Assembly (NCBI GenBank): GCA_902624075.1
Contig: CACNWC010000009.1
Span: 1-38,388 of the forward strand
Direction of reading: 5' to 3'
DNA from: an uncultured Pelagibacteraceae bacterium
GTDB lineage: Bacteria > Pseudomonadota > Alphaproteobacteria > Pelagibacterales > Pelagibacteraceae
Length of the DNA stretch: 38,388 nucleotides
The notes beneath the pieces are model-generated. The model was not told the origin of the DNA. It saw only the letters and a program-made list of their open reading frames with translations, and made no database searches. Shown piece after piece: positions 1 through 38,388 of the stretch. Position 1 is the stretch's first letter. Each line of letters opens with the position of its first letter. The position numbers were made by a program, and so were the translations under genes.

Positions 1-1
1 T

Positions 2-100
2 AATGAAATAAGTAGTTTAATTGCATATTTCGACGATTTTAATAAAGAATTATCAAAAAAAAATTTGAATTATTTTTTAAATTGTGTAATTAAATCATAA
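2..100 (+). CDS. 3' end of an unidentified upstream gene (partial)
   Basis: An open frame enters from the left edge and runs for 32 codons to a TAA at 98-100, two bases before the rpmF start. The tail is Asn/Lys/Leu-rich with no diagnostic motif. In other alphaproteobacteria a DUF177 protein or a ubiquinol-cytochrome c chaperone gene often precedes rpmF/plsX. Either could end here, but the fragment is too short to decide. Same strand and tight spacing suggest cotranscription with rpmF. Confidence 0.5.
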
Positions 101-102
101 TT

Positions 103-285
103 ATGGCTGTACCAAAACGTAAACAAACGCCGTCTAGAACTGGAATGAGAAGGGCTCAAAATATGAAATTTAGCTCAAAAAATGTCATTGAAGATAAAAA
201 ATCTGGTGAATATAGACTATCACATCATTTAGATCCGAAAACTGGAATGTATAAAGGTCGTCAAGTCCTAGACCCTAAAGATTAA
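103..285 (+). CDS. rpmF: 50S ribosomal protein bL32
   Basis: Small basic protein of the large ribosomal subunit. The 60-residue product begins MAVPKRK and continues with the conserved S-R-T-G-M-R-R segment, both typical of bL32, and its length is normal for the alphaproteobacterial form. No zinc cysteine pairs are present, so it is the zinc-free type. It lies 18 bases before plsX; the rpmF-plsX pairing is conserved across many bacteria and links ribosome and phospholipid synthesis in one transcript. Confidence 0.96.
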
Positions 286-303
286 TTAATTTAAAATCTA
301 AAA

Positions 304-1305
304 ATGTCAAAATTAATAAAAATTGCAGTAGATGCAATGGGTGGAGATGGTTCTCCAAAAAAAATAATAGATGGTATTGTCCATAATCACAAAAAAAAAC
401 AAGAAAACTTTTACAAAATTTTTGGAAATAAAAAAGATATTATCAAATATCTTGACAACAAAATCGATCAAAATTTTTTTGAAATAATACACACAGAGGA
501 AATTGTAAAAAGTACCGACAGTCCTCTTGAAGCTGCCAAGAGAGGTAAGAATACAAGTATGTGGCTGGCCATAGATAGTGTTAAAAAAAAAGAGACTGAT
601 GTTGTCATTTCTGCGGGAAACACAGGAGCTTTATTAGTTATTTCAAAATTAAATTTAAAAATGATTGAAAATATTGATAAACCAGCTTTGTCTGCTTTAT
701 GGCCAAATAAAAAAGGGATGAGTGTAGTCTTAGATCTTGGAGCCAACATAGAGTGTAGTTCAAAAAATTTGGTAGATTTTTCACTCATGGGAGCTTCATT
801 ATATAAATCTCTTTATCCTAATGAAAATCCAAACGTTGCATTGTTAAATATTGGCTCAGAGGAACTAAAAGGAAATGAAATAATAAAAGAAACTTTTCAA
901 TTATTAAATGAAAAAAAAACAAATAGTTTTAATTTTTCAGGATATATAGAGGGCAATCAACTTATGGATGGTTTTGTCAATGTTATAGTTTCTGATGGTT
1001 TTACTGGAAATGTTGCACTTAAAACTGCTGAAGGAACTGCAAATTTTATTACAAATGAATTAAAAAAAGCTCTTAGCGGTTCAATTATTGGAAAAATATC
1101 GTCATTGCTGAATATTTCAAATCTTAAAAAGTTTAAAAAAAGATTAGACCCAAGATTATATAATGGTGCTATTTTCATAGGTTTAGACTCTCCAGTGGTA
1201 AAAAGTCATGGTGGAACTGATTATATAGGTTTTTCAAACTCATTAGACGTATGTAATAGAGTAATAAAAGGTGACTTGATAAATAAGATAAAAGAAAAAA
1301 TATAA
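304..1305 (+). CDS. plsX: Phosphate acyltransferase PlsX
   Basis: Makes acyl-phosphate from acyl-ACP and phosphate for the first acylation of glycerol-3-phosphate, as a peripheral membrane enzyme. The 333-residue product starts with the family signature AVDAMGGDGSP (about residues 8-18) and carries the S-A-G-N-T-G-A segment near residue 105, the VSDGFTGNVALK region and a C-terminal SHGG motif. Length is normal. The stop is one base before the ihfA start; the fabH gene that usually follows plsX is absent here. Confidence 0.96.
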   Translation: MSKLIKIAVDAMGGDGSPKKIIDGIVHNHKKKQENFYKIFGNKKDIIKYLDNKIDQNFFEIIHTEEIVKSTDSPLEAAKRGKNTSMWLAIDSVKKKETDVVISAGNTGALLVISKLNLKMIENIDKPALSALWPNKKGMSVVLDLGANIECSSKNLVDFSLMGASLYKSLYPNENPNVALLNIGSEELKGNEIIKETFQLLNEKKTNSFNFSGYIEGNQLMDGFVNVIVSDGFTGNVALKTAEGTANFITNELKKALSGSIIGKISSLLNISNLKKFKKRLDPRLYNGAIFIGLDSPVVKSHGGTDYIGFSNSLDVCNRVIKGDLINKIKEKI

Positions 1306-1306
1306 A

Positions 1307-1606
1307 ATGAGAAATAATATTACAAAAAAAGACCTTATTAATTCAGTCTATATGCAAATTGGTTTTTCAAAAAAAATTTCTGAATATCTCATTGATGAAT
1401 TTTTTTCTTTAATCATTTTAAACTTAAAAAAAGAAAAAAAGATTAAAATATCAAAATTTGGTACTTTTTCAATTAGAGAAAAAAAATCAAGAATTGGAAG
1501 AAATCCAAAAACTAAAGAAATGAAAAAAATTTCAAAAAGAAATGTAATTTTGTTTAAAGCATCTAATGAATTTAAAAATTTGATTAATAATTCTAATGAC
1601 CTCTAA
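1307..1606 (+). CDS. ihfA: Integration host factor alpha-type subunit (HU/IHF family)
   Basis: DNA-bending nucleoid protein of the HU/IHF family. The 99-residue product has the family layout: N-terminal helices, a Lys-rich beta strand with GTFS, then the arm signature GRNPKT at 64-69 with the intercalating Pro67. Assignment to the alpha subunit rather than HU or IHF-beta rests mainly on position before a MerR-type gene, as in other alphaproteobacteria. It starts one base after plsX and its 3' end overlaps the next gene by 11 bases. Confidence 0.85.
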   Translation: MRNNITKKDLINSVYMQIGFSKKISEYLIDEFFSLIILNLKKEKKIKISKFGTFSIREKKSRIGRNPKTKEMKKISKRNVILFKASNEFKNLINNSNDL

Positions 1607-1970
1607 AAATTATGATTCATATAAAACTATAGGTGAAGTAGCCAAAATATTAGGTTTAAACACAAAAAAAAAATTGCCAATTCCGACACATACAATACGT
1701 TTTTGGGAAAAAGAATTTAAACAAATAAAACCAAAAATTTTAAATGGTAATAGACGATATTATGATTTAAAAAATATAGAGATATTAAAGAAAGTACATT
1801 TTCTTTTAAAAGACCAAGGCATGACAATTAATGGTGTAAAAAAGATACTTAATAATAAAGAACCATTAAAACTTGACGAAATTTCAAATCACACTATAAA
1901 AGCTTCAAATCTTAAAAATAAATTAATTAAGATTTCAAGCTTAATAAAAGATTTAAAAGGATTAAAATAA
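1596..1970 (+). CDS. MerR-family transcriptional regulator
   Basis: Probable DNA-binding regulator of 124 residues. The first 70 residues are a MerR-type winged helix-turn-helix with T-I-G-E-V-A, the I-R-F-W-E segment and N-R-R-Y-Y, followed by a dimerisation helix. There is no metal- or drug-binding domain, as expected for the short MerR proteins encoded beside ihfA in alphaproteobacteria. The start overlaps the ihfA frame by 11 bases, so translational coupling is likely. Its target genes are unknown. Confidence 0.85.
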   Translation: MTSKNYDSYKTIGEVAKILGLNTKKKLPIPTHTIRFWEKEFKQIKPKILNGNRRYYDLKNIEILKKVHFLLKDQGMTINGVKKILNNKEPLKLDEISNHTIKASNLKNKLIKISSLIKDLKGLK

Positions 1971-1971
1971 T

Positions 1972-2163
1972 ATGGCAAAGAAAACACATGTTAAAGTAAG
2001 ATTAGTGCCTGAGACTAAACCTGATAGCCCTTTTTTTTATTATGTAAAAAAACCAGCTGGAGGAGAAAAAGCTAAAGTAAAATTAAAAGCAAAAAAATAT
2101 AATCCTGCTACAAGAAAACACGAAGTTTTTGTAGAAAAAAAACTTCCTCCACATAGTAAATAA
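1972..2163 (+). CDS. rpmG: 50S ribosomal protein bL33
   Basis: Large-subunit ribosomal protein, 63 residues. It begins MAKK, carries an F-Y-Y near residue 22, and ends with the conserved K-K-Y-N-P-A-T-R-K-H block and a basic tail. It is a few residues longer than the usual 55-residue form, with extra residues in the first loop and at the C terminus. It has no CxxC zinc motifs. The start is one base after the regulator stop, and the stop abuts the stop of the convergent chorismate mutase gene. Confidence 0.92.
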   Translation: MAKKTHVKVRLVPETKPDSPFFYYVKKPAGGEKAKVKLKAKKYNPATRKHEVFVEKKLPPHSK

Positions 2164-2454
2164 TCACTTTTTTTTAAAATTTCTTCTTTCAAAATCAATG
2201 AAAGCAGAGATCATATTTTTCCAGATTTTTTGTGTAATCTTAGGGTCAATATTATTTACTAAAGATTTTTTTCGTATATTCGCTAAAATTGTTTTAATTC
2301 TTTTATTATCAACGATCTGATTTTTTTTTTCTTTAAGAGCTAAAACTTTTTTAACTAAATTTGTTCTTTTTTTAATTATTTTGATGAGTGTATCATCTAG
2401 TTTGTCTAATTTTGATCTTATTTTACTAAGTTCTTTTCTCTTTTGAGGCGACAT
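2164..2454 (-). CDS. Chorismate mutase, AroQ type
   Basis: Predicted to convert chorismate to prephenate on the route to phenylalanine and tyrosine. The 96-residue product is all-helical and follows the AroQ pattern: I-R-x-x-L-D-x-L-D near residues 12-20 (Arg13), R30 in helix 1, a Lys near 41, and the D-x-x-R-x-x-x-I/V segment starting helix 2. It is a stand-alone mutase with no prephenate dehydratase or DAHP synthase domain. Its stop directly abuts that of rpmG on the other strand. Confidence 0.85.
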   Translation of the reverse strand: MSPQKRKELSKIRSKLDKLDDTLIKIIKKRTNLVKKVLALKEKKNQIVDNKRIKTILANIRKKSLVNNIDPKITQKIWKNMISAFIDFERRNFKKK

Positions 2455-2497
2455 TTATATATTTGGATATGTAGATAATTATTATATTTATCCTCTT

Positions 2498-3514
2498 ATG
2501 TATACAGAAAATATAAAGATTAATAATCAATTATCAATTTGGTTAATAACAATGTTTTTAATGATTTCTATTATGATTGTCGTGGGTGGATTAACTAGAC
2601 TTACCGATTCTGGTCTTTCAATTACTGAATGGGAACTCTTTTCAGGAATTTTACCACCATTTAATGAAAATGAATGGATAATTTATTTTAATCTTTATAA
2701 AGAAATACCAGAATTTAAATTACAGAATTATAATATGTCAATTAATGAATTTAAAATAATTTTTTGGTGGGAGTGGATACATAGATTTCTTGGTAGATTG
2801 ATTGGCCTTGGTTTTTTAATACCATTAATTTATTTTTCTTTTAAGATTAATTTCAAAAAATTAATTAATTTTTATCTAATCTTTATTTTGATTTGTTTTC
2901 AAGGATTTATAGGCTGGTATATGGTAAGCAGTGGTTTAATAAATCGAGTTGATGTCAGTCATTTTAGACTTTCTATTCATTTACTTATTGCTTTTTTAAT
3001 TCTTTCATTAATTTTTTGGAATTATCTAAAGATCTCGAGAAAAATACGTATATCAAATAAAATAAATTCATTTTTACCATTATCTTTTTTGATTTTAGTA
3101 TTTATACAAATTTGTATAGGAGCTTTTGTTTCGGGAATGGATGCGGGAAAAATTTATAACTCATGGCCTCTTATGGGTAACACATATTTCCCTAATGATA
3201 ATGATTATTCTAATCTTTTTGAAATTTCTGCTTTTAGTGATCCTTCTTTAGTGCAATTTATACATAGAAATTTAGCTTACTTTATTGGAGTTTATTATTT
3301 ATTTATCTTATATAAAGTTTACAAAAATAGATTAAACCACCTCTATAAATCAATAACTGCAGTAGGTTTATTTATAATCTTACAAATAATTTTAGGAATA
3401 TTAACTATCATTTATGGTGCACAGATTTATATTGCTTCCGTACACCAATTAAGTTCAATTTTTTTAGTTAGTTCTTGTGTCTATTTTCTTTATTCAAATA
3501 CAAGATTTAACTAA
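2498..3514 (+). CDS. ctaA: Heme A synthase (COX15/CtaA)
   Basis: Integral membrane enzyme that oxidises the C8 methyl of heme O to give heme A for aa3-type cytochrome oxidase. The 338-residue protein has about eight hydrophobic segments, the N-terminal G-G-L-T-R-L-T-x-S-G-L-S motif (residues 30-41), and the four expected heme-ligand histidines at about H95, H161, H256 and H316. The length fits the alphaproteobacterial type. It is divergent from chorismate mutase, and its last 8 bases overlap the convergent metY. Confidence 0.95.
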   Translation: MYTENIKINNQLSIWLITMFLMISIMIVVGGLTRLTDSGLSITEWELFSGILPPFNENEWIIYFNLYKEIPEFKLQNYNMSINEFKIIFWWEWIHRFLGRLIGLGFLIPLIYFSFKINFKKLINFYLIFILICFQGFIGWYMVSSGLINRVDVSHFRLSIHLLIAFLILSLIFWNYLKISRKIRISNKINSFLPLSFLILVFIQICIGAFVSGMDAGKIYNSWPLMGNTYFPNDNDYSNLFEISAFSDPSLVQFIHRNLAYFIGVYYLFILYKVYKNRLNHLYKSITAVGLFIILQIILGILTIIYGAQIYIASVHQLSSIFLVSSCVYFLYSNTRFN

Positions 3515-4835
3515 CTGCTTTAAGATTTCCTTTGGAAGATTTTTTCAAAGCTTGATCTAAATCCTCAATAATATCATCTACATGTTCTATACCAATACAA
3601 AGTCTAACGTAACTTTGAGTAACACCTGATGCTGCTAGCTCTTTTTCATTTAATTGACTATGCGTTGTGCTAGCTGGATGAATCGCTAAACTTCTAACAT
3701 CACCAATATTAGCAACATGATAAATCATTTTTAAAGACTCAATAAACTTTTTGCCAGCTTCAATTCCACCTTTAAGCTCAATACCTACCATTGGACCATT
3801 TCCACCTTTAAGATATTTTTTTGCTCTATCAGCGATAGATTTGTCATGTTCAGTTGAATAAATAACTTTAGTTACTTCTTTATGTTTTTTTAGAAAATCA
3901 ACAACATATTCAGCATTTGCACAATGCTGTTTCATTCTAAGGGCAACAGTTTCAAGACCTTGAATAATTGCAAAAGCATTATCGGGTGCAAGAGCAGAAC
4001 CTAAATCTCTCAATAAACAAACTCTTGCTCTAACTGCAAAAGGTACATTAGCTCCAGTTAATTCAGGTACAGCCTTACCCCAAATTACACCTCCATAACT
4101 TGCATCTGGTTCATTAAATAATGGTTGTCTTTTAGGATCTGCTGTCCAATCAAAATTACCACTATCAACAATACTTCCTGCCACAGCAGTGCCATGACCA
4201 CCAATATATTTTGTTAAAGAATGAATTACTACAGCAGCACCATGTTCAATAGGTTTACAAATGACTGGCGCGGCAGTGTTATCCATTATTAGTGGTATAT
4301 TATATTTTTTGCCTATATTTGAAACTTCCTTAATAGGAAAAACTCTTAAATAAGGATTGGGCAAAGTTTCACCATAAAATGCTCTTGTTTTATCATCTAT
4401 TAATTTTTCAAAATTATTTGGATCAGCTGGATCTGCATATCTAATTTCAATACCGAGTTTACTTAATGTATGTGTAAACAAAGATACTGTACCACCATAA
4501 AGATCGGTAGAGCTAACAATGTTATCACCAGATTGTGCAACATTCAAAATCGCAAAAGTAGATGCAGTTTGACCTGAGGAAACTGTTAAACAAGATAGAC
4601 CACCTTCTAAAGCTGCAATTCTTTTTTCTAGAACATCATTAGTTGGATTCATAATTCTTGTGTAAATATTTCCAAATTCTTTTAAGGCAAATAAATTTGC
4701 AGCGTGCTCTGTGCTTTTAAATTGATAAGAAGTTGTTCTATATACTGGAACTGCTACAGCGTTTGTTGTTGGATCACTTCTATAATCGCCTCCGTGGATG
4801 GCTACTGTTTCTGGATTATTTCTTTTTTTTGTCAT
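3507..4835 (-). CDS. metY: O-acetylhomoserine sulfhydrylase (PLP-dependent)
   Basis: Forms homocysteine from O-acetylhomoserine and sulfide in methionine synthesis. The 442-residue product belongs to the Cys/Met metabolism PLP family: Y-R-T-T-S-Y near 32-37, S-S-G-Q-T-A at 86-91, PLP-contacting D185, and the PLP Lys K209 in H-S-L-T-K-Y. The length and the roughly 40-residue insertion before the C-terminal domain fit MetY rather than cystathionine synthase. An AAGGAG ribosome-binding site lies four bases before the ATG. Tandem SAM riboswitches in the leader indicate feedback control by S-adenosylmethionine. Confidence 0.94.
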   Translation of the reverse strand: MTKKRNNPETVAIHGGDYRSDPTTNAVAVPVYRTTSYQFKSTEHAANLFALKEFGNIYTRIMNPTNDVLEKRIAALEGGLSCLTVSSGQTASTFAILNVAQSGDNIVSSTDLYGGTVSLFTHTLSKLGIEIRYADPADPNNFEKLIDDKTRAFYGETLPNPYLRVFPIKEVSNIGKKYNIPLIMDNTAAPVICKPIEHGAAVVIHSLTKYIGGHGTAVAGSIVDSGNFDWTADPKRQPLFNEPDASYGGVIWGKAVPELTGANVPFAVRARVCLLRDLGSALAPDNAFAIIQGLETVALRMKQHCANAEYVVDFLKKHKEVTKVIYSTEHDKSIADRAKKYLKGGNGPMVGIELKGGIEAGKKFIESLKMIYHVANIGDVRSLAIHPASTTHSQLNEKELAASGVTQSYVRLCIGIEHVDDIIEDLDQALKKSSKGNLKAVS

Positions 4836-4839
4836 ATTA

Positions 4840-4897
4840 CTCCTTTTTTAGTACTTTTGCTTTTTGCAAGGCGTACAATATAGTTCAAATACCTACC
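4840..4897 (-). promoter_or_regulatory. SAM-V riboswitch controlling metY translation
   Basis: Read on the minus strand, this leader segment has the SAM-II-like core ATTTGAACTATATTGTAC flanked by a short stem (GTAGG with CCTTGC), then a linker ending in CTAAAAAAGGAG. The last six bases, at 4845-4840, are the metY ribosome-binding site. SAM-V aptamers are known upstream of metY and bhmT in marine alphaproteobacteria and act by hiding that site when SAM is bound. The recognition is by sequence pattern and context; exact 3' boundary and pseudoknot pairing were not modelled. Confidence 0.85.
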
Positions 4898-4912
4898 GAT
4901 TATGTTAGAAAA

Positions 4913-4957
4913 TCCTTTTTAGCATTTAAAGCCAGCAATAAGGTACAAATCGGCTCT
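4913..4957 (-). promoter_or_regulatory. SAM-II riboswitch in the metY leader
   Basis: On the minus strand the segment shows AGCC (4955-4952) pairing with GGCT (4933-4930) around the loop GATTTGTACCTTATTGC. AAATGCTAAAAAGGA follows. The loop CCTT (4943-4940) can pair with AAGG (4917-4914), the H-type pseudoknot that defines SAM-II. It matches the known SAM-II consensus block by block. It lies 15 bases upstream of the SAM-V element, reproducing the tandem arrangement known for Pelagibacter metY. Confidence 0.88.
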
Positions 4958-5001
4958 ATACTTTTATCAAAATTGCAAACAAATTCAATATAATTATCAA
5001 T

Positions 5002-5029
5002 TTGACTTTATACATTTAAATAGTATTAA
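5002..5029 (+). promoter_or_regulatory. Candidate sigma70 promoter for rplM-rpsI
   Basis: TTGACT (5002-5007) is followed after 16 bases by TATTAA (5024-5029). It faces away from the metY leader, so this spacer would hold divergent promoters. Transcription would begin only a few bases before the rplM ATG at 5040, implying an almost leaderless mRNA; no Shine-Dalgarno sequence is seen. Chance matches are common in such AT-rich DNA. Confidence 0.4.
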
Positions 5030-5039
5030 TCCTGGCACA

Positions 5040-5498
5040 ATGTCAAAATTCTTAAAAAAAGACCAAATAACATCATCTTGGTTCGAGATAGATGCAAAAA
5101 ACGCTGTAGTAGGAAGATTAGCAACAATAATATCAAAAATAATTAGAGGGAAAAATAAAACAACTTATACACCCCATATGGATGATGGTGATTTTGTTGT
5201 GGTAAAAAATATTGAGCAAATTAAATTTACTGGGAAAAAATTTCAAAATAAAAAATATTTTAAGCATACTGGTCATCCAGGTGGAATTAAAGAAACAACT
5301 CCAGAAAAACTTCATAAAAAAAAACCTGAGGAAGTACTTAAATTAGCAGTAAAAAGAATGTTGCCAGGTGGAGTATTAGGAAGAAAGCAATTAACAAAAT
5401 TAAAAATTTATTCTGGTGATATTCACCCACATTCATCTCAAAATCCCAAGATTATAGATTTAAATAAATTGAATAATAAAAATGTTGTAAGAAATTAA
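5040..5498 (+). CDS. rplM: 50S ribosomal protein uL13
   Basis: Large-subunit assembly protein, 152 residues. W-F-E-I-D-A-K-x-x-V-V-G-R-L-A-T near residues 14-29 and the V-K-R-M-L-P-G-G-V-L-G-R-K segment are characteristic. Length is normal for alphaproteobacteria. One base separates it from rpsI, with which it forms the universally conserved pair. It is divergent from metY across a 200-base spacer. Confidence 0.97.
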   Translation: MSKFLKKDQITSSWFEIDAKNAVVGRLATIISKIIRGKNKTTYTPHMDDGDFVVVKNIEQIKFTGKKFQNKKYFKHTGHPGGIKETTPEKLHKKKPEEVLKLAVKRMLPGGVLGRKQLTKLKIYSGDIHPHSSQNPKIIDLNKLNNKNVVRN

Positions 5499-5499
5499 T

Positions 5500-5937
5500 A
5501 TGGAAAATACTCAATCAGATATTAAAAAGACTAAACCTAAACTTGATTTCAAAGATAGCAAATATGCTACTGGTAGAAGAAAAACTTCTATAGCCAAAGT
5601 TTGGTTAAAAAAGGGATCAGGAAAAATTTATGTTAACGGCAAATTATTTAACGAATATTTTGCTAACGATAATCACAAAATGCAAATAACAAGACCATTT
5701 GAAACAATTAATCAACCGACAGAATATGACGTAAGATGTACTGTTAAAGGGGGAGGCCACACAGGACAAGCTGGTGCTATGGTTCACGGGATATCTAAAG
5801 CTTTAGTAATGTTTGATGAAAATTTAAAATCTTTGCTCAAAACTGAGAAATTAACCACGAGAGACTCCAGGGCAGTTGAAAGAAAAAAACCTGGTAGAAG
5901 AAAAGCCAGAAGAAGCTTTCAATTCTCTAAAAGATAA
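5500..5937 (+). CDS. rpsI: 30S ribosomal protein uS9
   Basis: Small-subunit protein whose C-terminal tail reaches the P-site tRNA. The 145-residue product has A-T-G-R-R-K-T-S-I-A-K-V near 23-34, G-G-G-H-T-G-Q-A-G-A, and the tail R-D-S-R-x-V-E-R-K-K-P-G ending in S-K-R, all diagnostic of uS9. The first 20 residues are a polar extension common in alphaproteobacteria. It follows rplM by one base. Confidence 0.97.
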   Translation: MENTQSDIKKTKPKLDFKDSKYATGRRKTSIAKVWLKKGSGKIYVNGKLFNEYFANDNHKMQITRPFETINQPTEYDVRCTVKGGGHTGQAGAMVHGISKALVMFDENLKSLLKTEKLTTRDSRAVERKKPGRRKARRSFQFSKR

Positions 5938-5970
5938 TTTTCTTTTAATTATTAACTGCTATAATATTAA

Positions 5971-6993
5971 ATGCGCAAGCTAGAAGTCTTAATTGCTGGA
6001 TCAACTGGATATATCGGTGTTCAATTAATAAAATTATTAATTAAACATAAAAATATAAATATAAAATATTTATGTGGAAACACATCAGTTGGAAAAAATA
6101 TTTCATATTATGATAATTCATTAACTAAGAAAAAATTACCAAAAATAATTAAGTATGATAAAAAATATTTAAAAGATGTTGATGTAGTTTTTACAGCTTT
6201 ACCTAATGGAGAAGCTCAAGAAATTTCAAAAAATTTAAAAAACAAAAATATTCTTATTGATTTAGCTGCTGATTTTAGATTAAGCAAAAGCTCAGATTAT
6301 TTAAAATGGTATAAGCAAAAACACAAAGCTGTAAATATGATTAAAAAAAGTATTTATGCTTTACCTGAAATCACTGGTAAAAAAATAAAAAAATTTAGTA
6401 TAATTGGATGTCCTGGTTGCTATCCAACATCTATCTTATTACCATTAGTTCCATTAATTAAAAACAAAGCAATTAAAATTGACAATATAATCATAGACTC
6501 TAAATCTGGTTATTCAGGTGCTGGTAGAACCATTCATAAGAAATACAGAAAAAAGAATTTATATGAGTCACTAAGTGCTTACGGTGTTGGTTTTCATAGA
6601 CATAATTCTGAAATTGAACAAGAGCTTAAAAAATATGCTAAATCTAAAATATTTTTTACTTTCACTCCACATTTGACACCTATGTTTAGAGGTATACTAA
6701 GTACGATTTATTTAGATATGAAATTAGGTTTCTCTATAAAAAAAGTTCAAAATATATTAACAAAGTATCATAAAGGAAATGAATTTGTTAAAATCCAAAA
6801 AATTAATTCTTTTATAAGTACGAATGATATTATTAATAGTAATTATTGTTATATTTCTGTTTGTAAAACTAAATATAAAAATAAAATTATAATATTATCA
6901 GCAATTGACAACCTAATAAAAGGTGGAGCAGGTCAAGCGATTCAAAACATGAATATAAAATACGGTTTTAAATATAATGAAGGCCTTAAATGA
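5971..6993 (+). CDS. argC: N-acetyl-gamma-glutamyl-phosphate reductase
   Basis: NADPH-dependent reduction of N-acetylglutamyl phosphate in arginine synthesis. The 340-residue product has the Rossmann start G-S-T-G-Y-I-G (10-16), the L-I-D-L-A-A-D-F-R segment and the active-site P-G-C-Y-P-T with Cys150, plus the S-G-Y-S-G-A-G-R loop. This is the longer type-1 ArgC. A TATAAT at 5960-5965 immediately precedes the gene, so a short-leader promoter is possible, though no -35 is clear. It follows rpsI as in many alphaproteobacteria, and its stop overlaps the start of the next small gene. Confidence 0.95.
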   Translation: MRKLEVLIAGSTGYIGVQLIKLLIKHKNINIKYLCGNTSVGKNISYYDNSLTKKKLPKIIKYDKKYLKDVDVVFTALPNGEAQEISKNLKNKNILIDLAADFRLSKSSDYLKWYKQKHKAVNMIKKSIYALPEITGKKIKKFSIIGCPGCYPTSILLPLVPLIKNKAIKIDNIIIDSKSGYSGAGRTIHKKYRKKNLYESLSAYGVGFHRHNSEIEQELKKYAKSKIFFTFTPHLTPMFRGILSTIYLDMKLGFSIKKVQNILTKYHKGNEFVKIQKINSFISTNDIINSNYCYISVCKTKYKNKIIILSAIDNLIKGGAGQAIQNMNIKYGFKYNEGLK

Positions 6994-7148
6994 AAAAAAT
7001 TATTTTAATTTTATTTTTACTGTCATCATGTACACCAATTGAAAAAGTGGATAGTTTTAATTTTTCAGATAATATGACTTTTGATGAGTTTAAATTTAAA
7101 TTAGAAAATTATGCAGAAAATAATCCATACCCTAATATAGATGATTGA
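6990..7148 (+). CDS. Small predicted lipoprotein (52 residues)
   Basis: A short frame beginning at an ATG that overlaps the argC stop (ATGA). The first 14 residues are a hydrophobic signal starting M-K-K followed by a lipobox L-S-S-C, with the lipidated Cys at 14. The mature part would be only about 39 residues, acidic, with no known domain. Its stop overlaps the annotated hom start at 7141. The 4-base overlap with argC, the clean lipobox and the absence of any other explanation for this gap support a real gene of unknown function. Confidence 0.7.
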   Translation: MKKIILILFLLSSCTPIEKVDSFNFSDNMTFDEFKFKLENYAENNPYPNIDD

Positions 7149-8442
7149 AATGAATAAAATTGTTAAAATTGGAATTATTGGACTTGGCCAAATAGGTATA
7201 TATTTATACAATGAATTAAATATAAAAAAAAAAGAAATTGAAAAAAAAACAGGAAAAAGAATAAAGATAGTAGCAATCTCAGCTAAAAATAAAAATAAAA
7301 AAAGACGATTTAAATTTTCCAAAAAGATTTTTTACAAAAACCCTCTTCAAATTTTTAAGAATGAAAATATTGATATTCTATTTGAATGTGTTGGTTTATC
7401 TGACGGTATTTCAAAAAAAGTTGTAGAAACTGCTTTAAAAAATAAAATTAATGTTATTACACCTAATAAAGCTTTAATTGCAAAACACGGTGATTATTTA
7501 GCAAAATTAGCTGAAAAAAATAATGTATGTTTAGAATTTGAAGCTTCTGTTGCAGGAGGTATACCCATAGTAAGAACTATCAAAGAAGGTTTAGCAACTA
7601 ATAAAATTAATAAAGTATATGGAATTCTTAACGGCACAACAAATTATATATTGTCAGAAATGGAAAATAATAATGAGTCATTTAAAAGAGTTTTACAAAA
7701 GGCTCAAAAATTAGGTTATGCAGAACCAGGTAATCCTAAATTAGATTTGAATGGCTTTGATGCATTTGCAAAAATAAGAATTTTATCTTCGCTCTCGTTT
7801 AATACAAAAATTTCAAAAGCCAATTGTATAATGGAAGGAATTGAAAATATTAAATTAGAAGATATCAAAATTGCTAGTCAATTAGGTTTAAGAGTTAAAT
7901 TACTTGGTATTTCTGAAATTATTAATAATCAATTATTTGAAACTGTACATCCTTGCTTAGTAAGCAAGAAAACTTATATTGGAAATGTTAATGGTGTAAT
8001 GAACGCTGTTATTACAGAAGGCAAGCCTGTTGGAGAAAGCATTTTGCAAGGAGAAGGGGCTGGTCCTGGACCAACATCTTCTTCTTTGTTATCAGATTTA
8101 TTCTCAATCTTAAGAGGAAATATAAAATACCCATTTGGTATTGAGTCAGTAAAAAGAAAAAAAATTACAATATTTAATAAAAATAATTATAAGAATTCTT
8201 TGTATCTTAGATTTATAGTAAAAGATAAACAAGGTGTTCTATCATCAATTACTAATCGTCTAGCTAAATATAAGATTTCAGTAAAAAGAATTATTCAAAC
8301 ACCAGATAAAGCTAATAAAGAAGCAACGATTATCATTATTACACATAAGACATCAGAAATTAATGCAAATAAATGTCTATCAATTTTTAAAAATAATAAT
8401 AATACGCTTAAATTTTTAACATTAATTAGACTATATAATTAA
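7141..8442 (+). CDS. hom: Homoserine dehydrogenase
   Basis: Reduces aspartate semialdehyde to homoserine, the branch point to threonine and methionine (and thus the substrate line for metY). The 433-residue product has the Rossmann motif G-I-I-G-L-G-Q-I-G (11-19), T-P-N-K-A, G-I-L-N-G-T-T-N-Y-I-L and the E-G-x-G-A-G-P-G-P-T-S-S-S segment, followed by a C-terminal ACT domain (about 357-433) for allosteric control. Start could instead be the ATG at 7150, which would avoid the 8-base overlap with the lipoprotein gene. The next gene starts within its stop (TAATG). Confidence 0.95.
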   Translation: MIEMNKIVKIGIIGLGQIGIYLYNELNIKKKEIEKKTGKRIKIVAISAKNKNKKRRFKFSKKIFYKNPLQIFKNENIDILFECVGLSDGISKKVVETALKNKINVITPNKALIAKHGDYLAKLAEKNNVCLEFEASVAGGIPIVRTIKEGLATNKINKVYGILNGTTNYILSEMENNNESFKRVLQKAQKLGYAEPGNPKLDLNGFDAFAKIRILSSLSFNTKISKANCIMEGIENIKLEDIKIASQLGLRVKLLGISEIINNQLFETVHPCLVSKKTYIGNVNGVMNAVITEGKPVGESILQGEGAGPGPTSSSLLSDLFSILRGNIKYPFGIESVKRKKITIFNKNNYKNSLYLRFIVKDKQGVLSSITNRLAKYKISVKRIIQTPDKANKEATIIIITHKTSEINANKCLSIFKNNNNTLKFLTLIRLYN

Positions 8443-9341
8443 TGGATATATATATAAAACTTTTTGAGGTTTTGTTTCCAGTTTTTTTTATTGTAGGTAT
8501 AGGTTATTTTTTAGGCAAAAAAGATCCAAAAATTGATACAAATTTTATTACTAAGTTTACTGCAAATGTAGGATTTCCAGGACTTGTATTCTATTCATTA
8601 ACTGGAACAGGACTTACATTTAACGAATTTCAAAGTTTTTTTATCTATGGAATTATTTTAATATCTTCATTTTCGTTTATTGGAATAATTTTTCTCTTTT
8701 TTTTGAAGAAAGATTTAATAAGAAATCTTCCTCCATATATTTTACCAAATACTGGTAATATGGGTCTTCCAATTTGTTTATTTGCTTACGGAAATCATGG
8801 TTTTGGTTTAGCCTCATCAATAGGAGCTTGTGTTATATTAGGTCACTTCACGTTAAATATTTTTCTCGCACAAAAAAAGTTTGATTTTTCAATAATCTTA
8901 AAAAGCGTACCTTTCTATGCAGTTATTTTTTCCGCATTTTGGCTTTATTTTGAATTAAAAACACCAAATTTTATTCTTAATACTACTATGTTATTAACCT
9001 ATGCTACTATTTTTTTAGTTTTGATGTCTCTTGGCATTGCTTTAACAAGGTTGAAAGTTTTTTCTTTAAAAGAGTCTATTATTGGTTCTATCGCAAGATT
9101 AATTTTTGGTCCAATTATTGGTTTTGTTATAATTATTTTTTTTGATTTAAAAGGATATGCAGCTGGTATTATCTTAATTCAAAGTTCTATGCCAAGTGCA
9201 GTATTAACTTATTTAGTTGGGTCAATGTATTCGCCAAAAAAAGTTGTTGATGAAATTGCAAGCATGATAGTTGTTACTACAATTTTATCTTTTATAACTA
9301 TTCCTTTAGTTGTATTCTTTTCTTTAAAATATTTTATTTAA
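8442..9341 (+). CDS. AEC-family (auxin efflux carrier type) transporter
   Basis: Inner-membrane carrier of 299 residues with about ten hydrophobic segments in two similar halves. The first half has L-P-N-T-G-N-M-G-L-P near residue 105, the second has M-P-S-A-V-L-T-Y, both typical of the AEC/membrane transport family (PF03547). Bacterial members are linked to small organic acids, but the substrate cannot be inferred. The start overlaps the hom stop by one base, so it is probably cotranscribed. Confidence 0.85.
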   Translation: MDIYIKLFEVLFPVFFIVGIGYFLGKKDPKIDTNFITKFTANVGFPGLVFYSLTGTGLTFNEFQSFFIYGIILISSFSFIGIIFLFFLKKDLIRNLPPYILPNTGNMGLPICLFAYGNHGFGLASSIGACVILGHFTLNIFLAQKKFDFSIILKSVPFYAVIFSAFWLYFELKTPNFILNTTMLLTYATIFLVLMSLGIALTRLKVFSLKESIIGSIARLIFGPIIGFVIIIFFDLKGYAAGIILIQSSMPSAVLTYLVGSMYSPKKVVDEIASMIVVTTILSFITIPLVVFFSLKYFI

Positions 9342-9355
9342 TAAAAATTTTCTTT

Positions 9356-9997
9356 ATGGAAAAAAAGATAAGTTTGATATCTATTTCGGCTTTTATAATT
9401 CCAATTCTTACAGTTTTAATATCTTATTTTTTCTCAATAAAATTTAATTATGTCAGTTTTTGCATACCAAATATTGATGGTTGTACATCTATATCTCAAG
9501 TTGGAAGATATCCACCTGTAAATATTTTCTTTAAATTATTTATGTTTATCTCTATTTTCATCTTTTTTTTATATTGGAGATACAATTACCTTTTACTCTC
9601 TAAAAATGACACTTCCTTTTTATACAAATTTACTTTTTTTTTAGGAATTATGTCAATTTTTTTCTTTTCTTTATATGTTATTTTTCTTGGTGAGGGTGAT
9701 TACTATAGATTTTTTAGACGCATAGGTATTTTTATATATATTTTTTTTACCGTTATTTCTGAATTATTACTTTCAATTTCATATAGATCAAAATTGAATT
9801 TTTTTTCAAATATTTCAATAATAAATTTTAAATTCTATTTTAATATTATATTATCTACTTTAGGTTTAATTTTATTACCACTAGTGATATATAAGATAAT
9901 TGACTATCCAAACTTTAAAAATATTGTTTCCTGGAACTACTTTTTTTTAATACAGATTAATTTTTTAATTACTTTCTTTTGCTTTAAAAAAGTATAA
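9356..9997 (+). CDS. Multi-pass membrane protein, possibly Frag1/DRAM/Sfk1-like
   Basis: A 213-residue protein with about six transmembrane segments and many Phe and Ile residues. After the first segment a short outer loop contains two cysteines and C-T-S-I-S-Q-V-G-R-Y-P-P, which resembles the 'I-S-D-x-G-x-x-P-P' loop of Frag1/DRAM/Sfk1 proteins. That family match is tentative. No catalytic residues are evident. It lies 14 bases after the AEC gene and 18 before the EamA gene, so it is probably in the same transcript. Confidence 0.65.
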   Translation: MEKKISLISISAFIIPILTVLISYFFSIKFNYVSFCIPNIDGCTSISQVGRYPPVNIFFKLFMFISIFIFFLYWRYNYLLLSKNDTSFLYKFTFFLGIMSIFFFSLYVIFLGEGDYYRFFRRIGIFIYIFFTVISELLLSISYRSKLNFFSNISIINFKFYFNIILSTLGLILLPLVIYKIIDYPNFKNIVSWNYFFLIQINFLITFFCFKKV

Positions 9998-10015
9998 TTT
10001 AACTTTATTTATTCA

Positions 10016-10867
10016 ATGAAAGCTATAATTTTTAATCTTTTAGCATGGGTAATGCTTCCTATAATGGATGGATTCGCAAAATATTTAAGTGCTGATCTTC
10101 CAGTATTACAAATTACATGGGCGAGATATTTTTTCACAGTAGCTTTTACTTTTCCTATCATGTTTTTCTTTTTTCGAAAAAATCTTGTATGGACGGATAA
10201 ACCAAAATTGCAATTTATTAGAGGTTTAATTCTTTTAACTGCTAATATTTGTTTCTTCTATTCAATTTCAGTTATTTCTTTAGCAAAAGCATTAACTCTA
10301 GCTTTTGTTGCTCCTTTAATTGTTACAGCTTTTTCTCCAGTTTTTTTAAGTGAGAAGGTAGGATTTAGAAGATGGTCTGCAGTAATTATAGGTTTTATAG
10401 GTTCTTTAGTGGTTATAAGACCAGGATTTGTTGAAATTAACTTAGCTAGTATAGCTGCTCTTGGAACAGGTGTAATGTATGGGTTTTATTTGATCATTAC
10501 TCGTAAACTAAGTACCTCTGACAACCCTTTATTAACTTTATTGTTAACTGGTGTAGTAGGGGCCATAATTATTTCCACTGTAATGCCATTTGTATGGGTT
10601 AAACCTAGCTTAAATCAGTGGTCTATGATGGCTGCCATAGGTATATTTGCCTGTATAGGGCATTTATTTTTAATATTGTCTCTCAAATACGCTGATGCTT
10701 CTAAATTAGCTCCATTTAGTTATTTTGAGATCATTACAAACATCATTATAGGTTATTATTTCTTTAGCGATTTCCCTGATAATTGGACTTTTTTAGGATT
10801 ATTTATTATTGTATTAAGTGGCATCTACATCTCTAGAAGAGAGAACTTAGTTAAAAAAATAAAATAA
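10016..10867 (+). CDS. EamA-family (DMT superfamily) transporter
   Basis: Ten-helix metabolite exporter of 283 residues, made of two EamA repeats (about 5-135 and 145-275). Visible features are the N-terminal W-x-x-L-P-I-M-D-G-F-A-K-Y segment, A-L-T-L-A-F-V-A-P-L at the end of the first repeat, and S-L-K-Y-A-D-A-S-K-L-A-P-F near the end of the second. Substrate is unknown. It is the last gene of the rightward run from rplM; AT-rich DNA with no clear terminator follows. Confidence 0.88.
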   Translation: MKAIIFNLLAWVMLPIMDGFAKYLSADLPVLQITWARYFFTVAFTFPIMFFFFRKNLVWTDKPKLQFIRGLILLTANICFFYSISVISLAKALTLAFVAPLIVTAFSPVFLSEKVGFRRWSAVIIGFIGSLVVIRPGFVEINLASIAALGTGVMYGFYLIITRKLSTSDNPLLTLLLTGVVGAIIISTVMPFVWVKPSLNQWSMMAAIGIFACIGHLFLILSLKYADASKLAPFSYFEIITNIIIGYYFFSDFPDNWTFLGLFIIVLSGIYISRRENLVKKIK

Positions 10868-11299
10868 TAGGTATTATTTATTTACTAATATCTAAAGTAT
10901 TACATTAAGTATTTAAGTTAAATTATTGTTTTTATTATATTTTTTATAATATAAAATAATATAAAATTAAGACTTATTCTACAATATAAACACATATAAT
11001 TGCTTTAATAGGCTCTCAGTTTTTGCTAAATAATGAAAAATGTTAAAAAAACTAATAAAATTAAGCTTTTTTAAACATACCAAATATTAAATTGATTGAA
11101 AAATAGGGTGGCCTAAAAGTGTTGATATAGTTGAATAGTAGAGCGATGCACTAATTGAATATACCATTTAAACGGCCATAGAGGGGTCTATTTTAAGTAT
11201 AGCCTCATATATGGTACAACTAAAGGGTGAACTTTGCTAATTTATATGAAATAAATTAAAAAGATCAAAAAACGTTGATTTTACTTACTTTTTTAATGT
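10868..11299. other. Gene-free spacer, mostly A/T, with one structured patch
   Basis: No credible open frame on either strand. 10868-11100 is nearly pure A/T with overlapping AT-only inverted repeats around 10925-10975 (ATTATA...TATAAT). From about 11105 to 11225 the G+C rises and complementary segments appear, listed separately as a candidate RNA. 11226-11299 is again plain AT-rich sequence. The spacer separates the rightward EamA gene from the leftward ogt terminator. Confidence 0.7.
11105..11225. ncRNA. Candidate structured RNA or mobile-element remnant
   Basis: A GC-richer patch in an otherwise A/T spacer that can fold. AGTTG (11129-11133) pairs with CAACT (11217-11221). Directly inside the 3' arm, ATGGTA (11211-11216) pairs with TACCAT (11162-11167). 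Within that, GAGG (11181-11184) pairs with CCTC (11203-11206) and CTAT (11188-11191) with ATAG (11199-11202). The two outer helices stack on the 3' side and leave room for a second hairpin at about 11136-11153. No known RNA family is recognised and the strand is undetermined. Confidence 0.35.
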
Positions 11300-11319
11300 A
11301 AAAAAACCCTAAAATAGGG
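11300..11319 (-). terminator. Intrinsic terminator of ogt
   Basis: On the minus strand CCCTA (11319-11315) and TAGGG (11311-11307) form a 5-bp stem around a TTT loop, followed directly by seven T's (11306-11300). The stem begins right after the ogt stop codon. There is no T-run on the other side, so it acts only leftward. Confidence 0.8.
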
Positions 11320-11589
11320 CTAAATCTCTACCTTTTCAGATCTAAGTAATTTGAGCTTTTGCTTAATTCCACCTCTTCCAGAGTAGCCTCCAAGAGCCCC
11401 ATCAGATCTAATCACTCTATGACAGGGTATTTTTGGGGCATATGTGTTTTTAGCACAAGCATTAGCTACAGCACGAGCCGATTTAGGGCTTTTTATGCCA
11501 ATAGCCACCTGTTTATAGGTTTTTACCTTACCTTTTGGTATGGTTTTAAGGTACTTCCAGACTTTTAATTGAAATTTTGTTCCCTGCAT
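11320..11589 (-). CDS. ogt: Single-domain O6-alkylguanine-DNA alkyltransferase-like protein
   Basis: DNA-repair alkyl acceptor of the Ogt/MGMT family. The 89-residue product is only the DNA-binding/active-site domain: G-T-x-F-Q-x-x-V-W (3-11), T-Y-K-Q-V-A, A-R-A-V-A-N-A (38-44), then P-C-H-R-V with acceptor Cys56 and the G-G-Y-S-G-R-G loop. The usual N-terminal ribonuclease-H-like domain is absent, and an in-frame TAA two codons before the ATG rules out a longer start. Keeping the Cys separates it from Cys-less alkyltransferase-like proteins. It is preceded by a small membrane-protein gene and followed by a clear terminator. Confidence 0.88.
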   Translation of the reverse strand: MQGTKFQLKVWKYLKTIPKGKVKTYKQVAIGIKSPKSARAVANACAKNTYAPKIPCHRVIRSDGALGGYSGRGGIKQKLKLLRSEKVEI

Positions 11590-11595
11590 TGATTT

Positions 11596-11772
11596 TTATC
11601 GTGGAATTAATAAAATTATGTAACTTACAAAGAAAATAATAGCCATTATAGAAAGAAATATCGTATTGAAGCTCTTTCCAGTGTTTCTGTATTGAATAAA
11701 AGTTAATATAACGAAACCAATCGAACTAATTAAAAACCATACCGCTGGAATTTCTCCATCTATTGAACCCAT
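11596..11772 (-). CDS. Small two-helix membrane protein (58 residues)
   Basis: An open frame ending six bases before the ogt start on the same strand. It encodes a short acidic N terminus, a hydrophobic stretch at about 11-27, a short polar loop (Q-Y-R-N-T-G-K-S), and a second hydrophobic stretch at about 37-56 ending in P-R. Hydrophobicity, spacing to ogt and lack of an overlapping frame support a real gene. No family is recognised. It is the first gene of a two-gene leftward unit, divergent from the recombinase gene. Confidence 0.6.
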   Translation of the reverse strand: MGSIDGEIPAVWFLISSIGFVILTFIQYRNTGKSFNTIFLSIMAIIFFVSYIILLIPR

Positions 11773-11791
11773 AATTTTTTAATTTAAACTA

Positions 11792-11820
11792 TTGACATTA
11801 AAAATCACCTATTATATAAT
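11792..11820 (+). promoter_or_regulatory. Consensus sigma70 promoter of the recombinase gene
   Basis: TTGACA (11792-11797) and TATAAT (11815-11820), both perfect consensus hexamers, are separated by exactly 17 bases. Transcription would start near 11827, inside the inverted repeat at 11819-11847, giving a leader of about 25 bases before the ATG at 11852. The -10 region ATTATATAAT is itself palindromic. This is the strongest promoter match seen in the window. Confidence 0.75.
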
Positions 11821-11847
11821 TTCCGATAATTAATGGTTATCGGAAAT
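11819..11847. repeat. Perfect 11-7-11 inverted repeat: candidate recombination core or operator
   Basis: ATTTCCGATAA (11819-11829) and its exact reverse complement (11837-11847) flank a 7-base asymmetric centre TTAATGG. The left arm shares two bases with the -10 hexamer, and the right arm ends four bases before the recombinase ATG. The layout equals that of tyrosine-recombinase core sites (dif is 11-6-11) and lies directly before such a gene. It could equally be an autoregulatory operator. No second copy was seen in the window. Confidence 0.7.
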
Positions 11848-11851
11848 AAAT

Positions 11852-12757
11852 ATGAATAATTTAATTACTGATGTTAAAAGCTTAGAAATAGAAACTTTAA
11901 AAAATTTAAAGAACTCTAAATCTAATAACACATTAAGAGCTTATCAATCTGATTTTAAAGACTTTTCATTATTTTGTAGTCAAAATGGTTTCTCATCAAT
12001 ACCAACTCAGCCTAAAATTATTGCGCTTTATATTACACACCTTTCTAAATCATCAAAATTTAGCACTCTAAAAAGAAGAATAGCTTCAATAAGTGTTTTA
12101 CATAAATTAAAAGGGCATTATCTGGATACTAAACACCCAATAATAATGGAGAACTTACACGGTATTAAAAGAACAATAGGATCAAGACAAAAAGCAAAAA
12201 AACCTATATTAATCAATGATTTAAGACTAATAATTAAAGCAATAGATAAACAAAAAATTAGGGATAAAGCATTAATCTTAATTGGATTTTCAGGTGGTTT
12301 TAGAAGGTCAGAATTAGTTAATATTGATTATGATGATATTGAATTCGTGCCAGAAGGTGTAAAAATTCTTATTAAAAGATCAAAAACAGATCAATCAGGA
12401 GAAGGAAGTGTAAAGGCAATCCCCTACTTTGATAATCAAGAATTTTGTCCAGTAGTAGCTCTCAAAAATTTTATTAATATAAAATTTTCTAAGATTAATG
12501 AAGGAAAAGTTTTCGATATTTCGGACAAATCAGTAGCCCTTATCATTAAAAAATATGCTGAAAAAGCTGGTTTAGATTCTTCTAAATATGCAGGACATAG
12601 CTTAAGATCTGGTTTTGCAACCACAGCAGCAGAATTTGGAGCTGAAGAAAGAAATATAATGGCAATGACAGGTCATAAAACTACACAAATGGTTAGAAGA
12701 TATATTCAAGAGGCAAATCTATTTAAAAATAACGCGTTAAATAAGATAAAAATATGA
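11852..12757 (+). CDS. Tyrosine recombinase / phage-type integrase
   Basis: DNA-breaking and rejoining enzyme of 301 residues. Residues 10-90 are the N-terminal SAM-like core-binding domain and 115-295 the catalytic domain. The full catalytic set is present: R151 (F-R-R-S-E-L), K178 (R-S-K-T-D), H249 and R252 (H-S-L-R), H275 (G-H-K) and nucleophile Y284. The size and simple two-domain layout resemble XerC/D-like integrases rather than larger phage integrases with an arm-binding domain. It has a consensus promoter and a palindromic site just upstream, and the transaldolase gene starts 12 bases downstream. It appears intact, not decayed. Confidence 0.92.
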   Translation: MNNLITDVKSLEIETLKNLKNSKSNNTLRAYQSDFKDFSLFCSQNGFSSIPTQPKIIALYITHLSKSSKFSTLKRRIASISVLHKLKGHYLDTKHPIIMENLHGIKRTIGSRQKAKKPILINDLRLIIKAIDKQKIRDKALILIGFSGGFRRSELVNIDYDDIEFVPEGVKILIKRSKTDQSGEGSVKAIPYFDNQEFCPVVALKNFINIKFSKINEGKVFDISDKSVALIIKKYAEKAGLDSSKYAGHSLRSGFATTAAEFGAEERNIMAMTGHKTTQMVRRYIQEANLFKNNALNKIKI

Positions 12758-12769
12758 TAATCTTAAAAA

Positions 12770-13462
12770 ATGAAAATATTTTGTGATAGCGCAGACTATA
12801 AAAATTTTTTAAAATACAAAAAAGATAAAATAGTTAAAGGTTTTACTACTAATCCAAGTTTAATGAGACAATCTGGGGCGAAGAGTTATAAATCATATTC
12901 AATCAAATTATTAAAAAATAGTAATCTTAAACCTGTTTCATTAGAAGTCTTCTCTGACAACATTAATGAAATGTATGTTCAAGGAAAAATTATTAATAAT
13001 TGGGCAAAAAATATTTATGTAAAAATACCCGTAGTAAATACCAAAGGTAAATTTACAGGAAAAACAATAAAAAAATTAAGTGACGAGAAAGTCAAATTAA
13101 ATATTACCGCTGTTTATACTTTTGAACAAGTTAAGAATATTACAAAGCAACTTAATAAAAAAACTAAAGCAATAATTTCAATTTTTGCAGGTAGAATGGG
13201 AGATCAATTGAAAAATCCTATTCCTATTTTTAGAAAATCTTTAAGATTTACGAATAAATATAAAAATATTGAAATTTTATGGGCAAGTACTAGAGAAACT
13301 TACAATTATATAGAAGCAAAAAATTTAGGTTGTCAAATTATAACAATGCCACCAAAAATTATAGAACAGATAAAAAAATCAAATAAATCATTTAATAGAT
13401 TAACCATTGATACAGTTAAAGGTTTTTACAAAGATGCAAAAAAAAGTAGATTTAAGGTTTAA
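12770..13462 (+). CDS. Transaldolase-family protein (short TalC type)
   Basis: Class I aldolase barrel of the transaldolase/fructose-6-phosphate aldolase family, 230 residues. Seen: F-C-D-S-A-D at 4-9, T-T-N-P-S-L near 26-31, the Schiff-base Lys85 in Y-V-K-I-P-V, the N-I-T-A-V-Y-T segment, and the S-I-F-A-G-R-M-G-D loop. The length fits the short subfamily. Transaldolase would shuffle sugar phosphates of the pentose phosphate pathway; position beside a sugar-polymer cluster may suggest a dedicated aldol reaction, but this is not shown. It follows the recombinase by 12 bases. Confidence 0.85.
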   Translation: MKIFCDSADYKNFLKYKKDKIVKGFTTNPSLMRQSGAKSYKSYSIKLLKNSNLKPVSLEVFSDNINEMYVQGKIINNWAKNIYVKIPVVNTKGKFTGKTIKKLSDEKVKLNITAVYTFEQVKNITKQLNKKTKAIISIFAGRMGDQLKNPIPIFRKSLRFTNKYKNIEILWASTRETYNYIEAKNLGCQIITMPPKIIEQIKKSNKSFNRLTIDTVKGFYKDAKKSRFKV

Positions 13463-13468
13463 TATTTA

Positions 13469-14233
13469 GTGAAAGAATTTTCTTTTTGTGTATCAATGTC
13501 AACGATTCCATCCAGGTTATACAATATATCTGAGATAATTGACAATATTAACAAGCAAACTTTAAGACCAGATAAAATATTTTTAAATATTCCTTATAGA
13601 TATAAAAGATTTCCAAATCAAAAAATAAACTTAGATGATTTAAATAATCTTAAACAAGAAAATTTAGAAATAATTAGATGTGAAGATTATGGACCGGGTA
13701 CTAAAATAATGGGTTCTATAGATAAAGTTAGAAATTTCGATTGTGTTATTTTGTTAGACGATGATCATATTTATCATAAAAATATGTGTGAGTTTTTTTT
13801 ACAAGCATTCAAAAAAGAACAAATTAATTATAGTTTTTATCTAAATAAAATATTTAAGATTAAAATGGGACAGTGTTCCGATGGTTTTTTAATGAATACT
13901 AAATTACTCGATAAAATTGAAAATTTTTATGAAATATTTGTTAAAAATAATCAAAATATGTTTTTAGATGATGATTTATGGCTAGCAATTTATCTACAAA
14001 AAGAAAAAAAATCATCTATTCAAAATCTTATGAAGGAGTTTAAAAGAAAATTTAATAAGGATTTAATATATGAGCAAAACTCTAATAGTATAAAAGATAG
14101 TTTACATCTAACTGTTCATAAAGACGGAATTATTCTAAATAGAAGAAAAATTCATAAGATTGAATATGTAAAATATTTGATTAAATCTTATTTTTTAAAA
14201 TTTAAGAAAAATTCTAACTGCCCTACTCACTAA
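13469..14233 (+). CDS. Putative glycosyltransferase with a DDD motif (GT-A type)
   Basis: A 254-residue protein starting at GTG (13469), six bases after the transaldolase stop. The N terminus C-V-S-M-S-T-I-P-S-R-L is a first Rossmann-like strand of GT-A proteins, so the GTG start is preferred over the ATG nine codons later. I-L-L-D-D-D-H (D97-D99) is the expected metal and nucleotide-sugar site. A later D-D-D-L-W segment resembles the acceptor region. Probably adds sugar to a surface polymer. Its end overlaps the convergent glycosyltransferase by 11 bases. Confidence 0.65.
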   Translation: MKEFSFCVSMSTIPSRLYNISEIIDNINKQTLRPDKIFLNIPYRYKRFPNQKINLDDLNNLKQENLEIIRCEDYGPGTKIMGSIDKVRNFDCVILLDDDHIYHKNMCEFFLQAFKKEQINYSFYLNKIFKIKMGQCSDGFLMNTKLLDKIENFYEIFVKNNQNMFLDDDLWLAIYLQKEKKSSIQNLMKEFKRKFNKDLIYEQNSNSIKDSLHLTVHKDGIILNRRKIHKIEYVKYLIKSYFLKFKKNSNCPTH

Positions 14234-15233
14234 TTTTACTCAATATGCTTAACAAATCTTTTTTAACATTATTGAAGTTTCTTAAATTTTTCATTTCTAT
14301 CAAATTTTTTTTTAAATTTAAGTAGAGATCATCATCGTTTAAAATTTTTACTGAATAATTAACAAATTCTTTCATATTTTTAGCTATAAAACCGGTTTTT
14401 TCATGTTTTACTCTCTCATATAAACTACCATAACCCATTGTAACGATTGGAATACATAGTTCTTTTGCTTCCTCTGCAGCTAAGCAAAAAACTTCAGATT
14501 TATGACCAGGAGTAATGAATAGCCTTGATTTGACTAAATCTTGTATTAGCAATTTTTTATTACCTTTTTTACGTAAAAAAACACCATCCTTTTTGTTAAT
14601 CTCAGTTAATTTAAATGGTGGATTTATAAATAATTTTGCTTTTGAATTATTTTTCTTTATTTCGTGCCATGAGTTTAGCAAAAAATCTAAATTCCTATCA
14701 GATTTTGTTGTAAAAATAGCTGTTGGTAATGGAATATAATTTAAATCTACATTATGATTCAAAAAATCATCATCTACAGCAATTTTAAGAATTTTTTTTC
14801 CATAAAACGATGTAAAAAAGCTCCTATTTTTATAGTGGTAATCACCTTCCAGAATCATAATTGGTTTATACTTGAAAAAAGGAATTAGTTGTTTTTTTCT
14901 GATAAATTTTTCAATGTTTTGAACACTATGAGACCATAAAAAATTACTTTTAGAATTTAATTTATAAAAAAGATTGGCATCTGACATTGAGATTACGTGA
15001 TCGGGTTTATCATTTATGTCTATTTGATTTATATTATTCCAATAAACTTTATTTATAATTTTTTGTTTATTCGTATTATTAAATACTTTAATAATTAAAT
15101 CTTCATCTTTTGCTAATGCATTTGTAATATTTATTAAAATCTTTTCTGATCCGCCTATTTTATCACTATCAAGATCTTCTCCATTATAATTATATGAATT
15201 TTCAATAAAGTAGATTTTAGTTTTATTTTTCAT
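14223..15233 (-). CDS. Glycosyltransferase, GT-B fold, group 1 (GT4-like)
   Basis: A 336-residue protein. Its N-terminal half has a G-G-S-E-K segment near residue 28, like the glycine-rich loop of GT-B enzymes. The C-terminal half has S-R-L-F-I-T-P-G-H-K-S-E-V-F-C-L-A-A-E-E-A, the donor-binding E-x7-E region, followed by I-P-I-V-T-M-G-Y-G. This places it in the glycosyltransferase group 1 superfamily; donor and acceptor are unknown. It is the last gene of the leftward polysaccharide unit, three bases after the preceding gene. Confidence 0.75.
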   Translation of the reverse strand: MKNKTKIYFIENSYNYNGEDLDSDKIGGSEKILINITNALAKDEDLIIKVFNNTNKQKIINKVYWNNINQIDINDKPDHVISMSDANLFYKLNSKSNFLWSHSVQNIEKFIRKKQLIPFFKYKPIMILEGDYHYKNRSFFTSFYGKKILKIAVDDDFLNHNVDLNYIPLPTAIFTTKSDRNLDFLLNSWHEIKKNNSKAKLFINPPFKLTEINKKDGVFLRKKGNKKLLIQDLVKSRLFITPGHKSEVFCLAAEEAKELCIPIVTMGYGSLYERVKHEKTGFIAKNMKEFVNYSVKILNDDDLYLNLKKNLIEMKNLRNFNNVKKDLLSILSKISE

Positions 15234-15236
15234 TAA

Positions 15237-16241
15237 TTATAAGCGTTTTTCAATTTTTTCTATAGATCTATTAAAGTCTTTTTTTAACATTGTGTATTCA
15301 TAATTATTAGGTGGGAACCATTCTTTACAGGAAATAATTTGACTTATAAAATCTTTATTATCTTTTAAATTAAAATGCATTAATGCTAATACAGATTTTT
15401 TCAAATAATAACCCATGTGGGTTATTATCCCCTCTGGAGAAATTATTTTAGAAGATCTTTTCACTGCGTCAAATAAATTATTACCATCAATGTCTTTTAG
15501 AAAAAAAATGTTTTTATCGTTAATTGTATTTATTTGATGATGTTCAAAGTTGTAATTATTATATTTATTTAAGAAATAATTATTAATTTTCTTATTAAAA
15601 AGCTCAGATGAAAACATAACATTATCGTATTTTGTACTCAAATAATTAAGTAATTCAGATACTTTATCCAGATCCCATTCTAACAATTTATTGAAGAAAG
15701 CATGTTTGTAATGAAAAAAAACATACTTTTTTGGATAATCAAATTTATGGGTAATGTTTGATTCATAATTTAAGTTGTTAGTTTCAGAAGTAAACTCAAT
15801 TAAGTTTTCCTGAATAATGTAAGATGATTTTCTTTTTTTTATTTTTTCACGGTCTAAAACTGAATATCTAAAAAGATATTTTAATAAAAAATCATTTGGT
15901 CTACTTCTAAAAGATTTTATTGTTATTGCATAAAATTTTATATTTCTAAAAAATAAAGGTAGATAATAATAAAAATTTTTTGGAGTAAGAATGTAAATAG
16001 TGTCTATCTTATTTGTTAAAATATAAAAAAAGATTTTCATTTTCTCTATAAATGCAAGATTCATAGAAACTATCTTTTTTTGTATACCTGGAAATAAAAA
16101 ATTAAATTTATGATTAATATTTGATAAGAAAATTAAAATATTTTGATCTTTGTGTTTATTGATAATTCTATTAATAGCATTTAATGAAACAAATAAATCT
16201 CCTGTTCTGTCATTTTTGAGAATAAGGACTTTTTTTGTCAT
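15237..16241 (-). CDS. Putative GT9-like (heptosyltransferase-like) glycosyltransferase
   Basis: A 334-residue protein opening with V-L-I-L-K-N-D-R-T-G-D-L-F-V-S-L, the start motif of ADP-heptose:LPS heptosyltransferases (GT9). Near the C terminus S-P-E-G-I-I-T-H-M-G occupies the place of the donor-site motif S-x-D-T/S-G-x-x-H. The middle is highly divergent and Lys/Asn/Phe-rich. A role in lipopolysaccharide core or O-antigen assembly is an inference. Its start overlaps the gmd stop by 4 bases (ATGA). Confidence 0.6.
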   Translation of the reverse strand: MTKKVLILKNDRTGDLFVSLNAINRIINKHKDQNILIFLSNINHKFNFLFPGIQKKIVSMNLAFIEKMKIFFYILTNKIDTIYILTPKNFYYYLPLFFRNIKFYAITIKSFRSRPNDFLLKYLFRYSVLDREKIKKRKSSYIIQENLIEFTSETNNLNYESNITHKFDYPKKYVFFHYKHAFFNKLLEWDLDKVSELLNYLSTKYDNVMFSSELFNKKINNYFLNKYNNYNFEHHQINTINDKNIFFLKDIDGNNLFDAVKRSSKIISPEGIITHMGYYLKKSVLALMHFNLKDNKDFISQIISCKEWFPPNNYEYTMLKKDFNRSIEKIEKRL

Positions 16242-17197
16242 TTAATTAATTTTAAATCAGAGTCTACCATTTCGTTAACTAAAGATCTAAAACTAATTTT
16301 AGGTTTCCATTTAAGAATTTTTATTGCTTTTTTAAAATCAGCTTTAAGAATGATATTGTCATTAGGTCTGAAAAATTTTTTATCTATCTTAATATAATTT
16401 CGATAATCTTTATTGACATGTTCAAAAGCAAATTTTAAAAATTCTTTTACTGTATGAGTTTTACCTGTACCAATAACAAAATCTTGAGGTTTTTTTAGTT
16501 GTAACATTTTCCACATTGCAAACACATAATCCTCTGCATGACCCCAATCTCTTTGTGCATTTATGTTGCCTAAAGTTATTTTTTTTAGTTTATTTTTTTG
16601 AATTTTAGCAACACTAGATGTAATTTTCCTAGTTATAAAATTAATGCTCCTTCTAGGTGATTCATGATTAAATAAAATTCCAGAACAAGCAAATAAATTG
16701 TAGGCTTCTCTATAATTTTTAGTAAGATAAAAACCTGCTATTTTTGAAACTCCATAAGCAGATCTAGGATTAAAATTTGTGTTCTCGTTTTGGGGATATT
16801 TAGGAGAATTTCCAAATAATTCTGATGATGCAGCAAAATAAAAACGAGTTTTTGGTGAAAATTCTTTTATCGCCGAAAGTATATAATGAGTACCATTAAT
16901 ATTTGGATTTAATTTAAAAAATTCATCCTCGAATTTATAATTGATAAAACTTTGTGCTGCTAAATGATAAAATTCTTTTGGTTTAAAATTTTTAATTAAG
17001 GATTTAATCTTAGAAAAATTGTTAATATCAATCTTTTTAAGAAAAATATTTTTTTTTATTTTTTTAAGATTATCTAAATTAATTCTTTTTTTAGGATTAG
17101 TGATACCAATTACCTTGTATTTTTTTTTTAATAATAATTCAGCTAAATAAGAACCATCTTGACCGCTAATACCAGTTATAATAGCTATTTTTGCCAT
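16238..17197 (-). CDS. gmd: GDP-mannose 4,6-dehydratase
   Basis: Converts GDP-mannose to GDP-4-keto-6-deoxymannose, precursor of fucose, rhamnose and perosamine. The 319-residue SDR-fold product has G-I-S-G-Q-D-G-S-Y-L-A-E (9-20), S-S-E-L-F-G (124-129, Ser in place of the usual catalytic Thr), Y-x3-K (Y148, K152), and G-N-x-x-A-Q-R-D-W-G-H-A-E-D-Y near 202-217, the clearest GMD signature. It is slightly shorter than typical (about 325-370). No fcl, rmd or per partner lies in the window. It overlaps the preceding gene by 13 bases and the next by 4. Confidence 0.88.
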   Translation of the reverse strand: MAKIAIITGISGQDGSYLAELLLKKKYKVIGITNPKKRINLDNLKKIKKNIFLKKIDINNFSKIKSLIKNFKPKEFYHLAAQSFINYKFEDEFFKLNPNINGTHYILSAIKEFSPKTRFYFAASSELFGNSPKYPQNENTNFNPRSAYGVSKIAGFYLTKNYREAYNLFACSGILFNHESPRRSINFITRKITSSVAKIQKNKLKKITLGNINAQRDWGHAEDYVFAMWKMLQLKKPQDFVIGTGKTHTVKEFLKFAFEHVNKDYRNYIKIDKKFFRPNDNIILKADFKKAIKILKWKPKISFRSLVNEMVDSDLKLIK

Positions 17198-19290
17198 AAA
17201 AACTTTTTAGAATTATTAATACCTAATGTTTTATTGATAATAAAATCTGCAACTATTGAAGAATTAAAATGTTTAAAGTAAAATTTTTTACCATTCTTTG
17301 CAATTTTAACTCTATTCATCTTATCTCTTTTGAATTTATTCAATTTATAACTTAAATCATCTAAATTTTTATAAAAAACAATTTCTTTGTTTGAAAAAAA
17401 ATCACTTAAACAAGTTTTTTCATCAATAAAGGTTAATAACCCATTACCAACTAGTTGAGCAATCCTATCACTACTATAATATTTGATTGGTTTACCTCTG
17501 CTTAGATTCAATCCCATAGAAGAGTTTGCTAAATTAATTAGGAAATTGTTAGACCATATAGGTTGAATATTATTCATTCCATAAATATCAAATTTAATAT
17601 TAGGATTTTTTTTGATGAGTCTATTTACAAAAAATTCTCTATTATCTAATTTTCCTTTTTTTAATTCTCCCCTATGAACACCATGACTCATTGCAAAAAA
17701 AAGATCATTTTCACAATTTTTGTTAAAATTTTCTAAAACTTCGAAAGATAAATCACAAGGATTTGGTATATAAAAGCTATTTTTTATCTTAAAATCAATT
17801 GAATTAGGGTCAGTAGTTAAAAATGTAGAATCAATAAATAAATTTTTGTCAAGAACTCTTCTTTTATTACTCGTGTAATCAGGCCCATATCGAGATAAAG
17901 GGTCTAAAAACCATTGACCAATCATTACTTTATCTTTTTTAAAATCGTCAAGAGTTTCTATTGAGACATTATCAGCGTGACCCAATATAATTAAATCTGG
18001 TTTAAAATTTTTATAATTGTTTTTGATAGATTTTTGTAATGATTTTGATCCCGCTAAATCATTTAATCTCTTATTGTTGTGAAGTATATCCCTATCACTA
18101 ACAGTAAGAACGTTATGCCCCAGCCTTACAAAGCCATTATTTATTCTTCTACCAGTATTATAATGTAACCTTCCATCAAAACGATAATTAAAATTTGTTA
18201 TGTGCATTATCTTTAATATCTTTTTATTATTAATATTTATTATTTTTATAAAATTTTGATTTCTAAGATTATCAATAATTTTCGATACATATTTATGAGT
18301 AAGATAAAAATTTTTATAATTTTGTTTTTGTTTTTTAACTAATCGTTTTTTATCTAAAATAAGATTGGATATTTCTTGAAAAAGATTCTCTTCATCTAAA
18401 GATTTAAGAATTATTGCAGATTTGGAAGTTTCTGGTAAACCACCCTTATTACTAATAATTACAGCTGATCCTCTGCTAGCAGCTTCTAAACTTGTTCTAC
18501 CAAATGGCTCTTCCCATCTCGAAGAAACTACAGATATACTAACTTTTTTTAAAAAATTTAGAATAAATTCATTATTTTTAAAACCTAAATTTATAAGATT
18601 CTTATGATTAAAAAACATTTTTTCTCTTGGTTCATCTCCAATGACGTAAGCTTTCCAATCTTTGTGTTTATCTAAAATTTTAATAATTGTATTTCCAAAA
18701 ATATCAAAACCTTTAGCTTTATTTAATTTACCAATAAATGTAATAATCTTTTTTTTATTGTTAAAACTAATTGGAATTTTATCTGTAGATTGATAACAAA
18801 TAATTGATTTGTTTGATATTAATTCTTTTTCATTTAAATCTAAAAAAAAACGACTCCTTGACCATTTACTATTAAAAATAATCTTATCAACATTATTTAT
18901 AATAAATCTTCTATCTGATAAACTTTTTGATCCATTCATTGTCAAAGGATCGTTATGAAAATATAAAAAAATTTTTTTTTTATAATTAGGTTTAATTTGT
19001 TTAATATAATTTGGCCTATTATGTATTTCCAATATATCAGTTTTTTTAAAATTTGGGTGTTCTATGAAAGATTTAACATATTCTCTATTTGAACTTTGTA
19101 AAAAATTTTTGACAGGTTTTAAATTAATGTAGTTTTTACTTAGAAAATCTTTTTTATTCGTTGATCCATAAACAGTAATATTCTTTTTAAACTTACTAAC
19201 ATTAGATGTGTCATTAACGAATAAAGAAACTGCTCCAGCAATATCTTTAGAATAATTTTCTTTATATGGAAGCAGTATAGATATTTTCAT
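17185..19290 (-). CDS. Two-domain glycosyltransferase (GT4-like plus CgeB-like)
   Basis: A 701-residue fusion of two GT-B enzymes. Residues 1-350 are a GT4-like transferase with F-I-G-K-L-N-K-A-K-G near 190 and S-S-R-W-E-E-P-F-G-R-T-S-L-E-A near 257-272 carrying the donor-site glutamates. A second module starts at about M362 (M-H-I-T-N-F) and has a late Y-Y-S-S-D-R-I-A-Q-L-V-G-N-G segment (about 602-616), resembling the CgeB/Glyco_trans_1_2 family. No stop separates the two. It may add two successive sugars. The start overlaps the GIY-YIG gene by 4 bases. Confidence 0.8.
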   Translation of the reverse strand: MKISILLPYKENYSKDIAGAVSLFVNDTSNVSKFKKNITVYGSTNKKDFLSKNYINLKPVKNFLQSSNREYVKSFIEHPNFKKTDILEIHNRPNYIKQIKPNYKKKIFLYFHNDPLTMNGSKSLSDRRFIINNVDKIIFNSKWSRSRFFLDLNEKELISNKSIICYQSTDKIPISFNNKKKIITFIGKLNKAKGFDIFGNTIIKILDKHKDWKAYVIGDEPREKMFFNHKNLINLGFKNNEFILNFLKKVSISVVSSRWEEPFGRTSLEAASRGSAVIISNKGGLPETSKSAIILKSLDEENLFQEISNLILDKKRLVKKQKQNYKNFYLTHKYVSKIIDNLRNQNFIKIININNKKILKIMHITNFNYRFDGRLHYNTGRRINNGFVRLGHNVLTVSDRDILHNNKRLNDLAGSKSLQKSIKNNYKNFKPDLIILGHADNVSIETLDDFKKDKVMIGQWFLDPLSRYGPDYTSNKRRVLDKNLFIDSTFLTTDPNSIDFKIKNSFYIPNPCDLSFEVLENFNKNCENDLFFAMSHGVHRGELKKGKLDNREFFVNRLIKKNPNIKFDIYGMNNIQPIWSNNFLINLANSSMGLNLSRGKPIKYYSSDRIAQLVGNGLLTFIDEKTCLSDFFSNKEIVFYKNLDDLSYKLNKFKRDKMNRVKIAKNGKKFYFKHFNSSIVADFIINKTLGINNSKKFLWQK

Positions 19291-19538
19291 TTATGTTTAT
19301 TAAATATTTGAAGTCTTTTTTTTTTATTATTTTTTAAAATATATTCAAATGACATAGCTTTATTTTTAGATAGAAATTTTTTTTTGTAAATAATCTTCCA
19401 TTTATTTCCCTTAGTATATTTAGCACCTTTATTATTATTATGCTTTTCTAATCTTTTGTCTAAATCTTTAGTATACCCAACATATGTTCTTTTTTTGACT
19501 GAGGAGACACATTTCAGCATGTAAACAAAATATGTCAT
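19287..19538 (-). CDS. GIY-YIG domain protein (UPF0213/YhbQ type)
   Basis: An 83-residue single-domain GIY-YIG nuclease-fold protein. F-V-Y-M-L-K-C replaces the GIY strand and Y-V-G-Y-T the YIG strand. D-L-x-x-R-L-x-x-H and the later A-M-S-F-E-Y-x-L-K with the putative catalytic Glu follow. Small proteins of this type are common in bacteria and mostly uncharacterised. Its ATG lies only six T's after the encoded CCA of tRNA-Glu, with no ribosome-binding site between, and it overlaps the next gene by 4 bases. Confidence 0.85.
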   Translation of the reverse strand: MTYFVYMLKCVSSVKKRTYVGYTKDLDKRLEKHNNNKGAKYTKGNKWKIIYKKKFLSKNKAMSFEYILKNNKKKRLQIFNKHK

Positions 19539-19544
19539 AAAAAA

Positions 19545-19619
19545 TGGCGGTCCCTAGGGGAATCGAACCCCTCTTTCGAGGATGAAAACCACGTGTCCTA
19601 ACCGATAGACGAAGGGACC
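19545..19619 (-). tRNA. tRNA-Glu (anticodon TTC)
   Basis: A full cloverleaf on the minus strand: acceptor GGTCCCT/AGGGACC, discriminator G, encoded CCA at 19547-19545, T-arm AGGGG/CCCCT with a TTCGATT loop, and anticodon loop TTTTCAT giving TTC. The anticodon stem CGTGG/CCTCG has a T-T mismatch at the middle pair. It lies immediately upstream of the GIY-YIG and glycosyltransferase run. Confidence 0.95.
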
Positions 19620-19664
19620 GAAGAGGTGTTTTTTATTGCAAAAATAATTATTTATCAAGCTTTA

Positions 19665-20606
19665 TTAAATCTTTTGTTTCATTTTAATTATCTTTTTTAA
19701 ACCAGTAGATTTATGGGTAATTAGTGTTTCTGATAAAAATTCATTATCAATAATTTTTATTCCTGATACCAAATCACCAGAAGTAATACCAGTGGCACAA
19801 AATATGGAGTCACCCGAAACTACTTCATTTAATTCATATTTTTTATCAAAATCTTTTATACCCATTTTTACTGCTCGTTCTTTATCAACATCAGTTTTAA
19901 ACAAAAATCTTCCTTGAAAAAAACAATTATAAGAATCTAAAGCTGAGGCTGCTAATACTCCTTCTGGACCACCCCCAATACCCAAAAAAAGATCAACTTT
20001 ATATTTTTTATCAGTAACCAAAAGTGCACCAGAAACATCTCCATCTGTAATTAATTTTAGATTTACTTTAAGTTTTTTTAATTCTTCAATAATTTTTTTA
20101 TGTCTAGGTCGATCTAAAATACACACAGTTATATCTGTAGGTTTTTTATTTTTATATTCACATAAGTTATTAATATTGTCTTTGACAGTAAAATCCAAAT
20201 CTATCACCCCTTTTTCTAAGACATTAGCTGATATCTTGTCCATATAAGTTTCTGGTGCATTTAACAAATTTGATTTTCCTGCTATAGCAATTACTGACAA
20301 CGCACCAGGTAGATTATTTGCCGCAAAATTTGTCCCTTCCAAAGGATCAACTGCTATATCTATATTAGGTCCACTCATTGATCCTAATTTTTCGCCTATA
20401 TATAGCATTGGTGCTTCATCTAATTCTCCCTCTCCAATTACAATTTCACCCGTCATATCAATTTTATTCAATTCAGTTCTCATTGTATCAACAGCTGCTT
20501 TATCAGCAGATACTTTATCTTTTTTTCCAACCAAATATGAAGATGCTAAGGCTGCCCTACTTGATACATTTAATATTATATCTTCAAATTTTTTGTCTAG
20601 TATCAC
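19665..20606 (-). CDS. glpX: Class II fructose-1,6-bisphosphatase
   Basis: Hydrolyses fructose-1,6-bisphosphate to fructose-6-phosphate in gluconeogenesis. The 313-residue product has G-E-G-E-L-D-E-A-P (58-66), D-P-L-E-G-T (87-92), the D-R-P-R-H segment, and G-I-G-G-G-P-E-G-V-L-A-A, all typical of GlpX. It starts at GTG, overlapping the TAG stop of the upstream transporter gene by one base, so translation is probably coupled. In many alphaproteobacteria glpX follows hom; here hom lies more than 11 kb away on the other strand. Confidence 0.95.
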   Translation of the reverse strand: MILDKKFEDIILNVSSRAALASSYLVGKKDKVSADKAAVDTMRTELNKIDMTGEIVIGEGELDEAPMLYIGEKLGSMSGPNIDIAVDPLEGTNFAANNLPGALSVIAIAGKSNLLNAPETYMDKISANVLEKGVIDLDFTVKDNINNLCEYKNKKPTDITVCILDRPRHKKIIEELKKLKVNLKLITDGDVSGALLVTDKKYKVDLFLGIGGGPEGVLAASALDSYNCFFQGRFLFKTDVDKERAVKMGIKDFDKKYELNEVVSGDSIFCATGITSGDLVSGIKIIDNEFLSETLITHKSTGLKKIIKMKQKI

Positions 20607-21598
20607 TATTTAACAGTTTCTAAAGAACGATTAATTTCTAACTTTGTTTCAAATTCTCTTAATCTTTTCCAAACAGATATTAATTCAACTATTATTGGCC
20701 AACTTCTAACAAGATACTGCAAAGAAGTTTCAACTCTACCAAAAGCTCTTATAATTTGTTGAACGAAACCCAAAGTAATTGCACCAGTTACAATTGTTGG
20801 TGCTAGTGCCAAATATGGAACAATGACCATCCCTTGTAAATAACTCCATTTAACAGCATTGAAATAAAGATAGTGAAAATACATTCTATAATGTATTTTT
20901 CTTACACCACCATAAAGATCTGTTATTTTTTCTGGTTTTGCACTTTCTTTAAAATCTTCACCTAAAACAAGTTCTTTTCTATAGGCTGCCTCTTCTTTTT
21001 GAATATCATATTCAATACCAGGTAATTTTATTCCAACACTTGCCAATAATAGTGTTCCGCCCAATGCGGATAAAATTGCAACCCAAACTAAAGCATGATC
21101 TACTTCACCAATCCATGGCAATACAGTTATACTTTTCGAAAGACCCCATAATATCGGAGTAAAAGCAATTAATGTCATTAAACTTCTTAATAATTCAGCA
21201 CCAAGACCTTCCATAATTCTCGCAAATTTAAGGGTATCTTCTTGAACTCTTTGAGATGCACCTTCAATTGAAGAAGCATCATTCCAATAATCATGGTAAT
21301 ATTCAGCCATAGCTGTTCTCCACCTAAAAGTCCAATGACTCGTAAAATAATCACTAAAAATTACTACAAGAATATAAACAGCTGCAATTTTTGCAAATGT
21401 AAAAAGATAGGAAATAAATTCTTTTTCAGTTACAGAGTTTGGTTCTGTTAGAGCTTTTTGTAGAGTATCGTAAAATTCACCAAACCATTCATTTATTCTT
21501 ACATCAAGTTGAACTTGATACCACGTAGCCAATAATATAACTAAGGTACCTCCAATACTCCATAAATACCATTTTCTTTGTGTAAAAAATTTAAACAT
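20606..21598 (-). CDS. SbmA/BacA-like peptide transporter, short form
   Basis: Proton-driven inner-membrane importer family for peptides. The 330 residues align with SbmA from its second membrane region onward: N-x-W-F/Y-x-x-F-Y-D-x-x-Q-x-A-L, then H-W-T-F-R-W-R-T-A-M-A-E-Y-Y, the I-E-G-A-S-Q-R-V-Q-E-D-T signature, and E-A-A-Y-R-K-E-L-V-x-G-E-D. About 75-80 N-terminal residues of E. coli SbmA (about 406 residues) are missing. Upstream DNA cannot supply them, since the previous gene ends 4 bases before the ATG. It overlaps glpX by one base. Confidence 0.85.
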   Translation of the reverse strand: MFKFFTQRKWYLWSIGGTLVILLATWYQVQLDVRINEWFGEFYDTLQKALTEPNSVTEKEFISYLFTFAKIAAVYILVVIFSDYFTSHWTFRWRTAMAEYYHDYWNDASSIEGASQRVQEDTLKFARIMEGLGAELLRSLMTLIAFTPILWGLSKSITVLPWIGEVDHALVWVAILSALGGTLLLASVGIKLPGIEYDIQKEEAAYRKELVLGEDFKESAKPEKITDLYGGVRKIHYRMYFHYLYFNAVKWSYLQGMVIVPYLALAPTIVTGAITLGFVQQIIRAFGRVETSLQYLVRSWPIIVELISVWKRLREFETKLEINRSLETVK

Positions 21599-21602
21599 TT
21601 AT

Positions 21603-21884
21603 TTAAGACAGAAAATTATCAGCGTAAGATTTTTTTACTACTTTTCTTTTTTTCGGTTCAATGATTTCATATTCAATTTTCATTTTTTTTGCGTAGTTAA
21701 TAGCAAGTTCTTTCGAAGAAAATTCTAATTTAAGCTCACTTAAAGTGTCAGAAGAACTTTCCCATCCCATCAACGGGTTTTTAGTTGGATCTTTTACTTC
21801 AAATTCTAATATCCATTTATCAGTTTTACCAAGACCTGATTGCATAGGGCTTTTGTTAGGTATGTATATTTTTGCTTTTTTCAT
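21603..21884 (-). CDS. NADH dehydrogenase accessory subunit, NDUFS4-like
   Basis: Homologue of the 18-kDa complex I subunit (ETC complex I subunit family, PF04800), peripheral on the NADH-oxidising arm. The 93-residue product has A-K-I-Y-I-P-x-K-x-x-M-Q-S-G (4-17), W-x-L-E-F, P-L-M-G-W-x-S-S-x-D-T, F-x-S-K-E-x-A-I-x-Y-A and the C-terminal Y-A-D-N-F, all family hallmarks. It is an alphaproteobacterial and mitochondrial feature. The ATG lies five T's after the CCA of tRNA-Pro, with no ribosome-binding site. It is followed 4 bases later by the SbmA-like gene. Confidence 0.92.
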   Translation of the reverse strand: MKKAKIYIPNKSPMQSGLGKTDKWILEFEVKDPTKNPLMGWESSSDTLSELKLEFSSKELAINYAKKMKIEYEIIEPKKRKVVKKSYADNFLS

Positions 21885-21889
21885 AAAAA

Positions 21890-21966
<77 letters not shown>

Positions 21967-22059
21967 AGAGATGTACTAATACAGCACTTATGAAATTTTT
22001 CAAACTATAAAGATGACTAAAATAAAGGTAATTTTATAAAAATCTGATATATAAAACTG

Positions 22060-22548
22060 ATGATTATTGAATGTGTAAATTGTAATAAAAAATTTGAGGT
22101 AAATTCTGATCTTATTCCTGATAGTGGGCGTACAATTCAATGTGGATCATGTAATTATTTGTGGTTTTTTAATAAAAATGACTTATCAAATTTTGAAACA
22201 AATAAAAATGAAATTTCATTAAAAAAAACTCCCCCTATTAAAAAGAAAAATAATATTAAAAATTTATCAAGAAAATCAAAGCAATCTTTTGGAGATTTAG
22301 ATAAAAATTTTACAAAGAAAGACCCAAAAAAATCAGCATTAGTAAAATATGAAAAAAAATCAAATTTTACATTTCTTAACTTTTTATCTTATATTCTAGT
22401 CTTTATAATCACTTTTATTGCATTTGTTATAATAGTAGATACATTTAAATCACCCCTTTACAACATTTTTCCAAAATTAGAGCATATAATGTTTAGTCTT
22501 TATGAAACATTGAAAGATATTGAATTATTTATTAAAGATCTAATTTAA
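22060..22548 (+). CDS. Zinc-ribbon membrane protein (MJ0042-type N terminus)
   Basis: A 162-residue protein. The first 35 residues form an MJ0042/zinc-ribbon module with C5-x2-C8 and C28-x2-C31 and the R-T-I-Q-C-G-S-C core. A Lys/Ser-rich low-complexity linker (about 50-103) and one transmembrane segment (about 106-127) follow. Such proteins occur widely in alphaproteobacteria, often near cell-division genes, with no settled function. Topology suggests a cytoplasmic zinc ribbon anchored in the inner membrane. nhaA starts 2 bases downstream. Confidence 0.8.
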   Translation: MIIECVNCNKKFEVNSDLIPDSGRTIQCGSCNYLWFFNKNDLSNFETNKNEISLKKTPPIKKKNNIKNLSRKSKQSFGDLDKNFTKKDPKKSALVKYEKKSNFTFLNFLSYILVFIITFIAFVIIVDTFKSPLYNIFPKLEHIMFSLYETLKDIELFIKDLI

Positions 22549-22550
22549 TC

Positions 22551-23726
22551 ATGATTTATTATATTTCTAAACCTTTTAAATGGTTTTTTAAATTAGAAGC
22601 TGCAAGCGGTCTAGTATTGCTTATTAGTGCAATTTTAGCATTAATAATAAGCAACTCTAGTCTATCTAGTCTTTATTTTGAAACATTAAACAAATATTTA
22701 TTCATTGGTATAAATAATTTTGGACTGAAATTATCTGTTTTGCACTGGATTAACGATGCCTTAATGGCAATCTTCTTTTTTTTCGTAACACTTGAAATTA
22801 AAAGAGAATTTTTACAAGGTGAACTATCAAATATTAAACAGGCACTTCTGCCAATCATTGCTGCTGTGGGTGGAATGGTTGTTCCTGCATTATTCTATGT
22901 TGTAATAAATTTTGGTGATCCTGAAACTATAAATGGCTGGGCTATACCTTCGGCAACAGATATTGCCTTTTCATTAGGTGTTTTATCACTTTTAGGTAAA
23001 AGAGTTCCTTTATCACTAAAAGTTTTTCTTACAGCATTAGCAATTATAGATGATTTAGGTGCAATATTAATTATAGCGCTATTTTATTCTGGAGACTTAA
23101 ATGTAATGTATTTATCTTTAATGCTAGTTGCGTTTGTAGTTCTTTTAATAATAAATAAATTTAATATAAAAGTGTTCTTCCCTTATTTACTAATTGGACT
23201 ATTGTTGTGGGACTTTACACATAATTCAGGAATACACGCTACTATAGCTGGTGTTTTACTTGCAATGACTATTCCACACAGAAAAAAAGAAAAAGACTTT
23301 TCATTATTAATAAAGATTGAACATGCAATCAGTCCTTATGTTGCATTTGGAATAATGCCATTATTTGCTTTTGCTAATGCTGGAGTTTCATTAGAAGGAT
23401 TATCTCTTTCATCTTTATTAGACAAAGTACCGTTAGGAATAGTATTAGGGTTATTTGTTGGTAAACAACTAGGCGTTTTTGTTTTTTCTTATGTATCTAT
23501 TAAATTAAAGATTGCACAAATGCCAGGGAACTCAAGCTGGTATAATTTTTATGGTGTAGGTATACTTACTGGAATTGGATTTACTATGAGTTTGTTTGTT
23601 GGAAATTTAGCATTTATTGAGAATGCTCAGTATATGGATGGAGTAAAGATTGGTGTTTTAACAGGATCTTTGCTTTCAACATTGGCAGGATATTTTTTAA
23701 TATTACTTACACCTGACAAAAGGTAA
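22551..23726 (+). CDS. nhaA: Na+/H+ antiporter NhaA
   Basis: Electrogenic sodium-proton antiporter for pH and sodium homeostasis, relevant to a marine cell. The 391-residue, twelve-helix protein has the ion-binding pair D167-D168 in A-L-A-I-I-D-D-L-G-A, the T-D of helix IV in P-S-A-T-D-I-A-F (D137), F-F-V-T-L-E-I-K-R-E at 77-86, and G-I-G-F-T-M-S-L-F near the end. Length and motifs are fully typical. It is followed 4 bases later by the glutathione peroxidase gene. Confidence 0.96.
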   Translation: MIYYISKPFKWFFKLEAASGLVLLISAILALIISNSSLSSLYFETLNKYLFIGINNFGLKLSVLHWINDALMAIFFFFVTLEIKREFLQGELSNIKQALLPIIAAVGGMVVPALFYVVINFGDPETINGWAIPSATDIAFSLGVLSLLGKRVPLSLKVFLTALAIIDDLGAILIIALFYSGDLNVMYLSLMLVAFVVLLIINKFNIKVFFPYLLIGLLLWDFTHNSGIHATIAGVLLAMTIPHRKKEKDFSLLIKIEHAISPYVAFGIMPLFAFANAGVSLEGLSLSSLLDKVPLGIVLGLFVGKQLGVFVFSYVSIKLKIAQMPGNSSWYNFYGVGILTGIGFTMSLFVGNLAFIENAQYMDGVKIGVLTGSLLSTLAGYFLILLTPDKR

Positions 23727-23730
23727 CGTT

Positions 23731-24276
23731 GTGAAGAAAATAACATTACTTATAGTATTTTTCATGATTTTTTTTTCTAAGAACAATGTATCGGCTAATT
23801 ACGATAAAGTATTTTTTGACTTTAAGATAAATAGTATCTCGGGTGAACAAATCGACTTAGGTAACTATAAGAATAAAGTGATATTAGTAGTAAACACTGC
23901 AAGCTATTGTGGATTTACAAATCAATACAATGACTTACAGTTATTGTGGGAAAAGTACAAATCTGAAGGTTTAATCGTCTTGGGTGTACCGTCAAATTCA
24001 TTCAATCAAGAAAAAAAGGAAAATTCTGATGTTAAGGAATTTTGTGAAGTAAATTTTAATATTAATTTTCCAATGACAACTATTACTGAAGTTAAAGGTG
24101 AAAATTCTCACGAATTATTCAAATGGGCAGAAAAAAATTATGGTAAATCTGCTGTACCTAAGTGGAACTTTCACAAAATTTTGATTAATAAAGATGGCAA
24201 GGTTGAAGAAACGTATAATTCTTTTACAAAACCTATGTCAAAAAAAATTACTTCTAAAATTGAAAGTCTTTTATAA
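23731..24276 (+). CDS. Glutathione peroxidase family protein, exported
   Basis: Thiol peroxidase of 181 residues starting at GTG. Residues 1-22 form a signal peptide ending near S-A-N-Y. The active site V-N-T-A-S-Y-C-G-F-T contains peroxidatic Cys60 (Cys, not selenocysteine), followed by the Y-N-D-L-Q-x-L segment, the G-V-P-S-N-S-F-x-Q-E motif and the K-W-N-F-x-K-x-L block with the catalytic Trp/Asn. The signal places it in the periplasm. The last 6 bases overlap the convergent hydrolase gene. Confidence 0.93.
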   Translation: MKKITLLIVFFMIFFSKNNVSANYDKVFFDFKINSISGEQIDLGNYKNKVILVVNTASYCGFTNQYNDLQLLWEKYKSEGLIVLGVPSNSFNQEKKENSDVKEFCEVNFNINFPMTTITEVKGENSHELFKWAEKNYGKSAVPKWNFHKILINKDGKVEETYNSFTKPMSKKITSKIESLL

Positions 24277-25041
24277 ATTTATTTTCATTCCATCGTAAGC
24301 TGGAACAATATTTTTTTTAAGATTCTTTTTAAGTTCATTATAATCTAAATCAGAATGCAGATTAGTTAAAATAGCTTTTTTTGGTGAAAGAGCATCTATT
24401 AACCTGAGTGATTTATCTAAATTCAAATGTGATGGATGTTCTCTATACCACAAGCAATCAATTATTAAATATTTTAAATTTTTTAAGAATTTAAAGTCTT
24501 TTTTATTTATGTCACTCACATCACTTATGTAGGCCAATTTTTTATTAATTATATAACAAGTACAATCAACATTTCCGTGTTTTACTTTAAGAGATCTAAT
24601 ACGAATTTTTTTTTGACCATCTTTGAAATAAAGGTCTTTTTTAACAGAATTCATTTTTAAAGTTGCAGGATATTCACGAGAATAACTTTTAAAACAATAA
24701 GAAAAAGTTTTATTTAAATATTTCTGTGTTGGTAAATCTGCATATATATCGACAGGTTTCCTATTTTTTAAGTAGAAAACTCTTAAGTCATTTATTCCAT
24801 GAGTTTGATCAGCATGCATATGAGAAAATAGAACTTTATCAATATTAGTTATCTTGTTATTTATTAATTGTTGTCTCATATCTGGAGAGGTGTCTATAAT
24901 TATATTTAAAGACTTGCCCTGAATTATTGCCGAACATCTTGTTCTTATATTCTTTTTATTATTAGGATTGCAATTTCCAAAATTACCATCAGGTCTTGGT
25001 ACTCCCATTGAGCTTCCACATCCAAGAATAATAAATTTCAT
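24271..25041 (-). CDS. Metallo-beta-lactamase-fold hydrolase (PhnP-like)
   Basis: A 256-residue MBL-fold enzyme. It begins with G-C-G-S-S-M-G-V-P-R and has S-H-M-H-A-D-Q-T-H-G-I-N-D-L-R (73-87), with H74, H76, D78 and H81 as metal ligands. Gln79 sits where many MBL proteins have His, as in the alphaproteobacterial family found beside tatD. Later metal residues are K-H-G-N and Y-I-S-D-V-S-D. The nearest characterised relatives are PhnP-type cyclic phosphodiesterases; the true substrate is unknown. It follows tatD by 5 bases. Confidence 0.85.
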   Translation of the reverse strand: MKFIILGCGSSMGVPRPDGNFGNCNPNNKKNIRTRCSAIIQGKSLNIIIDTSPDMRQQLINNKITNIDKVLFSHMHADQTHGINDLRVFYLKNRKPVDIYADLPTQKYLNKTFSYCFKSYSREYPATLKMNSVKKDLYFKDGQKKIRIRSLKVKHGNVDCTCYIINKKLAYISDVSDINKKDFKFLKNLKYLIIDCLWYREHPSHLNLDKSLRLIDALSPKKAILTNLHSDLDYNELKKNLKKNIVPAYDGMKINL

Positions 25042-25046
25042 GAATA

Positions 25047-25820
25047 TTATTTAAAGAAAAGATTATTAAAATTATTTGTTGTTATATTAGCAAGTTCGGT
25101 TTTTTCTATCTTTTTAATTTCAGCTAATTTAATAGCTGTAAAATTAATGAAAGATGGTTCATTTTTTTTTCCTCTATTTGGTACAGGAGCTAAAAATGGA
25201 CTATCTGTTTCAATTAAAATTTTATCCAAAGGTAAAAATTTAAATGTTTGTTGTAAATCTCCAGCATTTTTAAAAGTTATAATTCCACTTGCTGAAAAAA
25301 AACTATTAAAATTAAGCAATTTTTCAGCAAATTTTTTTGACCCTGTATAACAATGCATCAAAATTTTAAGTTTCTTATCTTTGTATTCGTTTAATATTTC
25401 AAATGTAGAATCTTCAGCATTTCTTGAGTGTATTATAATTGGAACATTAGTTTTTATTGATGCTTCAATATGAATTCTAAAACTATTTATTTGTTTATTT
25501 CTATCGCTATTATCGTAATAAAAATCTAAACCTGTTTCGCCAACACCAATTATCTTTTTATTATCCCTTAAATTTCTGACAATAAATTCAGAATCTACAA
25601 TATTATTATCAGTTTCATGTGGATGAATACCGATGGTACCATAAATCATTTCATCTTTATTAACAATTTCCTTAACTCTTGAAAAACTTTCAATTGAAGT
25701 TGAAATAGTAAGTAGTTTTTCAATGCCTACATTTTTGGATCTTTGTATAACATTATCTAAATCGCTCAATAATGGTTCATGATCTAAATGGCAGTGAGAA
25801 TCAATCATCTTTTTTCTCAA
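25047..25820 (-). CDS. tatD: TatD-family metal-dependent DNase
   Basis: TIM-barrel hydrolase of 257 residues. Metal ligands are visible in D-S-H-C-H-L-D (7-13), G-E-T-G-L-D-F-Y-Y, I-I-H-S-R-N-A, L-M-H-C-Y-T-G-S and E-T-D-S-P-F-L-A-P near the C terminus. TatD proteins are 3'-5' exonucleases implicated in DNA repair and RNA or protein quality control. Its 5' end overlaps the metG 3' end by 20 bases; an ATG four codons downstream of the annotated one (before D-S-H-C) would shorten the overlap. Confidence 0.93.
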   Translation of the reverse strand: MRKKMIDSHCHLDHEPLLSDLDNVIQRSKNVGIEKLLTISTSIESFSRVKEIVNKDEMIYGTIGIHPHETDNNIVDSEFIVRNLRDNKKIIGVGETGLDFYYDNSDRNKQINSFRIHIEASIKTNVPIIIHSRNAEDSTFEILNEYKDKKLKILMHCYTGSKKFAEKLLNFNSFFSASGIITFKNAGDLQQTFKFLPLDKILIETDSPFLAPVPNRGKKNEPSFINFTAIKLAEIKKIEKTELANITTNNFNNLFFK

Positions 25821-27342
25821 TTTTGTTAAAAAGTATATTAATTTTGTTAACTGAATTTCCTTTTATCAAAAATTCATTATTTCCTATAGAGTTTAAATTT
25901 ATATCTTTTTCACTTAAATTAAATATTTTTAAAGCTTTTAAAGAAGAATCCGGAATAATCGGGTAAAGTAAAAAACTTATTTTTCGAACAACTTCAAGAG
26001 TTGTGTAAACTATCGTATTCAAGCGTATAATATCATCTTTTTTTTTCCATGGTTCTTGATCATTAAAATACTTATTGGCTTCAAATAAAGAATTAACGAT
26101 ATAATCAATATAGTAATTGATATTTTGGTTATCTATTTTTGATCTAATAATATTTAAATTTTTTTCGTATTTATTTAATATATTTAGATCATCATTATTA
26201 AATTTTATCTTATTTGGAATTTTGCTATTACAGTTTTTTATAGTGAAAGCTGTAACTCTTTGGCATAAATTTCCAAAATTATTGGCTAGATCGCTATTAA
26301 TACAATCCTCTAGTCTTTCTTGTGAAATATTTCCGTCATTTCCAAAAGAAACTTCTTTAATTAAATAATATCTCAATGGATCTAGTCCGTATTGATCAAT
26401 TATTTCAATTGGATCTAAAATATTTCCTTTTGATTTTGACATTTTTTCTTCATTGGAAAGTATCCAGCCATGACCGTAAACCTTTTTAGGAAGCTCTATC
26501 TTTGCTGCTAATAAAAAAGCAGGCCAATATACAGCATGGAATCTAAGTATATCTTTACCAATCAAATGAACGGATGCAGGCCAAAATTTTTTGAACAACA
26601 AATCATCTTTATTTGGATAATTAAGAGCACTCAAATAATTGGTTAATGCATCTAACCAAACATATATTACATGATCATCATCATTAGGGACCTTAATACC
26701 CCAAGAAAAACTTTTTCTGCTTACAGATAAATCTTTCAGACCATTTTTGACAAAGCTAATAACCTCATTTTTTTTTGATTCTGGTGAAATGAAATCAGGG
26801 TTTTTTTCATAATAATCTAACAAAGGTTTTTCCCATTTTGATAACCTAAAAAAATATGACTCTTCGTCAACCCACTCTACTTGAGATTTTGATGAAATTG
26901 CAATTTTTTTATTATCTATTTCCTCTATTTCATCATCATTATAAAAAGCTTCATCTGAAACAGAATACCATCCTGAATATTTTGATAAATAAATATCATC
27001 ATTTTTTTTTAATTCTTCCCACAAATGTTGAACTGATTTTTTATGACGTTGTTCAGTTGTCCTTATAAAATCTGTATTAGATAGATTTAAGGTTTTGGTC
27101 AAATTTTTAAAAGTTTGACTAATTTCTTCACAAAATTTTGAAGTTTCCATTCCTTTATTTTCAGCAGCTCTTTGAATCTTTAACCCATGTTCATCTGTTC
27201 CAGTCAAAAAATGAACTTGATAACCATCGATTTTTTTAAATCTTGCAAAAAAATCAGCTATTATACTAGAATATGCATGACCCATATGCGGTTTTGCTGA
27301 AGGATAATAAATTGGCGTTGTAATATAAAAATTTTTAATCAT
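25801..27342 (-). CDS. metG: Methionyl-tRNA synthetase
   Basis: Class I aminoacyl-tRNA synthetase charging tRNA-Met. The 513-residue product has Y-I-T-T-P-I-Y-Y-P-S (6-15), the HIGH-type H-M-G-H (19-22), the connective peptide with V-E-W-V-D-E-E-S-Y-F-F-R, and K-M-S-K-S around 299-303, then an anticodon-binding helical domain. There is no C-terminal tRNA-binding extension and no zinc-knuckle cysteines, the short form common in alphaproteobacteria. The start overlaps holB by 8 bases. Confidence 0.96.
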   Translation of the reverse strand: MIKNFYITTPIYYPSAKPHMGHAYSSIIADFFARFKKIDGYQVHFLTGTDEHGLKIQRAAENKGMETSKFCEEISQTFKNLTKTLNLSNTDFIRTTEQRHKKSVQHLWEELKKNDDIYLSKYSGWYSVSDEAFYNDDEIEEIDNKKIAISSKSQVEWVDEESYFFRLSKWEKPLLDYYEKNPDFISPESKKNEVISFVKNGLKDLSVSRKSFSWGIKVPNDDDHVIYVWLDALTNYLSALNYPNKDDLLFKKFWPASVHLIGKDILRFHAVYWPAFLLAAKIELPKKVYGHGWILSNEEKMSKSKGNILDPIEIIDQYGLDPLRYYLIKEVSFGNDGNISQERLEDCINSDLANNFGNLCQRVTAFTIKNCNSKIPNKIKFNNDDLNILNKYEKNLNIIRSKIDNQNINYYIDYIVNSLFEANKYFNDQEPWKKKDDIIRLNTIVYTTLEVVRKISFLLYPIIPDSSLKALKIFNLSEKDINLNSIGNNEFLIKGNSVNKINILFNKIEKKDD

Positions 27343-28252
27343 TGAGCATAGCAGACTTAAATTCTATGAAAAAACTTTCCTCATCTAAATTGAATTTTTT
27401 TAAATTATTAATTTTTTCTATAAAATGAGTATAATTAGATAAGTTAGAATTAATATTTTTAATTAAAAAGAATTCAATTAATTCAAAAATTATATTTTTT
27501 ATAGAAGACTCTTTTTTATAATAACTGTTATCAACAATAATAGAAATGAAATTCTTTAGACTCATATTTTTCATATCAATATTAAATTCTTTTGAAAATT
27601 TGAATAAATGATAAATTTTGCCAGGTGTTGAATAATAATCTATTAAATCAAGATTAATATTGTCATCTAAATTTGATCCTATTAATTTATTAGCTATTAA
27701 TAGAGAATTCTCATTAGATAGTATCATTTTAAATTCTAAACATCTAGATTTTAGAGTCGGTAGTATTTTTTTTCTATTATTAATTAAAAAAAAATAAATA
27801 TTTTCAAATGGTTCCTCTAAGATTTTTAATAAGGCATTAATAGAATTTATATTAAGAAATTCAATATTATCTATTAAAACAAATCTTGGTTTATTATTTA
27901 ATGATGTTTTTCGCATGTTTGTAATTAGTTGTCTTATTTGATTAATATCAATTTTTTTTTTTTCTCGGGTTATATCAATTAGAGTGAAATTTGGATTAGT
28001 ATTTTGTTGAATCAAACGAAATGATCGATTTTCATTATTTATAGTAAAATTGTTTATTTCGTATGGATATTTTTCATCTTTCGAAAAAACATAATTCATT
28101 AAATGATAAAATAAAGTTGATTTACCAATACCTTTTGGACCAGATAATAAAATTTTTCTTGGTAATTTGCTTAAATTATATAAATTCACAAATTGAAGGA
28201 ATTGTTCATTAAAACCATAAAGATTTGTTTGATTATATGGTTGTATATTCAT
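27335..28252 (-). CDS. holB: DNA polymerase III delta' subunit
   Basis: Clamp-loader subunit of 305 residues. The P-loop G-P-K-G-I-G-K-S-T (38-46) is followed by an Asp-containing V-L-I-D-N-I-E-F and N-A-L-L-K-I-L-E-E-P, and the S-R-C motif in T-L-K-S-R-C-L-E-F, typical of delta'/DnaX-family AAA+ proteins. The C-terminal part is highly diverged. The zinc-binding cysteines of E. coli delta' are absent. The tmk-holB-metG-tatD order is conserved in alphaproteobacteria and supports the call. It overlaps tmk by 4 bases. Confidence 0.88.
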   Translation of the reverse strand: MNIQPYNQTNLYGFNEQFLQFVNLYNLSKLPRKILLSGPKGIGKSTLFYHLMNYVFSKDEKYPYEINNFTINNENRSFRLIQQNTNPNFTLIDITREKKKIDINQIRQLITNMRKTSLNNKPRFVLIDNIEFLNINSINALLKILEEPFENIYFFLINNRKKILPTLKSRCLEFKMILSNENSLLIANKLIGSNLDDNINLDLIDYYSTPGKIYHLFKFSKEFNIDMKNMSLKNFISIIVDNSYYKKESSIKNIIFELIEFFLIKNINSNLSNYTHFIEKINNLKKFNLDEESFFIEFKSAMLND

Positions 28253-28863
28253 TTTATTAATTTATTAATCTTTTCAATAATAATTTTTTTGTTCAGATCA
28301 ATATCAAGATTAGAGTCTATAATTTGATATTTCTTCTTAGTTTTTTTAGCAATTTTAATAAAACCATTTTGAACTTTTTTATAAAAATTATTATCGAATT
28401 TATCATACCTATTTAATCTTTTTCTTTTTTTCAGTCGTTTAATCATATTTTTTTTATTAACAACATTTAAAAAAGTAAAATCAACTTTAAATTTTTCTAA
28501 AAGATATTTATTAATATCGTTAATCAAATTCAAATTAAGGCCCTGTCCATAATGTTGATATGCTATTGTCGAGTCTGTAAATCTATCGATTAATATAATC
28601 TTTTTTTTATAGTACTCTTTTAATCTAATCATATTCTCACTTCTAGAGGCCATATAAAGAAGTAAATCTGTTTTTTTATTAAAATATGACTTATCATTAA
28701 AAAGTAATTTTCTAATTTTTTCTGAATTTCTGCTTCCTCCAGGTTCACGAAGTAAAATATGATCTATTTTCTTTTTTTTTAAATATTTGGATACGTAGTG
28801 ACTATGAAATGTTTTGCCACTACTTTCTATACCCTCGAAAACAATAACTATCTTTTTATACAT
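28249..28863 (-). CDS. tmk: Thymidylate kinase
   Basis: Phosphorylates dTMP to dTDP. The 204-residue product has the P-loop F-E-G-I-E-S-S-G-K-T (9-18), a variant of the usual F-E-G-x-D-G-x-G-K-T, the L-R-E-P-G-G-S segment that contacts dTMP, and D-R-F-T-D-S-T-I-A-Y-Q-H-Y-G-Q-G. The lid region is Lys/Arg-rich. Length is normal. It overlaps dacA by 8 bases upstream and holB by 4 downstream, consistent with a coupled operon. Confidence 0.94.
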   Translation of the reverse strand: MYKKIVIVFEGIESSGKTFHSHYVSKYLKKKKIDHILLREPGGSRNSEKIRKLLFNDKSYFNKKTDLLLYMASRSENMIRLKEYYKKKIILIDRFTDSTIAYQHYGQGLNLNLINDINKYLLEKFKVDFTFLNVVNKKNMIKRLKKRKRLNRYDKFDNNFYKKVQNGFIKIAKKTKKKYQIIDSNLDIDLNKKIIIEKINKLIK

Positions 28864-30007
28864 CGCCCCAGATTAAATAATTCAATGATTTCATTAATCT
28901 TGAGAAAATATTTACTTTTTTAACTTCATTTGATGATAATAAATCATATTCACCAATAATTTCTTGATCATAAACTATTTTTAACTTTGCTAAGATTTGG
29001 TCTTTTTTAATTGGAGCTTCTATTGGGCCATCATAAATTAGTTTAGCTTTAATCTTTTTTTTTTGACCTTTTTTGATTATCTTATAGATATCTTCATTTG
29101 TATAAACTTTTACCGAATTGTCTTTTCCTAGCCAAACATCAACACTATCAAAGGGCTCACCTTTTTTTGAAATTTCAACTAAATCAAAATTTGTTAAACC
29201 ATAAGTTAACAGTTTAGAACTTTCCCTAGATCTCAAGTTTTTACTTTCAAAACCACTGCCAACAGCTATTAATCTTCTTCCTTTTCTTAAAATCGATGAA
29301 GCTAAAGAATATCTTTCAACAGCTAAATAACCTGTCTTGATACCATCAGCACCTATATTCTTATACAATAGTGGATTTCTATTTCCTTGAGTAATTGGAT
29401 CTCCGCCGGTCCTATCCCATGTAAACTCTTTCTCTTTAAACCATTCATAAAATTTTGGGTGCTCTTTTATTAAGTAATTTGACATTATCATTATATCTCT
29501 AACTGTAGAATAATTGTCAGGATCATTTAAGCCAGAAGAATTAGCAAAATTAGTATTCTCCATTCCTAATTCTTTTGCTTTAGATGTCATAATAATTGCG
29601 AATTCTTCTTCAGTTCCAGCTATTCCTTCAGCAAGAGCTACACAAGCATCATTTCCAGAAGCTACAATTATGCCTTTTAGTAAATTTTCTACCGATACCT
29701 CGTCCCCAACCATTACAAACATAGATGAATAACCTGCCGTAGACAATCTCCATGCTTTCTCAGATATAATAAATTTTTCATCTAATTTTAGATCCCCAGA
29801 TTTAATTAAATCAAAGGCAATAATACTAGTCATTATTTTAGTCATTGAAGCTGGATAAATTGATCTATCAGGTTCTTTTTCATACAAAATTTCACCTGAT
29901 AAAAAATCTTGTAAAATTGCGGTTCTTGCTTTTATCTCAACATTGGCAAATGTAAGTTGATTTGAGAAAAAATAAAATAAACAAAAAATTAAAATTTTTC
30001 TAAACAT
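28856..30007 (-). CDS. dacA: D-alanyl-D-alanine carboxypeptidase (PBP5/6 type)
   Basis: Periplasmic serine carboxypeptidase trimming peptidoglycan pentapeptides. The 383-residue product has a signal peptide (1-21), the S-M-T-K active site (S54-K57), the S-G-N triad element (S117-N119) and K-T-G (K224-G226), then a C-terminal beta domain and a final hydrophobic/amphipathic segment (S-L-N-Y-L-I-W) for membrane attachment. All three penicillin-binding motifs are intact. It overlaps the RlpA-like gene by 8 bases. Confidence 0.95.
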   Translation of the reverse strand: MFRKILIFCLFYFFSNQLTFANVEIKARTAILQDFLSGEILYEKEPDRSIYPASMTKIMTSIIAFDLIKSGDLKLDEKFIISEKAWRLSTAGYSSMFVMVGDEVSVENLLKGIIVASGNDACVALAEGIAGTEEEFAIIMTSKAKELGMENTNFANSSGLNDPDNYSTVRDIMIMSNYLIKEHPKFYEWFKEKEFTWDRTGGDPITQGNRNPLLYKNIGADGIKTGYLAVERYSLASSILRKGRRLIAVGSGFESKNLRSRESSKLLTYGLTNFDLVEISKKGEPFDSVDVWLGKDNSVKVYTNEDIYKIIKKGQKKKIKAKLIYDGPIEAPIKKDQILAKLKIVYDQEIIGEYDLLSSNEVKKVNIFSRLMKSLNYLIWGDV

Positions 30008-30749
30008 TATCTAAAATCTCCAAATTTTCAAAATTTAAAGTATCCATTTTTTCAAAAGAATTTTTTAAGCTTTTTATATCATTAAAAGGACCTATTAATA
30101 CCCTATATTTTGTTTCTGATAGTTTAATTATATTTAATTTTTTAATTAAAGAAGTGTCTTTAATTCTTTTTATCATCGTTTCAGCTGAATCTTTATAATA
30201 AAAATCGGCAACTTTAATTGAGTAAGAAAAAAATTTATCTTGATCTTTTATTTTTAAAGTTTTCTTATTATTTAGGTCATTTATCTGTATTCCGTCAACT
30301 GGAGCTTTTTCAGCAACAGATTTTTCTTCCTCGAACATTTTTGCTTTTTTTGCAACAAATGTAGAATTTTTTGATAATAAAACTAGTTCAACAAAAGGTT
30401 CATTAGGATCTAATTCTAATTCTTCAGCAATTCTCATGCTTAAAACAGAGTTATAAAAATTTGAAAATTTCACTCTACTTGATTTAACTTCTGTTAAAAG
30501 ATATTTACCGTTTTTAGGATTTGTGATTTTGACAATAGATTTTCTTTTTAAGGATTTATGAAAAATATTTAATGATCTTTCATCTAATTTTTTGATATTA
30601 ATTAATTGATTTGTATTTATTAGCGCAAAACCAGAATTACTATATTTTTCTTTTATATCAAATTCTAAAGTATTAGTACTTTTATTTAATGACTTGTCAC
30701 AACTTATTAAAAGAACAAATATTAAAAGGATAATAATTCTATAATTCAT
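30000..30749 (-). CDS. Divergent RlpA-like lipoprotein with SPOR domain
   Basis: A 249-residue lipoprotein: hydrophobic signal with lipobox L-I-S-C (Cys17), a degenerate double-psi beta-barrel region (about 38-125), and a C-terminal SPOR domain (about 172-249) that would bind septal peptidoglycan. Position between mltB and dacA matches rlpA in other alphaproteobacteria. The region F-H-K-S-L-K-R-K-S-I-V-K-I-T-N aligns with the RlpA block containing catalytic His (H64). The N-D-R-G-P-F block reads K-S-S-R-V-K-F, so the catalytic Asp is Ser91. It may have lost lytic activity and act as a structural or regulatory partner. Confidence 0.75.
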   Translation of the reverse strand: MNYRIIILLIFVLLISCDKSLNKSTNTLEFDIKEKYSNSGFALINTNQLINIKKLDERSLNIFHKSLKRKSIVKITNPKNGKYLLTEVKSSRVKFSNFYNSVLSMRIAEELELDPNEPFVELVLLSKNSTFVAKKAKMFEEEKSVAEKAPVDGIQINDLNNKKTLKIKDQDKFFSYSIKVADFYYKDSAETMIKRIKDTSLIKKLNIIKLSETKYRVLIGPFNDIKSLKNSFEKMDTLNFENLEILDNV

Positions 30750-31740
30750 TTTTAATCTTATCTTTCAGCGTACAAACTGCTAACGCAAATCTTAATGATC
30801 TATTCCATTTTAAAATTATTTCATAATTATCAAAAACTATATAGGCTGGATTCAGAGTTTCGGCATTAGGAATAATATCTTTATCTGGAGTTATAATTGC
30901 AACATTTAGGGTATCGTCTAAAGAATTCAAAGTTTCAAAATTATTAATATATCTTTTAAAATATCTAATTTTTTTTTTATTTTTTAACTTTTTAGCTGAA
31001 ACATTTAAATATTTTTTAGGAGTATTTTCTTTTAAATCAATTTTATAAAAACATGGCGTGTTAACATTCCACCCCATATTATTAAGATAATTAGCAGCAG
31101 AAGCGTATGCATCTTCAGTATTTTTTAGATCTATATAATTATCATTATTATAATCAATAGCATGGTTTTTTATTGTAGATGGCATAAATTGAAAAAAACC
31201 AAAAGCCCCTGCCCAAGATCCATATAGGCTTTTATACTCAATTTGATTTGTATCTATCAATTTAAGTAAGATTAATAATTCATCTGTAAAGAATTTTGAT
31301 CTTCTTTTATCAAAACTTAATGTTGCTAAGGACGACAGTATATCCATTTTTCCAACATAAGTTCCAAAATTTGTTTCAATACCCATTAATGCGAGAAGTA
31401 ATTCTTTTTCTATTTCAAATTTATTTTGAACATCATTTATTAAATTTATATTTTTAGAGTAGAACCCAATTCCTTTGCTGACCTTTTTGCCCGATGTTCT
31501 TTTAGAAATATAAGTTTTGGTATCTTCATAAAATTCTGGTTGAAATCTATCATATTCAATAACTTTAGGTAGAAATCTTATATTTGTTAAAACTAAGTTG
31601 ATTGTTTTTTCTGAAATATTATTTGAAATAGCTTTTGTTTTAAACTCATTTTTCCAGTTTTCAAACTCAATCGAATTTTCAGCATATAAGTTAGAAAATG
31701 AAAATACGATTATTAAAAGGAATGTTTTAATTATTTTCAT
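30739..31740 (-). CDS. Lytic murein transglycosylase, MltB family
   Basis: Cleaves the MurNAc-GlcNAc bond of peptidoglycan in the periplasm. The 333-residue product has a signal peptide (1-20), F-x-P-E-F-Y near 67, catalytic E122 in A-L-M-G-I-E-T-N-F-G, and S-W-A-G-A-F-G-F-F-Q-F-M-P-S-T, followed by D-x-N-x-D-x-Y-I-D-L (Ca2+-binding-like loop) and A-S-A-A-N-Y-L. No lipobox, so soluble rather than MltB-type lipoprotein. It overlaps the RlpA-like gene by 11 bases and rarD by 14. Confidence 0.9.
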   Translation of the reverse strand: MKIIKTFLLIIVFSFSNLYAENSIEFENWKNEFKTKAISNNISEKTINLVLTNIRFLPKVIEYDRFQPEFYEDTKTYISKRTSGKKVSKGIGFYSKNINLINDVQNKFEIEKELLLALMGIETNFGTYVGKMDILSSLATLSFDKRRSKFFTDELLILLKLIDTNQIEYKSLYGSWAGAFGFFQFMPSTIKNHAIDYNNDNYIDLKNTEDAYASAANYLNNMGWNVNTPCFYKIDLKENTPKKYLNVSAKKLKNKKKIRYFKRYINNFETLNSLDDTLNVAIITPDKDIIPNAETLNPAYIVFDNYEIILKWNRSLRFALAVCTLKDKIKNEL

Positions 31741-32605
31741 AAAGATCTCTTAGATATATTATTACAGCAATCCAAATAATAATAAAACTCGCAAATTTTA
31801 TTAATGAAAAATCTTCTCCATAATAAAAATAACCTAAAATGAACTGTAAAGTTGGTGTTATATAGAAAATCATTCCTGTTGGACCCAATCCAATTAACTC
31901 AACACCTCTTACGTAGAGAAACAAGGGAATCACCGTCATGGGTCCAGCTAAAAGTAAAAGTAAACTTAATCTAGAATTTGCTAAACTGAAATCATTATAA
32001 CCATTTTTATAAATCACATAAAATACAATAAGAGCAAATGGAAAAATAAATAAACTTTCAATTAACAATCCTATGTCTGTATTTATTATAATTTTTTTTC
32101 TTACCAAATTGTAAAAAGCCCAACTTAATGCAACAATGAGTCCAACCCATGGTAAAGATTTAAGATTAAATAAAATTAAAATGATAATTGAAATAAAAAC
32201 TAATATAATAGAAAATATTCTTTTTTTATTTAGATTTTCTTTAAAAAAGATATATCCAAGTAAAACGGAGATAATGGGCATTATAAAATATCCAAAACTT
32301 GCATCTATTATCCTTTCTGAAGCAACAGCATAAATCCAAATTGACCAATTAATAAAGATTAAAAATCCTGATATAAATAGTGCAATTAATTTTTTAAAAC
32401 TTCTAATTTCACCTAAAAATAACTTCCATTTAGAAAAAAAAGTGGTTGTTATTAATAACATCACCGCAGTCCATAAACATCTGTGAACAACTAGCTCTAT
32501 ATGACCTATAAAAGCAACATACTCGAAATATATTACTCCTATAAAACCCCACCAGAAGGAACCAAGAGAAGTTAGTAATAAACCTTTATTAAAATTTGAG
32601 TTCAT
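31727..32605 (-). CDS. rarD: RarD/EamA-family transporter
   Basis: Ten-helix inner-membrane protein of 292 residues of the RarD subgroup of the DMT superfamily. Typical features are K-G-L-L-L-T-S-L-G-S-F-x-W-G near the start, H-R-x-x-W-T (43-48), F-I-N-W-S-I-W-I-Y-A-V, and G-P-T-G-M-I-F-Y-I-T-P-T-L-Q-F near 237-251. Originally linked to chloramphenicol sensitivity; the natural substrate is unknown. It heads the leftward run through the cell-wall and replication genes, overlapping the next gene by 14 bases. Confidence 0.88.
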   Translation of the reverse strand: MNSNFNKGLLLTSLGSFWWGFIGVIYFEYVAFIGHIELVVHRCLWTAVMLLITTTFFSKWKLFLGEIRSFKKLIALFISGFLIFINWSIWIYAVASERIIDASFGYFIMPIISVLLGYIFFKENLNKKRIFSIILVFISIIILILFNLKSLPWVGLIVALSWAFYNLVRKKIIINTDIGLLIESLFIFPFALIVFYVIYKNGYNDFSLANSRLSLLLLLAGPMTVIPLFLYVRGVELIGLGPTGMIFYITPTLQFILGYFYYGEDFSLIKFASFIIIWIAVIIYLRDLYENN

Positions 32606-32692
32606 AGATTAATTATGAATTACGCAATTACTAGATTTAATAGACTATTTTATAGTTGAATTAAATATTTTTAATTATAAAACAAATCCCAC

Positions 32693-32782
32693 GGAGAGAT
32701 GGCTGAGCGGTTGAAAGCACCGGTCTTGAAAACCGGCAAAGGGGCAACTCTTTCCTGGGTTCGAATCCCAGTCTCTCCGCCA
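32693..32782 (+). tRNA. tRNA-Ser (anticodon TGA)
   Basis: A 90-base class II tRNA with acceptor GGAGAGA/TCTCTCC, discriminator G, encoded CCA (32780-32782), anticodon stem with CCGGT/ACCGG and anticodon TGA, a long variable arm, and T-arm loop TTCGAAT. A TATAAA at 32676-32681 may be its -10 box. It is followed by T4 and the convergent sdhE. Confidence 0.96.
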
Positions 32783-32791
32783 TTTTAATAG

Positions 32792-33049
32792 TTAATATTT
32801 AAAATTTTTAAATAGATTGTTAATTTTATTGTCCTCAAATACTATATTAGTACTTTGACCATTATAATAATTGTAAAGATTATTGTCATCAATTTCTAAA
32901 AGTTTAATTAATTCATTTAAATCTTCATAATCCAATTGATTTAAATATTTATTTGAAAAAGCTCCTAAAAGTTTGTCCATTTCTTTTGTGCCGCGATATT
33001 TTGATCGATAAATAATCTTTTTTTTTATTTGTTCTATATCAGAGGTCAT
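32792..33049 (-). CDS. sdhE: Succinate dehydrogenase assembly factor SdhE
   Basis: Promotes covalent flavinylation of SdhA. The 85-residue product has the family motif Y-R-G-T-K-E-M-D (about 18-25), where R-G-x-x-E contacts the flavoprotein, followed by helices containing L-x-Q-L-D-Y-E-D-L-x-x-L. Length is normal. It is divergent from recG with 22 bases between, the same neighbour relation seen in many alphaproteobacteria, and convergent with tRNA-Ser. Confidence 0.92.
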   Translation of the reverse strand: MTSDIEQIKKKIIYRSKYRGTKEMDKLLGAFSNKYLNQLDYEDLNELIKLLEIDDNNLYNYYNGQSTNIVFEDNKINNLFKNFKY

Positions 33050-33071
33050 ATTAAGAATATAATATCAGTTT

Positions 33072-35123
33072 ATGAATATTAAAAGAAATTATGAGTATTT
33101 ATTATCTGATCTTAATTCCATCAAAGGTGTAGGTGTCAAAACTGCAAATTTACTTAAGAAAAAAAAAGTAAATACTATATTTGATTTATTATGGAAATTA
33201 CCAAAATCATACACCGATCGAAGTATATCATCAAAAATTAAAGATTTAAAAATAGAGGAAATACAAACTATTACTATAATACCTCAAAAATACTCATTCC
33301 CAAGAATTAGAAATTTGCCTAACCGCGTTTTGTGTAAGGATGAAACTGGCGAAATAGATTGCGTTTTTTTTAATAGTTTTGAGGGATATATTAAAAAGAT
33401 ATTACCTATTGGAAAGGAAATTACAATAAGCGGTAAAGTAAAATATTTTAGAAATAAATACCAACTAACAAATCCCAAGTATATTTCAGAGGACTCTTCA
33501 ATCGTTAAACAAAAACATAATAGCTACTCATTAACTGAAGGTATTAGTGAAAAGGTTTATAACAAGATTATTTTACAAATAATAGAAAACTTACCTAAAG
33601 TTGATGAATGGCATTCAAAGGATATAATGAAAAGATTTGATAATATCAGTTGGAATGACTCAATTAAAAAATTACATAATCCTGAGAATATTGGAAAATT
33701 TAAAGAAAATTTTTATCAAAGACTTGCTTTTGATGAAATTTTTTCAACATTTTTAGTAAATTCAGAAATTAGAAAAAAAATTAAAAAGATAAAAAAAACA
33801 AAAAAAAAATTCGATATTAAAAAACAAAAAGAGATAATATCTAAATTAGATTTTTTCTTAACTAATGATCAAAATAAGACATTAGATGAAATAAATAAAG
33901 ATTTATGCTCTGAAAAAAAAATGTTTAGACTATTACAGGGAGATGTTGGCAGTGGAAAAACAATAGTATCTTTATTATCTGCTTTTAATACTATTAATTC
34001 TGGTTTTCAGGTTGCGGTAATGGCACCAACAGAAATATTAGCTAGACAACATTATATATTAGCTGAAAAGATATTTCCTCAAAACATAAATATAGAATTA
34101 ATTTCTGGTAAATCTTCTTATGGGGAAAAAAAAGTTATTTTAGACAGATTGTTAAAAAATAAAATTAATTTGATTTTTGGAACACATGCTTTGTTTCAAA
34201 AAAAAGTTGAATTTAAAAAACTTGGTTTAATAATAATTGATGAACAACATAAATTTGGTGTAAATCAAAGGAAAAAATTATCAGATAAAGCTGGAAAAGA
34301 TTGTGATGTTCTTTTAATGACCGCAACACCAATCCCACGTACATTGACAATGACTATATATGGGGATATGGATCTTTCAATAATAAGAGAAAAACCAAAA
34401 GTCCGTAAACCCATCAAAACATATAGCAAACTTGAAAATAAAATTGAAGATGTAATTAAATTTATTAAAAAAGAAATCCAACTTGGAAATCAAATTTTTT
34501 GGGTATGTCCTTTAATTGAAGAGTCTAAAAAAATTGACCATACTTCAGCCGTTAAAAAATCTAAATATTTAGAAAAATTATTTCCAAAACAAGTTTTTTT
34601 ACTTCATGGAAAAACAACTTCCGAAGAAAAAGAAATAATTTTAAATAAATTTTTAAAAAACGAATTCAAAATTTTGGTTTCAACTACCATTATTGAAGTA
34701 GGTATAGATTTTCCTAATGCAAATGTAATTGTTATTGAAAATGCAAATAAATTTGGTCTATCTCAATTACATCAGTTAAGAGGAAGAGTTGGTAGAGGTA
34801 ATAAAGATTCATCATGTATATTAATGTTTAAATCTAATCTTAGTGAAAATGCAAAAAAAAGAATTAAAATATTAAAAGATTCTAACGATGGTTTTGTAAT
34901 ATCTGAAGAAGATATGAATTTAAGAGGCTTTGGAGATATTTTAGGTTTTAAACAAAGTGGAATAAAAAATTTTAAACTAGCAGACCCCCTTCTCAATCAA
35001 GATCTTTTTCTTCTCGCAGAAAAGGAAATTAGAAGAATTGAAAAAACAAAAGAAGACATAAGTAGATACAAACCTCTTATAAAATTATATGATAAGGCTG
35101 ATATAATTAACGATATAGTTTAA
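33072..35123 (+). CDS. recG: ATP-dependent DNA helicase RecG
   Basis: Branch-migration helicase that remodels stalled forks and Holliday junctions. The 683-residue product has the wedge/OB domain in the first 230 residues, then G-D-V-G-S-G-K-T (about 291-298), A-P-T-E-I-L-A-R-Q-H, D-E-Q-H-K-F-G, M-T-A-T-P-I-P-R-T, and the helicase C domain with T-T-I-I-E-V-G-I-D-F-P-N-A and Q-L-R-G-R-V-G-R-G, ending in the RecG-specific wedge-binding tail. Length is typical. Its last 4 bases overlap the convergent DUF502 gene. Confidence 0.96.
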   Translation: MNIKRNYEYLLSDLNSIKGVGVKTANLLKKKKVNTIFDLLWKLPKSYTDRSISSKIKDLKIEEIQTITIIPQKYSFPRIRNLPNRVLCKDETGEIDCVFFNSFEGYIKKILPIGKEITISGKVKYFRNKYQLTNPKYISEDSSIVKQKHNSYSLTEGISEKVYNKIILQIIENLPKVDEWHSKDIMKRFDNISWNDSIKKLHNPENIGKFKENFYQRLAFDEIFSTFLVNSEIRKKIKKIKKTKKKFDIKKQKEIISKLDFFLTNDQNKTLDEINKDLCSEKKMFRLLQGDVGSGKTIVSLLSAFNTINSGFQVAVMAPTEILARQHYILAEKIFPQNINIELISGKSSYGEKKVILDRLLKNKINLIFGTHALFQKKVEFKKLGLIIIDEQHKFGVNQRKKLSDKAGKDCDVLLMTATPIPRTLTMTIYGDMDLSIIREKPKVRKPIKTYSKLENKIEDVIKFIKKEIQLGNQIFWVCPLIEESKKIDHTSAVKKSKYLEKLFPKQVFLLHGKTTSEEKEIILNKFLKNEFKILVSTTIIEVGIDFPNANVIVIENANKFGLSQLHQLRGRVGRGNKDSSCILMFKSNLSENAKKRIKILKDSNDGFVISEEDMNLRGFGDILGFKQSGIKNFKLADPLLNQDLFLLAEKEIRRIEKTKEDISRYKPLIKLYDKADIINDIV

Positions 35124-35737
35124 TTTTTACCTGAAGAAGTTCCTGCTGACACAATAAATTTAGATGCTTCTTCAAAAGTCATATCTAAATAAATGACATC
35201 ATCAACAGGAAACATTAATAAAAAACCACTTGTTGGATTAGGTGTTGTTGGCACAAAAACATTAATTAATTTTTGATTAGTTTTTTCTGCCATTATACCT
35301 GTATTTTCTTTTGTAGCGAAACCAACAGCCCAAACACCTTTTCTAGGATATTCTATCAAAACAACACTTTTTTTATCATTATCTTTACTAGAAAAAGACT
35401 CGGTCATTTGAACAATTGCTGAATAAATTGTTCTTAAAAAAGGAATTCTTTTAAATAAGTCATCTATTAACTTTAATATTTTTTTTCCTAAAAAAGAAAG
35501 TGATAAGCCTCCAACTATAGTAATAAAAATTACTGAAATAAGAATTTCAATACCTGGTATTGCGTATGGTAAATAGTTATTAGGATTTATATTTTCAGGA
35601 ATTATTTTTGATGAAATGCCTATTAAAAATTTACTCAGATATAAAGTAAAACCAATAGGTATTAAAACAACTACTCCGGTAATGAAATAATTTCTTAACA
35701 CGAGAGTGAAGGATTTTTTTTTTAAATTCTTAGACAT
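35120..35737 (-). CDS. DUF502 family membrane protein
   Basis: A 205-residue inner-membrane protein with two hydrophobic segments (about 14-36 and 56-80) and a soluble C-terminal domain. It has the family's G-x-x-x-L-x-P-I-G-F-T near the first helix, I-P-F-L-R-T-I-Y-S-A-I-V-Q, and V-P-T-T-P-N-P-T-S-G-F-L-L-M-F-P, the most diagnostic block. Function is unknown; it is found beside recG in several alphaproteobacteria. The end overlaps recG by 4 bases. Confidence 0.9.
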   Translation of the reverse strand: MSKNLKKKSFTLVLRNYFITGVVVLIPIGFTLYLSKFLIGISSKIIPENINPNNYLPYAIPGIEILISVIFITIVGGLSLSFLGKKILKLIDDLFKRIPFLRTIYSAIVQMTESFSSKDNDKKSVVLIEYPRKGVWAVGFATKENTGIMAEKTNQKLINVFVPTTPNPTSGFLLMFPVDDVIYLDMTFEEASKFIVSAGTSSGKN

Positions 35738-35741
35738 AGAT

Positions 35742-35819
35742 TCAATTAAAACTTGAGTAGATTACAAATGAGACCGCAACTATAAAGAGGAATAATAAAA
35801 TTTTGTTATTTAGATTCAT
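35742..35819 (-). CDS. Possible 25-residue single-helix membrane peptide
   Basis: A short frame on the minus strand whose stop lies four bases before the DUF502 start. It encodes M-N-L-N-N-K followed by an uninterrupted hydrophobic stretch of about 15 residues and a short polar tail. Any AT-rich spacer can produce such a frame by chance, so support is limited to hydrophobic composition and tight spacing. If translated it would be a membrane microprotein made with DUF502. Confidence 0.3.
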   Translation of the reverse strand: MNLNNKILLFLFIVAVSFVIYSSFN

Positions 35820-35849
35820 TGCTAAATATAATATCAATGTTGGTATAAA

Positions 35850-36674
35850 ATGAATAGAAGAAAATTTTTGAGTATAGTGGGATGCAGCTGTGGTGGATTT
35901 ATTCTTAATTCTTGTGCAACTGCCCCTATTACTGATCGAAAACAGTTTAAAATTATATCTGAGGCAAAATTAAATGCCCAAGCTGCCGCAGTATATGAAA
36001 AAATCAAAAATAAAGAAAAACTGATCACTGATTCTAAATTAGATGAAATTAAGGAAATCGGAAAAAAAATGGAAAATTCAATTAGTGAATATTTTTATCA
36101 AACAAATCAGAATGACCCAACCGCTTTATTTAATTGGGAATATATATTAATAGATAATAAAAAAGTTAAGAATGCTTGGTGTATGCCTGGCGGTAAAATT
36201 GCAATATATTCAGGAATACTAAACGTTACGAAGAATATTAATGGACTAGCAGCAGTGATGGGACACGAAATTGCCCACGCTGTTGCAAAACATTCTGTAG
36301 AGAGAGCAAGTAGAGGTGTTGTTCTAAATGTGGGTACTCAGGTTATAGATGTTTTATCTGGTGGAGCTTTATCTAAAGTAAATAGAACAACTGGAATTGA
36401 TACAGTGGGTTTAATATCACAATTGGGAATTATGAATCCATTCAATAGAAAACAAGAAAGTGAAGCAGATTATCTTGGTATGATTTTTTCATCATTATCT
36501 GGTTTTGATATTAGAGAAACTTCTAAACTTTGGGATAGGATGAGAGCAGCTAATAAAGGAAAATCACAACCAGAATTTTTGAGTACTCATCCATCTGCTA
36601 AAAATAGAATTAAAAATATTACAGGTTGGACTAATGAAATTATTATGAAATATCCACCAATTAATATTTCTTAA
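35850..36674 (+). CDS. M48-family zinc metallopeptidase, Tat-type lipoprotein
   Basis: Periplasmic BepA/LoiP-like protease of 274 residues. The N terminus N-R-R-K-F-L with a hydrophobic stretch and lipobox L-N-S-C (Cys22) suggests a twin-arginine lipoprotein. Zinc site: H139-E-I-A-H143, with the third ligand in the E-S-E-A-D region near residue 206. It also has the family segment C-M-P-G-G-K-I-A-I-Y-S-G at 111-122. Relatives act in outer-membrane protein quality control. It is convergent with tRNA-Lys. Confidence 0.9.
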   Translation: MNRRKFLSIVGCSCGGFILNSCATAPITDRKQFKIISEAKLNAQAAAVYEKIKNKEKLITDSKLDEIKEIGKKMENSISEYFYQTNQNDPTALFNWEYILIDNKKVKNAWCMPGGKIAIYSGILNVTKNINGLAAVMGHEIAHAVAKHSVERASRGVVLNVGTQVIDVLSGGALSKVNRTTGIDTVGLISQLGIMNPFNRKQESEADYLGMIFSSLSGFDIRETSKLWDRMRAANKGKSQPEFLSTHPSAKNRIKNITGWTNEIIMKYPPINIS

Positions 36675-36708
36675 GTTTTTTGTGTTCACTCACAATGAAA
36701 ATTTATTG

Positions 36709-36784
<76 letters not shown>

Positions 36785-36855
36785 AAAAGTACTCCGTATA
36801 TACATAATTATTAGGATAATTCAAATAGGAATTTCTGACACAAATAGTTTTTTAT

Positions 36856-37968
36856 TTACAACTTATTTATGTATTTGTTATGAAATTCTTCAAAAGTACC
36901 TTTAGCGATATTATTTCTTATTTCAGACATTAATTCTTGATAAAAATTAATATTGTTAAGAGTTAGAATCATAGAACCAAGGATTTCATTAGTATTAAAA
37001 AGATGATTTAAGTAATTTTTTGAGTATTTGTTCAAATTCAAATTTTTACAATTTTCATCAAGTGGAGTATTGTCATTTTGATATTTGCTATTTCTAATAT
37101 TAATCCTTCCATTCCAAGTAAAAGCAAGTCCAGTTCTACCTGATCTTGTAGGCATGACACAATCAAACATGTCTACACCTCGTTTTACCGCTCCAAGAAT
37201 ATCTGAAGGAGTACCAACACCCATTAAATAGTGAGGTTTATCAAATGGGAGCTCGTCTTTAAGAAAATCTAAAACTTGAAACATTTCATCCTGTGTCTCA
37301 CCTACAGCCAACCCACCAATAGCATAACCATCAAAATTGAGAGACAATAATTCTTTTAAAGATCTTATTCTCAAATCTTTAAATAGGCCACCTTGTATAA
37401 TTCCAAATAATGCCTTGTGCGGATTTTTACCAAAAGCTTTTTTTGATCTTTCAGCCCAGTGAATAGATAATTTCATGGATTTATTAATTAAATCATAATC
37501 TTCAGATTTTTTAGGACACTCATCCATTATCATCACAATATCTGAATTTAGACCTAATTGTATCTTAATACTTTCTTCAGGACTTAAGTAAAATTTTTTT
37601 CCATCTACATGAGAGTTAAAAATAGCACCTTTATCTTTGTCAATCTTATTTAATTTTGATAAAGACATAACTTGAAATCCACCAGAGTCAGTAAGTATTG
37701 GCAAGTCACAATTCATAAATTTATGTAAACCACCAGCCTTTTTAATTCTTTCAACACCAGGACGTATCATTAAATGATAAGTATTTCCCAAGATAATCTC
37801 AGAACCAGTTTTTTTAATATCTTCAATTGTGCATGCTTTAACTGTTGCTTGTGTCCCAACAGGCATAAAGGCTGGGGTTTTTATATTACCACGATGAGTT
37901 TCAATTAATCCATTTCTTGCATATTTATCTGAATTTAAAACTTTAAAGGCAAAATTTTTTAATGCCAT
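36856..37968 (-). CDS. tgt: Queuine tRNA-ribosyltransferase (tRNA-guanine transglycosylase)
   Basis: Exchanges guanine-34 for preQ1 in tRNAs with GUN anticodons. The 370-residue TIM-barrel product has G-N-T-Y-H-L (61-66), general base D94 in L-T-D-S-G-G-F-Q-V, the substrate loop G-G-L-A-V-G-E (218-224), and nucleophile D269 in M-F-D-C-V-M-P-T-R. The zinc motif is degraded: the usual C-x-C-x2-C reads C307-x-N309-x2-L312, and the later ligand His is N338, so three of four ligands are missing while surrounding positions are conserved. It follows the cyclophilin gene, as commonly seen. Confidence 0.94.
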   Translation of the reverse strand: MALKNFAFKVLNSDKYARNGLIETHRGNIKTPAFMPVGTQATVKACTIEDIKKTGSEIILGNTYHLMIRPGVERIKKAGGLHKFMNCDLPILTDSGGFQVMSLSKLNKIDKDKGAIFNSHVDGKKFYLSPEESIKIQLGLNSDIVMIMDECPKKSEDYDLINKSMKLSIHWAERSKKAFGKNPHKALFGIIQGGLFKDLRIRSLKELLSLNFDGYAIGGLAVGETQDEMFQVLDFLKDELPFDKPHYLMGVGTPSDILGAVKRGVDMFDCVMPTRSGRTGLAFTWNGRINIRNSKYQNDNTPLDENCKNLNLNKYSKNYLNHLFNTNEILGSMILTLNNINFYQELMSEIRNNIAKGTFEEFHNKYINKL

Positions 37969-37975
37969 TAAAATT

Positions 37976-38388
37976 TTATTGTGATTTAAAACTAATTATT
38001 TTGTCTGGATCTGAAACAGCTCCATTATTATTTTCATCACCTCTTTTTATTTTATCGACCAATTCCATTCCAGATATTACTTTTCCGAAAACGGTATATT
38101 GATTATCTAAAAAGGGCGCTGGTTTAAAACAAATAAAAAATTGACTATTCGCACTATTAGGATCAGATGATCTTGCCATTGAAAGAGTGCCTCTATCATG
38201 AGGTAAACTATTGAATTCTTGTTTTAAATCAGGAAGATCTGAGCCGCCCATACCTGCCATTCTTAAATTAAAATCTTCTGAGTTTGAATTTCCAAATTTT
38301 ACATCACCTGTCTGTGCCATAAAACCATCTATAACTCTATGAAACACAACACCATCATATTTACCAAGATTTGCCAATTCTTTAATTC
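37976..38388 (-). CDS. Peptidyl-prolyl cis-trans isomerase, cyclophilin type (partial)
   Basis: Protein-folding isomerase, cut at its 5' end by the window edge. Reading is open to the last base; a TTG at 38375-38377 is an internal Leu codon, not the start, since I-K-E-L-A-N-L-G-x-Y-D-G reads through it. Visible signature: Y-D-G-V-V-F-H-R-V-I with catalytic Arg, D-G-F-M-A-Q-T-G-D, M-A-R-S-x-D-P-N-S-A-N-S-Q-F-F-I-C, and F-G-K-V-I-S-G-M. Whether a signal peptide exists (periplasmic versus cytoplasmic) cannot be seen. tgt begins 7 bases downstream. Confidence 0.92.
   Translation of the reverse strand, partial: IKELANLGKYDGVVFHRVIDGFMAQTGDVKFGNSNSEDFNLRMAGMGGSDLPDLKQEFNSLPHDRGTLSMARSSDPNSANSQFFICFKPAPFLDNQYTVFGKVISGMELVDKIKRGDENNNGAVSDPDKIISFKSQ

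Follow-up and report, generated by a model that had tools for sequence, protein, structure and literature searches.

A palindrome at positions 11819-11847 of the window (the whole stretch of 38,388 nt analysed here) is very probably the dif site of the SAR11 family, with the gene adjoining it encoding the one recombinase that acts there. This assignment, drawn from sequence comparison, is supported by the linkage of site and gene, arm types that follow the clades of the recombinase, a single exact core and an antipodal place on the chromosome, and further by the lack of XerC/XerD-like matches, the presence of FtsK-gamma and copies of the site in phages. In the mechanism proposed, each of the two near-identical 11-bp arms would be occupied by one recombinase monomer. 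Two sister sites brought into synapsis at the terminus of replication would then undergo strand exchange in the 7-nt centre. A chromosome dimer would in this way be converted to monomers at division, probably with the help of FtsK. Binding, cleavage, dimer resolution, FtsK dependence and autorepression of the gene (described below) are what we infer for this system.

SAR11 bacteria are among the most abundant on Earth. In the available text of a 2009 survey, Pelagibacter is given as being without a dif/Xer system, which was taken as a sign that streamlining of a genome can do away with it (PMC2731167). There is no occurrence of Pelagibacter in the available parts of a review of Xer systems (PMC5357621) or of the paper on XerL of the Legionellales (PMC9765430), and among the matches listed from the open-licence PMC literature, no title or abstract was found to report the site in SAR11 or Pelagibacter. 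A named site and enzyme make the dif/Xer question in SAR11 directly testable. If the assignment is true, the system would represent a new single-recombinase type beside XerS, XerH, XerA and XerL, one with its dif inside the promoter of the recombinase.

The site, promoter and gene all lie on the forward strand. The dif-like core consists of a left arm (ATTTCCGATAA, 11819..11829) and a right arm (TTATCGGAAAT, 11837..11847), both of the A type defined below, around an asymmetric centre of 7 nt (TTAATGG, 11830..11836), the presumed region of strand exchange. The arms were found to be 100% complementary, which bears out the perfect 11-7-11 inverted repeat described in a sequence-only reading of this DNA. 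Only 4 bp separate the end of this 29-bp palindrome from the ORF of a single tyrosine recombinase of 301 aa (11852..12757, with its ATG at 11852), in which a core-binding and a catalytic domain were identified (Pfam Phage_integrase, 2.5e-19; Phage_int_SAM_1, 6.1e-6). Upstream, the -35 hexamer TTGACA (11792..11797) and the -10 hexamer TATAAT (11815..11820) form a recombinase promoter with a 17-nt spacer and a consensus score of 12/12. Bases 11819-11820 belong both to the end of the -10 hexamer and to the start of the left arm, so that the flawless promoter sharing two bases with the repeat, also claimed in that reading, was recovered as described.

Three perfect 11-bp inverted repeats with a spacer of 3-20 were found within the window, against an average of 1.75 (range 0-7) over 20 first-order Markov simulations, and the palindrome alone is therefore not beyond chance at 26% G+C. 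For the intergenic region (11590-11851) and spacers of 5-9, a perfect repeat occurred in 6 of 2000 simulated sequences, the test being post hoc. The G+C content of the palindrome (28%) is not lower than that of the window (26%), low G+C being listed for dif in the available part of the 2009 survey (PMC2731167). As judged from the sequences compared, the significance of the palindrome comes from its conservation and not from the bare sequence. The arm pattern was matched a second time in the window, more weakly, at approximately 19725-19755 (TTTCTGATAA-AAATTCA-TTATCAATAA), within the ORF at 19665-20606; this match may be due to chance.

Protein search identified a match to the recombinase in 108 of 151 genomes of the genus. 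DNA upstream of homologues was collected for 176 loci, representing 150 distinct proteins once duplicates, truncated genes and loci with fewer than 75 upstream bases had been left out, and the palindromic site was found in front of the recombinase in 150/150. As part of this set had been found through the site pattern itself, homologues obtained by protein search only were counted apart (136 loci, from which 114 distinct proteins were kept). The site was upstream of all 114, confirming its proposed conservation with the recombinase in relatives.

Two arm types were distinguished among these loci, namely A (TTTCCGATAA) and B (TACTAAYGATAA or TACTATTGATAA). The right arm was always of the same type as the left, with 130 A/A and 20 B/B sites among the 150 loci, and 101 A/A, 13 B/B and no mixed sites among the 114 of the protein-search-only set. 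In the latter set the inner GATAA of the left arm was invariant and the centre read TTAATGG in 98 loci and TTAATTG in 12, the other 4 having a near variant. Mean information over the same 114 loci was 1.89 bits for the centre, 1.66 for the arms, 1.09 for the upstream flank and 0.86 for the downstream flank, the asymmetric centre thus being the best-conserved part of the site. Arm type was also found to track the recombinase tree (117 rows), with one change required for B and two for A, compared to means of 18.7 (B) and 24.5 (A) for shuffled arm types, none of 500 shuffles being as low; this is a quick tree in which the B branch has a support of only 58 and long branches occur among distant relatives and L145.

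The architecture of the promoter was likewise shared. A TTGACn hexamer with a -10-like hexamer was present in 147 of the 150 loci, the spacer was 17 nt in 138, and in 144 the -10 extended 1-4 nt into the 11-bp left arm. From this conserved overlap, autorepression is plausible: recombinase bound to the site would mask the last bases of the -10 together with the point where transcription is expected to begin, and would thereby hold down its own promoter. The overlap in 144 of 150 loci would equally be explained if the palindrome were a mere operator for repression by the recombinase or another factor, with recombination occurring elsewhere or not at all. This is considered improbable, as an operator leaves unexplained the antipodal position of the site, the fact that its asymmetric centre is better conserved than its arms and the phage copies near terL on DNA with no recombinase homologue. 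Two observations lead us to read the site as a core and not only as an operator, namely its persistence opposite the origin and its occurrence in phage DNA that lacks the gene.

The joint switch of both arms from A to B, with pairing kept, could also be accounted for by an RNA hairpin in the 5' leader of the gene. However, transcription is expected to start approximately 7 nt past the -10, leaving most of the left arm untranscribed, and the phage copies are not upstream of this gene; a hairpin is accordingly a scarcely credible explanation of the repeat.

Among 198 genomes of at least 85% completeness, the exact core GATAATTAATNRTTATC was found as exactly one copy in 162 and as two in none. 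The remaining 36 lacked an exact match; some of these have a variant centre, as is the case for genome G172, and others may lack the gene. Since the exact core is never present twice in a genome, the obvious partner for exchange is the sister chromosome's own copy. As the two copies are identical, recombination between them regenerates an unchanged promoter and would not switch expression. This bears on the proposal of the sequence-only reading that strand exchange at the site would remove or replace the promoter, making the enzyme switch its own expression. Recombination that inverts, removes or replaces the promoter, turning the recombinase on or off, would agree with a core-site geometry that overlaps the promoter. 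It is nevertheless extremely unlikely, given that no second site was met that could act as a partner in these 198 genomes, that the promoter was directed into the gene in 147 of the 150 loci and that exchange of identical sister sites gives the promoter back. A phase-variable promoter was dropped as a candidate for want of a partner site. Of the reading as a whole, the resemblance to a core site was strengthened by the clade-following arms, the conserved centre, the terminus position and the phage copies, and the promoter switching was abandoned.

The chromosomal position of the proposed dif site was determined in 11 single-contig genomes belonging to four genera. The parS motif, searched with at most one mismatch, was found at one place in each of the 11 (in G193 as a pair of matches separated by 332 bp), with neighbouring genes read as thdF, gidA, gidB, parA and parB. 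In all 11 genomes the distance from parS to the site was 0.462-0.4996 of the chromosome (mean 0.478), and in G153 and G176 the site was only 0.5 kb off the exact antipode of parS. These genomes are related, and their site positions are thus not independent of one another. The site and parAB had the same orientation in 5 genomes and opposite orientations in 6; this variation indicates inversion of the terminus without loss of the antipodal place.

GC skew computed by codon position mainly reflected gene direction, and parS was for this reason combined with whole-region GC skew and coding-strand bias. GC skew was examined in four genomes using 20 samples of 20 kb each. The change point lay at most 0.05 from the site in three of them (0.47, 0.48 and 0.50, against sites at 0.47, 0.527 and 0.495, in G155, G193 and G190, respectively) and 0.084 from it in G012 (0.61 against 0.526); GC skew is weak in these genomes. 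Coding-strand change points in the four genomes resembled those of GC skew. The KOPS motif, which we take to be GGGNAGGG, occurred too seldom in the samples for its polarity to be read.

Among 118 family genomes of at least 85% completeness, Phage_integrase (PF00589) matches numbered one in 86, two or three in 16 and none in 16, and the universality of the system consequently rests on the 11 single-contig genomes. One of the genomes with no tyrosine recombinase match is 99% complete in about 20 contigs. When the XerD model was searched against 18 genomes of the family, the top match in every case was the present recombinase (65-87 bits), and no XerC/XerD-like match was found with this model in any of the 18. 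FtsK_gamma was matched in all 18 of these genomes, with an in-frame stop inside the match in G154 and G168.

In the sister family (f2, e.g. G459-G470), two strong XerD-model matches per genome, of 307-325 and 244-257 bits, were kept in 11 of the 11 genomes tested; the cut-off of the model (329.6 bits) was reached by none of the matches, those of the sister family included. This retention of two matches suggests that XerC/XerD was probably replaced within the order, and a sister family with an XerC/XerD-like pair makes the replacement placeable on the tree. An order-wide search with the present recombinase gave weak matches (E 8e-4 to 1e-9) in 24 sister-family genomes, with two each in 15.

The recombinase consists of the core-binding and catalytic domains only. 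Residues R151, K178, H249, R252, H275 and Y284, which are presumably catalytic, were invariant among 42 sequences. The protein scored below the cut-offs of the XerD (70.4 against 329.6 bits), XerC (65.3 against 335.15 bits), XerS equivalog (58.1 against 267 bits) and archaeal XerA models. Its top sequence matches in the PDB were XerA-like and XerD entries, followed by Cre, with XerH outside the 21 sequences matched by phmmer at E <= 0.01. A Foldseek search using a predicted model of moderate quality (pLDDT 76, pTM 0.56) returned Cre as the best fold match (TM approximately 0.5, 15-19% identity), followed by XerA and lambda Int; XerH appeared further down as a weak match at ranks 49-50. Cre/loxP is like the SAR11 system in pairing a simple two-domain recombinase with symmetric arms and an asymmetric centre. 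The loxP site is borne by phage P1 and has a 13-8-13 layout, whereas that of the SAR11 site is 11-7-11.

Scores so far below the XerC and XerD cut-offs would also suit an ordinary integrase of a mobile element, with the palindrome as its att core. The distribution of relatives agrees with this, being sporadic outside the family: 25 of 288 genomes sampled from the class gave a match at E <= 1e-15, and 21 of these lie outside the family, with 25-42% identity. A Xer-like palindrome was present within 350 bases upstream in 8 of 22 outside-family loci, compared to a simulated expectation of 0.59 (maximum 4 in 100 runs), and had a 7-nt centre in 6, compared to 0.12 (maximum 2); an example is ACTTCCGATAA-AATTCAC-TTATCGGAACC. 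Such 7-nt-centred palindromes were observed upstream of relatives' genes in other Alphaproteobacteria at L199, L200, L202, L203, L209 and L218. For 14 non-SAR11 genomes with a relative, the matches listed included no further copy sharing the centre.

Against a mobile-element integrase, the gene is usually single and present in most well-assembled genomes of the family, its flanking genes are conserved within the genus with no second copy of the site, and its antipodal place is fixed in 11 of 11 single-contig genomes. This explanation is therefore regarded as very improbable for the SAR11 system as it now stands. An integrase origin followed by later domestication is, however, compatible with the dif assignment, and the palindromes of distant relatives suggest that an old recombinase-site module was taken over by SAR11 for chromosome maintenance. 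The flanking genes are largely common within the genus, and a different left flank was found in the four genomes from other genera. The stretch at 12770-17185 of the window, which separates the recombinase from a 701-aa gene (17185-19290), varies in content by genome, making it a variable spot at the terminus; here it is occupied by a transaldolase-like gene (TIGR02134, 256 bits against a cut-off of 282) and others.

Comparison with described systems showed features of the single-recombinase dif/Xer kind, namely a lone recombinase, a site at the terminus that is non-coding and about 28-31 bp long, adjacency of site and gene, and FtsK-gamma. Of these, adjacency to the recombinase gene, found for 114 of 114 distinct homologues, is a trait of XerS and XerH and not of XerL. 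XerS/difSL of streptococci and lactococci and XerH/difH of Helicobacter and Campylobacter, as described in the available parts of two papers (PMC5357621, PMC2731167), are like the SAR11 system in having one recombinase in place of an XerC/XerD pair and a site at the terminus adjoining the recombinase gene. Differences were identified in that the SAR11 recombinase is shorter, at 301 aa (up to about 325 aa for its relatives) compared to 354-362 aa, and in that difSL has an 11-nt centre with unequal arms, while the SAR11 site has a 7-nt centre with near-perfect inverted-repeat arms. Unlike in XerS/difSL and XerH/difH, the SAR11 site overlaps the promoter of its own gene.

According to the available text on XerL/dif of the Legionellales, that system shares with SAR11 a single recombinase that homology searches had overlooked, inverted repeats that are long and uninterrupted, and mimicry of the site by a mobile element; xerL of L. 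pneumophila is, by this description, more than 400 kb from dif, whereas the SAR11 site abuts its gene (PMC9765430). The dif of XerC/XerD systems in Proteobacteria resembles the SAR11 site in being opposite the origin, non-coding and palindromic with inner ATAA/TTAT, and differs in having an 11-6-11 layout with unlike XerC and XerD arms, as opposed to 11-7-11 with like arms. The SAR11 right arm TTATCGGAAAT differs at 2 of 11 places from the Rickettsia/Ehrlichia dif arm TTATGGAAAAT given in the available part of the survey (PMC2731167).

Among viral contigs, no A-type 21-mer with the TTAATGG centre was found, with the B-type pattern matched by 3 contigs and the core pattern by 25. Twenty of these 25 were found to carry a two-armed site by arm scan (L191 at 4149-4180, L192, L193, L220-L224, L226-L234, L236, L238 and L240). 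Contigs L225 and L237, with a single good arm, failed the scan and were dropped from the two-armed set; L235, L239 and L241 were set aside as chance matches, being one sequence that lies within long ORFs in two of them. A second site was present within 90 bp in 10 of the 20 two-armed contigs, mostly as a pair of A type and B type. When L225 and L237 are counted with the 20 two-armed contigs, a TerL of the HTVC106P/HTVC010P kind was encoded on 15 of the 22; its start lay 0.33-0.46 kb from the site on 13 of them and at a distance of about 1.1-1.2 kb on L224 and L230. No recombinase homologue was found on any of the 25 core-pattern contigs, which are partial. The 20 two-armed sites resemble in this the dif mimics of IMEX, elements that exploit Xer and have no integrase of their own.

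Ten of the 14 Pelagibacter-phage records among 15 listed by TerL were also examined, the stretches of HTVC100P and HTVC035P having been chosen through a site match. The best site exceeded those of all 100 simulated sequences in HTVC106P, HTVC100P, HTVC035P, HTVC024P, HTVC034P and Greip, and was attained by 1/100 for Skadi-4 and 3/100 for Lederberg. For HTVC010P (12/100) and HTVC204P (8/100) the best site was within the chance range of the simulated sequences, as it was for a control phage of OM43 (37/100). Sites were located upstream of terL in HTVC106P (L251, 1508-1570), HTVC100P (L252, 1505-1565), HTVC035P (L253, 1504-1563) and Greip (L259, about 1553), and the centres of the cultured-phage sites are unlike that of the host.

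The complete records of HTVC106P, HTVC100P and Greip, in which most genes are hypothetical, contain no annotated integrase. Repressor- or regulator-like genes are annotated in all three; a LexA-like repressor was noted in HTVC106P (L349, 6107-6340) and DnaA-like products in HTVC100P (L350, 7099-7659) and Greip (L351, 29919-30440). A plasmid-like or repressed phage state would fit with a Xer-type site. No prophage was found at the site in the host genomes, TerL being present in 7 of 397 and adjoining the site in none, and no arm-type site was identified in the 7 loci around these TerL genes. Among the matches listed from the open-licence PMC literature, no title or abstract was found to report a pelagiphage attP or dif site.

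Use of the host site by these phages is likely. Such use would offer a candidate route by which pelagiphages with no integrase persist in their hosts. This bears on the puzzle set out in the available text of one study, in which infections suggest lysogeny, chronic infection or host bistability with lysogeny genes lacking (PMC8163748). A wider scenario may tentatively be put forward, at somewhat less than even confidence. SAR11 would have lost XerC/XerD and gained instead an integrase-type recombinase with a core site in its own promoter that became the sole dif of the chromosome, expression perhaps being responsive to occupancy of the site. Phages of the HTVC106P/HTVC010P type, which are described as being without genes for lysogeny and have A- and B-type copies near terL that are often in tandem, would draw on the host enzyme for integration or for resolving their own multimers.

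With regard to expression, a gene designated xerD (SAR11_1019) in strain HTCC1062, which is presumably the present recombinase gene, appears together with recA in the available part of a sulfur-limitation response table, with values above 1 for both (PMC5069961). Up-regulation of both xerD and recA in light is described in the available text of another study (PMC3090418).
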